Made by a program: the position numbers and the translations under genes. From NCBI GenBank assembly GCA_900318395.1, contig ONKL01000012.1, forward strand, positions 1-54,841: a DNA stretch of 54,841 nt. Reading direction: 5' to 3'. How positions within the stretch are numbered: the stretch's first letter is position 1; every line of letters begins with the position of its first letter. The notes under the pieces were generated by a model. It worked only from the letters and a program-made list of their open reading frames with translations, was not told the DNA's origin and searched no databases. Below are positions 1 to 54,841 of this stretch, piece after piece. The DNA comes from an uncultured Prevotella sp. (lineage in GTDB: Bacteria > Bacteroidota > Bacteroidia > Bacteroidales > Bacteroidaceae).

Positions 1-87
1 TTGGATAAGACTCCTATCAAGGAACTCTTTACCAAGGAACCTGAATATGTTGCAGATGATGGTCAATTGACTCTTAATTTTATTTAG
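1..87 (+). CDS. C-terminal fragment of a protein, possibly an IS4-type transposase
   Basis: The window opens inside an open frame that runs to a TAG at 85-87 and encodes 28 residues ending in GQLTLNFI. The gene begins before the window, so its start and domains cannot be seen. The tail pattern (DKTPIKELF near the start, QLTLNF at the end) recalls the C-termini of Bacteroidota IS4-family transposases, and a perfect 14-bp palindrome follows the stop directly. The identification is from memory of the family only and is weak. A chromosomal gene of unknown function is equally possible. Confidence 0.35.
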   Translation: MDKTPIKELFTKEPEYVADDGQLTLNFI

Positions 88-88
88 T

Positions 89-102
89 GGACACTAGTGT
101 CC
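89..102. repeat. 14-bp perfect palindrome after the first gene
   Basis: GGACACTAGTGTCC lies 1 nt beyond the stop codon of the partial gene. It could be the end of an insertion element or a short transcription stop, but no T-run follows it, which argues against an intrinsic terminator. Confidence 0.5.
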
Positions 103-153
103 TAGGCTGGGAATAATAGAAAGGATACTTTTCTGGAACTTTTTGCCTGAATA

Positions 154-185
154 TTTGGCTATTAGGACAAAATGAGGTAACTTTG
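154..185 (+). promoter_or_regulatory. Bacteroidota-type promoter for the DUF3667 gene
   Basis: TTTG (154-157) and TAACTTTG (178-185) are 20 bp apart, matching the Bacteroidota sigma-ABfr consensus TTTG-N19/20-TAnnTTTG. The ATG follows 20 bp later at 206. Confidence 0.75.
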
Positions 186-205
186 CAGCGGTTAATGATA
201 CACAA

Positions 206-1144
206 ATGAATAAACAGAAGGAGAAATACAGGAAATTCAAGAAATGGCAGCATCAGCCTCATCAGGTGGCCCCGCTCTCTAAGGAGCAGCACGAATGCGC
301 TACCTGCGGCACTCGCTTCGAGGGCAACTACTGCCCACGTTGCGGACAGTCGGCCAGTATAGGGCGCTACTCCTTCAAGAAGGCATTCCTGCTGTTTCTC
401 GATGTCTGGGGCGTAGGCAACCGCGGTATGTTCCGTTCCCTTCGCGACCTGATACTGCGACCTGGCTACATGATCCGCGACTACCTCAGAGGCATGCAGA
501 TGGCTTATTTCCCTCCGTTCAAGATGCTCTTCCTGCTCTGCACTTTGGCATTCCTGGTGGATTCAGGCCTGAACATCCAGAGCGTGAATCTCATCAAGCA
601 GAGCGAGACGGAATTATTAACGCCCGAAGAAGTGAAAAAAGATGAAAAAAAGATCGACCATACAAAGAAAAAACTCACTAAAGCGGAAATAGAAAAGCAA
701 AACAAGAAAAAGGAACTTTTCCGTCAAATGGACTCAGGAGAACTCTATCTAAAAGCCTATCAGTGGGTCAATAAGAATATTTCGCTGGTGAGTCTCGCAT
801 GTCTGCTGCTCTTCTCAATACCGCTCTTCCTGCTGTTCCGCAAAAGTCCGGACATACCTGACTTACGCTTCTCGGAGTGCTTCGTGGCAATGGTTTATAT
901 CACCAATATGCTCCTTATCTACAGCACATTCATCACAATGCTGATACCCAGCGATACGGGCGACTACATATTCTACGCACTGGGTGTACCGCTGGTCATC
1001 ATCCCCATCAAGCAGTTTTCCGGCTATAGCTACTGGAGCACCATCTGGCGACTGATCGTGTCATTCATTCCCTTCTGTATCGTTGTTTTATTGCTGATAC
1101 TTGTTATCTTTTTCATTTACGCCTACATCTTTATCAACTATTAA
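206..1144 (+). CDS. DUF3667 domain membrane protein
   Basis: This 312-residue protein begins with a basic, soluble stretch and a four-cysteine zinc ribbon (CATC at about residues 31-34 and CPRC at 43-46). A segment follows with the family signature RPGYMIRDYLRG and a YFPPFKMLFL membrane entry. A charged Lys/Glu-rich linker lies at about 135-175, and then three or four hydrophobic helices run to the C-terminus. This order (zinc ribbon, RPG motif, membrane helices) is that of the Bacteroidota DUF3667 family, whose function is unknown. It has its own promoter and is transcribed toward leuS, with about 125 bp between them. The start at 206 follows the promoter and is the first ATG in frame. Confidence 0.85.
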   Translation: MNKQKEKYRKFKKWQHQPHQVAPLSKEQHECATCGTRFEGNYCPRCGQSASIGRYSFKKAFLLFLDVWGVGNRGMFRSLRDLILRPGYMIRDYLRGMQMAYFPPFKMLFLLCTLAFLVDSGLNIQSVNLIKQSETELLTPEEVKKDEKKIDHTKKKLTKAEIEKQNKKKELFRQMDSGELYLKAYQWVNKNISLVSLACLLLFSIPLFLLFRKSPDIPDLRFSECFVAMVYITNMLLIYSTFITMLIPSDTGDYIFYALGVPLVIIPIKQFSGYSYWSTIWRLIVSFIPFCIVVLLLILVIFFIYAYIFINY

Positions 1145-1200
1145 GCACACCAGCAACGGGCACTTAATTTACGTAATAACGTAAAAACCTTGCAAAATCA

Positions 1201-1230
1201 TTGGATATTCAGAAAATATTCGTATCTTTG
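1201..1230 (+). promoter_or_regulatory. Promoter of the leuS operon
   Basis: TTG (1201-1203), a 19-bp spacer and TATCTTTG (1223-1230) make a near-perfect Bacteroidota promoter 38 bp before the leuS ATG. Confidence 0.8.
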
Positions 1231-1268
1231 CAACCACAATTCGAAAAATCAATAAAAACATAAATACA

Positions 1269-4088
1269 ATGGATTACAATTTCAGAGAAATCGAACAGAA
1301 ATGGCAGAAGCGATGGGTAGAGAATGGCACCTATCGCGTAGTGGAGGACAAGAACAAGAAGAAGTTCTATGTACTGAACATGTTTCCTTATCCCTCTGGG
1401 GCAGGACTTCATGTGGGTCATCCACTTGGCTACATCGCCAGTGATATCTATGCCCGCTACAAGCGTCAGCAGGGCTTCAACGTGCTGAACCCGATGGGCT
1501 ACGATGCCTACGGACTGCCTGCAGAGCAGTATGCCATCCAGACAGGTCAGCACCCTGAAAAGACTACCTTCGAGAACATCGACAGATACAGGAGTCAGCT
1601 CGATAAGATCGGCTTCTCATTCGATTGGGAGCGCGAAGTGCGTACTTGCGATCCTATCTACTACAAGTGGACGCAGTGGGCCTTCCAGCGCATGTTCAAG
1701 AGCTATTTCAGCACATCGTCTCATAAGGCTCAGCCTACGATTAAGCTGATTGAGCACTTCGAACTAATGGGTACTGAGGACTGTCATGCACTTGGTACTG
1801 AGGAACTGCACTTCACAGCCTCTGACTGGGCTAACTTCTCTGAGAAGAAGAAGCAGGAGGTGCTGATGAACTATCGTATCGCCTATCTCGCTGACACGAT
1901 GGTGAACTGGTGTCCGAAGCTGGGAACCGTTCTTGCCAACGATGAGGTGGTAGACGGCGTCTCAGTTCGTGGTGGCTATCCCGTAGTTCAGAAGAAGATG
2001 CGCCAGTGGTGTCTGCGTGTTTCTGCCTACGCTCAGCGCTTGCTTGATGGTCTGGAGGAGATCGATTGGACTGACTCGCTGAAGGAGACCCAGCGCAACT
2101 GGATTGGTCGCTCTGAGGGTACTGAGGTAGAGTTCAATGTGGCTGATTCTGATAAGCACTTCACCATCTTCACCACTCGTGCTGATACGATGTTTGGTGT
2201 CACCTTCATGGTGCTGGCTCCTGAGAGCGACCTTGTTGCAGAACTCACCACACCTGAGCAGAAAGAAGAGGTAGAAAAGTATCTCGACTACGTGAAGAAG
2301 CGTACAGAGCGTGATCGCCAGATGGATCATAAGGTAACTGGTGTCTTCTCTGGATCGTATGCCATCAATCCGTTTACAGACGAGAAGATCCCCATCTGGA
2401 TTGCAGAATACGTATTGGCTGGTTATGGTACTGGTGCCATTATGGCTGTGCCTGCTCACGATAGTCGTGACTACGCTTTCGCCAAGCACTTCAACCTGCC
2501 CATTATCCCGCTGATTGAGGGTGCTGATGTCAGCGAAGAGAGCTATGATGCCAAGGAAGGTATCATGTGTAACTCTGCAAGCGCAAAGTTCAGTCTCAAC
2601 GGACTGACTGTTAAGGAGGCTATCGCTGCCACGAAGAAGTTCGTGACTGAGCAAGGCCTGGGACGTGTGAAGGTGAACTATCGTCTGCGCGATGCCATCT
2701 TCTCTCGTCAGCGTTATTGGGGCGAGCCGTTCCCTGTTTACTACAAGGACGATATGCCTTACATGATTCCAAAGGAGTGCCTGCCTCTGGAACTTCCTGA
2801 AATCGACGAGTATAAGCCAACAGAGACTGGCGAGCCACCATTGGGACGTGCTAAGATGTGGGCTTGGGATACCAAGTTCGATAAGGTAGTAAGCAAGGAC
2901 GAGATTGACAACAAGACCGTCTTCCCACTCGAGCTGAACACGATGCCTGGTTTCGCAGGAAGTTCCGCTTACTATCTGCGCTATATGGATCCGAAGAACG
3001 AGAAAGCTCTCGTCAGCCGCGATGCTGATGAGTACTGGCGCAATGTAGACCTCTATGTAGGAGGTACAGAGCACGCTACTGGTCACCTGATCTACTCTCG
3101 TTTCTGGAATAAGTTCCTCTTCGATTCTGGTTACAGCTGCGAGGACGAGCCATTCAAGAAACTCGTTAATCAGGGTATGATTCAGGGTCGCTCTAACTTC
3201 GTTTATCGCATTGAGGACGAGGGAGCAGACAAGGGTAAGTTCGTCAGCTTCGGACTGAAAGACAAGTACACCACAACTCCTATCCACGTAGATGTAAACA
3301 TCGTCAGCGCTGATATCCTCGACATCGATGCCTTCAAGGCTTGGCGCCCTGAGTATGAGAACGCTGAGTTTATCCTCGAGAATGGCCAGTACAAGTGTGG
3401 TTGGGCTATCGAGAAGATGTCGAAGTCGATGTTCAATGTGGTGAATCCGGATATGATCGTCGAGAAGTATGGTGCTGATACCCTGCGTCTCTATGAGATG
3501 TTCTTGGGTCCTGTAGAGCAGTCAAAGCCTTGGGATACAAATGGTATTGACGGTTGTCACCGATTCTTGCGTAAGTTCTGGAACCTCTTCCAGAATGGCT
3601 TCGATGAGGGTGAGGCTACGGCAGACAATCTGAAGAGCGTCCACAAGCTTATTAAGAAGGTGTCTCAGGATATCGAGACCTTCTCTTACAACACTTCTAT
3701 CTCTGCCTTCATGATCTGCGTGAACGAGCTTTCACAGCAGAAGTGCAAGAACAAAGAGTTGCTGAAGACGCTCGTGATTTTGATTGCTCCGTTTGCTCCT
3801 CATATCGCTGAGGAACTTTGGGAAGCTTTGGGCGAGCAGGGTAGTGTCTGCGACTCCAAGTGGCCTACATGGAATGAGGAGTATCTCGTGGAGAGCCAGG
3901 TGAAGTTGGGTGTCGCCTTCAATGGTAAGGCCCGTTTCGAGATGTCGTTTGCTGCTGATGCTGACAATAAGACCATCGAAGAGGCTGTCCTCGCAGATGA
4001 GCGCGCCAAGAAGTATCTCGAAGGTTTCCAAGTAGCAAAGGTTATCATCGTCCCTAAGCGTATGGTGAACATTGTGCTGAAGAAATAA
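1269..4088 (+). CDS. leuS: Leucyl-tRNA synthetase
   Basis: A 939-residue class I aminoacyl-tRNA synthetase that charges tRNA-Leu in the cytoplasm. The HIGH signature is present as HVGH at residues 48-51 within [17 protein letters not shown], and the KMSKS loop is at 716-720. Between them lies the CP1 editing insertion ([19 protein letters not shown]), and the anticodon-binding alpha-helical and C-terminal domains follow. Length and motif order are normal for bacterial LeuRS. It is the first gene after a strong promoter and is followed 2 nt later by the yitT-rdgB ORF, so the two are probably cotranscribed. Confidence 0.98.
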
Positions 4089-4090
4089 AT

Positions 4091-5605
4091 ATGACGATAC
4101 AGCATAAAATGATATTAACTGAAGCCAAGGACTATCTCTTCATAGTCCTTGGTCTTCTCATATATACCATAGCCTTTACCGTCTTCCTGATGCCTTATCA
4201 GATAGTGGCTGGTGGTGTGACTGGTCTTTCAGCTATCATCTACTATGCCACTGGATTCCATCTGGAGAACACCTATATCATCATCAACGGCGTCTTGCTG
4301 GTAGTAGCCTTGAAGATTCTTGGCGTGAAGTTTCTGATGAAGACCATCTTCGCCATCTTCACCCTCTACTTCATGCTGATGTTTGCACAGGAGCTGATAC
4401 CAAAACAGGAGAACGGACTGCCTTTCAAGCTGATGGGCGAAGGGCAGGACTTTATGTCGATGATTATAGGCTGCGTGCTGACAGGTATCGCACTTGCTAC
4501 CGTCTTTACGCATAACGGATCGACAGGAGGAACTGATATCATCGCTGCCTCAGTGAATAAGTTCCATCCCAACGTCTCTTTGGGCAATGTCCTGATCGCT
4601 GCAGACTTCTGTATCATCGGCTCCTGTATGTTCTTCCCTCAGTTTGGAACTTATCTGGAGCGTGCCCATAAGGTGATGTTCGGCTTCTGCGTGATGGCGA
4701 TGGAGAACTATACGCTCGACTACGTGATGAATGCCCGTCGACAGTCTGTGCAGTTCTTTATCTTCTCACGAAAGTGGCAGGAGATAGCCAATGCCATTGG
4801 TACAGAGATGAATCACGGTGTAACTATCCTTGATGGTCACGGGTGGTATACAGGAAAGGAGATGAAGGTACTTTGTATCCTCGCCAAGAAGAACGAGAGC
4901 GTCAATATGTTCCGTCTGATCAAGATGATCGACCCTAATGCGTTCGTTTCGCAGAGTGCCGTTATTGGTGTCTATGGCGAAGGATTCGATGAGATGAATG
5001 TGAAAATCAAAGATCAAAAGAAGAAAATGAAAATCGTATTTGCCACCAACAACCTGAACAAGCTGACAGAGATCAGAAAGATTCTGGGTAATAAGTTTGA
5101 AGTGGTATCGCTTTCGGATATCGGCTGTAAGGAGGATATCCCAGAAAAAGGACAGACGCTGAAGGACAATGCCCTCATCAAAGCCCGCTATGTGTATGAC
5201 AAGTACCATATCGACTGCTTTGCTGATGATACAGGTCTGGAAGTAGATGCCCTTGGAGGCGCTCCAGGCGTCTACAGTGCCCGCTATGCAGGCGGAGAAG
5301 GCCACGACTCTAATGCCAACATGAAGAAATTGTTGGGCGAATTAGAGAATAATAACAATCGCAAGGCAAGATTCCGTACTGTCATTGCGTTAATTATTAA
5401 TGGAAAGGAAGTGTGTTTCGAAGGCATCGTCAATGGCGAAATCATTGAAGAGCGTAGGGGAGGAGAGGGCTTCGGCTACGATCCCATCTTCCAGCCTGAA
5501 GGCTACAACAAGACTTTCGCTGAGCTGGGTGTGAATATCAAGAATAACATCAGCCACAGGGCAAGAGCTGCACAGAAACTCGCTGACTACCTGCTGAAGA
5601 AGTGA
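4091..5605 (+). CDS. YitT-family membrane protein fused in frame to RdgB/HAM1 XTP/dITP pyrophosphatase
   Basis: One 504-residue frame joins two normally separate proteins. Residues about 1-305 are a YitT/DUF161-DUF2179 membrane protein: five or six hydrophobic helices, GGVTGLSAI and [11 protein letters not shown] motifs, then the soluble DUF2179 tail with [13 protein letters not shown]. Residues 313-504 are a complete RdgB/HAM1 enzyme with the start motif [33 protein letters not shown] and [10 protein letters not shown], which removes non-canonical purine nucleotides from the dNTP pool. The junction is an A-rich run, and Met313 (ATG at 5027-5029) is where a free RdgB would begin. A second ribosome entry there could still yield separate RdgB. 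A lost stop codon or a sequencing error are alternatives to a true fusion. Confidence 0.9.
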
Positions 5606-5728
5606 AAAGGTAAAAAAGTAAAAGGGTAAAAAAGTAAAAAGTAAAAGAATGTGAGAATAAACGTATTTGCTATCAGACATTTGGTAAAATGGCTATTACC
5701 CTTTTACCTTTTTACTTTTTTACCTTTA
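5606..5728. repeat. Low-complexity AAAAGGTAAAA/ACCTTTTTAC inverted repeat spanning the porZ start
   Basis: Purine-rich units such as AAAAGGTAAAAAAGTAAAAG (from 5605 to 5647) are mirrored by pyrimidine-rich units at 5696-5728 (TTACCCTTTTACCTTTTTAC and on). The two arms are imperfect reverse complements with about 50 bp between them. The right arm lies inside the porZ coding sequence and encodes the hydrophobic core of its signal peptide. Confidence 0.75.
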
Positions 5729-7582
5729 CATGCTCAAGTTGGCACCTGGCATCATCATTTAGCTTATCACAACGTGCAGAGCATTTGCAAGGCTGGCGAT
5801 GATCTCTTCGTGTTGGCTTCAAACGATCTCTATCAGTATCATCTGAACGATCAGAGCATCATCACCTACGATAAAATCAATGGCCTCAGCGATACCCACA
5901 TCACTCATATCGCCTGGAGCCAGCAAGCCAAGCGCCTGATAGCCGTTTATCAGAATTCCAATATCGATCTGGTGGAAACAGATGGCGATATCATCAATAT
6001 TTCTGCTCTCTACAATAAATCGATGACAGATGACAAAACGGTCTATAAGATTTCCATTGATGGCATCTACGCATACCTGCATTGTGGATTTGGTATCGTA
6101 AAAGTTAATCTGCAGAGGGCAGAAATCACTGCCACCTATACGCCTAATATGCCTGATTATCCTATTGGTCTTCCTGAATATCAGGATGACTATGATGAAT
6201 ATATCACTACCGTCAGTGCACTTAATCCTGGAGGACCAGCCTATAATCACTTCTACGAGGCCAGATTACTGAATGGCAGACTCTATACCACTGGGGGTTA
6301 TTTCCTGCCCAGTATACCTGATAAACAGCTGCCTGGTATCATTCAGACATTCGATGGTAATGACTGGACTCTATTTGAAGAGGAAATAAGCCAGAAGACT
6401 GGTTATAAGTATGAGGATATCTGTTGCATCGATGTAGATCCAACGAATGCAGACCACGTCTATGCAGGAGGCAAATGCGGACTATACGAGTTTCTGAATG
6501 GTAAACTCACAGCCTATTATAATAAGGATAACAGTCCGCTGAAGGGAGCCAACGACAGAGGCACGGAGTTAGGCAACGACTTTGTACTGATCCTTGGTAT
6601 CAAGTTCGATGCTCAGGGAAATCTCTGGGTTCTGAACAGTATGGCCAAAGGTGCAAGTCTTCTGAAGCTCTCATCAGACCATCAGTGGACAGACCATCAT
6701 CAGACATTACTTACTGACGATAGCGGCAATACGTTGGCAGGTCTCAGAGGGATGATGATCGACAGTCGAGGGCTGCTTTGGTTCGTGAACAATAACTGGC
6801 AGGATCCGTCGCTCTTCTGCTATGATATGGAGAACGACAATCTTATCAAATACAACAACTTTACGAATCAGGATGGCGTAAAATACGACGTTGTGTGGGC
6901 CTATTGCTTAGCAGAAGACAGAGAAGGCAATATCTGGGTAGGCACAGACTCAGGACCCTTTATGATTCAGAAGCAGGAAGTAGGGCAGGAGCGTGTGACT
7001 TTCCAGCAGATAAAAGTGCCTCGTAACGATGGTACTGACTATGCTGATTATCTGCTTAGTGGCGTCAGCATCAGCAGTATCGCCATCGATGGTGGCAATC
7101 GTAAATGGTTTGGTACGAATGGTGCAGGAGCCTTCCTGATCAGTGCAGATAACATGAACCAGATACACAACTTCACGACTGATAATTCGAAACTGATTAC
7201 CAATCAGATTACTTCCGTTGTCATCAATCAGAAGTCAGGCGAGGTCTTCTTCCTTTCAGATGATGGTCTGTGCTCCTATATGAGCAACGCTATCGAGCCT
7301 GCTGAGGAGATGACAAAAGATAATGTCTGGGCTTATCCTAACCCAGTGACACCAGACTATACAGGACTGATTACCATTACGGGTCTCAGCTACGATGCAG
7401 ACGTGAAAATCACTGCCTCTAATGGTGCTCTGATCGCTGAAGGGCGCAGTAATGGAGGCATGTTTACCTGGGATGGTTGCGACAAAAACGGGCGTCGCGT
7501 AATAAGTGGCATTTATTATGTGATAAGCGCCACTTCCGAAGGCAGAAGTGGCACTTGTTGCAAAATAGCCATTATCCGTTGA
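5651..7582 (+). CDS. porZ: PorZ-like type IX secretion system surface protein
   Basis: A 643-residue secreted protein. It has an N-terminal signal peptide ending LPLHAQ, two-component-regulator-type beta-propeller repeats (for example GNLWVLNSM, GLLWFVNNN, GNIWVGTDSG, RKWFGTNGAG), and a C-terminal T9SS sorting-like domain with YPNPVTP, TWDGCDKNGRRV and SGIYYV. This architecture matches PorZ, which sits in the cell-surface attachment complex that links A-LPS to T9SS cargo. The only usable start is GTG at 5651; the ATG one base earlier is followed at once by TGA. It lies 45 nt after rdgB with no promoter visible, so it is probably in the leuS operon. The signal peptide is encoded by a repeat sequence, which is unusual. 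Confidence 0.8.
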   Translation: MRINVFAIRHLVKWLLPFYLFTFLPLHAQVGTWHHHLAYHNVQSICKAGDDLFVLASNDLYQYHLNDQSIITYDKINGLSDTHITHIAWSQQAKRLIAVYQNSNIDLVETDGDIINISALYNKSMTDDKTVYKISIDGIYAYLHCGFGIVKVNLQRAEITATYTPNMPDYPIGLPEYQDDYDEYITTVSALNPGGPAYNHFYEARLLNGRLYTTGGYFLPSIPDKQLPGIIQTFDGNDWTLFEEEISQKTGYKYEDICCIDVDPTNADHVYAGGKCGLYEFLNGKLTAYYNKDNSPLKGANDRGTELGNDFVLILGIKFDAQGNLWVLNSMAKGASLLKLSSDHQWTDHHQTLLTDDSGNTLAGLRGMMIDSRGLLWFVNNNWQDPSLFCYDMENDNLIKYNNFTNQDGVKYDVVWAYCLAEDREGNIWVGTDSGPFMIQKQEVGQERVTFQQIKVPRNDGTDYADYLLSGVSISSIAIDGGNRKWFGTNGAGAFLISADNMNQIHNFTTDNSKLITNQITSVVINQKSGEVFFLSDDGLCSYMSNAIEPAEEMTKDNVWAYPNPVTPDYTGLITITGLSYDADVKITASNGALIAEGRSNGGMFTWDGCDKNGRRVISGIYYVISATSEGRSGTCCKIAIIR

Positions 7583-7589
7583 AAAAGGC

Positions 7590-8117
7590 TCAGAATTTCG
7601 TTTGAGCAAAATGCCAGATGACGATTCCTGCCGTCACTGAGACATTCATCGAATGCTTGGTACCAAACTGTGGAATCTCCAAACATCCATCAGAAGCATC
7701 GACTACTTCCTGATGAACACCCTTTACTTCATTGCCTAAGATTACAGCATATTTTTTTTCCTTTAAAGGAGAAAAAGTCTGCAATTTCGTAGAGCCATGA
7801 GCCTGTTCGACGGAATATACTTCATATCCTTCAGTCTTCAAGGCTTCAACAGCCTCTAAAGCTGTTTTGAAATATCGCCAGCTGACGCTATCCTCAGCAC
7901 CTAAGGCAGTCTTATGGATCTCAGCACTCGGAGGCGTAGAAGTAATACCACAGAGATAGACTGCCTCAATACGGAAAGCATCACCTGTACGAAATACACT
8001 ACCCACATTATGCATCGAGCGTACATCATCAAGAACCACTATCAATGGCAGTTTCTCTGCCTCTCGGAATTCCTCTACCGTGAGGCGCTGCATTTCTATC
8101 GTGCGAAGCTTTTCCAT
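7590..8117 (-). CDS. SpoU/TrmH-family RNA 2'-O-methyltransferase
   Basis: A 175-residue SPOUT methyltransferase that transfers a methyl group from S-adenosylmethionine to a ribose 2'-OH of tRNA or rRNA. The three SpoU motifs are present: NVGSVFRTGDAF, ILGNEVKGV and SMNVSVTAGI. It lacks the N-terminal substrate-binding extension of TrmH or RlmB, so the exact target nucleotide cannot be named. It converges on porZ with only 7 bp between the stop codons and has its own leftward promoter. Confidence 0.9.
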   Translation of the reverse strand: MEKLRTIEMQRLTVEEFREAEKLPLIVVLDDVRSMHNVGSVFRTGDAFRIEAVYLCGITSTPPSAEIHKTALGAEDSVSWRYFKTALEAVEALKTEGYEVYSVEQAHGSTKLQTFSPLKEKKYAVILGNEVKGVHQEVVDASDGCLEIPQFGTKHSMNVSVTAGIVIWHFAQTKF

Positions 8118-8140
8118 ACCTTATTATTAAATAATTTGTG

Positions 8141-8171
8141 CAAAGATACAACATCGCAGACAAATAGCAAA
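8141..8171 (-). promoter_or_regulatory. Promoter of the SpoU methyltransferase gene
   Basis: On the minus strand TTTG (8171-8168) and TATCTTTG (8148-8141) are 19 bp apart, 24 bp before the ATG. Confidence 0.75.
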
Positions 8172-8193
8172 ACATTTAAAGCCTTTTTTAAAT

Positions 8194-8228
8194 GAAAAAA
8201 GCACTACCCGATTCTGGCGGATAGTGCT
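8194..8228 (-). terminator. Minus-strand intrinsic terminator with no gene upstream of it
   Basis: An 11-bp stem with one mismatch (AGCACTATCCG, 8228-8218, against 8210-8200) and a 7-nt loop is followed on the minus strand by six T. It would stop a leftward transcript that starts between 8229 and 8811, where no convincing gene lies. A weak minus-strand promoter-like AATCTTTG is at 8390-8383, so a small RNA of about 180 nt is possible. Confidence 0.5.
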
Positions 8229-8443
8229 GAAAACCTTCCTGTGTCGATTCATGGAACTCTACTAATTCTATGCTTACAGATTCATTATTACTCTCAAATT
8301 GTCAGATATGGAGCTATATGTATTAAAACAACATTATCATCAGACGCTTCTATCTATATAACTGGAAAACGCAAAAACCTTGCAAAGATTTGCCAGTATT
8401 TATAATTCATTAACTTTTCTATATATTTGTTCAGAAAAGAAAG

Positions 8444-8704
8444 TGTTGATAAACCTGTGGAAAACTATGTGGATAACTTGTGGATTTTTGCACAAAAAGC
8501 AGTTGAAAGCCTGGAATATGTGGATATCAACAGACTTATTATGGGGAAATACAGCATTTTTCAACAGATTTTTGCTGAAAAAAGATATAAACTTATTATA
8601 TTTGCACCGAAAATGGAAATTGTGGATAAAGTGCGTGAAGTCTTCATTATCAGAGAATAAGAATCCACAGAGGGTGTGAATAAGGCATTTCTATACGTGG
8701 ATAA
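8444..8704. other. Cluster of DnaA-box-like nonamers, candidate replication origin
   Basis: In this AT-rich gene-free stretch (8118-8811) the nonamer TGTGGATAA, the reverse complement of the DnaA box TTATCCACA, occurs exactly at 8468-8476 and 8621-8629. TGTGAATAA at 8675-8683 also fits TTATNCACA. One-off matches lie at 8444 (TGTTGATAA), 8519 (TGTGGATAT) and 8696 (CGTGGATAA), two-off ones at 8456 (TGTGGAAAA) and 8479 (TGTGGATTT), and an opposite-strand AATCCACAG at 8662. Nearly all lie in the same orientation. Small ORFs through the stretch look like by-products. dnaA itself is not in the window, so this is a candidate oriC or DnaA-titration site and not a proven origin. Confidence 0.5.
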
Positions 8705-8811
8705 CTGATTGAGCAAGAAAAACGTCGGAAAGTTATCAAGATTTCAACGGCATATCATCCTATTCATTTCATTTTTAAAAGAAAAGAAAAAAGAAAAATA
8801 AGAATAATGAG

Positions 8812-9756
8812 ATGTTGAAAACTGAAGATCTGAAAGCGGAAATCCGCAGAATGTGCGAAGAGAAGGATGCAATCATTCTCGCACACTATTATACGATTGG
8901 CGATATTCAGGATATTGCCGATTTCGTAGGTGATTCATTGGCTTTAGCCCGTAAGGCTGCAGAGACTGATGCGAAAATCATGGTGATGTGTGGTGTTCAC
9001 TTTATGGCTGAGACGTGTAAACTGCTCTCACCAGACAAGATGGTGCTTTGTCCGGATTTGGAAGCAGGCTGCTCTTTGGCTGATTCATGCAAGGCTGAAG
9101 ACTTGAAGAAGTTCAAGGAAGAGCATCCTGGTTATCAGGTTATCTCATACGTGAATACGACAGCTGCTGTGAAGGCTCTGACTGATGTAGTCGTTACAAG
9201 TGGTAATGCCAAGAAGGTAGTAGATCAGTTGCCTAAGGATGCCAAACTAATTTTTGGTCCTGATTATAACTTAGGTAATTATATTAATGAGGTGACAGGT
9301 CGAGAGATGTTGCTCTGGAATGGTGGCTGTCATGTGCATGAGCGTTTCTCTGTAGAGAAGATCATAGAACTGAAGAAGCAATATCCAGAGGCTGTGGTGA
9401 TGGCTCATCTGGAATGTAAGGCTCCTGTCTTGGCTGTTGCTGACGTCAAAGGCTCTACTGCAACGATGCTGAATTATGCTCAGCAGAGTGATAAGAAGCA
9501 GTTTATTGTGGCTACAGAGGCTGGAATCCTCCACGAGATGCAGCGAACTTGTCCTGACAAGGAGTTTATACCTGTGCCTCCTGAAATCAGCGAGAGCGGC
9601 TTGGAATGCAGCTGTAACGAGTGCCAGTATATGAAGATGAATACACTGGAGAAGGTCTATAATTGTCTGAAGAATGAAAATCCTCAAATAGAGATTGATC
9701 CTGAGATAGCAAAAGAAGCTGTCAAGCCTATTGAGAGAATGTTGGAGTTAAGTTAG
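8812..9756 (+). CDS. nadA: Quinolinate synthase A
   Basis: A 314-residue [4Fe-4S] enzyme that condenses iminoaspartate with dihydroxyacetone phosphate to give quinolinate in NAD synthesis. The fold repeats and cluster cysteines are visible: VMCGVHFMAET near residues 62-72, the GGCHVHERF region, and the C-terminal SGLECSCNECQYMKMN segment. IILAHYYTIGDIQDIADFVG at the N-terminus is typical. The partners nadB and nadC are not next to it. It is preceded by the DnaA-box stretch and no clear promoter lies directly upstream; TATATTTG at 8422 may be distant from its start. Confidence 0.97.
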   Translation: MLKTEDLKAEIRRMCEEKDAIILAHYYTIGDIQDIADFVGDSLALARKAAETDAKIMVMCGVHFMAETCKLLSPDKMVLCPDLEAGCSLADSCKAEDLKKFKEEHPGYQVISYVNTTAAVKALTDVVVTSGNAKKVVDQLPKDAKLIFGPDYNLGNYINEVTGREMLLWNGGCHVHERFSVEKIIELKKQYPEAVVMAHLECKAPVLAVADVKGSTATMLNYAQQSDKKQFIVATEAGILHEMQRTCPDKEFIPVPPEISESGLECSCNECQYMKMNTLEKVYNCLKNENPQIEIDPEIAKEAVKPIERMLELS

Positions 9757-9776
9757 CGAAAAATTGTCGGATAGTT

Positions 9777-10514
9777 ATGAAAAAAATAGTTGGTTTACTA
9801 AGTGTCATCATGTCTATTATCTTATTGACTGGTTGTCTGAAAGATAATATCAGTGATGATTTGCAAGGCGAATGGAGACTATTAGGTTGGGACGTCGATG
9901 GTTATTTTCATGAAGTGGATTCTTTCAAGGTAGAGTATCATAAGTTCTCTGTCGAGTTCTCTGGTAATAATGTGAAAGCCTATTCTTTAGGCAACGTGAC
10001 TGATTTCGGAAGAGTAAGAAGTAAGAATAATACTTTGATTAAGGAATCAGTTACTCAGACTGAGGTATTGGCAATCGATGATGAATCTATATATTTTGAT
10101 AAGAATATTGTGAATATCAATCGATATGAACTTAACGGTAACAAACTGAAACTCTATTTTTCGGATAATGACTATTTCCTCTTTACCAATCAGTTTACTA
10201 ATAAGATAAAGCCCAGCTGTAACTGTAATCAGGATATCATCATGACTGTCAATGATCAGCAGGGTACTATCAAAAAGGATAAATATCTTCGTAAGTGGTA
10301 TATTGCCTATAATTATCCTGGTAGCGATGTTACCATTATCAGGTATTATCCAGAATCATTTCCTGATATAGAATTTCTGCAGGAGGATCTGAAAATTGTC
10401 TTCTCAGGTGATGCCTATAACATGGATGTTAATTGGGGCGATTATCAATCGGAGAAAATAGCTGGAATGGAATATTACTGTATAGATCTCTTGAAAATCG
10501 AAAAAAAGGAATAA
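9777..10514 (+). CDS. Hypothetical lipoprotein, possibly lipocalin-like
   Basis: A 245-residue protein with a lipoprotein signal: a basic start, a hydrophobic core and the lipobox LTGC with the lipidated Cys at about residue 20. The mature part opens with LQGEWRLLGWDVDG, the pattern of small lipocalin-like domains in Bacteroidota, and is rich in beta strands. A short CNCNQD stretch sits near the middle. It starts 20 nt after nadA and may be cotranscribed. Its function is not recognised. Confidence 0.75.
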   Translation: MKKIVGLLSVIMSIILLTGCLKDNISDDLQGEWRLLGWDVDGYFHEVDSFKVEYHKFSVEFSGNNVKAYSLGNVTDFGRVRSKNNTLIKESVTQTEVLAIDDESIYFDKNIVNINRYELNGNKLKLYFSDNDYFLFTNQFTNKIKPSCNCNQDIIMTVNDQQGTIKKDKYLRKWYIAYNYPGSDVTIIRYYPESFPDIEFLQEDLKIVFSGDAYNMDVNWGDYQSEKIAGMEYYCIDLLKIEKKE

Positions 10515-10531
10515 TAGTTCTTGTACTATTA

Positions 10532-10568
10532 TAAATAAGGTGGCAATCAATCGTTGCCACCTTATTTA
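10532..10568. terminator. Bidirectional terminator between the lipoprotein and rubredoxin genes
   Basis: A perfect 15-bp inverted repeat (10532-10546 and 10554-10568) with a 7-nt loop lies between converging genes. Its A/T-rich outer ends give T-tracts on both strands. Confidence 0.8.
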
Positions 10569-10570
10569 AT

Positions 10571-10726
10571 TTACTCAGGCTTGAATTCTTCCTTGCCTAC
10601 GCCACAGACAGGGCATACCCAGTCATCGGGGATATCCTCAAAGGCTGTTCCTGGCTCAATACCATTGTCGGGATCACCTACTGCGGGGTCATAGACATAA
10701 CCGCAAACTTCGCAAACGTACTTCAT
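10571..10726 (-). CDS. Rubredoxin
   Basis: A 51-residue electron carrier with one FeS4 iron centre. Both cysteine knuckles are present: [11 protein letters not shown] at residues 4-14 and [12 protein letters not shown] at 37-48, with the usual [11 protein letters not shown] loop and DDWVCP. It starts 13 nt after the GT9 gene stop and is the last gene of that leftward operon. In anaerobic Bacteroidota such rubredoxins commonly serve oxygen and peroxide detoxification. Confidence 0.95.
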
Positions 10727-10738
10727 AATTGTGAATGT

Positions 10739-11794
10739 TTAGTTATTAATTAGGGTTGTTATTCTCTCAACAATCCGCTCTGGCGGAATGTTTTGTAGAC
10801 AAGCATAGTCGCCTCGCTGGCAAGGCTTATTACCATATATACTGCATGGTCTGCATTCCAGATCGAGCTGTATCACATTATCAGCATTCTGATTAAATCC
10901 AAGGAATCCACCCATTGGATGAGTAGCTCCCCAGACGCTGACTACAGGGATTCCTGTGAGTGAGGCCAGATGCATATTGGCAGAATCCATCGAGAGCATC
11001 ACATCAAGATGACTCATCAAAATAAGTTCCTGATAGATATTATCCTCACAATGCTTGCTTACCATCAAGCACTGTCGATATTGAGCACACCATAATTGCA
11101 GGTATTTATCCTCCAGCTCACCTTTTCCGAAAAGGAAAATACGTCCCTTGGGGTATTTCTGTATCAAATTAAAAATGACCTGCTCCATCAGTCTTGGGGG
11201 ATATACTTTACCATCGTGGGCTGCAAAGGGCGCAATACCTATCCACTGTTCAAAACTCTTTTTCGGACCTATCTCTTTGGGAAGCAGATTCAGGTTACCA
11301 CCTTCTTCAGGGAAGATAGAATGGAACTGGCGGATATCAACAGGATACCCCAGACGCTCAAACACCTCAGCATAGTTTTCAAACGAACTGGGCAGCTGCT
11401 TCTTCACCTTATTCTTATAAGAGGTAAGTTTCTTGCGCTGCTGACGATGTTTGTCTATATGCTCCACACGATAGCGACCCAGATTGAAGCGCATTCTCAG
11501 ATATTCTGAGCGCAACACATTGTGAAGGTCAGCTACCTTTGTAAACTGCTTGGCAACAAGTCTGCGATAGAGTGCATTCAGACCTTTCACCCCGTGATAT
11601 TCCTTATTGAAATCAGCTTCCATGAAGTTCACGTTAGGTGCCAGGTCATAGAAGAGTGGACGTGCAAATTTCTTGCTCAATACCGTGATACGGATATCAG
11701 GATACTGGTTTGCCAAAGCCCATATCACTGGAACAGTCATTGCCACATCGCCCAGTGCAGAGAATCGTATGACAAGGATATGCTCTTTCTTCAC
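10739..11794 (-). CDS. Glycosyltransferase family 9 (heptosyltransferase-like)
   Basis: A 351-residue GT-B enzyme of family GT9, which transfers heptose or a related sugar onto lipid A-core or another envelope glycan. The N-terminus ILVIRFSALGDVAMTVPV is the family start motif. The C-terminal donor half has GIAPFAAHDGKVYPP, FLFGKGELEDK, the SMDSANMHLASLTGIPVVSVWG block and a Cys-rich tail with RPCSIYGNKPC. It lies 10 nt downstream of the DUF4254 gene, an arrangement I know from other Bacteroidota. Confidence 0.93.
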   Translation of the reverse strand: MKKEHILVIRFSALGDVAMTVPVIWALANQYPDIRITVLSKKFARPLFYDLAPNVNFMEADFNKEYHGVKGLNALYRRLVAKQFTKVADLHNVLRSEYLRMRFNLGRYRVEHIDKHRQQRKKLTSYKNKVKKQLPSSFENYAEVFERLGYPVDIRQFHSIFPEEGGNLNLLPKEIGPKKSFEQWIGIAPFAAHDGKVYPPRLMEQVIFNLIQKYPKGRIFLFGKGELEDKYLQLWCAQYRQCLMVSKHCEDNIYQELILMSHLDVMLSMDSANMHLASLTGIPVVSVWGATHPMGGFLGFNQNADNVIQLDLECRPCSIYGNKPCQRGDYACLQNIPPERIVERITTLINN

Positions 11795-11804
11795 TATTCC
11801 TCTC

Positions 11805-12410
11805 TTATTTGTTCTTATATAAAATAGGATTGGTCGCAGGATCGTTATACATCTTCATCTGGCGATATACCTTCATATACTTACGACCTGCTTCAATATC
11901 TTCCAGCAGCTGATCGATGGCCAGCGCCAGATCCTTTTGCTGTTCCAGCAGTACATCAAGCTTTGCCTTACACCTTTCAATATGTGCAGGTTCAGCATCC
12001 TGACGATCAACTTGTTCCTGCATATGATAGATCTTCAAGGCAAGGATGCTCAGGCGGTCTACTGCCCAAGCAGGACTCTCCGTATTCAGACGAGCATCAT
12101 CTGATGGCTTCACTTCACTATAGTATTGACGGAAATAAGAATCTATCTCTTCCACCAGATCTGTGCGATCCTGATTACTGTGATCGATGCGACGCTTCAG
12201 TGAAAGGGCTTCCACAGGATCGATATGAGGATCACGGATGATATCCTCAAAATGCCACTGAACGGTATCAATCCAGCATTTCAGGTAAAGCTTGGATTCG
12301 ATACTGTCTTTTTTATATGGATTCTGAATCGGCGTATTGACATCATCCGTCAGATGATAGTCGCTGATGGCACGATTGAAAATCTGGTTTGCTTTTTCTG
12401 TAAATGACAT
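11805..12410 (-). CDS. DUF4254 domain protein
   Basis: A 201-residue soluble, largely alpha-helical protein. Typical family features are the N-terminal ANQIFNRAISDYH, NPYKKDSIESKLYLKCWIDT, EALSLKRRIDHSNQDRTDLVE and the coiled C-terminal half. The family's role is unknown. The constant pairing with GT9 glycosyltransferases suggests a part in envelope glycan assembly. It is the first gene of the operon DUF4254-GT9-rubredoxin and has its own promoter. Confidence 0.88.
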   Translation of the reverse strand: MSFTEKANQIFNRAISDYHLTDDVNTPIQNPYKKDSIESKLYLKCWIDTVQWHFEDIIRDPHIDPVEALSLKRRIDHSNQDRTDLVEEIDSYFRQYYSEVKPSDDARLNTESPAWAVDRLSILALKIYHMQEQVDRQDAEPAHIERCKAKLDVLLEQQKDLALAIDQLLEDIEAGRKYMKVYRQMKMYNDPATNPILYKNK

Positions 12411-12429
12411 CTTTAATTATTTTATTCCG

Positions 12430-12461
12430 CAAAGCTACAGAAACTTTTTCAATTAGCCAAA
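12430..12461 (-). promoter_or_regulatory. Promoter of the DUF4254-GT9-rubredoxin operon
   Basis: On the minus strand TTTG (12461-12458), a 20-bp spacer and TAGCTTTG (12437-12430) lie 20 bp before the DUF4254 ATG. Confidence 0.75.
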
Positions 12462-12582
12462 CTAAATTAGAGAATTTATTAAATTTTTGGCAATTTATAT
12501 AGTAGCAGATGCAAAAAAAGGGCAAAAATATGCACAGATACACCCCTTTTGTGCAATAGATAGTCAGTTTTTCTTAAAAAAA

Positions 12583-12614
12583 TTTGCGTAAGTGAAAGAA
12601 AATGTGTTACTTTG
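12583..12614 (+). promoter_or_regulatory. Promoter of acpP
   Basis: TTTG (12583-12586) and TTACTTTG (12607-12614) are 20 bp apart, with one deviation in the -7 element. It gives acpP a leader of about 65 nt. Confidence 0.65.
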
Positions 12615-12688
12615 CACCCGATTTCAGCAAATGGCTGATAATTTTCAAGATAGCAAATTCATTATTAACATTTTAAAGTATTAAAATT

Positions 12689-12925
12689 ATGTCAGAAATT
12701 GAAAGCAAAGTAAAGGCAATTATTGTAGACAAACTCGGTGTAGATGAGGCTGAAGTAAAGCCAGAAGCAAGCTTCACAAATGATCTGGGCGCAGATTCTT
12801 TGGATACTGTTGAGCTGATTATGGAGTTCGAGAAGGAGTTTGGTATTTCTATTCCCGATGATAAGGCTGAGAAGATCGGTACTGTAGGTGATGCTATCGC
12901 TTACATCGAGGAGAATGCAAAATAA
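12689..12925 (+). CDS. acpP: Acyl carrier protein
   Basis: A 78-residue acidic carrier of the growing fatty acid. The DSL motif ([10 protein letters not shown]) carries the phosphopantetheine attachment Ser37. Length and helix pattern are standard. It lies just upstream of fabF, the usual bacterial arrangement, with an unusually strong hairpin between them. Confidence 0.98.
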
Positions 12926-12938
12926 ATTTTGATCATAA

Positions 12939-12974
12939 CATAATGGTTGCTTCTGACAAGAAGCAACCATTATG
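12939..12974 (+). terminator. Strong intercistronic hairpin between acpP and fabF
   Basis: A perfect 16-bp inverted repeat (12939-12954 and 12959-12974) with a 4-nt loop (GACA) sits 13 nt after acpP and 15 nt before fabF. A weak T-tract (CTTTAATTGTT) follows. It may be a partial terminator or an RNA-end stabiliser that leaves much more acpP than fabF message. Confidence 0.75.
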
Positions 12975-12989
12975 CTTTAATTGTTGCTT

Positions 12990-14252
12990 ATGGAATTAAA
13001 AAGAGTAGTTGTAACAGGTCTTGGCGCAGTAACGCCAGTGGGCAACACTCCTGAGGAAACATGGAAGAACCTCATTGCAGGAGTCAGTGGCGCAGCACCT
13101 ATTACGCTTTTTGATGCAAGCAAATTCAAAACACAGTTTGCTTGCGAGGTTAAGAACCTTGATATAAACGCATTTCTCGACCGTAAAGAGGCCCGCAAGA
13201 TGGACCGCTATACCCAGCTGGCCATGATTGCCGCCAAGCAGGCTGTCGAGGATAGTAAGATGGATTTGGAAACCGAGGACAAGGACCGCATTGGTGTAGT
13301 CTATGGCGTCGGTATCGGTGGAATTAAGACCTTCGAGGAAGAAGTGGGCTACTATGCTCTGCACGAGGCCGATGGTCCTAAGTTCAATCCCTTCTTTATC
13401 CCGAAGATGATTGCTGACATTGCTGCTGGACAGATCTCAATCATGTACGGCTTCCATGGTCCCAACTATATCACGGCTTCTGCTTGCGCCTCTTCTTCAA
13501 ATGCACTTGCTGATGCCTTCAACCTGATTCGTCTGGGTAAGGCTAATGCTATCGTAGCAGGTGGTGCTGAGGCTGCTATCTGTGCTACTGGCGTGGGTGG
13601 TTTCAATGCCATGAAGGCTCTCTCTACCCGTAACGATGAGCCTGAGAAGGCAAGCCGTCCTTTCAGTGCCAGTCGTGATGGATTTATTATGGCTGAGGGT
13701 GCAGGTTGTCTGATTCTTGAGGAGCTCGAGCATGCCAAGGCTCGTGGTGCTAAGATCTATGCTGAGATGATTGGTGCAGGTATGAGTGCTGATGCTCATC
13801 ATATCACTGCTTCTCATCCTGAGGGACTGGGTGCCAAGCTCGTTATGAAGAATGCGCTCGAGGATGCTGGTTTGAAGCCTGAGGACATCGACTATATCAA
13901 TGTTCACGGTACTTCTACACACGTAGGTGATATCTCTGAGGCTAAGGCCATCAAGGAGGTATTCGGCGATGCTGCCTTCAAGCTCAACATCTCTTCTACG
14001 AAGTCAATGACAGGTCACTTGCTGGGTGCTGCTGGTGCTGTAGAGGCAATGGTAACTGTTCTGGCTATTCAGAACGACATCGTTCCTCCTACTATCAACC
14101 ATGAGGAAGGCGATGAGGATCCTGAGATTGATTATAATCTGAATTTCACCTTCAACAAGGCTCAGAAGCGTCAGGTTCGTGCTGGTCTTAGCAATACCTT
14201 CGGCTTTGGTGGTCACAATGCTTGTGTGGTATTCAAGAAGTATGAGGCTTAA
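12990..14252 (+). CDS. fabF: 3-oxoacyl-[acyl-carrier-protein] synthase II
   Basis: A 420-residue condensing enzyme of type II fatty acid synthesis that extends acyl-ACP with malonyl-ACP. The Cys-His-His triad is present: Cys166 in TASACASSSNA, the first His in NVHGTSTHVGD and the second in MTGHLLGAAGA. I start it at ATG 12990 (MELKRVVVTGLG), because the upstream TTG codons lie next to the hairpin and add only three residues. Its last 11 nt overlap rnc. Confidence 0.97.
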   Translation: MELKRVVVTGLGAVTPVGNTPEETWKNLIAGVSGAAPITLFDASKFKTQFACEVKNLDINAFLDRKEARKMDRYTQLAMIAAKQAVEDSKMDLETEDKDRIGVVYGVGIGGIKTFEEEVGYYALHEADGPKFNPFFIPKMIADIAAGQISIMYGFHGPNYITASACASSSNALADAFNLIRLGKANAIVAGGAEAAICATGVGGFNAMKALSTRNDEPEKASRPFSASRDGFIMAEGAGCLILEELEHAKARGAKIYAEMIGAGMSADAHHITASHPEGLGAKLVMKNALEDAGLKPEDIDYINVHGTSTHVGDISEAKAIKEVFGDAAFKLNISSTKSMTGHLLGAAGAVEAMVTVLAIQNDIVPPTINHEEGDEDPEIDYNLNFTFNKAQKRQVRAGLSNTFGFGGHNACVVFKKYEA

Positions 14253-15261
14253 GGATATTATTGATATTATCAAGCTCCCTTTCCGCGAGGAGAAGGAGCT
14301 TTTTTCTTCTCTTTACGCGATATTGGGATTCTATCCCCGCAACATCGAGTATTACAAGATGGCGTTGATGCATAAGAGCATCCGTAAGCGCAACGACAAG
14401 GGCAAGCCATTGAATAATGAGCGGCTGGAGTTCCTGGGTGATGCTATACTCGATGCTGCGGTGGGATATATTGTTTACCGTCATTACGAGGGTAAACGCG
14501 AAGGATTCCTCACCAATACACGTTCCAAACTGGTATCGCGCGAGACATTAGGCAAGATTGCCAATGAGATGGGACTGGGCAGTCTGCTGCTTTCCTCCGG
14601 ACATTCTACTTCGCATAATAGTTATGTCGAAGGTAATGCCCTCGAGGCTTTAGTGGGAGCTATCTATCTTGATCGTGGCTATGAGGCCTGTCTTGAGTTC
14701 TTTGAGAAGCAGATATTGGGTAAATATGTAGATATCGACAAAGTGGCTTTCAAGGAAGTCAACTTCAAGTCTAAACTTTTGGAGTGGAGTCAGAAGAATC
14801 GTGTGCGTCTCGAATTCCGCATGTTGAAACAGCAGAAAGATGAAAACGGCAGTCCTGTTTTCTGTTTCCAAGTCGTACTTGAAGGTATTGCAGGTGAACG
14901 TGGTACAGGTTACTCCAAAAAAGAATCGCAGCAATTGGCTTCAGAAGCTACTCTGAAGCGTCTGAAGCGTGAGCCACAGTTTGTAGATACTATCTTTGCT
15001 GCCAAGACCAATCGCACGAAGATGGAGGAAGAGCCTGCTATGGCCGTTCCCGACACTGATCAGGAGCAGAACTTCATCATAACCTCTCCCGATCTCCCAA
15101 AAAGGGAGGAGGGCCTTACGGAGTCTTCTGCCCGCAGATCCTCCACTCCTTTGGAGGAGTCGGGGGAGGTTGAATTCGATCTCTCTGACATCTCTCATAA
15201 AGAGAAATCCAAGGAGGATATCATTGCTGAGGCAGAAGCTGCTGCTTTCGCTGAAGAATAG
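14242..15261 (+). CDS. rnc: Ribonuclease III with an extended C-terminal tail
   Basis: A 339-residue double-strand-specific endoribonuclease that processes rRNA precursors. The catalytic signature NERLEFLGDAIL is at about residues 55-66 and the second acidic site is in EALVGAIYLD. The double-stranded RNA-binding domain runs from about 175 to 245 (FKSKLLEW to ASEATLKRLK). A tail of about 85 residues follows, longer than the usual enzyme (about 230-250 residues), and part of it is encoded by a palindromic repeat at 15081-15171. I start at ATG 14242 (MRLKDIIDII), which overlaps the fabF stop; longer starts would run through fabF. Confidence 0.95.
   Translation: MRLKDIIDIIKLPFREEKELFSSLYAILGFYPRNIEYYKMALMHKSIRKRNDKGKPLNNERLEFLGDAILDAAVGYIVYRHYEGKREGFLTNTRSKLVSRETLGKIANEMGLGSLLLSSGHSTSHNSYVEGNALEALVGAIYLDRGYEACLEFFEKQILGKYVDIDKVAFKEVNFKSKLLEWSQKNRVRLEFRMLKQQKDENGSPVFCFQVVLEGIAGERGTGYSKKESQQLASEATLKRLKREPQFVDTIFAAKTNRTKMEEEPAMAVPDTDQEQNFIITSPDLPKREEGLTESSARRSSTPLEESGEVEFDLSDISHKEKSKEDIIAEAEAAAFAEE
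15081..15171 (+). repeat. Palindromic repeat element inside the 3' part of rnc
   Basis: About 91 bp with near-identical inverted ends (AACCTCTCCCGATCTCC at 15081 against the complement of 15153-15171) and two small inner hairpins (CTCCCAAAAAGGGAG, CTCCTTTGGAG). The length and phase keep the rnc frame open and add about 30 residues. It resembles the palindromic spacer elements common between genes in Prevotella and Bacteroides, here inside a gene. Confidence 0.75.
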
Positions 15262-15280
15262 AAGACAAAGCATAAAAAGT

Positions 15281-15313
15281 AAGCCCCGATGATTATTGCA
15301 GTCATCGGGGCTT
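15281..15313. terminator. Bidirectional terminator between rnc and aspA
   Basis: A perfect 12-bp stem (AAGCCCCGATGA, 15281-15292, with 15302-15313) and a 9-nt loop lie between converging genes. Confidence 0.85.
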
Positions 15314-15337
15314 CTGTTGATTACTGGTTCTCAATAA

Positions 15338-16750
15338 TTACTTGATGAACTTATGAGAAGAAAGCATCTTAGCGGGATCGAGAGCCTCGTCGAGCTTATC
15401 CTGAGTCATCAGACCCTTTTCAAGCACGATTTCGTAAACGCTGCGGTTCGTCTCAAAGGCCTCCTTGGCAACCTTCGATGAGGTCTTGTAGCCAATGTAA
15501 GGATTGAGGGCTGTAACGATACCGATAGAGTTCTTAACCATCTCCAAACAATGCTCCTTATTAACGGTAATGCCAAGTACGCACTCTTCTGTGAGGGTCT
15601 CGATGCCGTTCTTCAGCCAAACCAGACTCTCGATGAGGCACTCGGTGATGACGGGCTCCATCACGTTGAGCTGCAGCTGACCAGCCTCAGCAGCGAAGCT
15701 GACGGCAGTATCGTTACCAATCACCTTGAAGCATACCTGGTTCACTACCTCAGGAATAACGGGGTTCACCTTTCCTGGCATGATAGAAGAGCCGGGAGCC
15801 TTTGCAGGCAGGTTAATCTCATGGAGTCCGCAACGAGGACCAGAAGCCATCAGACGGAGGTCGTTACAGATCTTAGAAAGTTTCACAGCCAGACGCTTCA
15901 GGGCTGAAGAATAGCTGACATATGCACCTGTATCAGGTGTAGCCTCAATCAGGTCGCTGGCACTAACGAAGGCCTCGCCTGTAAGCTTCGACAGGTTGGC
16001 AGCGCAAAGCTTAGCGAAGCCAGGAACAGCGTTCAGACCTGTACCAATGGCTGTACCACCCATGTTGATCTCGTGAAGCAGTTTCACGTTGCGCTCGAGG
16101 TTGAGGATTTCCTCCTCGAGGTTGTTGGCGTAGGCGTTGAACTCCTGACCTGAGGTCATAGGAACGGCATCCTGCAGCTGGGTACGACCCATCTTAATGC
16201 AGTCGGCAAACTCCTCGCCTTTATAACGCAGGGCACTGATTAAGCCTGTAAGTGCAGCCACCAGACTCTTGTTCATACGAATCAAGGCCAGACGGATGGT
16301 GGTGGGATAAACGTCGTTGGTAGACTGTCCGCAGTTACAGTGGTCGTTGGGGTAGCAATACTGGTAGTCGCCCTTCTCGTGGCCCATGATCTCAAGGGCA
16401 CGGTTGGCAATCACCTCATTGGCATTCATGTTGACTGATGTACCTGCACCACCCTGCATCATGTCGATGGGGAAGTTGTCGTGCCACTTACCATCAATGA
16501 TTTCGCGACAGGCCTGTGAGATGGCGCCTGCGATCTCGTCGTTGATCACACCAAGGGTGTGGTTGGTTTCAACTGCAGCCAACTTCACATAAGCAATGGC
16601 AATGATGAAGTCGGGATACATTGACATCGTCTTGCGCGAGATGTGATAGTTGTTGATACCACGCTGTGTCTGTACGCCATAGAGGGCGTCTGCTGGAACT
16701 TTGAGTTCGCCTAAGAGGTCGGACTCTACTCTGAATTTCTGATCTGACAT
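15338..16750 (-). CDS. aspA: Aspartate ammonia-lyase
   Basis: A 470-residue enzyme that splits aspartate into fumarate and ammonia. The superfamily signature GSSIMPGKVNP is present, with the substrate-binding blocks GGAGTSVNMNANEV, CGQSTNDVYPT and GRTQLQDAVP. It is a full-length member of the fumarase/aspartase family; the SSIMPGKVNP form and its neighbours favour aspartase over fumarase C. It is the last gene of dcuB-ansB-porin-aspA, with 36 bp before it. Confidence 0.95.
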   Translation of the reverse strand: MSDQKFRVESDLLGELKVPADALYGVQTQRGINNYHISRKTMSMYPDFIIAIAYVKLAAVETNHTLGVINDEIAGAISQACREIIDGKWHDNFPIDMMQGGAGTSVNMNANEVIANRALEIMGHEKGDYQYCYPNDHCNCGQSTNDVYPTTIRLALIRMNKSLVAALTGLISALRYKGEEFADCIKMGRTQLQDAVPMTSGQEFNAYANNLEEEILNLERNVKLLHEINMGGTAIGTGLNAVPGFAKLCAANLSKLTGEAFVSASDLIEATPDTGAYVSYSSALKRLAVKLSKICNDLRLMASGPRCGLHEINLPAKAPGSSIMPGKVNPVIPEVVNQVCFKVIGNDTAVSFAAEAGQLQLNVMEPVITECLIESLVWLKNGIETLTEECVLGITVNKEHCLEMVKNSIGIVTALNPYIGYKTSSKVAKEAFETNRSVYEIVLEKGLMTQDKLDEALDPAKMLSSHKFIK

Positions 16751-16786
16751 AATTTATAAAATGTTTAATGTTTATTGTTTTTTGTT

Positions 16787-17971
16787 TTAGAACATCGGCA
16801 CCTGCCAAATGTAGCCAAGTGAGATACGGTTTGTGCTGTAGTTCTCGCAGCCTAAGACTTTAGCACGGTCTGTGTAACTATAGTGGCGGCCCACATAGGT
16901 GAGGAAGAAGTGCAGGTTGCTGCTCTTCAGTGGATAGAACTCGATGCCTGCGAGATAACCGTATGCCGTGCGATACTTACCTTTCTCGATGGTGCGGATA
17001 TTGCCGTCTTTGTTGTCCTTTGAGAGACCTTCGTTCTCAAGCATTCCCTTGACAAAGATGTTCCATTTCGGGCTGAAGCGATACTGGGCTTTCAATACAA
17101 ACGAAAGATACTCGGCATCGTTCAAGTGACCGCCCTGATTGTTGTTGCCTACAATGCCTGAGATAATGCCTTCACGATCGATACCCTCACGCATGTACAT
17201 CACGTCGAAGAAGGCGTTGAACCTGTTGAGATTCAGTTCGTTACCCAAGGCAACGTAATGGCTCTGATAGCCCTTGGCCTGGCTCATGAGAGAGTAACTC
17301 CAGCGCGTATTGAACACACCACCGAAACTACCATTCCAGTTGACGGTGTAAACCAGGGGCACTTTCGACTGTTCGTAGCCCTGGCCATACATGTCTTCCA
17401 TGCTGGCACTACGGCTGTCAAGTACCTGCAACTGCAACTGATGATTGGGATGTACCTGGAATTGGAAATTGGCACCAGTGAGGAAGTTGCTCATATAGTC
17501 CACCATGTCTGAATATTCGTAAATCTCAATGGGGTTGAGGTCGAACTCGATACCTCCGTATGCAGCACATTGCTTACCGAGGAACATAGAGAAGACGTCG
17601 CCCGTCTTAACACCGATGCCAGCTACGTCGATAGCTGATGAAGGCATGTTGTCGATACCATCAGGTGTAGGCGAGGTGCTACGGTTCAGGCGTTGACGCC
17701 AACGGAAAGAGAAGGTTTCGTTGATGTTGCCCTTAGCCTCAATACGAATCTGGCGCATGTTGAACTTCGCATTCTGAAAATCGCCATTGCCCTGATTCAC
17801 ATCGAAACTATTGTTGAGGTTCAGCAGGAGATGGAAATAATCCTGCTTCTTCTCCAATTTCGTAATTCTCTCGAACAGTGATTGCTCACCTGCCGAAGCG
17901 TCCTTGTCCTGCTGGGCATTCGCTGTCAGCGTCATGCACAGCATGATTCCGAATAATAGTGATTTCTTCAT
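16787..17971 (-). CDS. Outer-membrane porin, phosphate-selective porin O/P-like
   Basis: About 394 residues. A signal peptide (MKKSLLFGIMLCMTLTANAQ) is followed by a short coiled stretch (LFERITKLEKKQDYF), then a beta-barrel with alternating aromatic strands that ends in the aromatic residue of WQVPMF. The pattern fits 16-stranded OprP/OprO-type porins of Bacteroidota. Its place in the operon suggests it lets asparagine, aspartate or other C4-dicarboxylates cross the outer membrane; that substrate is inferred. The upstream frame is open to 18004 through a purine-rich repeat, so ATG 17983 and GTG 18004 are alternative starts; 17971 gives the cleanest signal peptide. Confidence 0.8.
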   Translation of the reverse strand: MKKSLLFGIMLCMTLTANAQQDKDASAGEQSLFERITKLEKKQDYFHLLLNLNNSFDVNQGNGDFQNAKFNMRQIRIEAKGNINETFSFRWRQRLNRSTSPTPDGIDNMPSSAIDVAGIGVKTGDVFSMFLGKQCAAYGGIEFDLNPIEIYEYSDMVDYMSNFLTGANFQFQVHPNHQLQLQVLDSRSASMEDMYGQGYEQSKVPLVYTVNWNGSFGGVFNTRWSYSLMSQAKGYQSHYVALGNELNLNRFNAFFDVMYMREGIDREGIISGIVGNNNQGGHLNDAEYLSFVLKAQYRFSPKWNIFVKGMLENEGLSKDNKDGNIRTIEKGKYRTAYGYLAGIEFYPLKSSNLHFFLTYVGRHYSYTDRAKVLGCENYSTNRISLGYIWQVPMF

Positions 17972-18011
17972 AATACTTTTCATTTTTAACTTTTCACTTC
18001 TCACACAGGGA

Positions 18012-19061
18012 TTAGTACTTCTTAAAGTACTCCTGAATCTGATTCCAGTCGTGTGTCTTGGTCAGAGCCAACATAAGCAGCACGCGGGCCTTCTGTGGAT
18101 TAAGATCAAGTGAAGCCACGAAATGATATTTGGCATCGTCAACCTCGCTGTTCAGACATGTAGGACCAGTCGGGCAGCGTGAAGAACGTACAATCTGGAT
18201 ACCGCTCTCCTGAGCTTTGACTGCTACATCGAACACGTCTTTGTAGAAATTACCGTCGCCTACACCTGCCAGCACGATACCGTCGAACTTGGCATCAACG
18301 AAAGCCTGCATAGGCAGTGGAGATGCATTGGCATAACCGTAAACGATACCTACGTTAGGAAGTTTCTCCAGATTGGTTACGTCGAACTCCGACTTCGTGG
18401 TGTGAATATTATTAGGAGTCTGAAGCATGTGAGCCTCGCCATTGTAGATGTAACCGATGATGCCCGAAGGACCGCCCTCGAAAGTGTCGCAGTCAATGGT
18501 GTGTGTTTTGATGACGGTCTTGGCATCAAGCAGCTGGTTGTTCATGCAGCAGAGTACGCCCATACCCTTAACAGCAGGTGAAACGGCTGCAGCCACAGCA
18601 TTGTAGAGATTAGCAGGACCGTCGGCGCTGATAGCTGTTGAAGGACGCATAGAACCTGCCAATACCACGGGCTTATCGCTCTTCACGGTGAGATTCAGGA
18701 AGTAGGCTGTCTCTTCCATGGTGTCTGTTCCGTGAGTGATAACCACACCGTCGTAGCCTTCCTCATTCAGCAACTGGTTGATACGCTTAGCCAGTTTCAG
18801 CCAAACCTGGTCATTCATGTCCTGAGAACCGATGTTCACAAGCTGTTCACCAGTCACATCGGCCAGAAACAGCATCTGGGGAACGGCGTCGATAAGTGTC
18901 TGGATACCTACTTGTCCTGCACTATAACTTGAAGAGGTTGACGATTGACTGACACCAGCGATGGTGCCGCCAGTAGCGATGATACGAATCTTTGGTTTAG
19001 CAACGATGTTAACTGAAACCAACAGTGCCAAAAGCATTAATACATTACGCATTGTTTTCAT
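18012..19061 (-). CDS. ansB: Type II (periplasmic) L-asparaginase
   Basis: A 349-residue enzyme that hydrolyses asparagine to aspartate and ammonia. The N-terminus is a signal peptide (RNVLMLLALLVSVNIVA). The nucleophile motif IATGGTIAG and the second catalytic motif VITHGTDTMEETAYFL are both present, followed by GSMRPSTAISADGPANLYNA. Export to the periplasm fits its partners, the porin and DcuB. It is the second gene of the operon, 39 nt after dcuB. Confidence 0.96.
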   Translation of the reverse strand: MKTMRNVLMLLALLVSVNIVAKPKIRIIATGGTIAGVSQSSTSSSYSAGQVGIQTLIDAVPQMLFLADVTGEQLVNIGSQDMNDQVWLKLAKRINQLLNEEGYDGVVITHGTDTMEETAYFLNLTVKSDKPVVLAGSMRPSTAISADGPANLYNAVAAAVSPAVKGMGVLCCMNNQLLDAKTVIKTHTIDCDTFEGGPSGIIGYIYNGEAHMLQTPNNIHTTKSEFDVTNLEKLPNVGIVYGYANASPLPMQAFVDAKFDGIVLAGVGDGNFYKDVFDVAVKAQESGIQIVRSSRCPTGPTCLNSEVDDAKYHFVASLDLNPQKARVLLMLALTKTHDWNQIQEYFKKY

Positions 19062-19100
19062 AATTGTTTGAGTTTTAAAATTGTGAGTAATAGTTGTTAT

Positions 19101-20447
19101 TTAATAAAGAAATGTAATTATCAGATAGCCGATGCCAATGCTGACAAAGGTAGTGATAAAGCCAGAGAGTTGGAACGAGTGGTTGAGCACATACTTGCCG
19201 ATTCGCGTCGTTCCAGTAGTGTCGAAGTTGATAGCAGCCACCTCCGTCGGATAATTGGGGATGAAGAAATAACCATTCACGGCAGGGAACATAGCCACGA
19301 GTGCCAATGGTGGGATGCCCAGTCCCATGCCCAACGGGAAGAGGGTGCGCACAGTGGCAGCCTGTGAGAAGAGCATGATACTCATGATAAACAGGGCCAC
19401 AGAGAAGAGGAACGGATACTGAGTCACGATGTCAGCGATGTGACTCTTAAAGAACTCGATGTTGCCATTGAAGAAGGTGTCACCCATCCATGCGATACCA
19501 AAGATAGAGATCATGGCATTCATACCGGCACCAAAGATGTTGCCGCTGACGGCTTTCTTTACGCTCGCCTTACCCACAATCAGGATGAGGGCTGCAATCG
19601 ACATCATCAGGATCTCAATCGTTTCAGGCATCGAGAGTTGGGTGACTACACCGTCAGCCTCGAACGAAGGACGCAGGGAAGGCACACTACCGAAGATGAC
19701 CACGAGGACAACACCAAGAAGGAACGCCACCACACTCCATTTAGCACGTGGATTCGGACTCTGCTCCATCTGTTGCATGGCCTTAGCCTCAGCCTCAGGA
19801 TTAATCAGACCTTCACGCACTCTGCGCTGGTATTCAGGATCATCTTCCAGTTCCTTGCCTACACGGTTCTGAACGAATGCAGACACAAGGATAGCGATCA
19901 GCGAGGCTGGGATACAGATGAGCAGGACGTCCTTCAGCTCGATGCCCTGCCCGCCAAGCAGGTCTGTCGAGATCACAGCAGCCGTAGCAGCCGACATAGG
20001 CGAACCTGTAATACCCAGCGAGGCAGCAATCGTGGCCACTGTCATGGGGCGCTCAGGACGGATCTTAGAGTTCTTGGCGATCTCCGAGATAATCGGCAAC
20101 AGCGAATAAGAGGTATGGGCCGTACCAGCCACGAGACAGAAGAGCCAGGTGGTCAGCGGACCATAATAAGTAATGTGAGTTGGGTGCTTACGCAGGAACT
20201 TCGCTGCCAAGCCTACCAGGTAGTCCAGACCACCAGCGGCCTGTAGTGCAGCCGTTGCCGTAATCACCGAAGCAATAATCAGCATCACATCGATGGGAAT
20301 TTTGCCTGGATGCATGCCGAAGATGAAGACAAGGATGAAGACACCTACCATTCCGTAGATACCCAGTCCGATGCCTCCGACTCTGGCACCGATGAAAATC
20401 AGTGCGAGGACAATACACAATTGGAAAAGAACCAAGAATGTCACCAT
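19101..20447 (-). CDS. dcuB: Anaerobic C4-dicarboxylate transporter, DcuA/DcuB family
   Basis: A 448-residue inner-membrane antiporter with about ten to twelve helices. It would take up aspartate, fumarate or malate in exchange for succinate during anaerobic growth. Family blocks include GGIGLGIYGMVGVF, FGMHPGKIPIDVMLII, AGTAHTSYSLLPIISE, RPERPMTVATIAASLGITG and IPNYPTEVAAINFDTTGTTRIG. A and B types cannot be told apart by eye. It is the first gene of the operon, so transport, asparaginase, porin and aspartase are expressed together. The promoter region it shares with the AraC gene holds phased repeats. Confidence 0.93.
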   Translation of the reverse strand: MVTFLVLFQLCIVLALIFIGARVGGIGLGIYGMVGVFILVFIFGMHPGKIPIDVMLIIASVITATAALQAAGGLDYLVGLAAKFLRKHPTHITYYGPLTTWLFCLVAGTAHTSYSLLPIISEIAKNSKIRPERPMTVATIAASLGITGSPMSAATAAVISTDLLGGQGIELKDVLLICIPASLIAILVSAFVQNRVGKELEDDPEYQRRVREGLINPEAEAKAMQQMEQSPNPRAKWSVVAFLLGVVLVVIFGSVPSLRPSFEADGVVTQLSMPETIEILMMSIAALILIVGKASVKKAVSGNIFGAGMNAMISIFGIAWMGDTFFNGNIEFFKSHIADIVTQYPFLFSVALFIMSIMLFSQAATVRTLFPLGMGLGIPPLALVAMFPAVNGYFFIPNYPTEVAAINFDTTGTTRIGKYVLNHSFQLSGFITTFVSIGIGYLIITFLY

Positions 20448-20497
20448 AGATTGTTTTGTTTGTTATGAATAATTGTTTTGAGTTATGTTCTCGGCTG

Positions 20498-20505
20498 CAA
20501 AGATA
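20498..20505 (-). promoter_or_regulatory. -7 element of the dcuB-ansB-porin-aspA operon
   Basis: TATCTTTG on the minus strand lies 51 bp before the dcuB ATG. No TTTG is found at the expected -33 distance, which suggests that the promoter needs an activator. Confidence 0.65.
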
Positions 20506-20530
20506 GGGAGATTTTCCTTACCCTGTATTA

Positions 20531-20561
20531 TAAAAAACGAACCATTTTTTGTAAAAAACGA
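20531..20561. promoter_or_regulatory. Direct repeat TAAAAAACGA x2, candidate activator site
   Basis: TAAAAAACGA occurs at 20531-20540 and 20552-20561, exactly 21 bp apart, just upstream of the dcuB core promoter. Paired direct half-sites about two helical turns apart are typical of AraC-family regulators, and the AraC gene starts 160 bp away. Confidence 0.55.
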
Positions 20562-20592
20562 CACAAGCCCTGATAATCATGGTTTAGCCTGA

Positions 20593-20651
20593 AATAAGTA
20601 TCACTTAATCTCAAATAAGAGCCGCTTATTATTCAGCAAGTGGCACTTATT
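20593..20651. promoter_or_regulatory. Three phased dyads of AATAAG/CTTATT type, candidate operator
   Basis: Imperfect dyads AATAAGTATCACTTA (20593-20607), AATAAGAGCCGCTTATT (20614-20630) and CAAGTGGCACTTATT (20637-20651) have centres 22 bp apart, so all lie on one face of the helix. They end 11 bp before the araC -33 element. Confidence 0.6.
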
Positions 20652-20661
20652 TATTCAAAAA

Positions 20662-20693
20662 TTTGCAAACATCAGTTTTTTGTTGTATCTTTG
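20662..20693 (+). promoter_or_regulatory. Promoter of the AraC-family gene
   Basis: TTTG (20662-20665), a 20-bp spacer and TATCTTTG (20686-20693). This fixes the translation start downstream at 20720. Confidence 0.8.
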
Positions 20694-20719
20694 CAAAATC
20701 AAGTGTGAAACCTAAAGTG

Positions 20720-21613
20720 ATGAATCAAAGCGGTATATACAATCTGGAGGAATTCACCGAGCAAAACGATATCGACGGACTGTTTGGTTCGGCTTTGGTT
20801 TGCTTTACTGCCGATCGCGATGTGATGCGGCGCGTGGTTCATCCCGGGCTTGGCAGTTTCTATTCCATTAATCTCATCGTAGATGGATGGGAGGTCTATC
20901 TGATCAATGGCCATCGGGTCAGGCTGGAGATGCACGACCTGTTTGTGAAGCAGCCATACGACAACTTCACCGTTGAGGACTGTTCTGAAGAGGTGTCGTC
21001 GATTCATCTGCTGGTGGAAAAGAATTACTTCGACAGTTTGGTTACCAATCATGAACATTTCAAAGGGCAGAACCCGATAGAGGTGTTCTGTTCCATGCCA
21101 GTGGTTCATCTAGGTGAGATGCAGGCTGCGTCGTTCTATCAGATGATGTCCAACATCCAAAGGACGATCGTGACCCCTCACCTCTATAAGAGTGAGATGA
21201 TCAAGTATCAGTTGAACATCTGTCTGTTCATGTTAGCTGAGCTGATTTCTGGCAACGAGATCAATACGCACGACCTGAAGCACAAAGATAATATCCTGAA
21301 GATCTTCCTCCATCTGGCTTCGAGGAACTTCAAGAGGGAGCGACAGGTGCAGTTCTATGCCGACCATCTGAACTTGTCGGTGACGTATCTCTCTCGAACC
21401 ATCAAGGAACTAACGGGCAATACGGTGCTGAGTTATCTCTCGAACTTCCTCTATAATGAGATCTGCATCCAACTGAAGACGACAGACAAGACCATTAGTG
21501 AGATTGCTGACGAACTGAACTTCAGCGACCAGAGTGCACTGACCAACTTCTTCCGTACAAAGGCGGGCGTCAGCCCGTTGGCTTATAGGAAAAGCAAAAA
21601 GCTAAAAGGGTAA
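20720..21613 (+). CDS. AraC-family transcriptional regulator
   Basis: A 297-residue regulator. The N-terminal two thirds is a cupin-like ligand or dimer domain (GLGSFYSINLIVDGWEVYLINGH). The C-terminal 100 residues form the double helix-turn-helix: FYADHLNLSVTYLSRTIKEL and TISEIADELNFSDQSALTNF followed by FRTKAGVSPLAYRK. The frame is open upstream to 20663, but a good promoter ends at 20693, so translation starts at ATG 20720. It is divergent from dcuB and probably controls that operon and itself through the repeats between them. Its last 12 nt overlap the end of the converging cbiB. Confidence 0.92.
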   Translation: MNQSGIYNLEEFTEQNDIDGLFGSALVCFTADRDVMRRVVHPGLGSFYSINLIVDGWEVYLINGHRVRLEMHDLFVKQPYDNFTVEDCSEEVSSIHLLVEKNYFDSLVTNHEHFKGQNPIEVFCSMPVVHLGEMQAASFYQMMSNIQRTIVTPHLYKSEMIKYQLNICLFMLAELISGNEINTHDLKHKDNILKIFLHLASRNFKRERQVQFYADHLNLSVTYLSRTIKELTGNTVLSYLSNFLYNEICIQLKTTDKTISEIADELNFSDQSALTNFFRTKAGVSPLAYRKSKKLKG

Positions 21614-22582
21614 GAAGGAAAAACAACCAAATAGGATGGCCACAATGCCAACCATCAGGATTTCAGCTGTCCGATTGACGCGGATGGCTGTTTTCATATC
21701 GTCTGTGGTGAGCTCTCGAGGATTCGTGCCAATGTAAGGTTTGTCGAAACGTTCACCAAAATAATCGTGTGGACCTCCAAACCGACAGTCAAGGATGGCA
21801 GCGAGGGCTGATTCCGGATAGCCACTGTTGGGCGATGCGTGGCTTCGTCCGTAACGACGAACGAAAGAGAGATGTGAAAAGTGAAAAGTGAAGAGTGAGG
21901 GGAGGATCATCAGCAAGGCTGTGAGACGGGCAGGGATATAGTTGGCGACATCGTCGATACGGGCTGCTACGCATCCGAATTCAAGATAGTGCTCCGTATG
22001 ATAACCAATCATCGAGTCGAGCGTATTCACCATCTTATAGGCGAGCATGCCTGGAGTACCAAGTAGAAGCAACCAGAATAAAGGAGCGATGACACCATCG
22101 CTGAGGTTTTCGGCGAGGGTTTCGAGGGCTGCTGTACGCACTTCTTGGGCTGAGAGCTGTGAGGTATCGCGCCCTACGATACGGGCAACCTGTTGGCGAC
22201 CTTCCTCCAGCGAGCGATCTAAAGCCAGAAACACCTCGCGCACTTCGCGGATGAGGGTTGTTCCTGCCAGACAGTAGAAAATGGCGAGGATGTCGAAGAG
22301 ATACAATAGTAATGGTATCTGATGGATGTTAGAACCATCGTAGATAAACAAGGCGAAGATACCTAATACCGTCCTGAGTAGCCAAGCTAAGGCAAAGATA
22401 AAGAGAATAAGACCAATGGCAAGGAGCGCACCCTTCAGACGACGATGAGCCCCATTGTTCAGTCGATGCTCGCCTGCTGCAATCAACTTACCAAACCAGA
22501 CCACAGGATGTGGCAGTTTTGAGGGGTCGCCAAATATGAGGTCGAGCACCCATCCAACGAGCAGAAAGACAGCATTTACCAT
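21602..22582 (-). CDS. cbiB: Adenosylcobinamide-phosphate synthase
   Basis: A 326-residue inner-membrane protein of cobalamin synthesis that attaches the aminopropanol (or its phosphate) arm to adenosylcobyric acid. The start GWVLDLIFGDPSKLPHPV is the family hallmark, with ARIVGRDTSQLSAQEVRTAA, ETLAENLSDGVIAPLFW, NTLDSMIGYHTEHYLEFG and HASPNSGYPESALAA. A short segment of about nine residues (SLFTFHFSH) is encoded by a low-complexity repeat at 21874-21899 and is probably an in-frame insertion in a loop. It overlaps cobS by 7 nt. The alternative name in some genomes is cobD. Confidence 0.95.
   Translation of the reverse strand: MVNAVFLLVGWVLDLIFGDPSKLPHPVVWFGKLIAAGEHRLNNGAHRRLKGALLAIGLILFIFALAWLLRTVLGIFALFIYDGSNIHQIPLLLYLFDILAIFYCLAGTTLIREVREVFLALDRSLEEGRQQVARIVGRDTSQLSAQEVRTAALETLAENLSDGVIAPLFWLLLLGTPGMLAYKMVNTLDSMIGYHTEHYLEFGCVAARIDDVANYIPARLTALLMILPSLFTFHFSHLSFVRRYGRSHASPNSGYPESALAAILDCRFGGPHDYFGERFDKPYIGTNPRELTTDDMKTAIRVNRTAEILMVGIVAILFGCFSFLPF
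21874..21899. repeat. GTGAAAAGTGAAAAGTGAAGAGTG repeat inside cbiB
   Basis: A run of GTGAAAA-type units reads on the plus strand inside the minus-strand cbiB gene. It is of the same purine-rich kind as the repeats at 5606-5650 and around 17975-18005 that also touch coding sequence. Confidence 0.7.
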
Positions 22583-23382
22583 CCTACAATGAGTGTAAGG
22601 TAGAAGGAGAGTTCAACAAGCAGACAGACAGCTCCACAGCAATCGCCAGTATAGCCGTGTAGCTTGCGCCAGATAAGCAGATAGAGGAAATACATCGTGA
22701 GAGCAGGGATAAAGACAAGTGTCTCCCACGATGAACCTGTGAGCCAGATGAAGAGTGCTAAAGGCAGCAAACCTTGAAAGGCGAGACTCACTCCGCCGAG
22801 GGCTGAGATTTTTCGATAGACAACCTTGGCCTTGGCCTCTTCCTCACGACGGGCATAAGGCATCATGACCACAAATTGACTGGTAACCATTTTTGCATAA
22901 GGATCAGCAGCAAAGACAGCAAGAGCAGCCATCCATGGAGTAAGTGAACTGAGACAGCCCCAGAGCAATAATATATAGAGGATAAGACCAAGCACGCCAT
23001 AAGTGCCGATGTGAGAGTCCTTCATGATGTCGAGGATTCGCTGACGGTCACTACCTCCACCTCCGAACCCGTCGAAGAAATCAGCTAGTCCGTCTTCATG
23101 AAGAGCGCCTGTGAGCAGAAGTCTGACAACAATGGCTACAATGACGGTTACAGCCCAAGGCATGACCATATTACCAAACCACAATACAGCTGCCATCACC
23201 CCACCAGTAAGCCACCCCACCAGTGGCCAATGCTCTACGACAGAAGCATAGCATTCCTTAGGAGGCTGGTGGAACCGCCAGAATGGCAGGCGGGTGAAGA
23301 ATATCAGTGATGCCCAAATGCGGTCGTACCAATGGGTGCGGTCTATATTGATTTCCATGAGTGTCACATTTCTTTCTTCCAC
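22576..23382 (-). CDS. cobS: Adenosylcobinamide-GDP ribazoletransferase
   Basis: A 268-residue inner-membrane enzyme that joins adenosylcobinamide-GDP to alpha-ribazole in the last steps of cobalamin synthesis. The N-terminal LIFFTRLPFWRF and the conserved acidic segment GALHEDGLADFFDGFGGGG are diagnostic; about six hydrophobic helices follow. The frame starts at 23382, but ATG 23358 (MEINIDRTHWYD) fits the family better. Its 5' end overlaps the upstream aminotransferase by 19 nt if the first start is used. Confidence 0.95.
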   Translation of the reverse strand: MEERNVTLMEINIDRTHWYDRIWASLIFFTRLPFWRFHQPPKECYASVVEHWPLVGWLTGGVMAAVLWFGNMVMPWAVTVIVAIVVRLLLTGALHEDGLADFFDGFGGGGSDRQRILDIMKDSHIGTYGVLGLILYILLLWGCLSSLTPWMAALAVFAADPYAKMVTSQFVVMMPYARREEEAKAKVVYRKISALGGVSLAFQGLLPLALFIWLTGSSWETLVFIPALTMYFLYLLIWRKLHGYTGDCCGAVCLLVELSFYLTLIVGW

Positions 23383-24392
23383 TCTATGTATTCAGTCAAT
23401 GCCTCAACGAGCGCATTGTTCTCCTCGGGTGTCTGAGAAGTAATGCGGAAGCAGTGGTTGTCGAGCCCACGGAAGTTGGAGGCATCGCGGATGAGAATAC
23501 CATAGTTTTCGATGAGCCATTTCTTCAGTTCTTGCGTGTTGCCTTCATCGATGTTGACGAGCATGAAGTTGGTATCGGTCTTCATGACCAATAGTCCATC
23601 TATGGCAGAAAGAGTGTCGTGCAGTCGTTGAGCTTCTGCAAGGTATTCATTGAGATCAGGAATCATCTTCGGATCGCGTCTGATAAAGAATTTACCTGCC
23701 TCAATGGCCATACCGTTGATTGTCCAGGGTTGGCGGATATGTTTCAGACGGTCGATAATGATTGGCGAGGCTACGATGTAGCCAAGACGAAGACCAGGGA
23801 TGCAGTACTTCTTCGAGAGCGAGAAGAGCAGCATGAGGTTGAAACAGTCGACCATCTCTTTAGGTTGGATCATCGGACAGAGGGTGTAATCGGCATACGA
23901 CTGATCGACGACATATAGGTAGCGGGGGTGCTTACGGACGATATGAGTGATGAGATTTTTCACGAGCACGTTGCCTGTAGGGTTGTTTGGGTTGCAGAGC
24001 CAGTAGATACGGTCTTCTGGTAGCATCTCGAGCTCGTCGGTAGTGTCGTAAGAGATGAGGTGACCATAGGCCCTGCAAGCATCTTCATATTCCGTGAACG
24101 TAGGTTGAGGAATAATCGATGCCCAGCCCTTATAAAGCTGTGCAATGAGGTAGATAGCCTCGTTGGCGCCATTGGTTACCATCACCGTATTCTCTGGCAC
24201 TTCAAGCTTTTCGGCAATCATGCTCTCCAGAGAGTGTGCATCAGGCTCAGGATAGTGGCTGACGACCTCAAAGTGGTCCATCAGGTGTTCTTTGAGCTCT
24301 GTGTAGTCAGCCCGATTATAAACGTTCGAGCTGAAGTTCATTTTGATCTTGTCGCCGTAGCGGAAGATATCGTCTCCATGTCCGTATATCAT
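23364..24392 (-). CDS. Threonine-phosphate decarboxylase-like aminotransferase (CobD/CobC type)
   Basis: A 342-residue class I/II PLP enzyme. It begins IYGHGDDIFRYG and contains NFSSNVYN, VTNGANEAIYLIAQL, the NPNNPTGN motif, VVDQSYADYT and the lysine region SLSKKYCIPGLRLGY, where one Lys should hold PLP. Position between cobS and an ABC ATPase indicates L-threonine-O-3-phosphate decarboxylase, which makes the aminopropanol phosphate arm of cobalamin. Histidinol-phosphate aminotransferase is the closest alternative. Confidence 0.85.
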   Translation of the reverse strand: MIYGHGDDIFRYGDKIKMNFSSNVYNRADYTELKEHLMDHFEVVSHYPEPDAHSLESMIAEKLEVPENTVMVTNGANEAIYLIAQLYKGWASIIPQPTFTEYEDACRAYGHLISYDTTDELEMLPEDRIYWLCNPNNPTGNVLVKNLITHIVRKHPRYLYVVDQSYADYTLCPMIQPKEMVDCFNLMLLFSLSKKYCIPGLRLGYIVASPIIIDRLKHIRQPWTINGMAIEAGKFFIRRDPKMIPDLNEYLAEAQRLHDTLSAIDGLLVMKTDTNFMLVNIDEGNTQELKKWLIENYGILIRDASNFRGLDNHCFRITSQTPEENNALVEALTEYIEWKKEM

Positions 24393-24413
24393 AGTCTTCG
24401 TTGATTGTTGTCT

Positions 24414-25196
24414 TTAATTTCCTTTTCTGACGGTGATAGCCAGAGTCTCTGGGTTGAAGGTGATGCCTTCACGCTCGATGAATCTGGCGAGAACTCCCTC
24501 ACGTGCCAGTTGCTGTGGAGAGCCTATAGTAACCCCCTGCTCACGAGTCATCAACCAGACGGTATCAGCCAGTTGCAGCGCCAGTTCCACGTCGTGTGTA
24601 GAGAGGAAGACAGTCTTGCCTGCCTCTGAACAGATACGCCTGAGCAGTTGCAGTACTTCCACCTTGCTGGGGTAGTCGAGGAAGGCCGTCGGCTCGTCGA
24701 GATAGATGACAGGAGTCTGCTGAGCCAGGGCTTTGGCGATCATCACCTTCTGGCGTTCACCATCACTCAGCGTCTGGATAGGTCGTCGGCTTAAGTCCTC
24801 GATGCCAACCAGATGAATGGATTCATCGACAATCTGCAGATCATCTTTTGAGTAGTTCCCCCAGAAGTCTGTATAAGGTGAGCGCCCCAAGCTGACGAGT
24901 TCACGCACCGTCATGTTTCTGATATCAAGTTTCTCAGTGAGTACCACTCCGATGAGTCGGCTCAGTTCCTTATCAGTATAGCCCGAGAGGTCGCGCCCTT
25001 GGATGAGTACCTCACCCCTAATTTTCGGTTGGAAGGCCGAGAGCGTGCGCAGTAGTGTGGACTTACCCACACCGTTGGCGCCCAGCAGACAGGTGAGTTC
25101 ACCACTGCGGATGGCACCGCTGATGCCCTCTGCCACTACCCTCACACCACGTTTGGAAGGATAGCCGATGCTGAGCTGTTGGATTTGTATCGTCAT
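24414..25196 (-). CDS. ABC transporter ATP-binding protein, FecE/BtuD type
   Basis: A 260-residue ATPase subunit. Walker A is GANGVGKSTLLR, the signature is TLSDGERQKVMIAKAL and Walker B is VIYLDEPTAFLDY, followed by the STHDVELAL switch. The closest families import iron-siderophore, haem or cobalamin. Lying in a cobalamin gene run, it may serve corrinoid uptake, but its permease and binding protein are not in the window. It overlaps the GT2 gene by 4 nt. Confidence 0.9.
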   Translation of the reverse strand: MTIQIQQLSIGYPSKRGVRVVAEGISGAIRSGELTCLLGANGVGKSTLLRTLSAFQPKIRGEVLIQGRDLSGYTDKELSRLIGVVLTEKLDIRNMTVRELVSLGRSPYTDFWGNYSKDDLQIVDESIHLVGIEDLSRRPIQTLSDGERQKVMIAKALAQQTPVIYLDEPTAFLDYPSKVEVLQLLRRICSEAGKTVFLSTHDVELALQLADTVWLMTREQGVTIGSPQQLAREGVLARFIEREGITFNPETLAITVRKGN

Positions 25197-26149
25197 ACGA
25201 TTTCCTCGATATGGTAGCGCGGTCGATGTTTCACCTCTATATATATTTTACCGATATATTGTCCGATAACCCCCAGTGACGTAATCATCACCCCACCGAT
25301 AAGCCAGAGAGAGAGCAACAGTGAGGTCCAGCCTGGTACAACCATGTCGTTGATGTAAGAGTAGAGACCCCAGCCCAGCAGGCAGAGACCGACGATAAAA
25401 CAGCCGATACCTGTCATGAAGATGATGGTGATGGGCTTGATACTGAACGAGGTGATGCCGTCGATGGCAAAGGCGAGCATCTTGGTTAATGGGTACTTGC
25501 TCTCTCCTGCAAAGCGCTCTGCACGGTCGTAATAGACATTTTTAGTGGCAAATCCCAACAATGGCACCAGTCCGCGAAGGAAAAGGTTACGCTCAGGATA
25601 TTGGCAAAGAGCCTCTACAGCCCTACGACTCATCAGACGATAGTCAGCATGGTTGTAGATGGTGTCAGCCCCCATAAGAGCCATGAGCTTATAGAATAGC
25701 TGCGCTGTAGATCGCTTGAAGAAGGTATCTGTCGTACGTTCCTTTCTCACACCATAGATGATGTCCGAGCCATTAAGATATTCGTCGACCATTGCGGTGA
25801 TGGCATTCACATCGTCCTGCAGGTCAGCATCGATAGTGACCATCGCATCAGCCTCGTCCTTAAAGGATTCCAGTCCTGCCATCAAGGCATTCTGGTGTCC
25901 GGCATTATGGGCCAGTTTGATGCCTCTGACGTGAGAGGAGCTCTGCTGCAGTTGGCAGATCAGTTGCCACGTCTGGTCCTTCGAACCGTCGTTGACATAG
26001 ACGATGAAACTGTCAGCCGTAATTTTCTTTCTGCTGATGAGTTCATTCAGCAGAGTGGTCAGACGGTTGTTGGTCTCTATCAGTACTGCTTCTTCATTAT
26101 AGCAAGGTACGACGATGGCCAGACGGGGTGGGGTAATTACTGACTGCAT
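25193..26149 (-). CDS. Membrane-anchored family 2 glycosyltransferase (GtrB/DPM1-like)
   Basis: A 318-residue enzyme. The GT-A domain begins AIVVPCYNEEAVL and carries the metal-binding MVTIDADLQDD; two C-terminal helices (about 235-255 and 270-290) follow, then the IGQYIGKIYIEVKHRPRY tail of undecaprenyl-phosphate sugar transferases. It would load a sugar on a lipid carrier for transfer by a GT-C enzyme, and the preceding gene encodes such a candidate 10 nt upstream. Confidence 0.92.
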   Translation of the reverse strand: MQSVITPPRLAIVVPCYNEEAVLIETNNRLTTLLNELISRKKITADSFIVYVNDGSKDQTWQLICQLQQSSSHVRGIKLAHNAGHQNALMAGLESFKDEADAMVTIDADLQDDVNAITAMVDEYLNGSDIIYGVRKERTTDTFFKRSTAQLFYKLMALMGADTIYNHADYRLMSRRAVEALCQYPERNLFLRGLVPLLGFATKNVYYDRAERFAGESKYPLTKMLAFAIDGITSFSIKPITIIFMTGIGCFIVGLCLLGWGLYSYINDMVVPGWTSLLLSLWLIGGVMITSLGVIGQYIGKIYIEVKHRPRYHIEEIV

Positions 26150-26159
26150 AGCATCACGT

Positions 26160-27800
26160 TTATTTGATGATTTGGTATAACCTTTCTGCCTTTTTCCTCA
26201 GTTTACCTGTCTGAGCAATCTCATCGAGGAAATGCGAGGTACCATAGTGGTTAGAGGCAGCGATGATATATTGTTCGCCTTCCGGATAGTTGGCTGGAAC
26301 ACTTTCGATATAGGAGGCAATTTCGTCACGATCTCTGACTCCAGCAGGCAGAACCACGCGCCAGAAGCGCAGTTCGTGCTGAGGGTTGGAGATGGTGAAA
26401 CGGTATTCCTCAGGCATATTCTCTTCGATGCGGAAATGATTGTCCTCTGTCATCAACATGAATGAGACGGGAGCCGATGCACCCCACTCAAAAGTCAGGA
26501 TATTGGAGTTGGGGACCTTGTCGAGCACAGCCTTCTGCTGTTCGCGCCAATTGCGGATGACCTGTTTCAGTGAGTGGATATACCAGGGATAGAAGATGTG
26601 GCCCGTCAGGAGCATACACTCGTCGTTGGTAATCAGCTGATAGCCGGCTCCCAGGCCTACGGTGTATTCGGAATGACCGTTCTGAATCGAGAAGAAAGGC
26701 GTTACCATACCAATCTGATGGAGTGGATTCTCCTGCAACCAAGGCATATCAAGGTTACGCTTACGCACGGAGATGGTCATGAATAGCAGCACCAGCACGT
26801 AGACAGCCCACTTCAGTACAGGTTGGGTACTCAGCTTTTCCTTCAGCCAAGTCAAAGCGTGAATGCCCAAAATAATGACGAAGGGTGCATTATAGAGGAA
26901 ATGCTTTGAGGCATTGCCGAAGAGCACATAGATACTATGCAACAGGATGATGGGCAGCATGATGAGGAACAGCTCGCGCCAGTTCTTTTTCTTGATGACC
27001 ACATAGAGTCCCAAGGGTGCCAGCACGACGTATGCCAGTGAGTAGAAGCCTAAGATGCAGAGCACACGCTCCTGAGTGGTGATAATGAAGTTCCATTTCT
27101 GATAGCTGTTATAGGTGGGCAGGAACTCTGCTCCCGTCATCCAGAACATCACGACGGCAGCTGCCACAAAGCCTAAACCCATGATAATAGAGAGTGTAAA
27201 GGCACGCTTGATGGATTTACCCATGAAGATAAACATGGCCAGAACCGTTGGCAGTACTATGGTGATATCGAGGCGCAGGATGATGGCCAAAGCAAAGAGA
27301 GCTCCGGCATACCAATAGCGCTCACGGCTCATGAGTATCAGACCCCATAGGAAGCAGGCTGCAGAAGGGATGGCCGAATTAGGATACATAGCGATGGCAT
27401 ACATCTCTGGCAGAAGCATGGCGGCGATGAGAATCTTCGTCTTGCTGGCACCTGTGACGTATTCAGCGAAACGGATGCAGCCTATCAGGAAGATGAGGCT
27501 CGACACCACTGTCATGATACTGTAGATTTGCTCGCAGGTCAAGAAGGGCATCAGGTGTTTCAGACTTACTATCAGGATGGTAATCAGTGGCTGCATGCGA
27601 TACTCGTAAGAGTAGATGGGGGGAAATGACCATCCTTCGCGATACATCACGTCACAACCAAGGATGATTTCATAGCCATCGGTCTCGTAGCTCTGAAGGG
27701 GAAAGATGCCGATGCACGTCCAAACGACGAAGAGGGTCAATAAAATGGGATATGTATACTTATTGACGAACTGACAGATTGCTGATTGCGAATTGTTCAT
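26160..27800 (-). CDS. Polytopic membrane protein, probable GT-C type glycosyltransferase
   Basis: A 546-residue protein with about ten hydrophobic helices in the first 370 residues and a soluble C-terminal domain of about 170. An early loop with an acidic pair (QSYETDGYEI) resembles the catalytic loop of ArnT/PMT-type transferases that use lipid-linked sugars. Together with the GT2 gene it forms a plausible lipid-linked sugar pair for envelope decoration. The substrate is unknown. It is the first gene of the leftward run down to cbiB. Confidence 0.65.
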   Translation of the reverse strand: MNNSQSAICQFVNKYTYPILLTLFVVWTCIGIFPLQSYETDGYEIILGCDVMYREGWSFPPIYSYEYRMQPLITILIVSLKHLMPFLTCEQIYSIMTVVSSLIFLIGCIRFAEYVTGASKTKILIAAMLLPEMYAIAMYPNSAIPSAACFLWGLILMSRERYWYAGALFALAIILRLDITIVLPTVLAMFIFMGKSIKRAFTLSIIMGLGFVAAAVVMFWMTGAEFLPTYNSYQKWNFIITTQERVLCILGFYSLAYVVLAPLGLYVVIKKKNWRELFLIMLPIILLHSIYVLFGNASKHFLYNAPFVIILGIHALTWLKEKLSTQPVLKWAVYVLVLLFMTISVRKRNLDMPWLQENPLHQIGMVTPFFSIQNGHSEYTVGLGAGYQLITNDECMLLTGHIFYPWYIHSLKQVIRNWREQQKAVLDKVPNSNILTFEWGASAPVSFMLMTEDNHFRIEENMPEEYRFTISNPQHELRFWRVVLPAGVRDRDEIASYIESVPANYPEGEQYIIAASNHYGTSHFLDEIAQTGKLRKKAERLYQIIK

Positions 27801-27824
27801 ATTATCTTTTCACGTTTTCGAATG

Positions 27825-27832
27825 CAAAGATA
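27825..27832 (-). promoter_or_regulatory. -7 element of the leftward run 27800-21602
   Basis: TATCTTTG on the minus strand, 24 bp before the start of the first membrane gene; no clear -33 element. Confidence 0.55.
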
Positions 27833-27855
27833 GTCATTTTTTTCCTTTTGTCATC

Positions 27856-27931
27856 TATCTGACACCATTTTTTTACAAAAAAACTATGCGAGCAGGTTTG
27901 AAACGAGGATTTTCACACTAATCAGGATAAG
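27856..27931. repeat. Left copy of the direct repeat that bounds the island; relic of the mntP 3' end
   Basis: About 73 bp match 43192-43263 in the same orientation with roughly seven substitutions and two one-base gaps. Read on the minus strand it encodes LILISVKILVSNLLA and a stop, against LIMIGVKILVSHLFA and stop at the true mntP end. It lies 6 bp beyond the end of the TonB-receptor gene. Confidence 0.85.
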
Positions 27932-27937
27932 GTCAGG

Positions 27938-30346
27938 TCAGAAGGTATAGGATGCCGATACCATCAGGTTGCGTCCGCGCTCATGATAGGCATACATATA
28001 ATAGGAAGGTCCCGCCAGGAAATGGTCTGTATCCAGGAGGTTCTCGCAATCCAACGCCAATGTCAGACGGTTGGCGTATGTGTATTTCAGACCGGCATCC
28101 ATGATGAAGGTGTCGCTGAGCCGTGTCTCAGAGGTTATGACATCGATATCTAAATTCGGTAATAAGACGAACTCGGTCTTCAGCAGCCATTTCGAGCTGG
28201 TGTACCTGCCGCTGCCGTAAAGCTTCAGCTCGTGCTTGCGGTGCTGAAGCAGCTTCCAACCTACGTTCAGGTTGACCGTGGCCTTGGGCACGGCATAGAT
28301 GGCGTTCTCGGTTTCGCTGTAGAAGTAGTTCTCTGCCTTAACCACCTTATTCCAGTAGGCATTCATGCTGGCCGTTAGCCGGTTGTGACTATAAGTAGCC
28401 GTTGCCTCCAAGCCGATGTTGCGAAGTACGCCCTCGTTGTTCATACTGTAGATTTGCTCTATATGGAGGTTCTCGAACTGGTTGTAAAACAGATTGACAT
28501 CGTATGAGAGGTGCAGAGGCGCTATCTTTCCCATCACCGACAGCTGCAGTGCCGTCAAGTATTGTGACTGGAATTTGTCGTTACCTATTTCGCGCATCAG
28601 GGTGCGGTATTTGAACGACATGTCGACGAAAGCCTGCGAGTACGTCAGCTTGAGGTTGAGTTCGTCACGCGGTGTGTAGATGAGTGCCAGTCGGGGAGAG
28701 AGGTTGGTGACATTGTCCATTGCGAACCGGTAACGGATGTCGTAGCGCAGGCCGGCGTTCAGGATGAGTGTGGGCAGGAAGTGGTGCTTCGCCTGAGCAT
28801 AGAATGACCAGCTGTTCTCGTGATGTTTCAGATCTACCAGTTGATCACCTTCCTCCGCCATCCCCGTATAGCCGTAGCCAAAGAGTGTGAGGAGGTCGGT
28901 CACAGCAAAATGTTCAAACTGCACCCCTGCCAGCACGTTGCCCTGCATGCTGCCTGCCTTATAGGCCGTGCTGGCCTGCAGGCTGCCGCCCAGCGTACGA
29001 TCCTCATTTTTGTCGTAGTAGAAGCAGCCATCAGCGAGTTCTTTTTGCATGGTGGTGTCGTTGTATTCGGCAGAGGATGCGTCGTACTGTATCGTCTCAT
29101 GCCAGTCGCCATACACAGAGGCATTCAAAGCCACTGGCCCTAACTGCATGTTGTAGCCCAGTCCGAGAGAACTGGTGAGTTCGCCGCTACCCGGGTAAGT
29201 GTTGTTGACGGGGCGGTATTTGTCGTAGTCGTAATAGCCGTATGAACCGTATTGTGCCAGTTTCTTACTGTTCTTGCGCGAAGCCAGCAGGCTGAATCCC
29301 TTGTATTTCAGTGTCATCCCGATGTCGTAGGTAGGTTTGCCCTTGTATCCGTCGACGTATGAATGATGGCCAGTCTCATGGGGGAAAAAGAATTTCTTGC
29401 TATACTCTGTCGAGTCGCTGGCCTGACGATACTGGCCGTCCGACTGATATAGTGCGCCCCATACGAAGATGTCGGCATCCATGAAACGGGTACCCATGGT
29501 GATGTCGGCCCTATGGGTTCCGAAAGCGCCGTGGCCGTATTTCATCTTCACACCGTTGAGCTCCCGGCCGCTCTTGGTGATGATGTTCACCACAGCCGAA
29601 AGGGCCACGTTGCCGTAAAGTGACGAGGCCGGGCCGCGCAGCACCTCGATGCGGTCGATCTTGTCGGTGCTGATCGAGTAGTCCATGGCGTAGCCGTTGT
29701 TCAGGCGGTTGTTCAGGCGGTGTCCGTTCTCCATGACGAGGATGAGTTCCTGCCTGTTGGAGTAAGCCCCGTGCATCGACATATTGTCGAAGGTGTTTTC
29801 ATATACCTCGCTCATGCCAGGCACGTAGGTGGCCAATATCTGTCCGAGGCGCTTGTTGTAGCCCAGATTCTCAATCATCTCGGCTGTGATGATGGTGACG
29901 GGTGCAGGTGCCTCCTCCACCGACTCCTTTATGCTTGAGGCCGTCGTAATGGTCGTTGTATAGCCTGCCTTCAGCCTGTTGATAATCTCGGTGAAGTCGA
30001 TGGGGTCGTCGACGTTGCTGTAGTAGTGGTTTTCCAGAATGAGCTTCTGTGCGTACTCCTCTGCCTTCCCCGTCTCGTACATGGCCAGATAGCAGAGCGC
30101 CATCAGTCGCAGTGCCCTCTGCTTGTCGCTGCCGGTCATCTTCCCGACCTGTTTCTCTAAGGCTGTCAGCACTTGGTTGAAGCGGCCTATCTCATAGTCT
30201 TCGTCGGCCTGTTCAAACAGCAGCCGATAGTTGCTGCTGCCGCTGTATTCCTGGGCCTGAAGCGGGATGCCCGCCAGCAGGGTCAGCGCCAGTAAGCAGG
30301 TGAACCACCTGCGGGCTATGATGGTAATACGAAATGGTCGTTTCAT
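27938..30346 (-). CDS. TonB-dependent outer-membrane receptor with N-terminal TPR-like domain
   Basis: An 802-residue protein. A signal peptide (LLALTLLAGIPLQAQ) is followed by about 100 residues of helical TPR-like sequence (DEDYEIGRFNQVLTALEKQ, MALCYLAMYETGKAEEYAQ). The plug domain follows (APAPVTIITAEMIENLGY, IDRIEVLRGPASSLYGN), then a 22-strand-type barrel ending MVSASYTF. Unlike SusC it lacks a carboxypeptidase-like extension and there is no SusD gene. Its stop is followed at once by the flanking repeat. It is the third gene of the leftward operon, directly abutting the kinase gene, so it may sense or import a ligand for that signalling unit. Confidence 0.88.
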   Translation of the reverse strand: MKRPFRITIIARRWFTCLLALTLLAGIPLQAQEYSGSSNYRLLFEQADEDYEIGRFNQVLTALEKQVGKMTGSDKQRALRLMALCYLAMYETGKAEEYAQKLILENHYYSNVDDPIDFTEIINRLKAGYTTTITTASSIKESVEEAPAPVTIITAEMIENLGYNKRLGQILATYVPGMSEVYENTFDNMSMHGAYSNRQELILVMENGHRLNNRLNNGYAMDYSISTDKIDRIEVLRGPASSLYGNVALSAVVNIITKSGRELNGVKMKYGHGAFGTHRADITMGTRFMDADIFVWGALYQSDGQYRQASDSTEYSKKFFFPHETGHHSYVDGYKGKPTYDIGMTLKYKGFSLLASRKNSKKLAQYGSYGYYDYDKYRPVNNTYPGSGELTSSLGLGYNMQLGPVALNASVYGDWHETIQYDASSAEYNDTTMQKELADGCFYYDKNEDRTLGGSLQASTAYKAGSMQGNVLAGVQFEHFAVTDLLTLFGYGYTGMAEEGDQLVDLKHHENSWSFYAQAKHHFLPTLILNAGLRYDIRYRFAMDNVTNLSPRLALIYTPRDELNLKLTYSQAFVDMSFKYRTLMREIGNDKFQSQYLTALQLSVMGKIAPLHLSYDVNLFYNQFENLHIEQIYSMNNEGVLRNIGLEATATYSHNRLTASMNAYWNKVVKAENYFYSETENAIYAVPKATVNLNVGWKLLQHRKHELKLYGSGRYTSSKWLLKTEFVLLPNLDIDVITSETRLSDTFIMDAGLKYTYANRLTLALDCENLLDTDHFLAGPSYYMYAYHERGRNLMVSASYTF

Positions 30347-33064
30347 CTATATGCTTTGTTTTTTAGGTAGGGTGATTGTAAACTCGGTGAATTCTTCCTT
30401 GACAGAGACAACGCTGATGTCGCCGCCGTGGTTTTGTATGATTTCACGGCTCAGATAGAGTCCAACACCTGCAGCTTCTTCTGTGGTCTTGGTGGTGAAG
30501 AAGGGGTCGAATATCTTGCCGATGCTTTTCTCCTCAATGCCGGTGCCGTTGTCGTGTACCTTCACGATGTAGTGACTGTCGGTGACGGTGGCCGAAAGCG
30601 TGATTTCCGGCAGGAAGGTTGCCTTTTGGGCTTTTTTCACTACGGCATAAACGGCATTTTCCAGCAGGCACATGATAGTCTCGCTCAGCAGGGTTGGGTT
30701 GCTATGCAGCGGCATAGCTTCGGTGGGCAATGTGAACACCGTGCTGAGGTGGTACTGCTCCTTCTCTTTGGCGAAATAACTGTTGAGCATCTGTTCGCTC
30801 TGCTTCAGCACTGGCAGCAGATCCATATCCGTATAGCCTCCCGTCCGGTCTTTCAGCATATCTTCCATCGCCTTCAGTATACGGGTGGTGTTCTTGCCGT
30901 ATTGTTCTATGTTCTGGTGGTTTTTCCCCAACATGCCGAGCATATCCTGCGCGTCGTCGTAGTCATCCTTGTCGATGCCGTCCTCGTTGAGTTCAATGAC
31001 TTTCCGGAGGTCTTTCAGCAGGTCGTTCGACATCTTTGAGAAGTTGATGATATAGTTCATTGGGTTGAGGATGCGGTCGACGAGTCCTTCTGTCAGTTTA
31101 CCCACTGTGGCCATCTTCTCCTGACGGATCAGTTTGTGCTGGGCGGTTCTCAGGTCGGCAGTTCGCTCCTCCACGATTTTCTCCAGTTTGACTTTTTCCT
31201 TTTTCAGTCGCCTCAGTCGGTAGCGGAACAGCAGATATACGATATAGATAAAGAATATAAAGTAGAGTAGCACCATATACCATCGCATCAGCAGGGGGTA
31301 TGCGACACTGAAATCTATAGAAGCTATTTCCGATAGTTCGCCGTTGGCCAGAAGAGCCTGTACACTGAGGGTGTAAGAACCATGTGAAAGATTTAAGAAC
31401 TCCGCATCTTGCCGGTTGCTCCAGGCACTCCACTGATTCTTGTTCAGTCTGTAGCGATACAGGGTGCTGCCCGATAGGGGCGTGTAGTCTAGTGCATAGA
31501 AGAAGTGCAGATGTCCCTCGTCGCTACCTAACATTGGCAATTGTGCAGGCATGTCGCCAAACCCTCCCCAGAGCACGCTGTCGTTACCCATGACAACCGA
31601 CCTGAAACGGATGGTGCGGCAGTCGGTGAGTCTGGCCAGTTGACTCTTGTCTGTATCGATGACGGCGACAACCTCGTCGCCGCCAATCCATATCTGGTAA
31701 CCGTAACGATACTGTGCAGTCATCTCAAAGCTGCTGACAGGTTTGAGCAAATAGTCTGGCAGGTCTTTCAGGAGGTCTCCAACACTGTCAGGAATCATTT
31801 CGGCGGCTTTCTCGTCAGCACCTTCTATCCACAACCTTTCACCATTCACATTACTGCACCACAGCCTGCCTTGGGCATCTTTGTTAATCTGCGTCACACG
31901 AGGCAAGGCGTTGACGCGCTGCCGCTGTCCTGCCTCATTGTAAACCCATATGCCGCCAGGCTCACCGGCATAAATCCTGTCGCCATCCACAAACAAGGCT
32001 GTAGTCGAATTCGAGGTCATCCGGACAATGTTGCCTCCTTGTGTAATCTTGTAAATGCCACTCGATGTGGCAGCGAGCAGACAGTCGTGGTAATGGCATA
32101 GCGTCCAGCAGATATTATTGATCTCAGGGATATGCTTAAGCTGGTGTGTCTGGATAGCAAACAGACCGTTGGTGCCGCCCACATATATCTTCCCGTCGAA
32201 GGCCATGATGGTTCGCACCTCACCTGCCAGACCGTCCTTGGCCAGGAAATAGCTATAGACAGACGGCAATTCGATGGAGAAAATTCCGTGCATGGTGGCT
32301 CCCCACAATACGCCGTGACCGTCGTAGACGACGTATGACACCTGATTGGAACAGAGGCCGTCGGCCTCTGTAATGTGATAGAGGTCATGGTCGAGGCTGT
32401 CTGCAATGATCAGTCCATGGCCTTTCTTCACCTTCACCTGCAGTCCTCCGTCGAGCACAGCCGTCTCTGTGATATCTTCAAGAATGATCTCTTTTCCCCC
32501 TTTCTTGAGTGCCTCAAATGATATGACTTCAGCATCGACATTGATACTGAAATCGGTGTTCAAGTGCTGCTTCCGTACGACAGTGGGAGCCGAATGTCCC
32601 GCTATGCTCCTGACCTCATAGAGATAATTGTCGCTAACTACGAACTGCAGGCATCCATCCTCTTCCGTCATCTCTAATACCTCGCCCTTGAACTGACCGT
32701 CTTTTCCCACTTGCTCCATATACAGCTCTCCGTTGGCGCGCTTCTGCACGCGGGCAAGGAAGTTGTAGCCGCCCACCCAGATGGTATTGTCAACGGCACG
32801 ATAGACCACTGTGATGCGGCTGATGTCGGGCGTATGGATGATGCGCCACCGTGAACGGTCATAGTAAAGCAGTCCCTCAAAGTTAGCAACGAAGACAGTG
32901 CCGTCATCGCCGATCTCGATATCGAAGCACCGGTTGTGCCCTCCGTATTCGCTGGCCGTATAATTACGGATGAGTGGAAGTCCTTGGGCTGATGAATCAG
33001 TGAAGGAAAGGCAGGATGTGAAAAGTAGAATATAGAATATGATCTTTCCCATAACACTATTCAT
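30347..33064 (-). CDS. Propeller sensor kinase with Asp in place of the H-box histidine
   Basis: A 905-residue membrane protein. A signal-like N-terminus is followed by periplasmic two-component-regulator beta-propeller repeats, a Y_Y_Y-type domain (about 530-600), one transmembrane helix (YMVLLYFIFFIYIVYLLF), a coiled linker (LEKIVEERTADLRTAQHKL), and a kinase core. In the H-box, GKLTEGLVDRILNPMNYI has Asp663-Arg where active kinases have His-Glu. The ATP-binding part looks intact: ENAVYAV (N-box), HDNGTGIEE (G1), DPFFTTKT (F-box) and GVGLYLSREII (G2). I recall the DRILNPMNY form in other Bacteroidota, so it may be a family trait. It overlaps the WD40 gene by 8 nt. Confidence 0.88.
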   Translation of the reverse strand: MNSVMGKIIFYILLFTSCLSFTDSSAQGLPLIRNYTASEYGGHNRCFDIEIGDDGTVFVANFEGLLYYDRSRWRIIHTPDISRITVVYRAVDNTIWVGGYNFLARVQKRANGELYMEQVGKDGQFKGEVLEMTEEDGCLQFVVSDNYLYEVRSIAGHSAPTVVRKQHLNTDFSINVDAEVISFEALKKGGKEIILEDITETAVLDGGLQVKVKKGHGLIIADSLDHDLYHITEADGLCSNQVSYVVYDGHGVLWGATMHGIFSIELPSVYSYFLAKDGLAGEVRTIMAFDGKIYVGGTNGLFAIQTHQLKHIPEINNICWTLCHYHDCLLAATSSGIYKITQGGNIVRMTSNSTTALFVDGDRIYAGEPGGIWVYNEAGQRQRVNALPRVTQINKDAQGRLWCSNVNGERLWIEGADEKAAEMIPDSVGDLLKDLPDYLLKPVSSFEMTAQYRYGYQIWIGGDEVVAVIDTDKSQLARLTDCRTIRFRSVVMGNDSVLWGGFGDMPAQLPMLGSDEGHLHFFYALDYTPLSGSTLYRYRLNKNQWSAWSNRQDAEFLNLSHGSYTLSVQALLANGELSEIASIDFSVAYPLLMRWYMVLLYFIFFIYIVYLLFRYRLRRLKKEKVKLEKIVEERTADLRTAQHKLIRQEKMATVGKLTEGLVDRILNPMNYIINFSKMSNDLLKDLRKVIELNEDGIDKDDYDDAQDMLGMLGKNHQNIEQYGKNTTRILKAMEDMLKDRTGGYTDMDLLPVLKQSEQMLNSYFAKEKEQYHLSTVFTLPTEAMPLHSNPTLLSETIMCLLENAVYAVVKKAQKATFLPEITLSATVTDSHYIVKVHDNGTGIEEKSIGKIFDPFFTTKTTEEAAGVGLYLSREIIQNHGGDISVVSVKEEFTEFTITLPKKQSI

Positions 33065-34619
33065 TTATCAGTTTCCTGTAAGGTATTCCTTTCCCCACAT
33101 AATAGTTCCACTCATCCCTGGTAAAATTACGTTTGACGTTTTTCTTCAGTCGTTGGCTGATAAGGGGGAGAGAAATGAGATATTGTGTGACGGTGCCGTT
33201 CGATTCTCCAGTCCATATATAGTTCTGCGGACTGTCGAAGGTGAAGTCTGCAAGCCAGCTGTTTGCCTGAAGCAACGTAATTGGCTTTATCTGGTTCTCA
33301 CCTGTCATCCACAAGAGCAGCTTTCTGTCGTAGCTGGATGAATAGAGCAGCCGTCCGTTGAATTTCAGTTTCGTCACCTGGGAGAGATGCCCTGCCAGCT
33401 TGTGAATCTGTCCATGACTGTCTGTGAGGTAGATGGTGCCGTCAGAAGTCCCGTAGGCAGCAAGTCCGTCGGCACTGTTGCTGGCAAAGCAAGTGATTTT
33501 CCCGCTCACAGGCACCTTCTCGTCTGTCATATCGTCCATGCTGTTTACCGCATGCATCCTTCCCTTGTCGTCAAACAGCAGGGGCTTGTTGTCACGTCGC
33601 CATGCACAAATGACCTTAAAGTCCAGCTGGCGCGAGGCAACGACCTTGTCTGTGTCCAGGTTGATCAGGGCAAGGTTCCGTTCACCAATAACCAGTAACT
33701 CCCGACGTTTGGTCATAATCTCCATGCGGAACGGCCTTGTCAGAAAGTTCAGATCAATGATTTTAGTCTTACCATCACCTGCGATTACTAGATGTCCTGT
33801 ATGGCTGATGGCATAGCTCCTGCCCGACATCGACGCGAAGGCATCCCTAAAACAATAGTTCTTGTTGCTGAACAGTTGTCTGGACACCATCCGGCCATTC
33901 TGCAGTTCGTTTAACGACATCTCACCGTGCGTACTGACCGTCAGCAGCTGTTTGCTATTGGGGAAAAAATCCACGCCAGTGATGCAACCTTCGTGTACGC
34001 TCCAGCTTTGTCTGCTATCCGACGACTGTGTCAGGGCAGGGAAGACTGAAGACGAATAGAGGTTGCCGCCGTAGTCGTGGGTAAACAGGTAAGAGGCGTA
34101 CGCTAGCATATTCCCCATTTCCTTATCACCTGTCCTATAGATGGAGTACGAAAGTGATCCGAGCGTACGCCCAAGTGATATATAGTTCAGCGTATCGGCG
34201 GTCAGCTTGGATTTCTCAGCCTGCCGCCGCTGTTCGTTGGCTTCCTTATGCTGTTGCTCTGCTATCTGATATGACTTAAGTGCCTCTTGCGCCGAATACT
34301 CTGCCTCCATCTGAGCCTGCACTGCCCTTTGTCGCTCTGTCTCTGACCGAATGGTGGCTGCCTGGGCGATTTCCGACTGTCGGATAGCCTCTTGACTACG
34401 CTCTTCCGAAAGCACTTGCTGCCCGTAGGCAATCTCCTCCATCTGTTTGCTGACCCTGCGATCTACAGATGACTTCTTTTGCTGTTTATTAAGCTCACCG
34501 ACCTGGTTTTCCAGTTCCCTGACCCGTTCACGATCACTTCGGTGCATAAAGATTCCCACCGCCATCGACAAAAGCAGCAGGAAGGACAAGCATCCGATGA
34601 TAACCTTCATTTTTTTCAT
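33057..34619 (-). CDS. Membrane-anchored coiled-coil WD40-type protein
   Basis: A 520-residue protein. One N-terminal membrane helix (VIIGCLSFLLLLSMAVGIF) is followed by a long coiled coil rich in Gln, Glu and Arg (about residues 30-140), then WD40-like propeller repeats (ITGVDFFPNSKQLLTVSTHG, ITCFASNSADGLAAYGTSDG, VTKLKFNGRLLYSSSYDRKL). No enzyme motif is seen. It looks like a scaffold facing the periplasm or cytoplasm. It is the first gene of the leftward operon and starts back to back with the STAS operon, which ties the two operons together in regulation. Confidence 0.8.
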   Translation of the reverse strand: MKKMKVIIGCLSFLLLLSMAVGIFMHRSDRERVRELENQVGELNKQQKKSSVDRRVSKQMEEIAYGQQVLSEERSQEAIRQSEIAQAATIRSETERQRAVQAQMEAEYSAQEALKSYQIAEQQHKEANEQRRQAEKSKLTADTLNYISLGRTLGSLSYSIYRTGDKEMGNMLAYASYLFTHDYGGNLYSSSVFPALTQSSDSRQSWSVHEGCITGVDFFPNSKQLLTVSTHGEMSLNELQNGRMVSRQLFSNKNYCFRDAFASMSGRSYAISHTGHLVIAGDGKTKIIDLNFLTRPFRMEIMTKRRELLVIGERNLALINLDTDKVVASRQLDFKVICAWRRDNKPLLFDDKGRMHAVNSMDDMTDEKVPVSGKITCFASNSADGLAAYGTSDGTIYLTDSHGQIHKLAGHLSQVTKLKFNGRLLYSSSYDRKLLLWMTGENQIKPITLLQANSWLADFTFDSPQNYIWTGESNGTVTQYLISLPLISQRLKKNVKRNFTRDEWNYYVGKGIPYRKLINE

Positions 34620-34621
34620 GT

Positions 34622-34646
34622 CAGCGCAAAATTCAGCGCAAAATTA
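34622..34646 (-). promoter_or_regulatory. Tandem CAGCGCAAAATT repeat with a -7 element for the leftward operon
   Basis: A 12-bp unit is repeated in tandem (34622-34633 and 34634-34645). On the minus strand the second unit gives TAATTTTG (34646-34639), a match to TAnnTTTG 20 bp from the WD40 start. No -33 element is visible. Confidence 0.45.
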
Positions 34647-34697
34647 AGCATAATATTATAAAGTGGTTGCGTTTTAATATATTTTAACCAGTTCAGA

Positions 34698-34729
34698 TTT
34701 GGCAATTCGGGCATATTGTTCTATCTTTG
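34698..34729 (+). promoter_or_regulatory. Promoter of the STAS-VgrG-SpoIIE operon
   Basis: TTTG (34698-34701), a 20-bp spacer and TATCTTTG (34722-34729). A small hairpin (TTGCGG/CCGCAA, 34738-34754) follows near the expected RNA start and may protect the 5' end. Confidence 0.8.
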
Positions 34730-34784
34730 CAGAAGTTTTGCGGACTCGCCGCAAGGAAAATAGTTTCTACTAAATAGCAGATTC

Positions 34785-35243
34785 ATGGAAAATAGAGTAA
34801 GAATAAAGAAAGAGGGTACGACGCTCCATGTCAGGCTGGACTATGAGTTGTCGACGTCCAACGCCGCCTCATATCAGGAGCAGCTGAGTGAATATTGCGG
34901 GCAGGACATCCAGAAAGTGGTGTTCGATGCTACAGATTTGGTATATATCTCCAGTTCTGGCATCCGGGTTTTGCTTTTCGCACAAAACAGTTTGGGCAAT
35001 AATCCGGAGATCGTATTTCTGAACTGCGCCAAGGAGATTTTTGAGACCTTGGAGTTGACAGGCATCACCAACTTCTTCACATTTATTGAAGGTGAGCGTA
35101 AGAACGGCTCTGCCGGCAGTGAGGCTTCTGATGATATCTGGCAGCAAAAGATGTCTGACAACCGGCAGAAGATGCTCGACCACTTCTCCGCCAACAATGA
35201 TGTGGTGATGTATCAGATGAGATTAGGAGAGACAGAAGAATAG
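34785..35243 (+). CDS. STAS-domain anti-sigma factor antagonist (SpoIIAA/RsbV-like)
   Basis: A 152-residue protein. Residues 1-105 are a STAS domain with the phosphorylation loop DLVYISSSGIRVLL; Ser57 or Ser58 matches the serine phosphorylated by RsbW-type kinases. A charged tail of about 45 residues follows, longer than in classical RsbV (about 110 residues). It is the first gene of the operon that ends with an RsbW-like kinase and a SpoIIE-type phosphatase, so a full partner-switching module brackets the spike genes. Confidence 0.9.
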   Translation: MENRVRIKKEGTTLHVRLDYELSTSNAASYQEQLSEYCGQDIQKVVFDATDLVYISSSGIRVLLFAQNSLGNNPEIVFLNCAKEIFETLELTGITNFFTFIEGERKNGSAGSEASDDIWQQKMSDNRQKMLDHFSANNDVVMYQMRLGETEE

Positions 35244-35270
35244 CATTACATAACTAAAAACCAAATTATT

Positions 35271-38200
35271 ATGGCAACACTAAAATTGACAATCTACCGG
35301 CAAAATAATAAAAATGCAAAAAAGAACCTGGAAAATGACATAGTTCTTGAAACGTCGATACGGACTGCCAAGTACAAATTTAACGGCAATGATTATCTGC
35401 TTAGCCTTGCGGGGCTTGACATCAACATGCAGATGTATCGTCCCTCGGAGATCCTTGCAGACATCAGTATAGCCATGGATAGAGGAAATAACTGGATAAC
35501 TATACCAAGGACTTGTTTCGAAATATTTAAGGACAAGAAGGTCGGCCTCAGTTCGGGCGAGTTCCTGATAGGAAAAGATTTCTATGTGCATGAGGTTATC
35601 CCCGAGTGCTACTCTGACTCCATACACCTGAAGCTGAAGATCTACAGCCCTGACAAGGTACTTACTCTGAAGAATACCAGCCGCACCTTTGTTGGGAAAC
35701 GGCTTTCGGAGATTCTGACCTCCGAACTTAAGAAATACAGTCATCCCGCTGACGAGAAAGACTGCCTGAAGTTCAACACAGACAATCTGCAGGTGCTGAA
35801 GTTCGAGAGGCTTATAAAAAATAAGGTCCAAGATGAGCACATGTTCCCTTTCCTGGTGCAGTATAATGAGAGTATCTATGACCTCCTGGCCCGAACAGCC
35901 AACCGCTGGGGAGAGTTCATGTATTATCGCGATGGTAAACTTCATTTCGGTTATAATGAGAAACAAGCCCCCAATGATTTAAAAGATCAAGATAAAAAGA
36001 ATAAATACTACAAAATCACCTATCCGAGCTATAATACGGACGCTGTGCTGACGAATGGTGATGGGAGTGGTGTTTACGACCTGGAGGCCGTCTATGACGC
36101 GACTGTCAGCGATACGCCGGTGGAGGAGTCGCCTTACAAGGTAAAGGGTGAACTGGGCAAGTTTAACGGTGCGGCTGACAAATATTTCATGAGAAAGATT
36201 GCCTCATTCCTAGGCAATGATAAGGACTTGATTACCTGGCTTTTCAACAATCTGGTCGACGACTCTGTCAGTGTGGCTGAGAGCGTTGTGTACAATAAGA
36301 TGTTGAACAAAGACCTGGACGGGGAATACTTCACAGATGAGAATAAGACAAAATATCCCCTGCAGTTTGGTGAACAGGAATTTACCCTGTACGAAGATGT
36401 GAAAGAGAAAAAGCAAGCCTACAATCAGTTTACTGAATATAATTCTATTTACACCTCAGGCAAGTATAAGAAGATACTGGAAGCAGAGCGGGCGTCATCA
36501 AAGAATCTGGTGCAGATAAATTTCAATACGACCTACCCAGATGTGAAGCTTGGCGATCAGATTATTGTCGATAAGGAGAAGTTCATTGTCGTAGGTATCA
36601 CTGGCAAACCGACCGAACAATATATAGAAGACGATGGGGAAATCACAACCCATTACTCATTTGTTGTGACTGCGATTGCGCGGAAGGATGACAAGAGCAT
36701 CTTCTATCCGACCATGCTGCCTTCGGGACACGTAAGATATTCCGGCCCCCAGAAAGGTGCCATCATGGCAGCGAATGATCCCACGCTAAATCATCGCGTA
36801 CGGGTGCTGTTCGACTGGCAGTACGAGGGGGAAGAGACGGTGGAAGATGAAGATACTGGTCAAGAAATAAAAATGCCTAAACCTATTGACGATGCCACCG
36901 AGGCCTCTCCCTGGCTGATATTCGCCGCCAAGGGCGAGGGCAAACCATCGACGGGCCGGCATGTGGTTGCATCCAAAGTACTGGTAGGTTTCGTCGACGG
37001 CAATATTGAGCGACCTTATGTGATGGGATACATACAGGACAAGACCACATTAGACAAAACCATCGACGTGGATCTCGACACCGACCAGGGCCACTACCTC
37101 CGATTGTCCGACGGTTCCAGAGGGGCCGGACTCTCCAGCTTCCTCTTTGGTGCATTTTCTCCGGCAGCCAGCACCATCTCCGATTTCTGGCCCAATTTTG
37201 CATTCAACCTCGGGAAAAGTGCTCATCTCGAAGGCGGTTTCAAGTTAAGCGACTATTACGGCATCTATAAGATCACTGGCTCCAGCGACCAGCGCAACAT
37301 CACCATTAGCTCGCCCTGGGGCGACGTGAAGATGAACGCGTTTACTGGCATTACCATCTCTGCGCCCAATGGCGACGTGAAGATCTGCGGCAAGAACGTC
37401 ACCATCGAGGCGGGCAACAACCTGAAGCTGGTGTCGGGAACGAATGTGGACCACAAGTTCGCAGCAGACAAGAAATACAGTGGCACCTCTGCCGCTACCG
37501 TCCTGATGAGTGCCTCGGCAGCCATTGTTAATCGACTGGCGGATAAGGTCACGCTGCTCGACCTGTCTATCGTCAGGTCGGTCGTCGAGATTGTGATGCG
37601 CCCCGTGGAGGGAGCACTCACGGTCAAGTCGAGCCGCTTCTTGAAGTTGGAGGCTGGCAAGAATGCCTGTGAGTATCCGATGTCGGCATATAACCAAAAG
37701 AAGAGAGAACAGATTCAAAAAGACGTAGCAGATGCGAGCCAGGCGTTAGGAGCTTCCTTGAACAAGAAGACTCCGCTGAGGGCAAGCCTCGCAAGACTCT
37801 TTATGTATGCTCCATATCAAGCAAAAGCTGACCAAAAAGACATCAACGCTTTTTACAATGATTGCCTCATTAAGAAGAAAGGACTTGAGGCTGCAATCTT
37901 TGAATTGAAAGAATGGTCAGAAAAACCTGATGACAAACCTTGCAACGATTATGAGAATCTGAAGACTATCCTGTGGGACACAGACACCAAAAAGACCAAG
38001 ATTGAAGAAAAAGACCTCGGGTTTACAGAAGATGTCAGTATAGAAGATGGTGCAAAAACCGAAAATGCACAGGGGCGACAAGCATGTGGTAAGAATTTTG
38101 CAAAAAAATGCCGTGGTTTGGCACGTAAGAAGGTTGCTAAAAAAGCAACAGAACTTAGACGAGCCATCCTCAAGATTCTGAACTACGGATCCAAAACGAC

Positions 38201-38849
38201 CGAGAAGCTGTGCGAGGCGAAAATCAAAAAGTTTCTTAAGACGCCTCCTCCCAAGGATGCTGCCAAAATCATATACGAAGTTTTTTGGAGGGAAAATAAC
38301 AAAGATCTGCCTATCTTTAAGCTGAGTGATGATATCAAAAATCTTTCAGCAGCGGAAAATCCCATTGGCGATAACATCGTAAAATTCTTGCGTAGAGTGT
38401 ACGCCTTGAATATGCTGGACAAGTTCAAACTAATCGAAGATGTCAACAAGCCTACGGTGACCAATGCCGAGACTACAACGCAGGGGAGCATTATGCATGA
38501 CGATACCTGGAAAGCATTCATAAACCAGCTCAAAGCAGATGCCCTTGCGGTGAGCGACTTCGATAAATGGAAGGATGATATGAATTTAAAAAGTCTCGGC
38601 TTATCTGTGGCTGGTGATTTGAATCCCTTTGCATTCTGGTCGAAGTTAAAAGGCCCCTGGGACGAGCGTTCATCTTGGGACAACAACAACAGGGGTACCA
38701 TCCTATTTGGAGCTAACAAACAGACCTATCAGTTTGGTACGGGCGACAATCCTCAAATGCAAATCATACCAAAGTTGAAACCGCAGCTTCCCGACGAAGC
38801 CGCTAATGAATTTCTGGCTGAGTTAAGGCATAATCTAAAAGAACTGTAA
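35271..38849 (+). CDS. VgrG-like spike protein with a large C-terminal extension
   Basis: A 1192-residue protein. Residues about 1-450 resemble the gp27-like hub of VgrG, including VQYNESIYDLLARTANRWG. At about 480-580 lies the gp5-type OB fold: HRVRVLFDWQYEG, SPWLIFAAKGEG, VLVGFVDGNIERPYVMGYI. Beta-helix needle repeats follow at about 640-800 (GDVKICGKNVTIEAGNNLKL, GALTVKSSRFLKLEAG). The last 390 residues are Lys-rich and helical with no match I recognise; they may be a cargo domain. No sheath, baseplate, tube or ATPase genes of a type VI system are in the window, so this spike is an orphan here. Confidence 0.82.
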   Translation: MATLKLTIYRQNNKNAKKNLENDIVLETSIRTAKYKFNGNDYLLSLAGLDINMQMYRPSEILADISIAMDRGNNWITIPRTCFEIFKDKKVGLSSGEFLIGKDFYVHEVIPECYSDSIHLKLKIYSPDKVLTLKNTSRTFVGKRLSEILTSELKKYSHPADEKDCLKFNTDNLQVLKFERLIKNKVQDEHMFPFLVQYNESIYDLLARTANRWGEFMYYRDGKLHFGYNEKQAPNDLKDQDKKNKYYKITYPSYNTDAVLTNGDGSGVYDLEAVYDATVSDTPVEESPYKVKGELGKFNGAADKYFMRKIASFLGNDKDLITWLFNNLVDDSVSVAESVVYNKMLNKDLDGEYFTDENKTKYPLQFGEQEFTLYEDVKEKKQAYNQFTEYNSIYTSGKYKKILEAERASSKNLVQINFNTTYPDVKLGDQIIVDKEKFIVVGITGKPTEQYIEDDGEITTHYSFVVTAIARKDDKSIFYPTMLPSGHVRYSGPQKGAIMAANDPTLNHRVRVLFDWQYEGEETVEDEDTGQEIKMPKPIDDATEASPWLIFAAKGEGKPSTGRHVVASKVLVGFVDGNIERPYVMGYIQDKTTLDKTIDVDLDTDQGHYLRLSDGSRGAGLSSFLFGAFSPAASTISDFWPNFAFNLGKSAHLEGGFKLSDYYGIYKITGSSDQRNITISSPWGDVKMNAFTGITISAPNGDVKICGKNVTIEAGNNLKLVSGTNVDHKFAADKKYSGTSAATVLMSASAAIVNRLADKVTLLDLSIVRSVVEIVMRPVEGALTVKSSRFLKLEAGKNACEYPMSAYNQKKREQIQKDVADASQALGASLNKKTPLRASLARLFMYAPYQAKADQKDINAFYNDCLIKKKGLEAAIFELKEWSEKPDDKPCNDYENLKTILWDTDTKKTKIEEKDLGFTEDVSIEDGAKTENAQGRQACGKNFAKKCRGLARKKVAKKATELRRAILKILNYGSKTTEKLCEAKIKKFLKTPPPKDAAKIIYEVFWRENNKDLPIFKLSDDIKNLSAAENPIGDNIVKFLRRVYALNMLDKFKLIEDVNKPTVTNAETTTQGSIMHDDTWKAFINQLKADALAVSDFDKWKDDMNLKSLGLSVAGDLNPFAFWSKLKGPWDERSSWDNNNRGTILFGANKQTYQFGTGDNPQMQIIPKLKPQLPDEAANEFLAELRHNLKEL

Positions 38850-38861
38850 ACAGACTATACT

Positions 38862-40823
38862 ATGACATATATATTTGAAGAATGGAAGGAAGTGCTGGAG
38901 AAATTCCAGAAGTGCGTGGATCAGGGGGTAGAGGAGATGCACCAACAGAAGGAAGAGGTGCAGCAGATCAAGGATGATATCTTCAGCCGCCTCGACAGTG
39001 GAAACATCATCCGCGACGACAGGCGCATCGTGCTCTCGGCGCCGGAGATCATAATCGGCGATGTTGACAAGAGCGGCACGCTGACAGGCGAGATGGGTAC
39101 GGTCATCGTCAGGGGCCATCACGTGGCGCTCGAAGGTGCCGGCGAGAGCGGCAGCGTCGTCACCCGTGCCCCGCTTATCGAGCAGAAAGCCGTCAACCCC
39201 GGTATCGACGGGCACGAGAACGTGGTGGGCACCACGTCGCAGATCGTCTCGCAGGCCTGCTCCATCATGCTCCACAGCAGCAATGCCACCGATGCGTTCT
39301 CGCAGGTGCCGGCCGATCCCGGTAACGGCGGCATCAGCATCCATGCCGACAGCCAGCTGAACATCGAAGCAGCCGTCTCAGCCGAGCAGCGCAAGAAGCA
39401 GATTGAAAACACGCTGAAAGTGCTCGACAAGCACAGCGGCGACCTTAAGTCGAGCATGACGGCGCAGAAGTCGGCGGTCGATAAGTTCATCAGCGAGATG
39501 GTGAAGCTGGTGGAGAAGGAAGAGAAGCTGAACGAAACCGAGAACTACGAGACCTTCGTGAACCTGAGCGACATCGACGCGCTGCACGACGAGATGGACG
39601 AGCTGATGCCTGCACTGCTGACGAGCATACAGGGATTTATCAACACCGTGTCGGAGCTGGCAGAGGTGAACCGCAGCAAGAAGGCCCTGAAGGCAGAGAA
39701 GGATAATATCAAGACGGGCGACGACTTCAAGAAGAATACCACCGGCGCCGCGATGAATATCAAGGCGGAGAACATCAGTATAGCCACTGCCGACGGCGAC
39801 GGCAACCTGCACACGAACAGCGAGGCAGGCATCAGCGTCAGCACGCCACGCATGGCAGTAAGCATGCACGACGGCGAAGGCGCACTCGTAAAGGACGGCT
39901 ATTTCAACGTGAGTGCCCACGACATCAATATCAACACCGCTAACCCGAAGACCAAGGAGTGGCCCGTGGAAGGCAAGGTGCATATCTGGTCGAAGGATAT
40001 CAGCCTGGAGGCTATCGACTACAAGATGAACGACAAGGGCGTGTTTATGGAGAAAGAACTCACCAAGGACGGCAAGATCACCCTGGGCGCCAAGACCATC
40101 GAGGTATCGACCGCCAACCCGAAAGACGTGGAGCGCGACGAGAAGGGCAAGCTCACCAAGGGTGAATATACCGGCGACGGCGAGCTGACACTCAAGTCGA
40201 AGAGCATCAGCGTAGAGGGTCTCGACTACGAGGTGAAGGACGGCAAACAGAAGGCGAAGGCGCTCACCAAAGATAGTAAGGTGACCATCCGCGCCGAGAA
40301 GCAGACCATCATCGCCGCCGACGGTGAGGGCAAGGCCACGGGTAGCATCGCCATCAATGCGAAGGCGGTCAGCGTGAAGTCGATGGACGTCGACAAGGAG
40401 AAGCTCACCGACAGTGGCCTGGCCTCGGGCAGCACGATGACACTCGTATCGGAGAAGATGTTTGTGGGTCAGAAGACGAAGAGCGAGAAGAGCAAGAAGC
40501 TGCAGCTCGTCAGCGAGGAGTTAGGCGCTTTCGGCGACAAGACCTTGGAGATACAGCAGGGCGACGGCAAGGCCCTCGTTCAGCTCAGCGGCGGCAATGC
40601 CTCGATGGGTGGCAGCAAGTCGCAGATCTACGGCGATACCACCATCACTGGTAAGGCCGACATCAAGGGCGACGTGAAGGCACCGAAGGGAACGTTCGAC
40701 AATCTGGAGGCCAAGACTTCCTTCAAGTCGTCGAACATCAGCGACGGCTTCGCTATTCCAGGAGCTCCTGCCTCTGGTAAGCTGAGTGCGAAGCTGAAGA
40801 CGGAAGACGCGCCGAAGGAGTAA
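38862..40823 (+). CDS. Large repetitive beta-helix-like protein, probable needle or spike partner
   Basis: A 653-residue protein. A coiled N-terminus (FEEWKEVLEKFQKCVDQGVEE) leads to strands like those of VgrG needles (RIVLSAPEIIIGD, GTVIVRGHHVALEG). A helical stretch at about 180-290 is followed by at least five repeats of the form G-x-(I/L)-T/H-(L/I)-x-(A/S)-K-x-I (KVHIWSKDISLEA, KITLGAKTIEVS, ELTLKSKSISVEG, KVTIRAEKQTII, SIAINAKAVSVKS), ending in Gly/Ala/Pro-rich sequence. The base composition is visibly more GC-rich than the flanks. It starts 12 nt after the VgrG gene. I infer that it extends or caps the spike; it matches no family I can name. Confidence 0.6.
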   Translation: MTYIFEEWKEVLEKFQKCVDQGVEEMHQQKEEVQQIKDDIFSRLDSGNIIRDDRRIVLSAPEIIIGDVDKSGTLTGEMGTVIVRGHHVALEGAGESGSVVTRAPLIEQKAVNPGIDGHENVVGTTSQIVSQACSIMLHSSNATDAFSQVPADPGNGGISIHADSQLNIEAAVSAEQRKKQIENTLKVLDKHSGDLKSSMTAQKSAVDKFISEMVKLVEKEEKLNETENYETFVNLSDIDALHDEMDELMPALLTSIQGFINTVSELAEVNRSKKALKAEKDNIKTGDDFKKNTTGAAMNIKAENISIATADGDGNLHTNSEAGISVSTPRMAVSMHDGEGALVKDGYFNVSAHDININTANPKTKEWPVEGKVHIWSKDISLEAIDYKMNDKGVFMEKELTKDGKITLGAKTIEVSTANPKDVERDEKGKLTKGEYTGDGELTLKSKSISVEGLDYEVKDGKQKAKALTKDSKVTIRAEKQTIIAADGEGKATGSIAINAKAVSVKSMDVDKEKLTDSGLASGSTMTLVSEKMFVGQKTKSEKSKKLQLVSEELGAFGDKTLEIQQGDGKALVQLSGGNASMGGSKSQIYGDTTITGKADIKGDVKAPKGTFDNLEAKTSFKSSNISDGFAIPGAPASGKLSAKLKTEDAPKE

Positions 40824-40852
40824 ATATGATGAAGAATTAAGAATTAAGAGAT

Positions 40853-41524
40853 ATGAACAGAGCAGCAATAAGAGAATTCGATAAGATGAGCGATTCGCTC
40901 AGTACACTGAACGCCCAGTTCGCCTACCGGCTTATGAATCTGTGCGTAAAGTCAGAGCCCGTGGCGCTGTTGCCTATCCTCGTTAATATCGAGGGCGAAC
41001 TGCAGAAACTCGAGGAATGTGCACAGATCTCGAAAGATGACGACTACACCTTCAAAGTGTTCGCCAACTATAGCAGCGACATACCCGCTCTCGCTCAGGG
41101 TATCTTCAAGACTCACCCAGAGTTTAAGCAGGAATTGTTCGAAGAGGAAGTGGAATACATTGACGAAGATGGCGAGGAACGGGTGGACAAAGTGCCTTAC
41201 ATCCTGCTGACGATGCCCGAGGTGAACGACGATCGCTACGACGTGCTGAAGGACGGCGTAAAGGCCATCTATGAAGACACGAAGGTCAAGATGGAGAACG
41301 TCATTGCCAATGCCGATGTTAAGATGGCCGAGCTGATGGCAGGTGAGAGCGAGGCCGACATCGAGAAAGTGAAGAAGAACCGCGACAAACAGGTGAAGAC
41401 CTGGACGGAACAGCGTGATAAAGTTTACAACAAAAAGCTCCAGGAAATAGAGGAAGCTCATTCTAAATGGCTGTTAGAGCAGTCCGACCAGCGGCTGAAG
41501 AATCTGATGAACATGAAGAAATGA
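40853..41524 (+). CDS. Hypothetical acidic coiled-coil protein
   Basis: A 223-residue soluble protein without signal peptide. The N-terminal half is helical (FDKMSDSLSTLNAQFAYRLM), the middle is very acidic (FEEEVEYIDEDGEERVDKV), and the last 90 residues form a long charged coiled coil (IEKVKKNRDKQVKTWTEQRD and on). I do not recognise the family. Its place between the spike genes and the RsbW kinase suggests a chaperone, adaptor or regulator for the spike. A short repeat (AGAATTAAGAATTAAGAG) lies just upstream. Confidence 0.65.
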   Translation: MNRAAIREFDKMSDSLSTLNAQFAYRLMNLCVKSEPVALLPILVNIEGELQKLEECAQISKDDDYTFKVFANYSSDIPALAQGIFKTHPEFKQELFEEEVEYIDEDGEERVDKVPYILLTMPEVNDDRYDVLKDGVKAIYEDTKVKMENVIANADVKMAELMAGESEADIEKVKKNRDKQVKTWTEQRDKVYNKKLQEIEEAHSKWLLEQSDQRLKNLMNMKK

Positions 41525-41549
41525 CAACCACTTATTGGATGCAAAGACC

Positions 41550-41957
41550 ATGACCAGGTTGTACTTCCAACCCATCCGCGGCAAGTCACTCGATATTATC
41601 CGAGCGATACTCCAGACAGAGGAAATTGCTTCGGCAGGAAACGTTTTTGGCGACATTCATTTGGCAACTGAGGAACTGGTGGTGAATATCGTTGACAATG
41701 CCTATCCTGACGGTGGGAATGACTATCTCGGTGTTGAAATCATGCGCAGCGAAGATGGCATTACCCTGCGCTTCCGAGACGGCGGCATTCCGTTCAACCC
41801 ACTTAAAAAAGACAGCCCCGACACTTCTTTGCCGATTAATCAACGAAAGATAGGCGGACTGGGCATCTATTTCGTCATGAGGAAGATGGACGGTGTCGAA
41901 TATGAGTACACTAACGGCGAGAATATGCTCACGATAAGAAAGAACCTACAAAAGTAG
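41550..41957 (+). CDS. RsbW/SpoIIAB-like serine-protein kinase (HATPase_c_2)
   Basis: A 135-residue GHKL ATPase. The N-box is EELVVNIVDNAY (residues 41-52), G1 is FRDGGIPFNP and G2 is IGGLGIYFVMRKM. Such proteins phosphorylate a STAS antagonist and release or hold a target, classically a sigma factor. The frame is open from TTG 41535, but ATG 41550 gives the normal family start MTRLYFQPI. It lies 25 nt after the coiled-coil gene and 7 nt before the phosphatase gene. Confidence 0.9.
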   Translation: MTRLYFQPIRGKSLDIIRAILQTEEIASAGNVFGDIHLATEELVVNIVDNAYPDGGNDYLGVEIMRSEDGITLRFRDGGIPFNPLKKDSPDTSLPINQRKIGGLGIYFVMRKMDGVEYEYTNGENMLTIRKNLQK

Positions 41958-41964
41958 ACTGACG

Positions 41965-43131
41965 ATGGCAGCAATAAAGATACTATGCGTCGATGATGAG
42001 GCGGCTGTGGAGCTGCTGATGAGACAATACTTCAGGCGGAAAATCCGCAGCGGAGAGTATGAGTTCTTCTTCGCCAGCAACGGCATAGAGGCACTCGAGG
42101 TGATGTACAACAACCCAGATATAGAGATCATTCTCAGCGACATCAATATGCCCGATATGGACGGACTGACACTCTTGGCCAAGGTGGACGAGATGCGCAA
42201 CCCTGCACTTCACGTTATCATGGTGAGTGCCTATGGTAACATGGCGAATATCCGACAGGCGATGAACAACGGTGCCTTTGACTTTGCTGTCAAACCCATC
42301 GACATGGATGACCTGAGCCTGACCATCGAGAAAGCCATCGAAAGGATCAACTTTGTACATAAGACCGAACAGGAACACACACAACTAGAATCGTTGAAAA
42401 AGGAGCTTACTACGGCCAGGGATATCCAGCAATTTATCCTGCCACAAACATTCCCCCCTTTCCCGGAGGAGAGCGACAAGATAGACATCTATGCCTCGAT
42501 GGAGGCTGCAAAGGACATTGGCGGCGATTTCTACGATTTCTTTCGTATCGACGACGACCGCGTAGCTCTCGTCATTGCCGATGTCTGCGGCAAAGGGATT
42601 CCTGCAGCTCTGTTCATGGCCATCAGCCGAACCGTCATACGCTCGAAGGGCATGTTGTATTCTGATACTGGCAAGTGCATGACGGAATCGAACCTGCCGC
42701 TGGTGGCCTATTCGGCTGACTATATGTTTGTCACCGTGTTCTATGCTGTCTATAATATGAAGACTGGTCTTCTTGCCTATTGCAATGCAGGCCATAACCG
42801 GCCTGTGCTGTTGCATTCCGACGGAACGACAGAGGTACTCCCGAAGCCAGGAAATCCGTTCGTCGGTGTTTACAACAATGTCGTATATAAGGAGGACACC
42901 CTGCAAATGGAGAGCGGCGACACGCTGGTGATGTACACCGACGGAGTGACCGAGGCCTGCAACCCCGAAAAGCAGATGTTCGGACAGGATCGATTCTGCT
43001 CTACTCTCAGCAGCCTTGCCGATAAGAACTGCCGACAAATCATCGAAGTAGTGAAAGCCGACATCAGCGACTTCACGACAGGTGCTGAACAGAACGACGA
43101 CATCACGATACTTGCGCTCAAAAGAAAGTGA
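41965..43131 (+). CDS. Response regulator with SpoIIE-type PP2C phosphatase domain (RsbU-like)
   Basis: A 388-residue protein. Residues 1-125 are a receiver domain: acidic pair Asp10-Asp11, phospho-acceptor Asp59 in LSDINMPDMDG, and the conserved Lys in FAVKPID. A coiled linker (KELTTARDIQQFILPQ) leads to a PP2C/SpoIIE domain with metal-binding GGDFYDFF, IADVCGKGIPAALFMA, YTDGVTEA and QNDDITILAL. It should dephosphorylate the STAS protein when the receiver is phosphorylated. Its kinase partner is unclear, because the sensor in the divergent operon lacks the H-box histidine. It is the last gene before the right flanking repeat. Confidence 0.93.
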   Translation: MAAIKILCVDDEAAVELLMRQYFRRKIRSGEYEFFFASNGIEALEVMYNNPDIEIILSDINMPDMDGLTLLAKVDEMRNPALHVIMVSAYGNMANIRQAMNNGAFDFAVKPIDMDDLSLTIEKAIERINFVHKTEQEHTQLESLKKELTTARDIQQFILPQTFPPFPEESDKIDIYASMEAAKDIGGDFYDFFRIDDDRVALVIADVCGKGIPAALFMAISRTVIRSKGMLYSDTGKCMTESNLPLVAYSADYMFVTVFYAVYNMKTGLLAYCNAGHNRPVLLHSDGTTEVLPKPGNPFVGVYNNVVYKEDTLQMESGDTLVMYTDGVTEACNPEKQMFGQDRFCSTLSSLADKNCRQIIEVVKADISDFTTGAEQNDDITILALKRK

Positions 43132-43191
43132 CGGATCCTGTGTACCCGTAGTGTAGTCACATGTTCATGATGCATTGCACATTGGCTATAA

Positions 43192-43267
43192 TATCTGACA
43201 CCATTTTTTACAAAAATCTATGCGAACAGGTGGGAAACGAGAATTTTCACACCAATCATGATGAGAA
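43192..43267. repeat. Right copy of the direct repeat that bounds the island; true 3' end of mntP
   Basis: This copy includes the last 15 codons and stop of mntP plus about 25 bp of its 3' flank, starting TATCTGACACCATTTTTT. The left copy is at 27856-27931, 15.3 kb away, in the same orientation. Confidence 0.85.
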
Positions 43268-43808
43268 TGACACCTCCTAGAAGCTCTGGTTTCAGACGAC
43301 GGGCGATGGACTTGCCGAAGCGTGCCCCAAGCCGATAACCTATGATGCTGAAAAGGAAAGAGACCAAGCCGATAATCGATAAAGGGAGCGTAAGCTGGGA
43401 AAGGTGTTCATAGCCCGTACAGGCAAACGAGATACCGATAGCCAGGGCGTCGATGCTCGTGGCAATAGCCAGAATCAGCTGAGTACGGAACTTTCGAGGG
43501 TTGAAATGCTGCTCCTCCTCTGGTCCGAACGCCTCACGAATCATGTTGCCGCCTATCAATAGCAACAGCGAAAAGGCTATCCAATGGTCGTAGGCCTCTA
43601 TCATCGCTTGGAAATGGCTGATACCTAACCATCCGAGCAGGGGCATTGCAGCTTGGAAGAAGCCAAAAAGGAAAGCCATGCGGGCGATGGCAACGATTTC
43701 TCCTTGTTCCTGAGGACGCGATTTCAATATCACGCCACTGACAATCGAAACCGTAAAGCAGTCCATTGCCAGCGCGATGGCCAAGAAGATGATATCCAGA
43801 AGACTCAT
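43218..43808 (-). CDS. mntP: Manganese efflux pump MntP
   Basis: A 196-residue inner-membrane protein with six helices in two repeated halves. The conserved acidic motifs are ALAMDCFTVSI in helix 1 and ATSIDALAIGISFA in helix 4. It exports Mn2+ and protects from manganese excess. The frame is open to 43910, but ATG 43808 (MSLLDIIFLA) matches the family and follows a promoter. No mntP-type riboswitch was recognised in the short leader. The last codons are duplicated at 27856-27931. Confidence 0.95.
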   Translation of the reverse strand: MSLLDIIFLAIALAMDCFTVSIVSGVILKSRPQEQGEIVAIARMAFLFGFFQAAMPLLGWLGISHFQAMIEAYDHWIAFSLLLLIGGNMIREAFGPEEEQHFNPRKFRTQLILAIATSIDALAIGISFACTGYEHLSQLTLPLSIIGLVSFLFSIIGYRLGARFGKSIARRLKPELLGGVILIMIGVKILVSHLFA

Positions 43809-43845
43809 ATAGTATTTGTTTGTCTGATGATTACACTTTCTGCTG

Positions 43846-43853
43846 CAAAGGTA
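43846..43853 (-). promoter_or_regulatory. -7 element of mntP
   Basis: TACCTTTG on the minus strand, 37 bp before the mntP ATG; the -33 element is not clear. Confidence 0.6.
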
Positions 43854-43897
43854 CGAAAAAGTTAGATAATATGTATGGTGGTTGGGTATTTTTTTTG

Positions 43898-43905
43898 TAT
43901 CTTTG
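43898..43905 (+). promoter_or_regulatory. -7 element of the alpha-galactosidase gene
   Basis: TATCTTTG lies 36 bp before the ATG, in the 130-bp gap shared with divergent mntP. No good -33 element precedes it. Confidence 0.65.
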
Positions 43906-43941
43906 CACACAGAAACATATCATCAATAACTAACATTTCGT

Positions 43942-46128
43942 ATGAAGAAATTTCTGTTTTTTGCATTATTCCTCGCCTCGGCTCAGATAGCTCAGGCAGA
44001 GACGGTGGTCCTCCAGACCAAGAACACGACGATGGTTCTGAATGTGGAGGGAGACAAACAACCCCAGTATGTGTATTATGGTGCCAAGTTGAGCGATTAC
44101 GACTTGCAGAACCTGCAGCGCCCTCGCGGTGGCCGTATGGATGCCTATCCTGTCTATGGCATGAACTGTCCTGCTGAGGCTGCCCTCGCCATGACGCATG
44201 CCGACGGCAATCTCTCGTCTGATATGGTGGCTACAGGCTCCATCAAGAAAGATGGCCAGACCACTCGTATCAGTATGAAGGATCGTGTCTACCCTGTGAC
44301 TCTCGACCTCTGCTTCAAAGTCTATCAGAATGAAGACATGATCGAGACCTGGGCAGAGATTACCAATGGAGAGGCCAAGCCCGTCACGCTGACACAGTTT
44401 GCTTCCTGCTCACTGCCCATCCGTCGTGGTAATGTCTGGCTGAGCTCTTTCTATGGCTCTTGGGGTAATGAGGCTATTCTCTGCGAGGAACCTCTGACGC
44501 CTGGTGAGAAGATCATCAAGAATAAGGATGGTGTGCGCAATGCCCATACTGCTCATGGCGAGGTGATGTTCTCGCTCGACGGAAAAGGTCAGGAGAATGC
44601 CGGCGACGTGATTGGAGCCGCTATCGTCTATAGCGGTAACTACCAGTTGAAGGTGGAGACCGATGATACTGATTTCCACTATTTCTTTGCAGGCATCAAT
44701 CCAGATAATTCTTACTATCATCTGAAGAAAGGCGAAACATTCGTTACGCCAGCCGTTGCCCTGAGTTTCTCTAAGCAGGGTCTCTCTGGCGTGAGCCGTA
44801 ATTTCCACAAGTGGGGCCGTAACTATAAGCTGGCTCATGGCAATAAGGAGCGTAAGATCCTGCTCAACTCTTGGGAAGGTGTCTACTTCGATATCAATCA
44901 GGAAGGTATGGACCAGATGATGGGCGACATAGCCTCAATGGGTGGCGAGCTCTTCGTGATGGACGACGGCTGGTTTGGTGTGAAGTATCCTCGTAAGACT
45001 GACAACTGCGCCCTTGGCGATTGGGAGGTTGATAAGAGCAAGCTGCCTGAGGGTATCGAGGGTCTGCTGCGCGATGCCAAGAAGCATGGTATCAAGTTCG
45101 GTATCTGGATTGAGCCTGAGATGTCGAACACGGTTTCCGAACTCTATGATGCTCATCCAGACTGGATAGTTAAAGCGCCAAAGCGTGAGCCCGTCTTAGG
45201 TCGTGGAGGTACGCAGGTGGTGCTCGATATGTCGAACCCCAAGGTGCAGGACTTTGTGTTCTCGATTGTCGACAATCTGATGACGAAGTATCCTGAGATC
45301 GACTATATCAAGTGGGATGCCAATATGTCGATCATGAATCATGGTTCGCAGTATCTGACGATGAACGACCAGAGTCACCTCTATATCGAGTATCATCGTG
45401 GTTTCCAGAAGACTTGTGAGCGCATCCGTGCCAAGTATCCTGACTTGACCATCCAGGCCTGTGCCTCTGGTGGCGGACGTGCTAACTGGGGTGTGCTGCC
45501 TTACTTCGATGAGTTCTGGGTTTCTGATAATACCGATGCCTTGCAGCGCATCTATATGCAGTGGGGCACCTCTTATTTCTTCCCTGCCATCGCTCAGGCC
45601 TGCCATATCTCGGCCACGCCTAACCACACCGTCTATCGCACCACTTCGCTGAAGTATCGCATCGATGTAGCCATGAGCGGCCGTCTTGGTATGGAGATTC
45701 AGCCCAAGAATATGAGCGAAGCCGAGAAGGAACTCTGCCGTAAGGCCATCAAGGAGTATAAGGAGATTCGTCCTATCGTGCAGTTTGGTGACATCTACCG
45801 CCTCGTTTCTCCATACGACAAGAAGGGCCTTGCCTCGATGATGTACGTCAATGAGCAGAAGACCAAGTCTGTCTTCTACTGGTGGAAGACGGAGTCGTTC
45901 CAGAACGAGCATCTGCCAAAGGTGAAGATGGCGGGTCTCGATGCCAAGAAATTATATAAGGTACACGAGCTGAACAGCATCGATGTGAAGCCGATGAGTA
46001 TCGAGGGTAAGGTCTTCAGTGGCGAGTATCTGATGAACAACGGCCTCGACATCCCCAACAACCTCAACCCCGAGTGGTCGCTCAAGAGCGATTGGAGCAG
46101 CCGCGTGCTCTACCTCGAAGCCCAGTAA
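43942..46128 (+). CDS. Secreted alpha-galactosidase, glycoside hydrolase family 36
   Basis: A 728-residue enzyme that removes alpha-1,6-linked galactose from raffinose-type sugars or galactomannan. A signal peptide (FFALFLASAQIAQAE) is followed by the beta-sandwich domain and the TIM barrel. Typical GH36 segments are FVMDDGWFG, FGIWIEPEMSN, the nucleophile region IKWDAN, QACASGGGRANWG and the acid/base region EFWVSDNTDALQRI. Export fits the periplasm. It stands alone, with no sus genes around it. A 28-nt piece of its 3' end is repeated at 47403-47430. Confidence 0.93.
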   Translation: MKKFLFFALFLASAQIAQAETVVLQTKNTTMVLNVEGDKQPQYVYYGAKLSDYDLQNLQRPRGGRMDAYPVYGMNCPAEAALAMTHADGNLSSDMVATGSIKKDGQTTRISMKDRVYPVTLDLCFKVYQNEDMIETWAEITNGEAKPVTLTQFASCSLPIRRGNVWLSSFYGSWGNEAILCEEPLTPGEKIIKNKDGVRNAHTAHGEVMFSLDGKGQENAGDVIGAAIVYSGNYQLKVETDDTDFHYFFAGINPDNSYYHLKKGETFVTPAVALSFSKQGLSGVSRNFHKWGRNYKLAHGNKERKILLNSWEGVYFDINQEGMDQMMGDIASMGGELFVMDDGWFGVKYPRKTDNCALGDWEVDKSKLPEGIEGLLRDAKKHGIKFGIWIEPEMSNTVSELYDAHPDWIVKAPKREPVLGRGGTQVVLDMSNPKVQDFVFSIVDNLMTKYPEIDYIKWDANMSIMNHGSQYLTMNDQSHLYIEYHRGFQKTCERIRAKYPDLTIQACASGGGRANWGVLPYFDEFWVSDNTDALQRIYMQWGTSYFFPAIAQACHISATPNHTVYRTTSLKYRIDVAMSGRLGMEIQPKNMSEAEKELCRKAIKEYKEIRPIVQFGDIYRLVSPYDKKGLASMMYVNEQKTKSVFYWWKTESFQNEHLPKVKMAGLDAKKLYKVHELNSIDVKPMSIEGKVFSGEYLMNNGLDIPNNLNPEWSLKSDWSSRVLYLEAQ
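46027..46054 (+). repeat. 28-nt segment in the galactosidase gene, duplicated at 47403-47430
   Basis: From TATCTGATGAACAACGG onward, 28 nt are identical in both places, in the same orientation and 1376 bp apart. The ATPase gene lies between the copies. Confidence 0.85.
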
Positions 46129-46148
46129 TCTGAATCCTTAGAGATATG

Positions 46149-46186
46149 AAAATCCCCGTGAGACGATTTGTGCTCACGGGGATTTT
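46149..46186. terminator. Bidirectional terminator between the galactosidase and ATPase genes
   Basis: A perfect 14-bp stem (AAAATCCCCGTGAG, 46149-46162, with 46173-46186) and a 10-nt loop lie between converging genes, with T-tracts on both strands. Confidence 0.88.
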
Positions 46187-46188
46187 CG

Positions 46189-47310
46189 CTATTGTTGCAT
46201 CAGCCACATGGCGAAGAATTTGTCATAGACACTGTAAGTTCCTAGGTCCTGAGTGATGAAATCTTTCTCAAGCAGACCCTTGACTGCTCCCTGAACGGTA
46301 CTGGCAGTAAGATGGTAGTGCTGTAGAAATGGACGTGCGGTGATATTGGTTGCTTTTCCTTCTTTGCAAATAGCTATCAAAACCTCTTTCTGCTTCGATG
46401 GCAGTTGATAGAGAAGCGCACTATACGTAAAACTCTGTTGGGTAATGACCTGCTGAATGGCGGTTTCAATGAGTTCTGTCAAGCATTTGCCACCAGGCTC
46501 TGTTATTGCGAATAGGGTGTTTAATATCGTCTGAACATACCATGTTACACCTTCGTAGCGTTGATAGACCTCTATGATGGTCTCTTGCTCTATGTCTTTG
46601 CCGTATTCCCTGAACAGGCCTTGCGCAAACTCTATATAGTGGTCGATATTGATAGGGGCAAGAGACATCATACTGGTACTCTGGTAAAACGGGCGAGAGG
46701 GTGAGACGAACATTTCTGCCATCATGTGCCGTTGCGATCCGGCATAGATGAACCTCGTATTCTTGCATCGCTGTATGTGAGTGCGTAGTATCGCTTCGGT
46801 GTTTTTCTCTGGATAGTCAGCTATAACCTGAAACTCGTCAATCGCCACGATACAGGGCTTGTCCGCCTGTTCAAGATACATGAAAATCTCTTCGAGTGTT
46901 GTCTGTGGTACCTTCACATCGCCTACACTAAGTCCCCATTCTGGCATTCCGTTGATATCAAACGAAATACTGCTGCGCAAGGAACTCAGGGCATTGACGA
47001 ATCTTTCCCACACTTTGCGCCCTTGTGGCTTTAATGTCCCTAAGATGCTTTTACCTAAATAGAACACTAATTCTTGCAGATTCTTCGTGGCATAGATATC
47101 TACAATGAAGGTATGATAATTGTCTTTGATGCGCTGCTGCTCGAAACAGTGGCAGATAAGCCCTGTCTTTCCAAGGCGCCGAGGGGAGATAAGGGCAACG
47201 TTGTTGCCGTTAATGACAAGGTCTGTCAGATATTTAGTCTCTTCCACACGATCACAGAAATAGCGTGGCGACAGGTAACCTTGGGTAATGAATGGATTCA
47301 CAACAGCCAT
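46189..47310 (-). CDS. Archaeal-type AAA ATPase (PF01637-like) with a winged-helix end
   Basis: A 373-residue protein. Walker A is SPRRLGKTGLI and Walker B is PCIVAIDEFQVI, followed by the sensor region FIYAGSQRHMM. The last 100 residues look like a winged-helix domain (LPSKQKEVLIAICKEGKATN). Such ATPases are common in accessory regions of Bacteroidota; their role is unknown, though some act in defence or DNA maintenance. It has its own promoter and lies between the two copies of a 28-nt repeat, as if inserted next to the galactosidase gene. Confidence 0.88.
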   Translation of the reverse strand: MAVVNPFITQGYLSPRYFCDRVEETKYLTDLVINGNNVALISPRRLGKTGLICHCFEQQRIKDNYHTFIVDIYATKNLQELVFYLGKSILGTLKPQGRKVWERFVNALSSLRSSISFDINGMPEWGLSVGDVKVPQTTLEEIFMYLEQADKPCIVAIDEFQVIADYPEKNTEAILRTHIQRCKNTRFIYAGSQRHMMAEMFVSPSRPFYQSTSMMSLAPINIDHYIEFAQGLFREYGKDIEQETIIEVYQRYEGVTWYVQTILNTLFAITEPGGKCLTELIETAIQQVITQQSFTYSALLYQLPSKQKEVLIAICKEGKATNITARPFLQHYHLTASTVQGAVKGLLEKDFITQDLGTYSVYDKFFAMWLMQQ

Positions 47311-47344
47311 AGCTTACTGATATAGAAGGGGTTCAAACTTTATG

Positions 47345-47375
47345 CAAAGATAATTATAATCTTATTATAAAGCAA
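47345..47375 (-). promoter_or_regulatory. Promoter of the ATPase gene
   Basis: On the minus strand TTG (47375-47373), a 20-bp spacer and TATCTTTG (47352-47345), 35 bp before the ATG. Confidence 0.75.
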
Positions 47376-47402
47376 GAACCCAGCCTTCCTTTTAACTTTA
47401 TT

Positions 47403-47430
47403 TATCTGATGAACAACGGCCTCGACATCC
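47403..47430 (+). repeat. Intergenic copy of the 28-nt galactosidase 3' segment
   Basis: Identical to 46027-46054 and followed by a T-run. It is the only gene-like piece in the 366-bp gap 47311-47676. Confidence 0.85.
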
Positions 47431-47440
47431 TTTTTTCGTT

Positions 47441-47494
47441 GAATTAACTCAAATCATCAATCGAGTTAACTCAATCGACAAATCGAGTTAACTC
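47441..47494. promoter_or_regulatory. Three GAGTTAACTC palindromes at 22-bp spacing
   Basis: GAATTAACTC (47441), GAGTTAACTC (47463) and GAGTTAACTC (47485) each lie 22 bp apart. The unit with its spacer (AATCGACAAATC in the last interval) is nearly a tandem repeat. They lie upstream of both the ATPase promoter and the WYL promoter and look like an operator for a dimeric regulator. Confidence 0.7.
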
Positions 47495-47647
47495 ACTTCA
47501 TTTTTCTAGTCACCAAACTTCCTAATACAATACGACTTTTTCAGTCAAAAAAGAGCAAATAGACCAAAAAGCGGCTAATAAAATATTATTGATAAGGTGA
47601 AAAGACAAAAAAAGGGGATTCCTGTATGTTAATTCGTTGTAAATTCG

Positions 47648-47655
47648 TATCTTTG
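47648..47655 (+). promoter_or_regulatory. -7 element of the WYL gene
   Basis: TATCTTTG lies 21 bp before the ATG. The rest of the gap (47495-47640) is AT-rich and shows nothing else I can name. Confidence 0.6.
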
Positions 47656-47676
47656 TGACATCTTAGCGTTTGATGT

Positions 47677-48570
47677 ATGACTGATAGGCTCTACGCAAAA
47701 TATATGTGGCTGATTTCCACTATCTATGATGCGGGCAAGATTTCGTTTGAGGATATTGCCCGCAAATGGGACGATGCGTATATCAATGATCTGCACCAGC
47801 CTTTGAAACTGCGCACTTTTCATAATCATCGAAATGCGATTTTGATGCAATTTGGGGTTGTGATAGAGTGCCAAAGGGGTTCTAACCTATATTATATAGA
47901 TAACCCTGATGTGCTGGAGAATGATTCTGTCAACCAATGGCTGCTCGATTCCTTTGCTGTTAGCAACCTCTTGATGGATAACCGCTCTATCAGTGATAGA
48001 ATCATCTTGGAGGATGTGCCATCTGGGAGGTATTATCTTGAAATCATAACGACTGCGATGCGAGATAATCGCCAAATAGTGATAGATTATGAGGATTTCT
48101 TTGGCAATAACATTCAGGGACTAAAGGTTAATCCTTATTTCATCAGACTGTTCAAACGCCGTTGGTATGTGATGGCACTTGTATTGCCAGGAAAAGAGAT
48201 TCACCGTTTTGGGCTTGATCGTATCAAACACATAGGAGTTTTGGATTCCAAGTTTAACTATCCAAAGGATTTTTCACCCCTTGATTATTATACAGATTAT
48301 TATGGCGTATTCCACGATGAGAAGCCTATGACTATACGATTGAAGGCCTATCGTGAGAAACCGCATTATCTGCGTTCACTTCCTTTGCATCATAGCCAGC
48401 TTGAGATAGAGTCAAATGTTGATTATACTATTTTCGAGTATAAGATAGCACCAACCTACGATTTTATTCAGGAGATTCTGAGTCATGGTAACCAGTTGGA
48501 GGTGCTTTCACCAGACACCTTCCGCCAGCAAATCAAGGCCATTATTCAAGAAATGCACGATTTCTATTAA
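47677..48570 (+). CDS. WYL-domain transcriptional regulator
   Basis: A 297-residue regulator. The N-terminal 80 residues are a winged-helix-like region (YAKYMWLISTIYDAG, LKLRTFHNHRNAI). The WYL domain at about 120-210 has QIVIDYEDFFG, VNPYFIRLFKRRWYVMALV and IHRFGLDRIKHIGV. A C-terminal extension domain (WCX-like) follows. WYL proteins bind a small ligand or nucleic acid and often control defence islands. It precedes a run of small accessory genes and is divergent from the ATPase; the 22-bp palindromes between are likely sites for it or for a partner. Confidence 0.92.
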   Translation: MTDRLYAKYMWLISTIYDAGKISFEDIARKWDDAYINDLHQPLKLRTFHNHRNAILMQFGVVIECQRGSNLYYIDNPDVLENDSVNQWLLDSFAVSNLLMDNRSISDRIILEDVPSGRYYLEIITTAMRDNRQIVIDYEDFFGNNIQGLKVNPYFIRLFKRRWYVMALVLPGKEIHRFGLDRIKHIGVLDSKFNYPKDFSPLDYYTDYYGVFHDEKPMTIRLKAYREKPHYLRSLPLHHSQLEIESNVDYTIFEYKIAPTYDFIQEILSHGNQLEVLSPDTFRQQIKAIIQEMHDFY

Positions 48571-48611
48571 TAATATCTTCTGATATGCAATCATGTTGCA
48601 TATTGCCCCCA

Positions 48612-48619
48612 TATCTTTG
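48612..48619 (+). promoter_or_regulatory. -7 element before the first small accessory gene
   Basis: TATCTTTG lies 18 bp before ATG 48638, which sets that ATG as start and rules out the TTG-type start upstream at 48593. Confidence 0.6.
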
Positions 48620-48637
48620 CCATCAAAAAGTAAAGAT

Positions 48638-48811
48638 ATGGAATACTCAGAAGATTTTAAAAACATGGTGAAGGCCCATCAGGGCAAGTTTATTGGCTAT
48701 GGCAATCCCAACGCTAAGATTCTCATTATCGTCCCAAAGATTGACGATAAACGCCTCGTCGTATATAATGGAAATAATGCAGAGCAATGGCTTGCGAACA
48801 TTGAAAACTAA
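48638..48811 (+). pseudogene. Truncated UDG-like accessory gene (57 residues)
   Basis: The product contains GKFIGYGNPNAKILIIVPK, the N-terminal pattern shared with the genes at 49278 and 49853, and ends abruptly after NAEQWLANIEN. In related Bacteroidota proteins I recall, this is only the beginning of a domain of about 200 residues with a uracil-DNA-glycosylase-like Gly-x-Gly-Asn start. I therefore read it as a remnant. An intact small protein cannot be excluded. The next gene begins 4 nt later. Confidence 0.55.
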
Positions 48812-48815
48812 CGAT

Positions 48816-49256
48816 ATGACAGATTGTGAGTATATATTGAAGCAGGCAAAACTCTTCCATTATAAGGGATGGGATGAGGAAGAAATGAGAAAATGCGTGG
48901 ACATGCTGGTTGGTCTTTCACGCCAGGAACTTATAGCATTATATTCAAGTCGATGGCTTACTGGAGTGAAGACCATAAGGGAAGAGATCTTTAAAATCCT
49001 CTATATGGATAGAATTGGAATGCGTAATGAACGAGTTAAAGAATTGTCAACGAATCAACTCATCAATGAGTTTGAAGAAAGGAAAAGTGGCAACATTGCC
49101 ATTCTCAGACAAGAACTGAGACATCGTTTTATTGAGTGTCTTGGTGATGATAGGATTAAGATTACTGCAGCATTCAATCGTGCCACTAAGGGCGATCGGA
49201 TGTGGGTGGAGTTACAAATCCGCAAAGAGCAAAGTTTAGGAAAGATTCCGTTTTAA
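48816..49256 (+). CDS. Hypothetical protein
   Basis: A 146-residue soluble, charged and helical protein without signal peptide or motif I recognise. Stretches such as GWDEEEMRKCVDMLVGLSRQ and ELSTNQLINEFEERKSGN suggest two helical bundles. The frame is open upstream to 48693, but ATG 48816 follows the stop of the preceding gene by 4 nt and gives a plausible operon start. It lies between two UDG-like genes. Confidence 0.6.
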   Translation: MTDCEYILKQAKLFHYKGWDEEEMRKCVDMLVGLSRQELIALYSSRWLTGVKTIREEIFKILYMDRIGMRNERVKELSTNQLINEFEERKSGNIAILRQELRHRFIECLGDDRIKITAAFNRATKGDRMWVELQIRKEQSLGKIPF

Positions 49257-49277
49257 TATTATAAAAATGAAAGAGTT

Positions 49278-49793
49278 ATGGCAAATCATGATGAACTTAA
49301 AAGATTGGGCGAAAGGTTCCCCAATAAGAATGTTGGTTGTGGCAATCCTTCTGCGAAAATTCTGGTTGTCACGCAAAAAGAAAGAAACGAGGATGTAGAT
49401 TTCAAGTATCTAAAAAGACTATTGGGAGATTTTTCTGGTCCGAAAGGTAAGCACATGGATGTTCTCACTTATTGCTATTACGTGGTGTACGACGAGGATT
49501 TACTGAAGGATCCCTTCTTTGAGCGTTTCTCCGTTATTCAATATGTATTCCTTGATGGCAATCATTTGCAGGAACATGACCCTGCAAAACTATTTGGAAT
49601 GAAATGGATATCTGAATGCACGGTTGAAGACAATATTCAACGTATGTTTGTTGCACAAGGGTTTTCTGATAATTGGCAGATTGAACGAGTTATGTTCTGT
49701 ACTTATCCATTTGATATCGTTTCAAGGCCAGTATTCTGTAGCAATAAGCTACTAATGAATTGGATTTTGCGTGATGCGGTACTTATTTTTTGA
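49278..49793 (+). CDS. Hypothetical protein with UDG-like N-terminal motif
   Basis: A 171-residue protein beginning RFPNKNVGCGNPSAKILVVTQ, the same pattern as in the fragment at 48638 and the gene at 49853. The middle is aromatic-rich (TYCYYVVYDEDLL, FSVIQYVFLDGNHL) and the end is hydrophobic. The Gly-x-Gly-Asn...Ile-Leu-x-Val strand resembles the first motif of uracil-DNA-glycosylase-like folds, but no catalytic residue can be assigned. It follows the previous gene by 21 nt. Confidence 0.6.
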   Translation: MANHDELKRLGERFPNKNVGCGNPSAKILVVTQKERNEDVDFKYLKRLLGDFSGPKGKHMDVLTYCYYVVYDEDLLKDPFFERFSVIQYVFLDGNHLQEHDPAKLFGMKWISECTVEDNIQRMFVAQGFSDNWQIERVMFCTYPFDIVSRPVFCSNKLLMNWILRDAVLIF

Positions 49794-49800
49794 GTAATGA

Positions 49801-49831
49801 TTTGTTATATCCAAAATAATCACTATATTTG
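49801..49831 (+). promoter_or_regulatory. Promoter of the third UDG-like gene
   Basis: TTTG (49801-49804), a 19-bp spacer and TATATTTG (49824-49831), 22 bp before ATG 49853. Confidence 0.75.
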
Positions 49832-49852
49832 CAGACAAATAACTAAATACTA

Positions 49853-50605
49853 ATGATTATGGATAGAGAAAAACTTTTTATAGAGTTCTTGAAGGAATGT
49901 GATGCCAAAGAGCAAATCTGTGGCGCAGGTAATCACAACTCCAACATTCTTTTAGTTGGGAATGAACATTACTCAGAAACGCCTATTGATGATTGGAGAA
50001 ATTATCTGAAGAGCAATTATGATTATTGTGCGAAAACAAAGTCATGGAGCAATTTTAACAAAAGCAAAACATGGCTTTATTATCAAAAACTGATTGATGC
50101 TGCTATTCCCAACCGTTTGAAACCGACTGTCCGAGGAGAGCGAAATTTTGAAGAAGATGCCTTTACTACAGAACTTAATAGTGAAGCTAAACCTTCAAGT
50201 AGAGTTAAAGGAAAAGAAGAACGGGAAGAACTGAGAAAACGTATCGAATCGAGATTGAAATTATTCAAACAGTCTGATTTTATTAAATCTTTTCCTGTTG
50301 TTGTCTTAGCATGTGGGAGTTATTTGACAAATAGTGTAGAAAAAGGAATCACACAAATCAATGATACATTTGGTGTAGAATTTGATGAACAGCTAAATAG
50401 AGAAGGAGTACCCATTGGGTGGCATAAAAGCGAAAACGGTAAACTGTGGTTTACAACACACCATAGTAAAGATAAGCATAAACTGGTTATCCATACATGG
50501 CAATTTAGTTTGAGATGTACAAAACGTGAGGATAGAGAATGGCTGATTAATGAAATGGCTTCAGTTATCAGAGACCATTTAGATCATCTAAAAAACTTGG
50601 ATTAA
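49853..50605 (+). CDS. Hypothetical UDG-like protein
   Basis: A 250-residue protein, the longest of three relatives. It has CGAGNHNSNILLVGNEHYS near the N-terminus (the shared motif), a Lys/Glu-rich middle (VKGKEEREELRKRIESRLK), a hydrophobic strand FPVVVLACGSYL and near the end HKLVIHTWQFSLRC, where His could be catalytic as in uracil-DNA-glycosylase-like folds. That assignment is by pattern only. It has its own promoter. The base composition of 47.6-51.5 kb is more AT-rich than the core genes, in line with acquired DNA. Confidence 0.6.
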   Translation: MIMDREKLFIEFLKECDAKEQICGAGNHNSNILLVGNEHYSETPIDDWRNYLKSNYDYCAKTKSWSNFNKSKTWLYYQKLIDAAIPNRLKPTVRGERNFEEDAFTTELNSEAKPSSRVKGKEEREELRKRIESRLKLFKQSDFIKSFPVVVLACGSYLTNSVEKGITQINDTFGVEFDEQLNREGVPIGWHKSENGKLWFTTHHSKDKHKLVIHTWQFSLRCTKREDREWLINEMASVIRDHLDHLKNLD

Positions 50606-50890
50606 TATGATACAGAAAAATTTGTAATCAAGGATGGAGTCCTTTTGAGAATAAGAGAGGAAAGAATAGTAGACCGTTCTAAGCTTCTAAAGTACAATCC
50701 GAATCTAAGGGTGTTAGCAGATGATATCAGGCGTTCGAGAAAGGACGAACACTTTGAAAACTATCTATTGAAAGCTGAGGAACTATTTGCTAAAGATATT
50801 GAGAAGGCAAAAGCTTTAAAAAATCCTGTGTTGGGTAATCATTCTATATTTTATTCAAGTTTCTCATTTGCTCAACTTCTTTGTAGTTAA
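50606..50890 (+). pseudogene. Gene remnant cut by a MITE-like element
   Basis: The frame of the preceding gene continues past its stop with YDTEKFVIKDGVLLRIREE and a helical stretch (RRSRKDEHFENYLLKAEELF). There is no ATG; only a TTG at 50645 could start it. The end of the frame is encoded by the left inverted repeat of the element at 50853-51128. The KFVIKDG segment recalls DUF4357-type domains only faintly. I treat it as a broken gene. Confidence 0.45.
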
Positions 50891-51128
50891 GTAGTGAAGC
50901 CAAATGTTTGGAGGTTGGTGCAAGCTAAAGAGTAATGGCTTAACTACTGTCTGAAAGGACGAGGTATGTACCTCGCCGCAGGTACTCGCAGGGCTCGAAT
51001 AGACCGATTTTTTACTATTAATTCCAGAACTATTTACTATTAATACTAAAAAGTTCTACTATTAATTCCAGAAAGTTCTACTATTCATACAACTTTCAGA
51101 AGTAGTTGAGCAAATGCGAAACTTGAAT
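50853..51128. mobile_element. MITE-like element with 25-bp terminal inverted repeats
   Basis: The ends 50853-50877 and 51104-51128 are inverted copies with 24 of 25 bases identical (ATTCAAGTTTC...). The inside, about 225 bp, holds no gene, a short hairpin (CGAGGTA/TACCTCG, 50960-50975) and four 22-bp tandem repeats. Size and structure fit a miniature inverted-repeat element; a target-site duplication could not be fixed. Confidence 0.65.
51013..51100 (+). repeat. Four tandem 22-bp repeats (TACTATTAATTCCAGAA type)
   Basis: Units begin at 51013, 51035, 51057 and 51079 with TACTATT. The first and third share TACTATTAATTCCAGAA; the second and fourth are diverged. There are no spacers, so this is not a CRISPR array. 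Confidence 0.8.
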
Positions 51129-51138
51129 ATTTTATTAT

Positions 51139-51450
51139 ATGTATGGTCACATGAATGATTGGGTTCGCTATGCAGAAAAGGAAGTCATTTGCGCAAAGGC
51201 GATGTTGATTCAAGCAATTCATATCGATGAAACTATAAAAGTAATAAGACTTAGCTATAGTCCCGATGACGCAATTAAGAAACTTATGGATTTATTGGGG
51301 CTTGATGAGATTGGAGCACAGTGTGTTGTTGACCATAGGCTGTCACAATTGACAGGTATTAGACCCGATATGCAGAAAGAATGTATTGAAGAATGTGAAA
51401 AACGACTTTCGGCTGTAAGGGAATTGGCCAAATACGACAAAAAGAATTGA
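51139..51450 (+). CDS. Small GyrA/ParC-like protein (103 residues)
   Basis: The middle and end resemble the helical tower and coiled-coil part of DNA gyrase or topoisomerase IV subunit A: HIDETIKVIRLSYSPDDAIK, LLGLDEIGAQCVVDHRLSQL, TGIRPDMQKECIEECEKRL, compared with the usual VIRxxxSxxEAxxxLxxxFxLSExQAxAILDMRLxxLTGLE. The catalytic Tyr domain and beta-propeller are absent. It may be a relic of a plasmid or phage topoisomerase gene or a free-standing mini-protein. ATG 51151 is an alternative start. It begins 11 bp after the MITE-like element. Confidence 0.55.
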   Translation: MYGHMNDWVRYAEKEVICAKAMLIQAIHIDETIKVIRLSYSPDDAIKKLMDLLGLDEIGAQCVVDHRLSQLTGIRPDMQKECIEECEKRLSAVRELAKYDKKN

Positions 51451-51460
51451 TGAAACTAAT

Positions 51461-51495
51461 GGGCGCAATGGGGCCAGGAACCTTTGTGCCCCTGA
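51461..51495. repeat. REP-like hairpin, left of the Rpn gene
   Basis: GGGCGCAA and TTGTGCCC form a stem around a G/C-rich loop. Thirty bases (51462-51491) match 52569-52598 at 28 positions. It also lies where a terminator for the converging genes would be. Confidence 0.7.
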
Positions 51496-51509
51496 CTTTA
51501 CCTTATTAA

Positions 51510-52358
51510 TTATAACATTTCTACTTCATTGATGGTCAAGCCCGTCACCTGAGAGATAATCTCTACCGATATGCCCAATTCTTTCATCTTACGGGCATTT
51601 TCACGATTGGCTTCAGCCTTACCCTTATTGAAGGAGGTTTCCATGATGCTGTAATTATCCCAGTAGTCCTTGATGCTCTCTTGGTATTCGCGCCGTTCCT
51701 GGGGAGTAAAACGGGCTATCTCCGCTTGTTCGAACAGGTGGGTAAAGATACGTTCCTGCAAAGCCTTCGGACGTTCCAACAAGCGCGACAAGTTTTGCAA
51801 GGCAAACATCCACTTGTCGAACATTGTCAACAGTTCGTCTTCCGTCTTGTTAAACTTCGGCATCTCCAAGTAGATGAACGTCAACTTGTCGTAAAAGACA
51901 TGCTTATCCTCTACATCCGTCAGTTTAATCTCATGTACGAAGCTGTCGGCAGGATACTCGTTATCGGGGAACACGAAATTCAGGATGCCAACCGTATATA
52001 CATCTTCCAGATGATAGTCCCATTTGGTGCCCTTCGGGGCCTGCTCACGGATGGGGAAAGTCGAGTAGTAGATACTGCGGTCTTTGAAATATGCCTGTTC
52101 GGCTTTCTGCATCTCAACAATGAATTTTTTCCCATCGGCCAGCTGGCAGTAGACATCGAACACAGCACGACGATCCGAATAACCGTCGCCAAGATGCTCG
52201 CTGTTCAAGTACGTAAGATCGGTAATCTCCTGTTCACCGTTAAGCAGTGCATTCAAGAAGCTGATAAGCAAGTCCTTGTTCAGCTCTGTGCCGAACAGTT
52301 TCTTGAAACCGAAGTCGGTGTACGGATTGATGTACCTTTCAGTGATGTCCACTAGCAT
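51510..52358 (-). CDS. Rpn/PD-(D/E)XK nuclease family transposase-like protein
   Basis: About 282 residues. The family start ITERYINPYTDFGFKKLFG is present, with the nuclease core RRAVFDVYCQLADGKKFIVEMQ (Asp, then Glu-x-Gln). DRSIYYSTFPIREQ follows, and the C-terminus is NARKMKELGISVEIISQVTG. Such proteins, called recombination-promoting nucleases, are abundant in Bacteroidota. The frame is open to ATG 52394, but ATG 52358 is preceded by AAAGGAGA, a good Shine-Dalgarno sequence for this group. It sits between two REP-like hairpins. Confidence 0.88.
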   Translation of the reverse strand: MLVDITERYINPYTDFGFKKLFGTELNKDLLISFLNALLNGEQEITDLTYLNSEHLGDGYSDRRAVFDVYCQLADGKKFIVEMQKAEQAYFKDRSIYYSTFPIREQAPKGTKWDYHLEDVYTVGILNFVFPDNEYPADSFVHEIKLTDVEDKHVFYDKLTFIYLEMPKFNKTEDELLTMFDKWMFALQNLSRLLERPKALQERIFTHLFEQAEIARFTPQERREYQESIKDYWDNYSIMETSFNKGKAEANRENARKMKELGISVEIISQVTGLTINEVEML

Positions 52359-52434
52359 GTTCTTTTCTCCTTTCTTTGTTTCATTTGTTTTCATTCATAT
52401 ACAATTTAAGTGAATAACTCAGGATTATTGGCTG

Positions 52435-52466
52435 CAAAGATAGACAATAATCCCGAAACTGCCAAA
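52435..52466 (-). promoter_or_regulatory. Promoter of the Rpn gene
   Basis: On the minus strand TTTG (52466-52463), a 20-bp spacer and TATCTTTG (52442-52435). Confidence 0.78.
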
Positions 52467-52741
52467 TATTTCTGGACTTTTATTAAAAAGTGCCAAGTAT
52501 TGAGAAATGAACGGCTCTTAACTGGAAAAAAGCGCCAAGTATTTTCCAACGAGGGCGCAATGGGGTCAGGCGCAATGGGGCCAGGAATCTTTGCGCCCTC
52601 AATGGACGATCAGCTTCCCAACGATCATCGATCAGGTCGGCTAAGACTGGCGACGAGCTTACGGATCGTGGGTATCGAGGTACGTTCTCGTCAGCCTTGA
52701 GGTTACTGCTCGATGATTGTCAGAAGTTTCGTGCGAAAAAT
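52467..52741. other. Gene-free stretch with REP-like hairpin
   Basis: No convincing gene. GCCAAGTATT occurs at 52492 and 52533 (and as GCCAAATATT at 52461). At 52551-52600 a REP-like unit has a perfect 10-bp outer stem (GAGGGCGCAA with TTGCGCCCTC) and a partly doubled inner unit GGCGCAATGGGG. The rest (52605-52735) shows nothing I recognise. Confidence 0.6.
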
Positions 52742-52832
52742 CGCCCATCTCTCCCATTTTTTTCGGAAATGCCTTTGTAGAAAGGGGTTTCGGGATGGGA
52801 GGGATGTCTGGAATCCCTCCCATATCTCTCCC
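52742..52832. repeat. Left arm of a long inverted repeat around the VirE gene
   Basis: About 90 bp that match the reverse complement of 54507-54597 at an estimated 80 percent. The last 36 bp (GGGAGGGATGTCTGGAATCC and on) match at 33 positions. Confidence 0.7.
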
Positions 52833-53081
52833 TTATCCCTCCTATGATCTCTCATATAGCCAGCCCCACCTTGTTGAAATATTCGTACAATACAAAGAAC
52901 TGCCAAAATAGAGCCATTTTGTTCCCATACTGGGGAAAATTTGCGGCATAGTTAGGCAGCAAGTTTTTCTTGGTATAGCTGCAAAAAACGGGTAATGACC
53001 CTCATTCAGAAAAACAGTTACAGATTTTGACGCGGAAAGTGTTAATTTGGGCACTTTTTGGGGCAATATTGGGGATAATAC
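52833..53081. other. Leader region before the VirE promoter
   Basis: No gene seen. A CTCCC-rich run continues to about 52860, then AT-rich sequence. No promoter other than the one at 53082 is visible. Confidence 0.4.
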
Positions 53082-53112
53082 TTGCAAACCTCAAAAATAT
53101 TTTGTATCTTTG
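53082..53112 (+). promoter_or_regulatory. Promoter of the VirE/DUF3874 gene
   Basis: TTG (53082-53084), a 20-bp spacer and TATCTTTG (53105-53112). The ATG is 94 bp further on at 53206. Confidence 0.75.
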
Positions 53113-53205
53113 CACTCTGAAAAGCACGCTGTGGAAAGCGCGCCCCTATTACTACTAAGGAAATAGCCTGAAGGAGTAGATTAACATTTGATATAATAAT
53201 AAGTA

Positions 53206-54477
53206 ATGCAGAATTGTGATTTGATGCCTGCAGAGACTCCAGGAGCCTCTCAGGAGGGAACGCTTGCAATCGAGCTGTTCCTCATGGAAAACTACCGTTT
53301 CCGCCGAAACATCCTCAACGGGAAGGTAGAATTCGCCATCTTGCCGAAGGCTGACAACAAAGCTGAAGGCAATACTGTCGACAACCTCGGCAGTCTCTCG
53401 AGCGCCTCGGAAGAGGCTGAATTGGATTACCGTCCTCTGACGCAGGCGGCTCTCAACAGTATCGTGATTCGTGCCAAGCGCGAGAACATATTGGAGAAGG
53501 GCAGCCCGAAGACGGAGATTACGGAGTATGTGCAGTCGGAAGAGGTGCCTGTGCACAATCCCGTGCAGAAGTTTCTCAATGACCTGCCTAAGTGGGACGG
53601 ACAGAACCATCTTGCAAAGGTGTTTGGACGCATCCCGGGCGTCACCTCTGAGCAGCTGAACTATCTCACGATCTGGCTGCGCTCTGCCGTTGCCCACTGG
53701 CTGCAGCTGGATATGCTGCACGGCAACGAGTGCGTGCCTACGCTGATTGGGGCTCAGGGCTGTGGAAAGACCACTTTCGTGCGTCGACTGCTGCCTGTAA
53801 ACCTGCGTGAGTATTATCTCGACCATCTGAACCTGGCGAATAAGTTCGACAAGGAGATGGCGCTGACGAACAATCTCTTCGTGAACCTCGACGAGCTCGA
53901 TGCCATCCGTCCTTCCCAGCAGTCATCGCTGAAGCAGACATTGTCTGTCAGCAAGGTGAATGGTCGCCCGATTTTCGGAAAGGTGCAGGAGGATCGCCCT
54001 CGATTCGCTTCGTTCGTGGCTACGACCAACAATCGCCATCCGCTGAAGGATGCGACAGGCTCGCGTCGATATATCTGTATCTTGATTCCTGATGGTCAGA
54101 TGATCGACAATACGGGTGACATCGATTATGATCAGCTTTATGCGCAGGTGGTCTATGAACTGAGGCAGCAGCATGCTCCCTATTGGTTTAACAACGATGA
54201 GGTGGCCCGTATACAGCAGTTGAATCAGGACTTTATGGAGAAGAAGGACATCGGGGAGATGTTTGAAGCCTGTTTCCGTAGGCCAAATGAGGGTGAAGCG
54301 GCTAAAACGATGAACTGTGGCCAGCTGATTGGCATGATGCAGAATGACTTTCCGACCCTGGAGAATACGATAGGGAATAAGGTAAGGCTTGGGAAGATCA
54401 TCTCGGCTCTTGGTTTTGAACATAAAGAGCGCTCTCACGTGGCTTATTATAAAGTAGTACCGCTAAGGGCTGCATGA
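53206..54477 (+). CDS. VirE/VapE-type P-loop protein with DUF3874 end
   Basis: A 423-residue protein. Residues about 20-110 may be a DUF3874-associated N-part (MENYRFRRNILNGKVEF, YRPLTQAALNSIVIRAKREN). The helicase/primase-like VirE core follows: FLNDLPKWDGQNHL, Walker A-like GAQGCGKTTFVRRLLP, FVNLDELDAI, and SFVATTNNRHPLKDATGSRR, which is the sensor/arginine-finger pattern. The C-terminal 80 residues are the DUF3874 part. Such proteins are found in mobile elements and plasmid or phage-like regions of Bacteroidota. The longer form with a BT4734-like N-domain is not present here. Confidence 0.85.
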   Translation: MQNCDLMPAETPGASQEGTLAIELFLMENYRFRRNILNGKVEFAILPKADNKAEGNTVDNLGSLSSASEEAELDYRPLTQAALNSIVIRAKRENILEKGSPKTEITEYVQSEEVPVHNPVQKFLNDLPKWDGQNHLAKVFGRIPGVTSEQLNYLTIWLRSAVAHWLQLDMLHGNECVPTLIGAQGCGKTTFVRRLLPVNLREYYLDHLNLANKFDKEMALTNNLFVNLDELDAIRPSQQSSLKQTLSVSKVNGRPIFGKVQEDRPRFASFVATTNNRHPLKDATGSRRYICILIPDGQMIDNTGDIDYDQLYAQVVYELRQQHAPYWFNNDEVARIQQLNQDFMEKKDIGEMFEACFRRPNEGEAAKTMNCGQLIGMMQNDFPTLENTIGNKVRLGKIISALGFEHKERSHVAYYKVVPLRAA

Positions 54478-54482
54478 GCCAG

Positions 54483-54530
54483 ACGGGAGAGATGACGGGA
54501 GAGATATGGGAGGGATATGGGAGGGATTCA
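54483..54530 (+). repeat. Four tandem 11- to 12-bp GGGAG(A/G)GAT units
   Basis: ACGGGAGAGATG, ACGGGAGAGAT, ATGGGAGGGAT and ATGGGAGGGAT follow each other directly after the VirE gene, one per helical turn. Regular GGG runs could also form a four-stranded structure on this strand. Confidence 0.7.
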
Positions 54531-54597
54531 AGACATCTCTCCCATGCTCTTTCCCTTTTGTACAAAGGGCTTTCCAAAAATTATGGGAGAGATGATA
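54507..54597. repeat. Right arm of the long inverted repeat around the VirE gene
   Basis: Reverse-complement match to 52742-52832. It contains an inner palindrome (CCTTTTGTACAAAGGG) that could act as a terminator for the VirE transcript. Confidence 0.7.
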
Positions 54598-54632
54598 GAT
54601 ATTAGGGGTTTTATATCCTTCCCAAGAAGTAC

Positions 54633-54676
54633 TATTGCGACAGATTTTCGGCTCATGCGCCAAGTTTGTCGCAATA
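54633..54676. repeat. 10-bp inverted repeat TATTGCGACA/TGTCGCAATA
   Basis: A perfect inverted pair (54633-54642 and 54667-54676). A second perfect pair GATTTTCGGC (54643-54652) and GCCGAAAATC (54731-54740) ends within the spacer of the next promoter. They look like operator sites for the gene beyond the window. Confidence 0.5.
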
Positions 54677-54721
54677 TTGTTTTACTGTCGCCACAACCCA
54701 TGAAGAAATTAAGAAAAAAAC

Positions 54722-54752
54722 TTGGAATGTGCCGAAAATCGTCTTACCTTTG
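54722..54752 (+). promoter_or_regulatory. Promoter of a gene beyond the right end
   Basis: TTG (54722-54724), a 20-bp spacer and TACCTTTG (54745-54752). No coding region begins before 54841. Confidence 0.7.
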
Positions 54753-54841
54753 CCGTCGCAAACAAGTTGCAACGGCGAGTGAAGGCTGCGGCTCAGCAAA
54801 GCTCGAACAAGTTCGACTCTGCGTTCGCCTTGCACTTCACT
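54753..54841 (+). other. Leader of the gene beyond the window
   Basis: An untranslated leader with a palindrome TCGAACAAGTTCGA (54803-54816). The sequence GGCTGCGGCTCAGCAAAGC and what follows looks like a leader repeat I recall from other Prevotella genes, but I cannot verify that here. Confidence 0.4.

Follow-up and report, generated by a model that had tools for sequence, protein, structure and literature searches.

A VgrG-type spike gene enclosed by the genes of a partner-switching module raises the question of which machine the spike serves and what the switch controls. Partner switching of the SpoIIAA/SpoIIAB and RsbV/RsbW kind classically controls sigma factors. The locus lies in the window, as the whole stretch of 54,841 nucleotides analysed here is called (contig ONKL01000012.1, assembly GCA_900318395.1, uncultured Prevotella sp.). 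The initial annotation saw in it a spike-bearing structure of its own, switched by dephosphorylation of a STAS protein. That reading as a whole is partly supported: the separate apparatus falls away, and switching through STAS gains specific support from a C-terminal tail by which this protein would contact the spike.

An operon of spike and switch genes

The six genes stand in the places and on the strand first reported, all on the + strand and separated by gaps of 7–29 bp (Table 1). The roles proposed for the three switch proteins are upheld. The STAS protein exceeds the PF01740 cut-off of 22.6 bits, its fold profile matches SPOIIAA among solved relatives (E 7.7e-10), and S57, the putative phosphorylatable serine, aligns at the acceptor place. 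The kinase passes HATPase_c_2 and the last protein passes both Response_reg and SpoIIE, with 172.1 bits for the SpoIIE domain (PF07228). The kinase may start at ATG 41550 instead of TTG 41535, since two homologues begin MIRLHFQ and VMTRLHFQ. The serine at the acceptor place, the RsbW-like kinase and the SpoIIE phosphatase are shared with SpoIIAA/SpoIIAB and RsbV/RsbW; unlike in these systems, the output appears to be a spike and not a sigma factor, and STAS carries an extra C-terminal tail.

Table 1. Position and basis of assignment of the operon and the neighbouring signalling genes in the window
Feature	Position	Strand	Basis
STAS protein, 152 aa, acceptor serine S57 in ISSSG, C-terminal tail	34785..35243	+	PF01740 51 bits; S57 by alignment
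cc-type tail of STAS, about residues 128-152, ...FSANNDVVMYQMRLGETEE	35166..35240	+	tail profile and alignment
VgrG-type spike protein, 1192 aa	35271..38849	+	Pfam and family profile
'Helix' protein, 653 aa, constant VgrG partner	38862..40823	+	family comparison
cc protein, 223 aa, RRF-like, without the usual C-terminal tail	40853..41524	+	Pfam, PDB profile, tail profile
RsbW-type kinase, 140 aa from TTG 41535 (135 aa from ATG 41550)	41535..41957	+	PF13581 61.5 bits; homologues
Receiver-SpoIIE phosphatase, 388 aa	41965..43131	+	Pfam
WD40 protein, 520 aa, signalling module	33057..34619	-	Pfam; synteny
Reg_prop/Y_Y_Y sensor with HATPase, 905 aa, H-box His -> Asp	30347..33064	-	Pfam; synteny
TonB-dependent receptor, 802 aa	27938..30346	-	relatives

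The partner-switching module, described at first as complete, is so in the window; elsewhere it is not, as the RsbW gene occurs in the operons of 0 of the 9 window-type relatives. The genes for the WD40 protein, the Reg_prop kinase and the TonB receptor are divergent from the six-gene operon in the window, and are counted in the module because in 8 of the 9 window-type relatives they follow SpoIIE within one operon.

The identification of the 1192-residue protein as VgrG-like is borne out. GPD, Phage_base_V and DUF2345 occur in VgrG order, each below its Pfam cut-off for the single sequence, and a family profile built from 42 of 84 non-redundant sequences matches solved VgrG chains in a PDB profile search (best E 6.1e-32). 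By sequence, the protein classes as a VgrG of the gp27/gp5 type. A private toxin end was ruled out: residues 41–1147 align with the VgrG of contig C60 and residues 42–1155 with one VgrG of contig C66. The 653-residue helix protein matches no Pfam family at E 0.1, and its family profile finds no convincing solved relative in the PDB search, the best match being a coiled coil (E 6.4e-4); 'beta-helix-like' is a plausible description. For the third protein, here called cc, 'unknown coiled-coil' does not hold as a description: a match to Pfam RRF (29.9 bits, cut-off 29.7) and a hit in the PDB profile search (E 1.2e-12) identify it as ribosome-recycling-factor-like (RRF-like).

The type VI machine of the same genome

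A scan of operon proteins and flanking ORFs in the window reveals no sheath, tube or baseplate genes, which speaks against an extracellular contractile injection system or a prophage tail. A prophage tail was also rejected on PHROG matches, which for four proteins are only weak, and an anti-phage defence system on the lack of a PADLOC match for seven proteins.

On contig C66 of the same genome lies a type VI locus of the Bacteroidota kind (T6SSiii). It includes a VgrG-helix-cc trio of its own, at 15–21 kb between hcpB and PAAR. In its core, TssC (PF17541), TssD (PF17642) and gp25 score over their cut-offs and TssK is weak; TssB and TssF are called from position only. The ClpV, TssC, Hcp and baseplate genes are on C66, a contig other than that of the window, and nine further helix-gene matches exist beyond the window and the C66 trio. 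Because the machine genes lie on another contig and the same trio is found inside the C66 locus, the simplest view of the window spike is that it serves T6SSiii as an auxiliary one, and the separate spike-bearing apparatus of the initial annotation is rejected. The refuting case named in the initial annotation holds in its first half only: spike genes of this kind do lie in a type VI locus of the usual sort, but the regulatory genes also occur beyond the window.

The joining of partner-switch genes to spike genes is indeed recurrent, judging by gene neighbourhoods in rumen Prevotella-like bacteria. A STAS gene is present in the operon of 47 of the 83 cassettes not labelled main versus 0 of the 27 labelled main; this set of 110 remained after 10 of 120 cassettes had been dropped for an identical cc protein, and several sampled stretches repeat contigs present under other records (e.g. 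L122, L020). Within the genome of the window, 7 of 14 soluble STAS genes (not counting a STAS match on C29 that lies in a frame of 578 residues) and 6 of 19 SpoIIE domains have a helix gene at a distance of 7 kb or less, where 0.58 and 0.79 are expected (p 5e-7 and 9e-5; binomial, with no correction for tandem copies and the 7 kb chosen after the places were known). Helix matches occur in 3 of the 151 genomes of a family-wide scan.

The TssC, Hcp/TssD, ClpV-type ATPase, gp25 and VgrG families described for Bacteroidota T6SSiii in the accessible parts of PMC10781749 and PMC4714493 are found in this genome; by comparison with those accounts, the spikes here have helix and RRF-like partners as well as a switch. 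The accessible text of PMC10781749 contains neither the word STAS nor the word SpoIIE, and that of PMC4714493 neither STAS nor phosphatase.

A tail on STAS or on the cc protein

At the C-terminus of ordinary cc proteins stands a conserved tail. In 25 cassettes that have a long STAS, among them that of the window, the tail is missing from the cc protein and forms the end of STAS instead. With a tail profile built from cc proteins alone, 25 of 26 long STAS ends score 7.3–24.9, the cc proteins of the same 25 cassettes no more than 6.7, and 29 short STAS no more than 0.0; L036 is counted among the short ones for its short-type C-terminus despite an ORF of 144 aa. The best of 1300 shuffles outscores four of the 25 STAS ends. 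Loci sampled later agree (6 of 6, plus L178, L182 and L183). Among 85 cassettes without a tailed STAS, the cc protein falls below the tail threshold in 13, in some of which the motif has diverged.

The remaining 1454 C-termini from the same loci score no higher than 6.5, and a general cargo signal is rejected as the meaning of the STAS tail on this ground. This bears on the proposal that the tail marks STAS for loading, and that the protein is then delivered into neighbouring cells to act on their switches. A tail common to STAS and a spike-linked protein would suit such delivery, as would a window operon in whose six scanned proteins no obvious effector is found; the producer's kinase and phosphatase genes would, however, have no role, and we regard cargo as highly improbable.

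Window-type loci with a spike and a visible STAS have the tailed form in 8 of 8 cases, and the spike-free sister modules L184–L188 have a tail-less STAS in 5 of 5; one further spike-free sister module has a tailed STAS. Across the genus, full-length tailed STAS was found in at least 14 of 398 genomes among the at most 3 or 9 candidates scored per genome, and all 14 are among the 32 genomes with a helix match. In the record Prevotella sp. ne3005, a cassette with tailed STAS (L035) occurs alongside a main T6SSiii locus (L086). Independent contrasts on the trees number only 5 and 4, too few for significance (the helix tree keeps 106 of 110 cassettes, those with a helix below 450 residues being left out). 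As spike-free STAS nest among tailed ones with weak support in a STAS tree that excludes the one from L188, gain and loss of the tail are indistinguishable.

The spike-free modules L184–L188 show that the same signalling set exists on its own, as might be expected if an ordinary auxiliary VgrG island were merely co-transcribed with a standard partner switch that governs expression through a sigma or anti-sigma factor encoded elsewhere, with STAS making no contact with the spike. The classical role of partner switching would fit as well. This explanation is nevertheless unlikely: it does not account for a STAS that carries the cc tail precisely where the cc protein is without it, and none of the six operon proteins matches a sigma factor. 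L179 and L180, from a genome (G285) with spikes elsewhere, have a tailed STAS and no local spike; with L118 of that genome they may form a pair in trans. Together with the likeness of the tails, L179 and L180 would accord with a decoy that competes with the cc tails of other spikes for a docking site and blocks or ranks them, but the missing tail on the neighbouring cc protein in 25 of 25 cassettes would be left unexplained, and a decoy appears very unlikely.

Where the operon includes SpoIIE, 22 of 22 tailed STAS have the acceptor serine. Of 3 tailed STAS from operons lacking SpoIIE, 2 have glycine in its place and retain the tail; L019 keeps the serine in such an operon.

Proposed licensing of a spike by a partner switch

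The reading that we favour, at slightly short of an even chance, is that this auxiliary T6SSiii spike is under direct phospho-control and obtains its docking tail in trans from a STAS protein that SpoIIE controls. In T6SSiii spikes of the ordinary kind, VgrG, helix and RRF-like cc proteins would form one unit, in which the cc tail makes a needed contact, perhaps with the baseplate. In the window cassette and its kin the cc tail is missing and a separate STAS protein carries it instead. RsbW would phosphorylate S57, and the receiver-SpoIIE phosphatase, driven by the TonB receptor/WD40/Reg_prop module, would remove the phosphate. Unphosphorylated STAS would then dock on the cc/helix/VgrG unit, supply the tail and license the spike, which the main machine could then load and fire. 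The sequence itself shows the genes, the T6SSiii locus, the recurrent linkage, the tail that is on either cc or STAS, and a serine retained alongside SpoIIE; we infer from these that STAS contacts the spike, that the contact depends on phosphate, which way the switch works and how the signal travels.

Information might instead flow from the spike: STAS could ride the loaded spike, be lost or freed on firing, and so report firing to the switch and to expression. The tail, which suggests a STAS bound to the spike unit, is compatible with this, and in Bordetella secretion is tied to expression via an exported anti-sigma factor, according to the accessible text of PMC7498569. Yet the operon has no output gene for such a report and the SpoIIE proteins bring their own sensor parts, which makes a sensor spike decidedly unlikely.

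Returning to licensing by STAS, searches of open-licence papers brought up none that we recognised as linking STAS/SpoIIE or partner switching with a type VI spike. The PpkA/PppA threonine phosphorylation pathway of the Pseudomonas T6SS employs a kinase and a PP2C-type phosphatase, and acts via an FHA protein on the whole machine. Post-translational control of type VI activity would be common to both, but PpkA/PppA has no STAS protein. A further parallel is BtrU/BtrV/BtrW of Bordetella, where a secretion machine is subject to a SpoIIE phosphatase, a STAS protein and an RsbW-like kinase, through a mechanism that PMC7498569 calls unknown. That machine is type III and not tied to one spike, whereas the one here is type VI; the accessible text makes no mention of a tail shared with a machine part.

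The presence, on a switch protein, of a tail that normally belongs to a companion of the spike suggests that the use of this spike is decided by outside signals. It is a tentative generalization, held at rather less than an even chance, that one spike class keeps its docking tail on a detachable STAS and that outside signals, via the SpoIIE phosphatase, choose which spike is loaded. The proposal addresses how a bacterium that has many VgrG spikes selects the one to use. It makes a specific claim that can be tested: use of the spike would require a tail of about 20 residues, provided when called for. The proposal might also help to explain how BtrUVW acts on type III secretion in Bordetella. 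If true, partner switching would gain a secretion machine as a new output, and spikes would be licensed one by one through a structural rather than a sigma-factor output.

The window operon and the type VI system of its genome

The six open reading frames of the window operon lie where the initial annotation placed them, on the + strand and separated by intergenic gaps of 7–29 bp, and its partner-switch genes are borne out by STAS, HATPase_c_2, Response_reg and SpoIIE domains above the Pfam cut-off. The VgrG-like protein displays GPD, Phage_base_V and DUF2345 in the correct order, albeit all under the cut-off; its family profile (42 relatives) matches solved VgrG chains with a best E value of 6.1e-32. 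The 653-residue protein that follows, termed helix here, has no Pfam match. The next protein (cc), formerly described as an unknown coiled coil, is present but identifiable as similar to ribosome recycling factor (RRF): it scores 29.9 bits against Pfam RRF, whose cut-off is 29.7, and a profile of 88 relatives matches RRF structures at E 1.2e-12. The observation as a whole is confirmed.

Coordinates of features named in the text
Feature	Position	Occurrence	Assignment
cc	window:40853-41524	family of 88 sequences, T6SSiii spike cassettes	RRF-like by Pfam and PDB profile
Reg_prop kinase	window:30347-33064		
ThiF/E1-like gene	L007:9044-10174		

The accompanying interpretation, a spike-bearing apparatus or surface structure switched by dephosphorylation of the STAS protein, is right in part: the spike is most simply a component of a type VI secretion system (T6SS) located elsewhere in the genome. 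The assembly (3.59 Mb, 132 contigs, 89.7% complete), in which the window is contig C23, harbours a T6SSiii locus on contig C66, with a ClpV-type AAA ATPase, a weak match to TssK, a ThiF-like gene, and TssC (PF17541, 336.8 bits), TssD/Hcp (PF17642) and gp25/TssE over the cut-off; TssB and TssF have no Pfam match and are named from position alone. The VgrG, helix and cc trio is also found inside this locus, and 11 members of the helix family are matched genome-wide, window included, which amounts to many spike cassettes for a single identified machine. A ThiF/E1-like gene recurs beside baseplate genes in main T6SSiii loci, for instance in locus L007.

The window feature is best read as an auxiliary T6SSiii spike, and its association with a phospho-switch is strongly patterned. 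No description of such an association was found in the literature searched on type VI, partner switching, Prevotella and VgrG; nor did searches joining type VI secretion, ribosome recycling factor and Bacteroid-, or T6SS, rumen, Prevotella and VgrG, return anything related. The nearest described case is BtrUVW of Bordetella, which concerns type III secretion (PMC7498569).

Switch genes beside spike cassettes

STAS and SpoIIE genes adjoin six of the 11 helix matches of the window's own genome (C23, C46, C60, C82, C92 and C132), and of its 14 soluble STAS genes seven are no more than 7 kb from a helix gene, where 0.58 would be expected. The same genome has about 19 SpoIIE-domain matches, several of them in spike-free SpoIIE-RsbW-STAS sets (contigs C49, C78, C81, C89, C48 and others).

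A scan of named genomes, with titles mostly Prevotella or Prevotellaceae, yielded at least 78 loci (80 of 112 matches kept); once own and further loci were added, the set comprised 110 cassettes, each with a different cc protein. Cassettes were labelled main when the stretch contained a same-strand TssB, TssC, TssK, TssF or ThiF-like gene (n=27). As the sample was selected via the helix protein, the counts are fractions of helix-bearing cassettes: STAS is in the operon of none of the 27 main cassettes, in contrast with 47 of the 83 others; of these 83, 41 have SpoIIE and 39 have both. An RsbW domain, for the remaining member of the module, accompanies the pair in 13 of those 39. The switch is a recurrent companion of spike cassettes. 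Two loci, L109 and L130, possess helix, receiver-SpoIIE, WD40 and Reg_prop kinase genes, and none for VgrG, cc or STAS was recognised; a Q/N/S-rich ORF precedes helix in both.

A tail shared by cc and STAS proteins

The STAS proteins are of two kinds. Short ones, of about 100 residues, are paired mostly with larger SpoIIE proteins, and both scanned phosphatases partnering them (L012, L103) are Cache-HAMP sensors. Long ones, of 135–169 residues, bear a C-terminal tail with the consensus FAANNDVVCYxMKLGQ, and a tail of similar sequence forms the C-terminus of ordinary cc proteins (L030 cc, EEEAAHNESAAYSMKLGQEDIN; L091 STAS, EDYAAHNDVVCYQMKLGQED). A profile built from the C-terminal 32 residues of 49 cc proteins, all from cassettes without STAS or SpoIIE, was applied to 26 long STAS ends. 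It scores 7.3–24.9 on 25 of them; the remaining one, from L036 (-1.8), belongs to a short STAS whose ORF start is set too far upstream. Maxima are 0.0 for 29 short STAS and 6.5 for 1454 other distinct C-termini of the same loci, and 1300 shuffled long-STAS ends give a 99th percentile of 4.4 and a maximum of 10.0, above four of the 25 true ends.

In the 25 cassettes with tailed STAS the cc score never exceeds 6.7, and outside them it is above 7 in 72 of 85. Of the 13 cassettes that fall short, two (L020, L074) are window-type loci that end before the STAS gene, L118 is on a 4.5 kb contig, and most others have, by eye, a divergent cc tail motif. The cc proteins end 12–23 residues past the last helix motif in window-type, C60-type and L042/L081 cassettes, and at least 31 residues past it in 77 of 85 others; C46- and C132-type cassettes have 30–38 residues of unlike sequence there. 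In 25 cassettes collected after the tail was discovered, a tail-less cc stands beside the tailed STAS in six of six; in the remaining 19 the cc tail is over threshold in 10 and under it in nine, a sign that the profile loses sensitivity in this set. The pattern also holds in three additional loci (L178, L182, L183).

The state of the tailed STAS changes seven times on the helix tree, five of them forced by well-supported branches, and eight times, four forced, on the cc tree with the tail removed. The cc and STAS tails change oppositely, never the same way, in five and four independent contrasts, too few for this behaviour to be significant. Tailed STAS form a single clade in one tree; with spike-free relatives added, these fall among the tailed ones with weak support, so that either gain or loss of the tail may have come first. 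L184, a spike-free module, has the phosphatase closest to the window's (73% identity), and the window order of STAS, spike genes, RsbW and SpoIIE looks like an insertion between STAS and RsbW of an L184-L187-like module; that the spike genes were the inserted party is a guess.

Natural controls and a proposed phospho-switch

All 22 tailed STAS whose operon includes SpoIIE have the acceptor serine. The three without SpoIIE all keep the tail and have glycine (L042, L081, near relatives and perhaps a single event) or serine (L019); short STAS keep the serine with and without SpoIIE. The spike-free modules L184-L187 comprise a tail-less STAS (103 residues), RsbW, receiver-SpoIIE, WD40 and Reg_prop kinase, and L188 is alike without RsbW, while all eight window-type loci with a spike and a visible STAS have the tail (window, L016, L017, L018, L019, L047, L053, L094). 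Two counter-cases come from one genome, G285: in L179 a signalling module with no spike nearby contains both a tailed and a tail-less STAS, and in L180 a tailed STAS is accompanied by RsbW alone, again with no local spike. This genome carries spikes on other contigs, including L118, where cc lacks the tail and no STAS is visible, and pairing in trans is possible. A search of 398 genomes of the genus gives 27 full-length tailed STAS, spread over 14 genomes that all belong to the 32 in which helix is matched; matches to the STAS domain alone extend to genomes lacking a helix match.

As the tail resides on cc or STAS and on no other neighbour tested, the STAS protein most likely acts as a component of the spike unit, and retention of the serine where SpoIIE is present makes it most likely that its contact with this unit is phospho-controlled. 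In SpoIIAA the unphosphorylated form binds; by analogy, unphosphorylated STAS would be the binding form here. Where RsbW is missing, the kinase might be another RsbW of the genome (the window's own genome has 13 HATPase_c_2 matches over the cut-off) or the Reg_prop protein's own HATPase; the H-box histidine of that protein is replaced by aspartate in all 11 module copies examined. In L095 a 273-residue kinase with the histidine retained adjoins the Reg_prop copy. From the tail distribution, the serine retention and the SpoIIAA analogy, we propose that dephosphorylation would license one particular spike.
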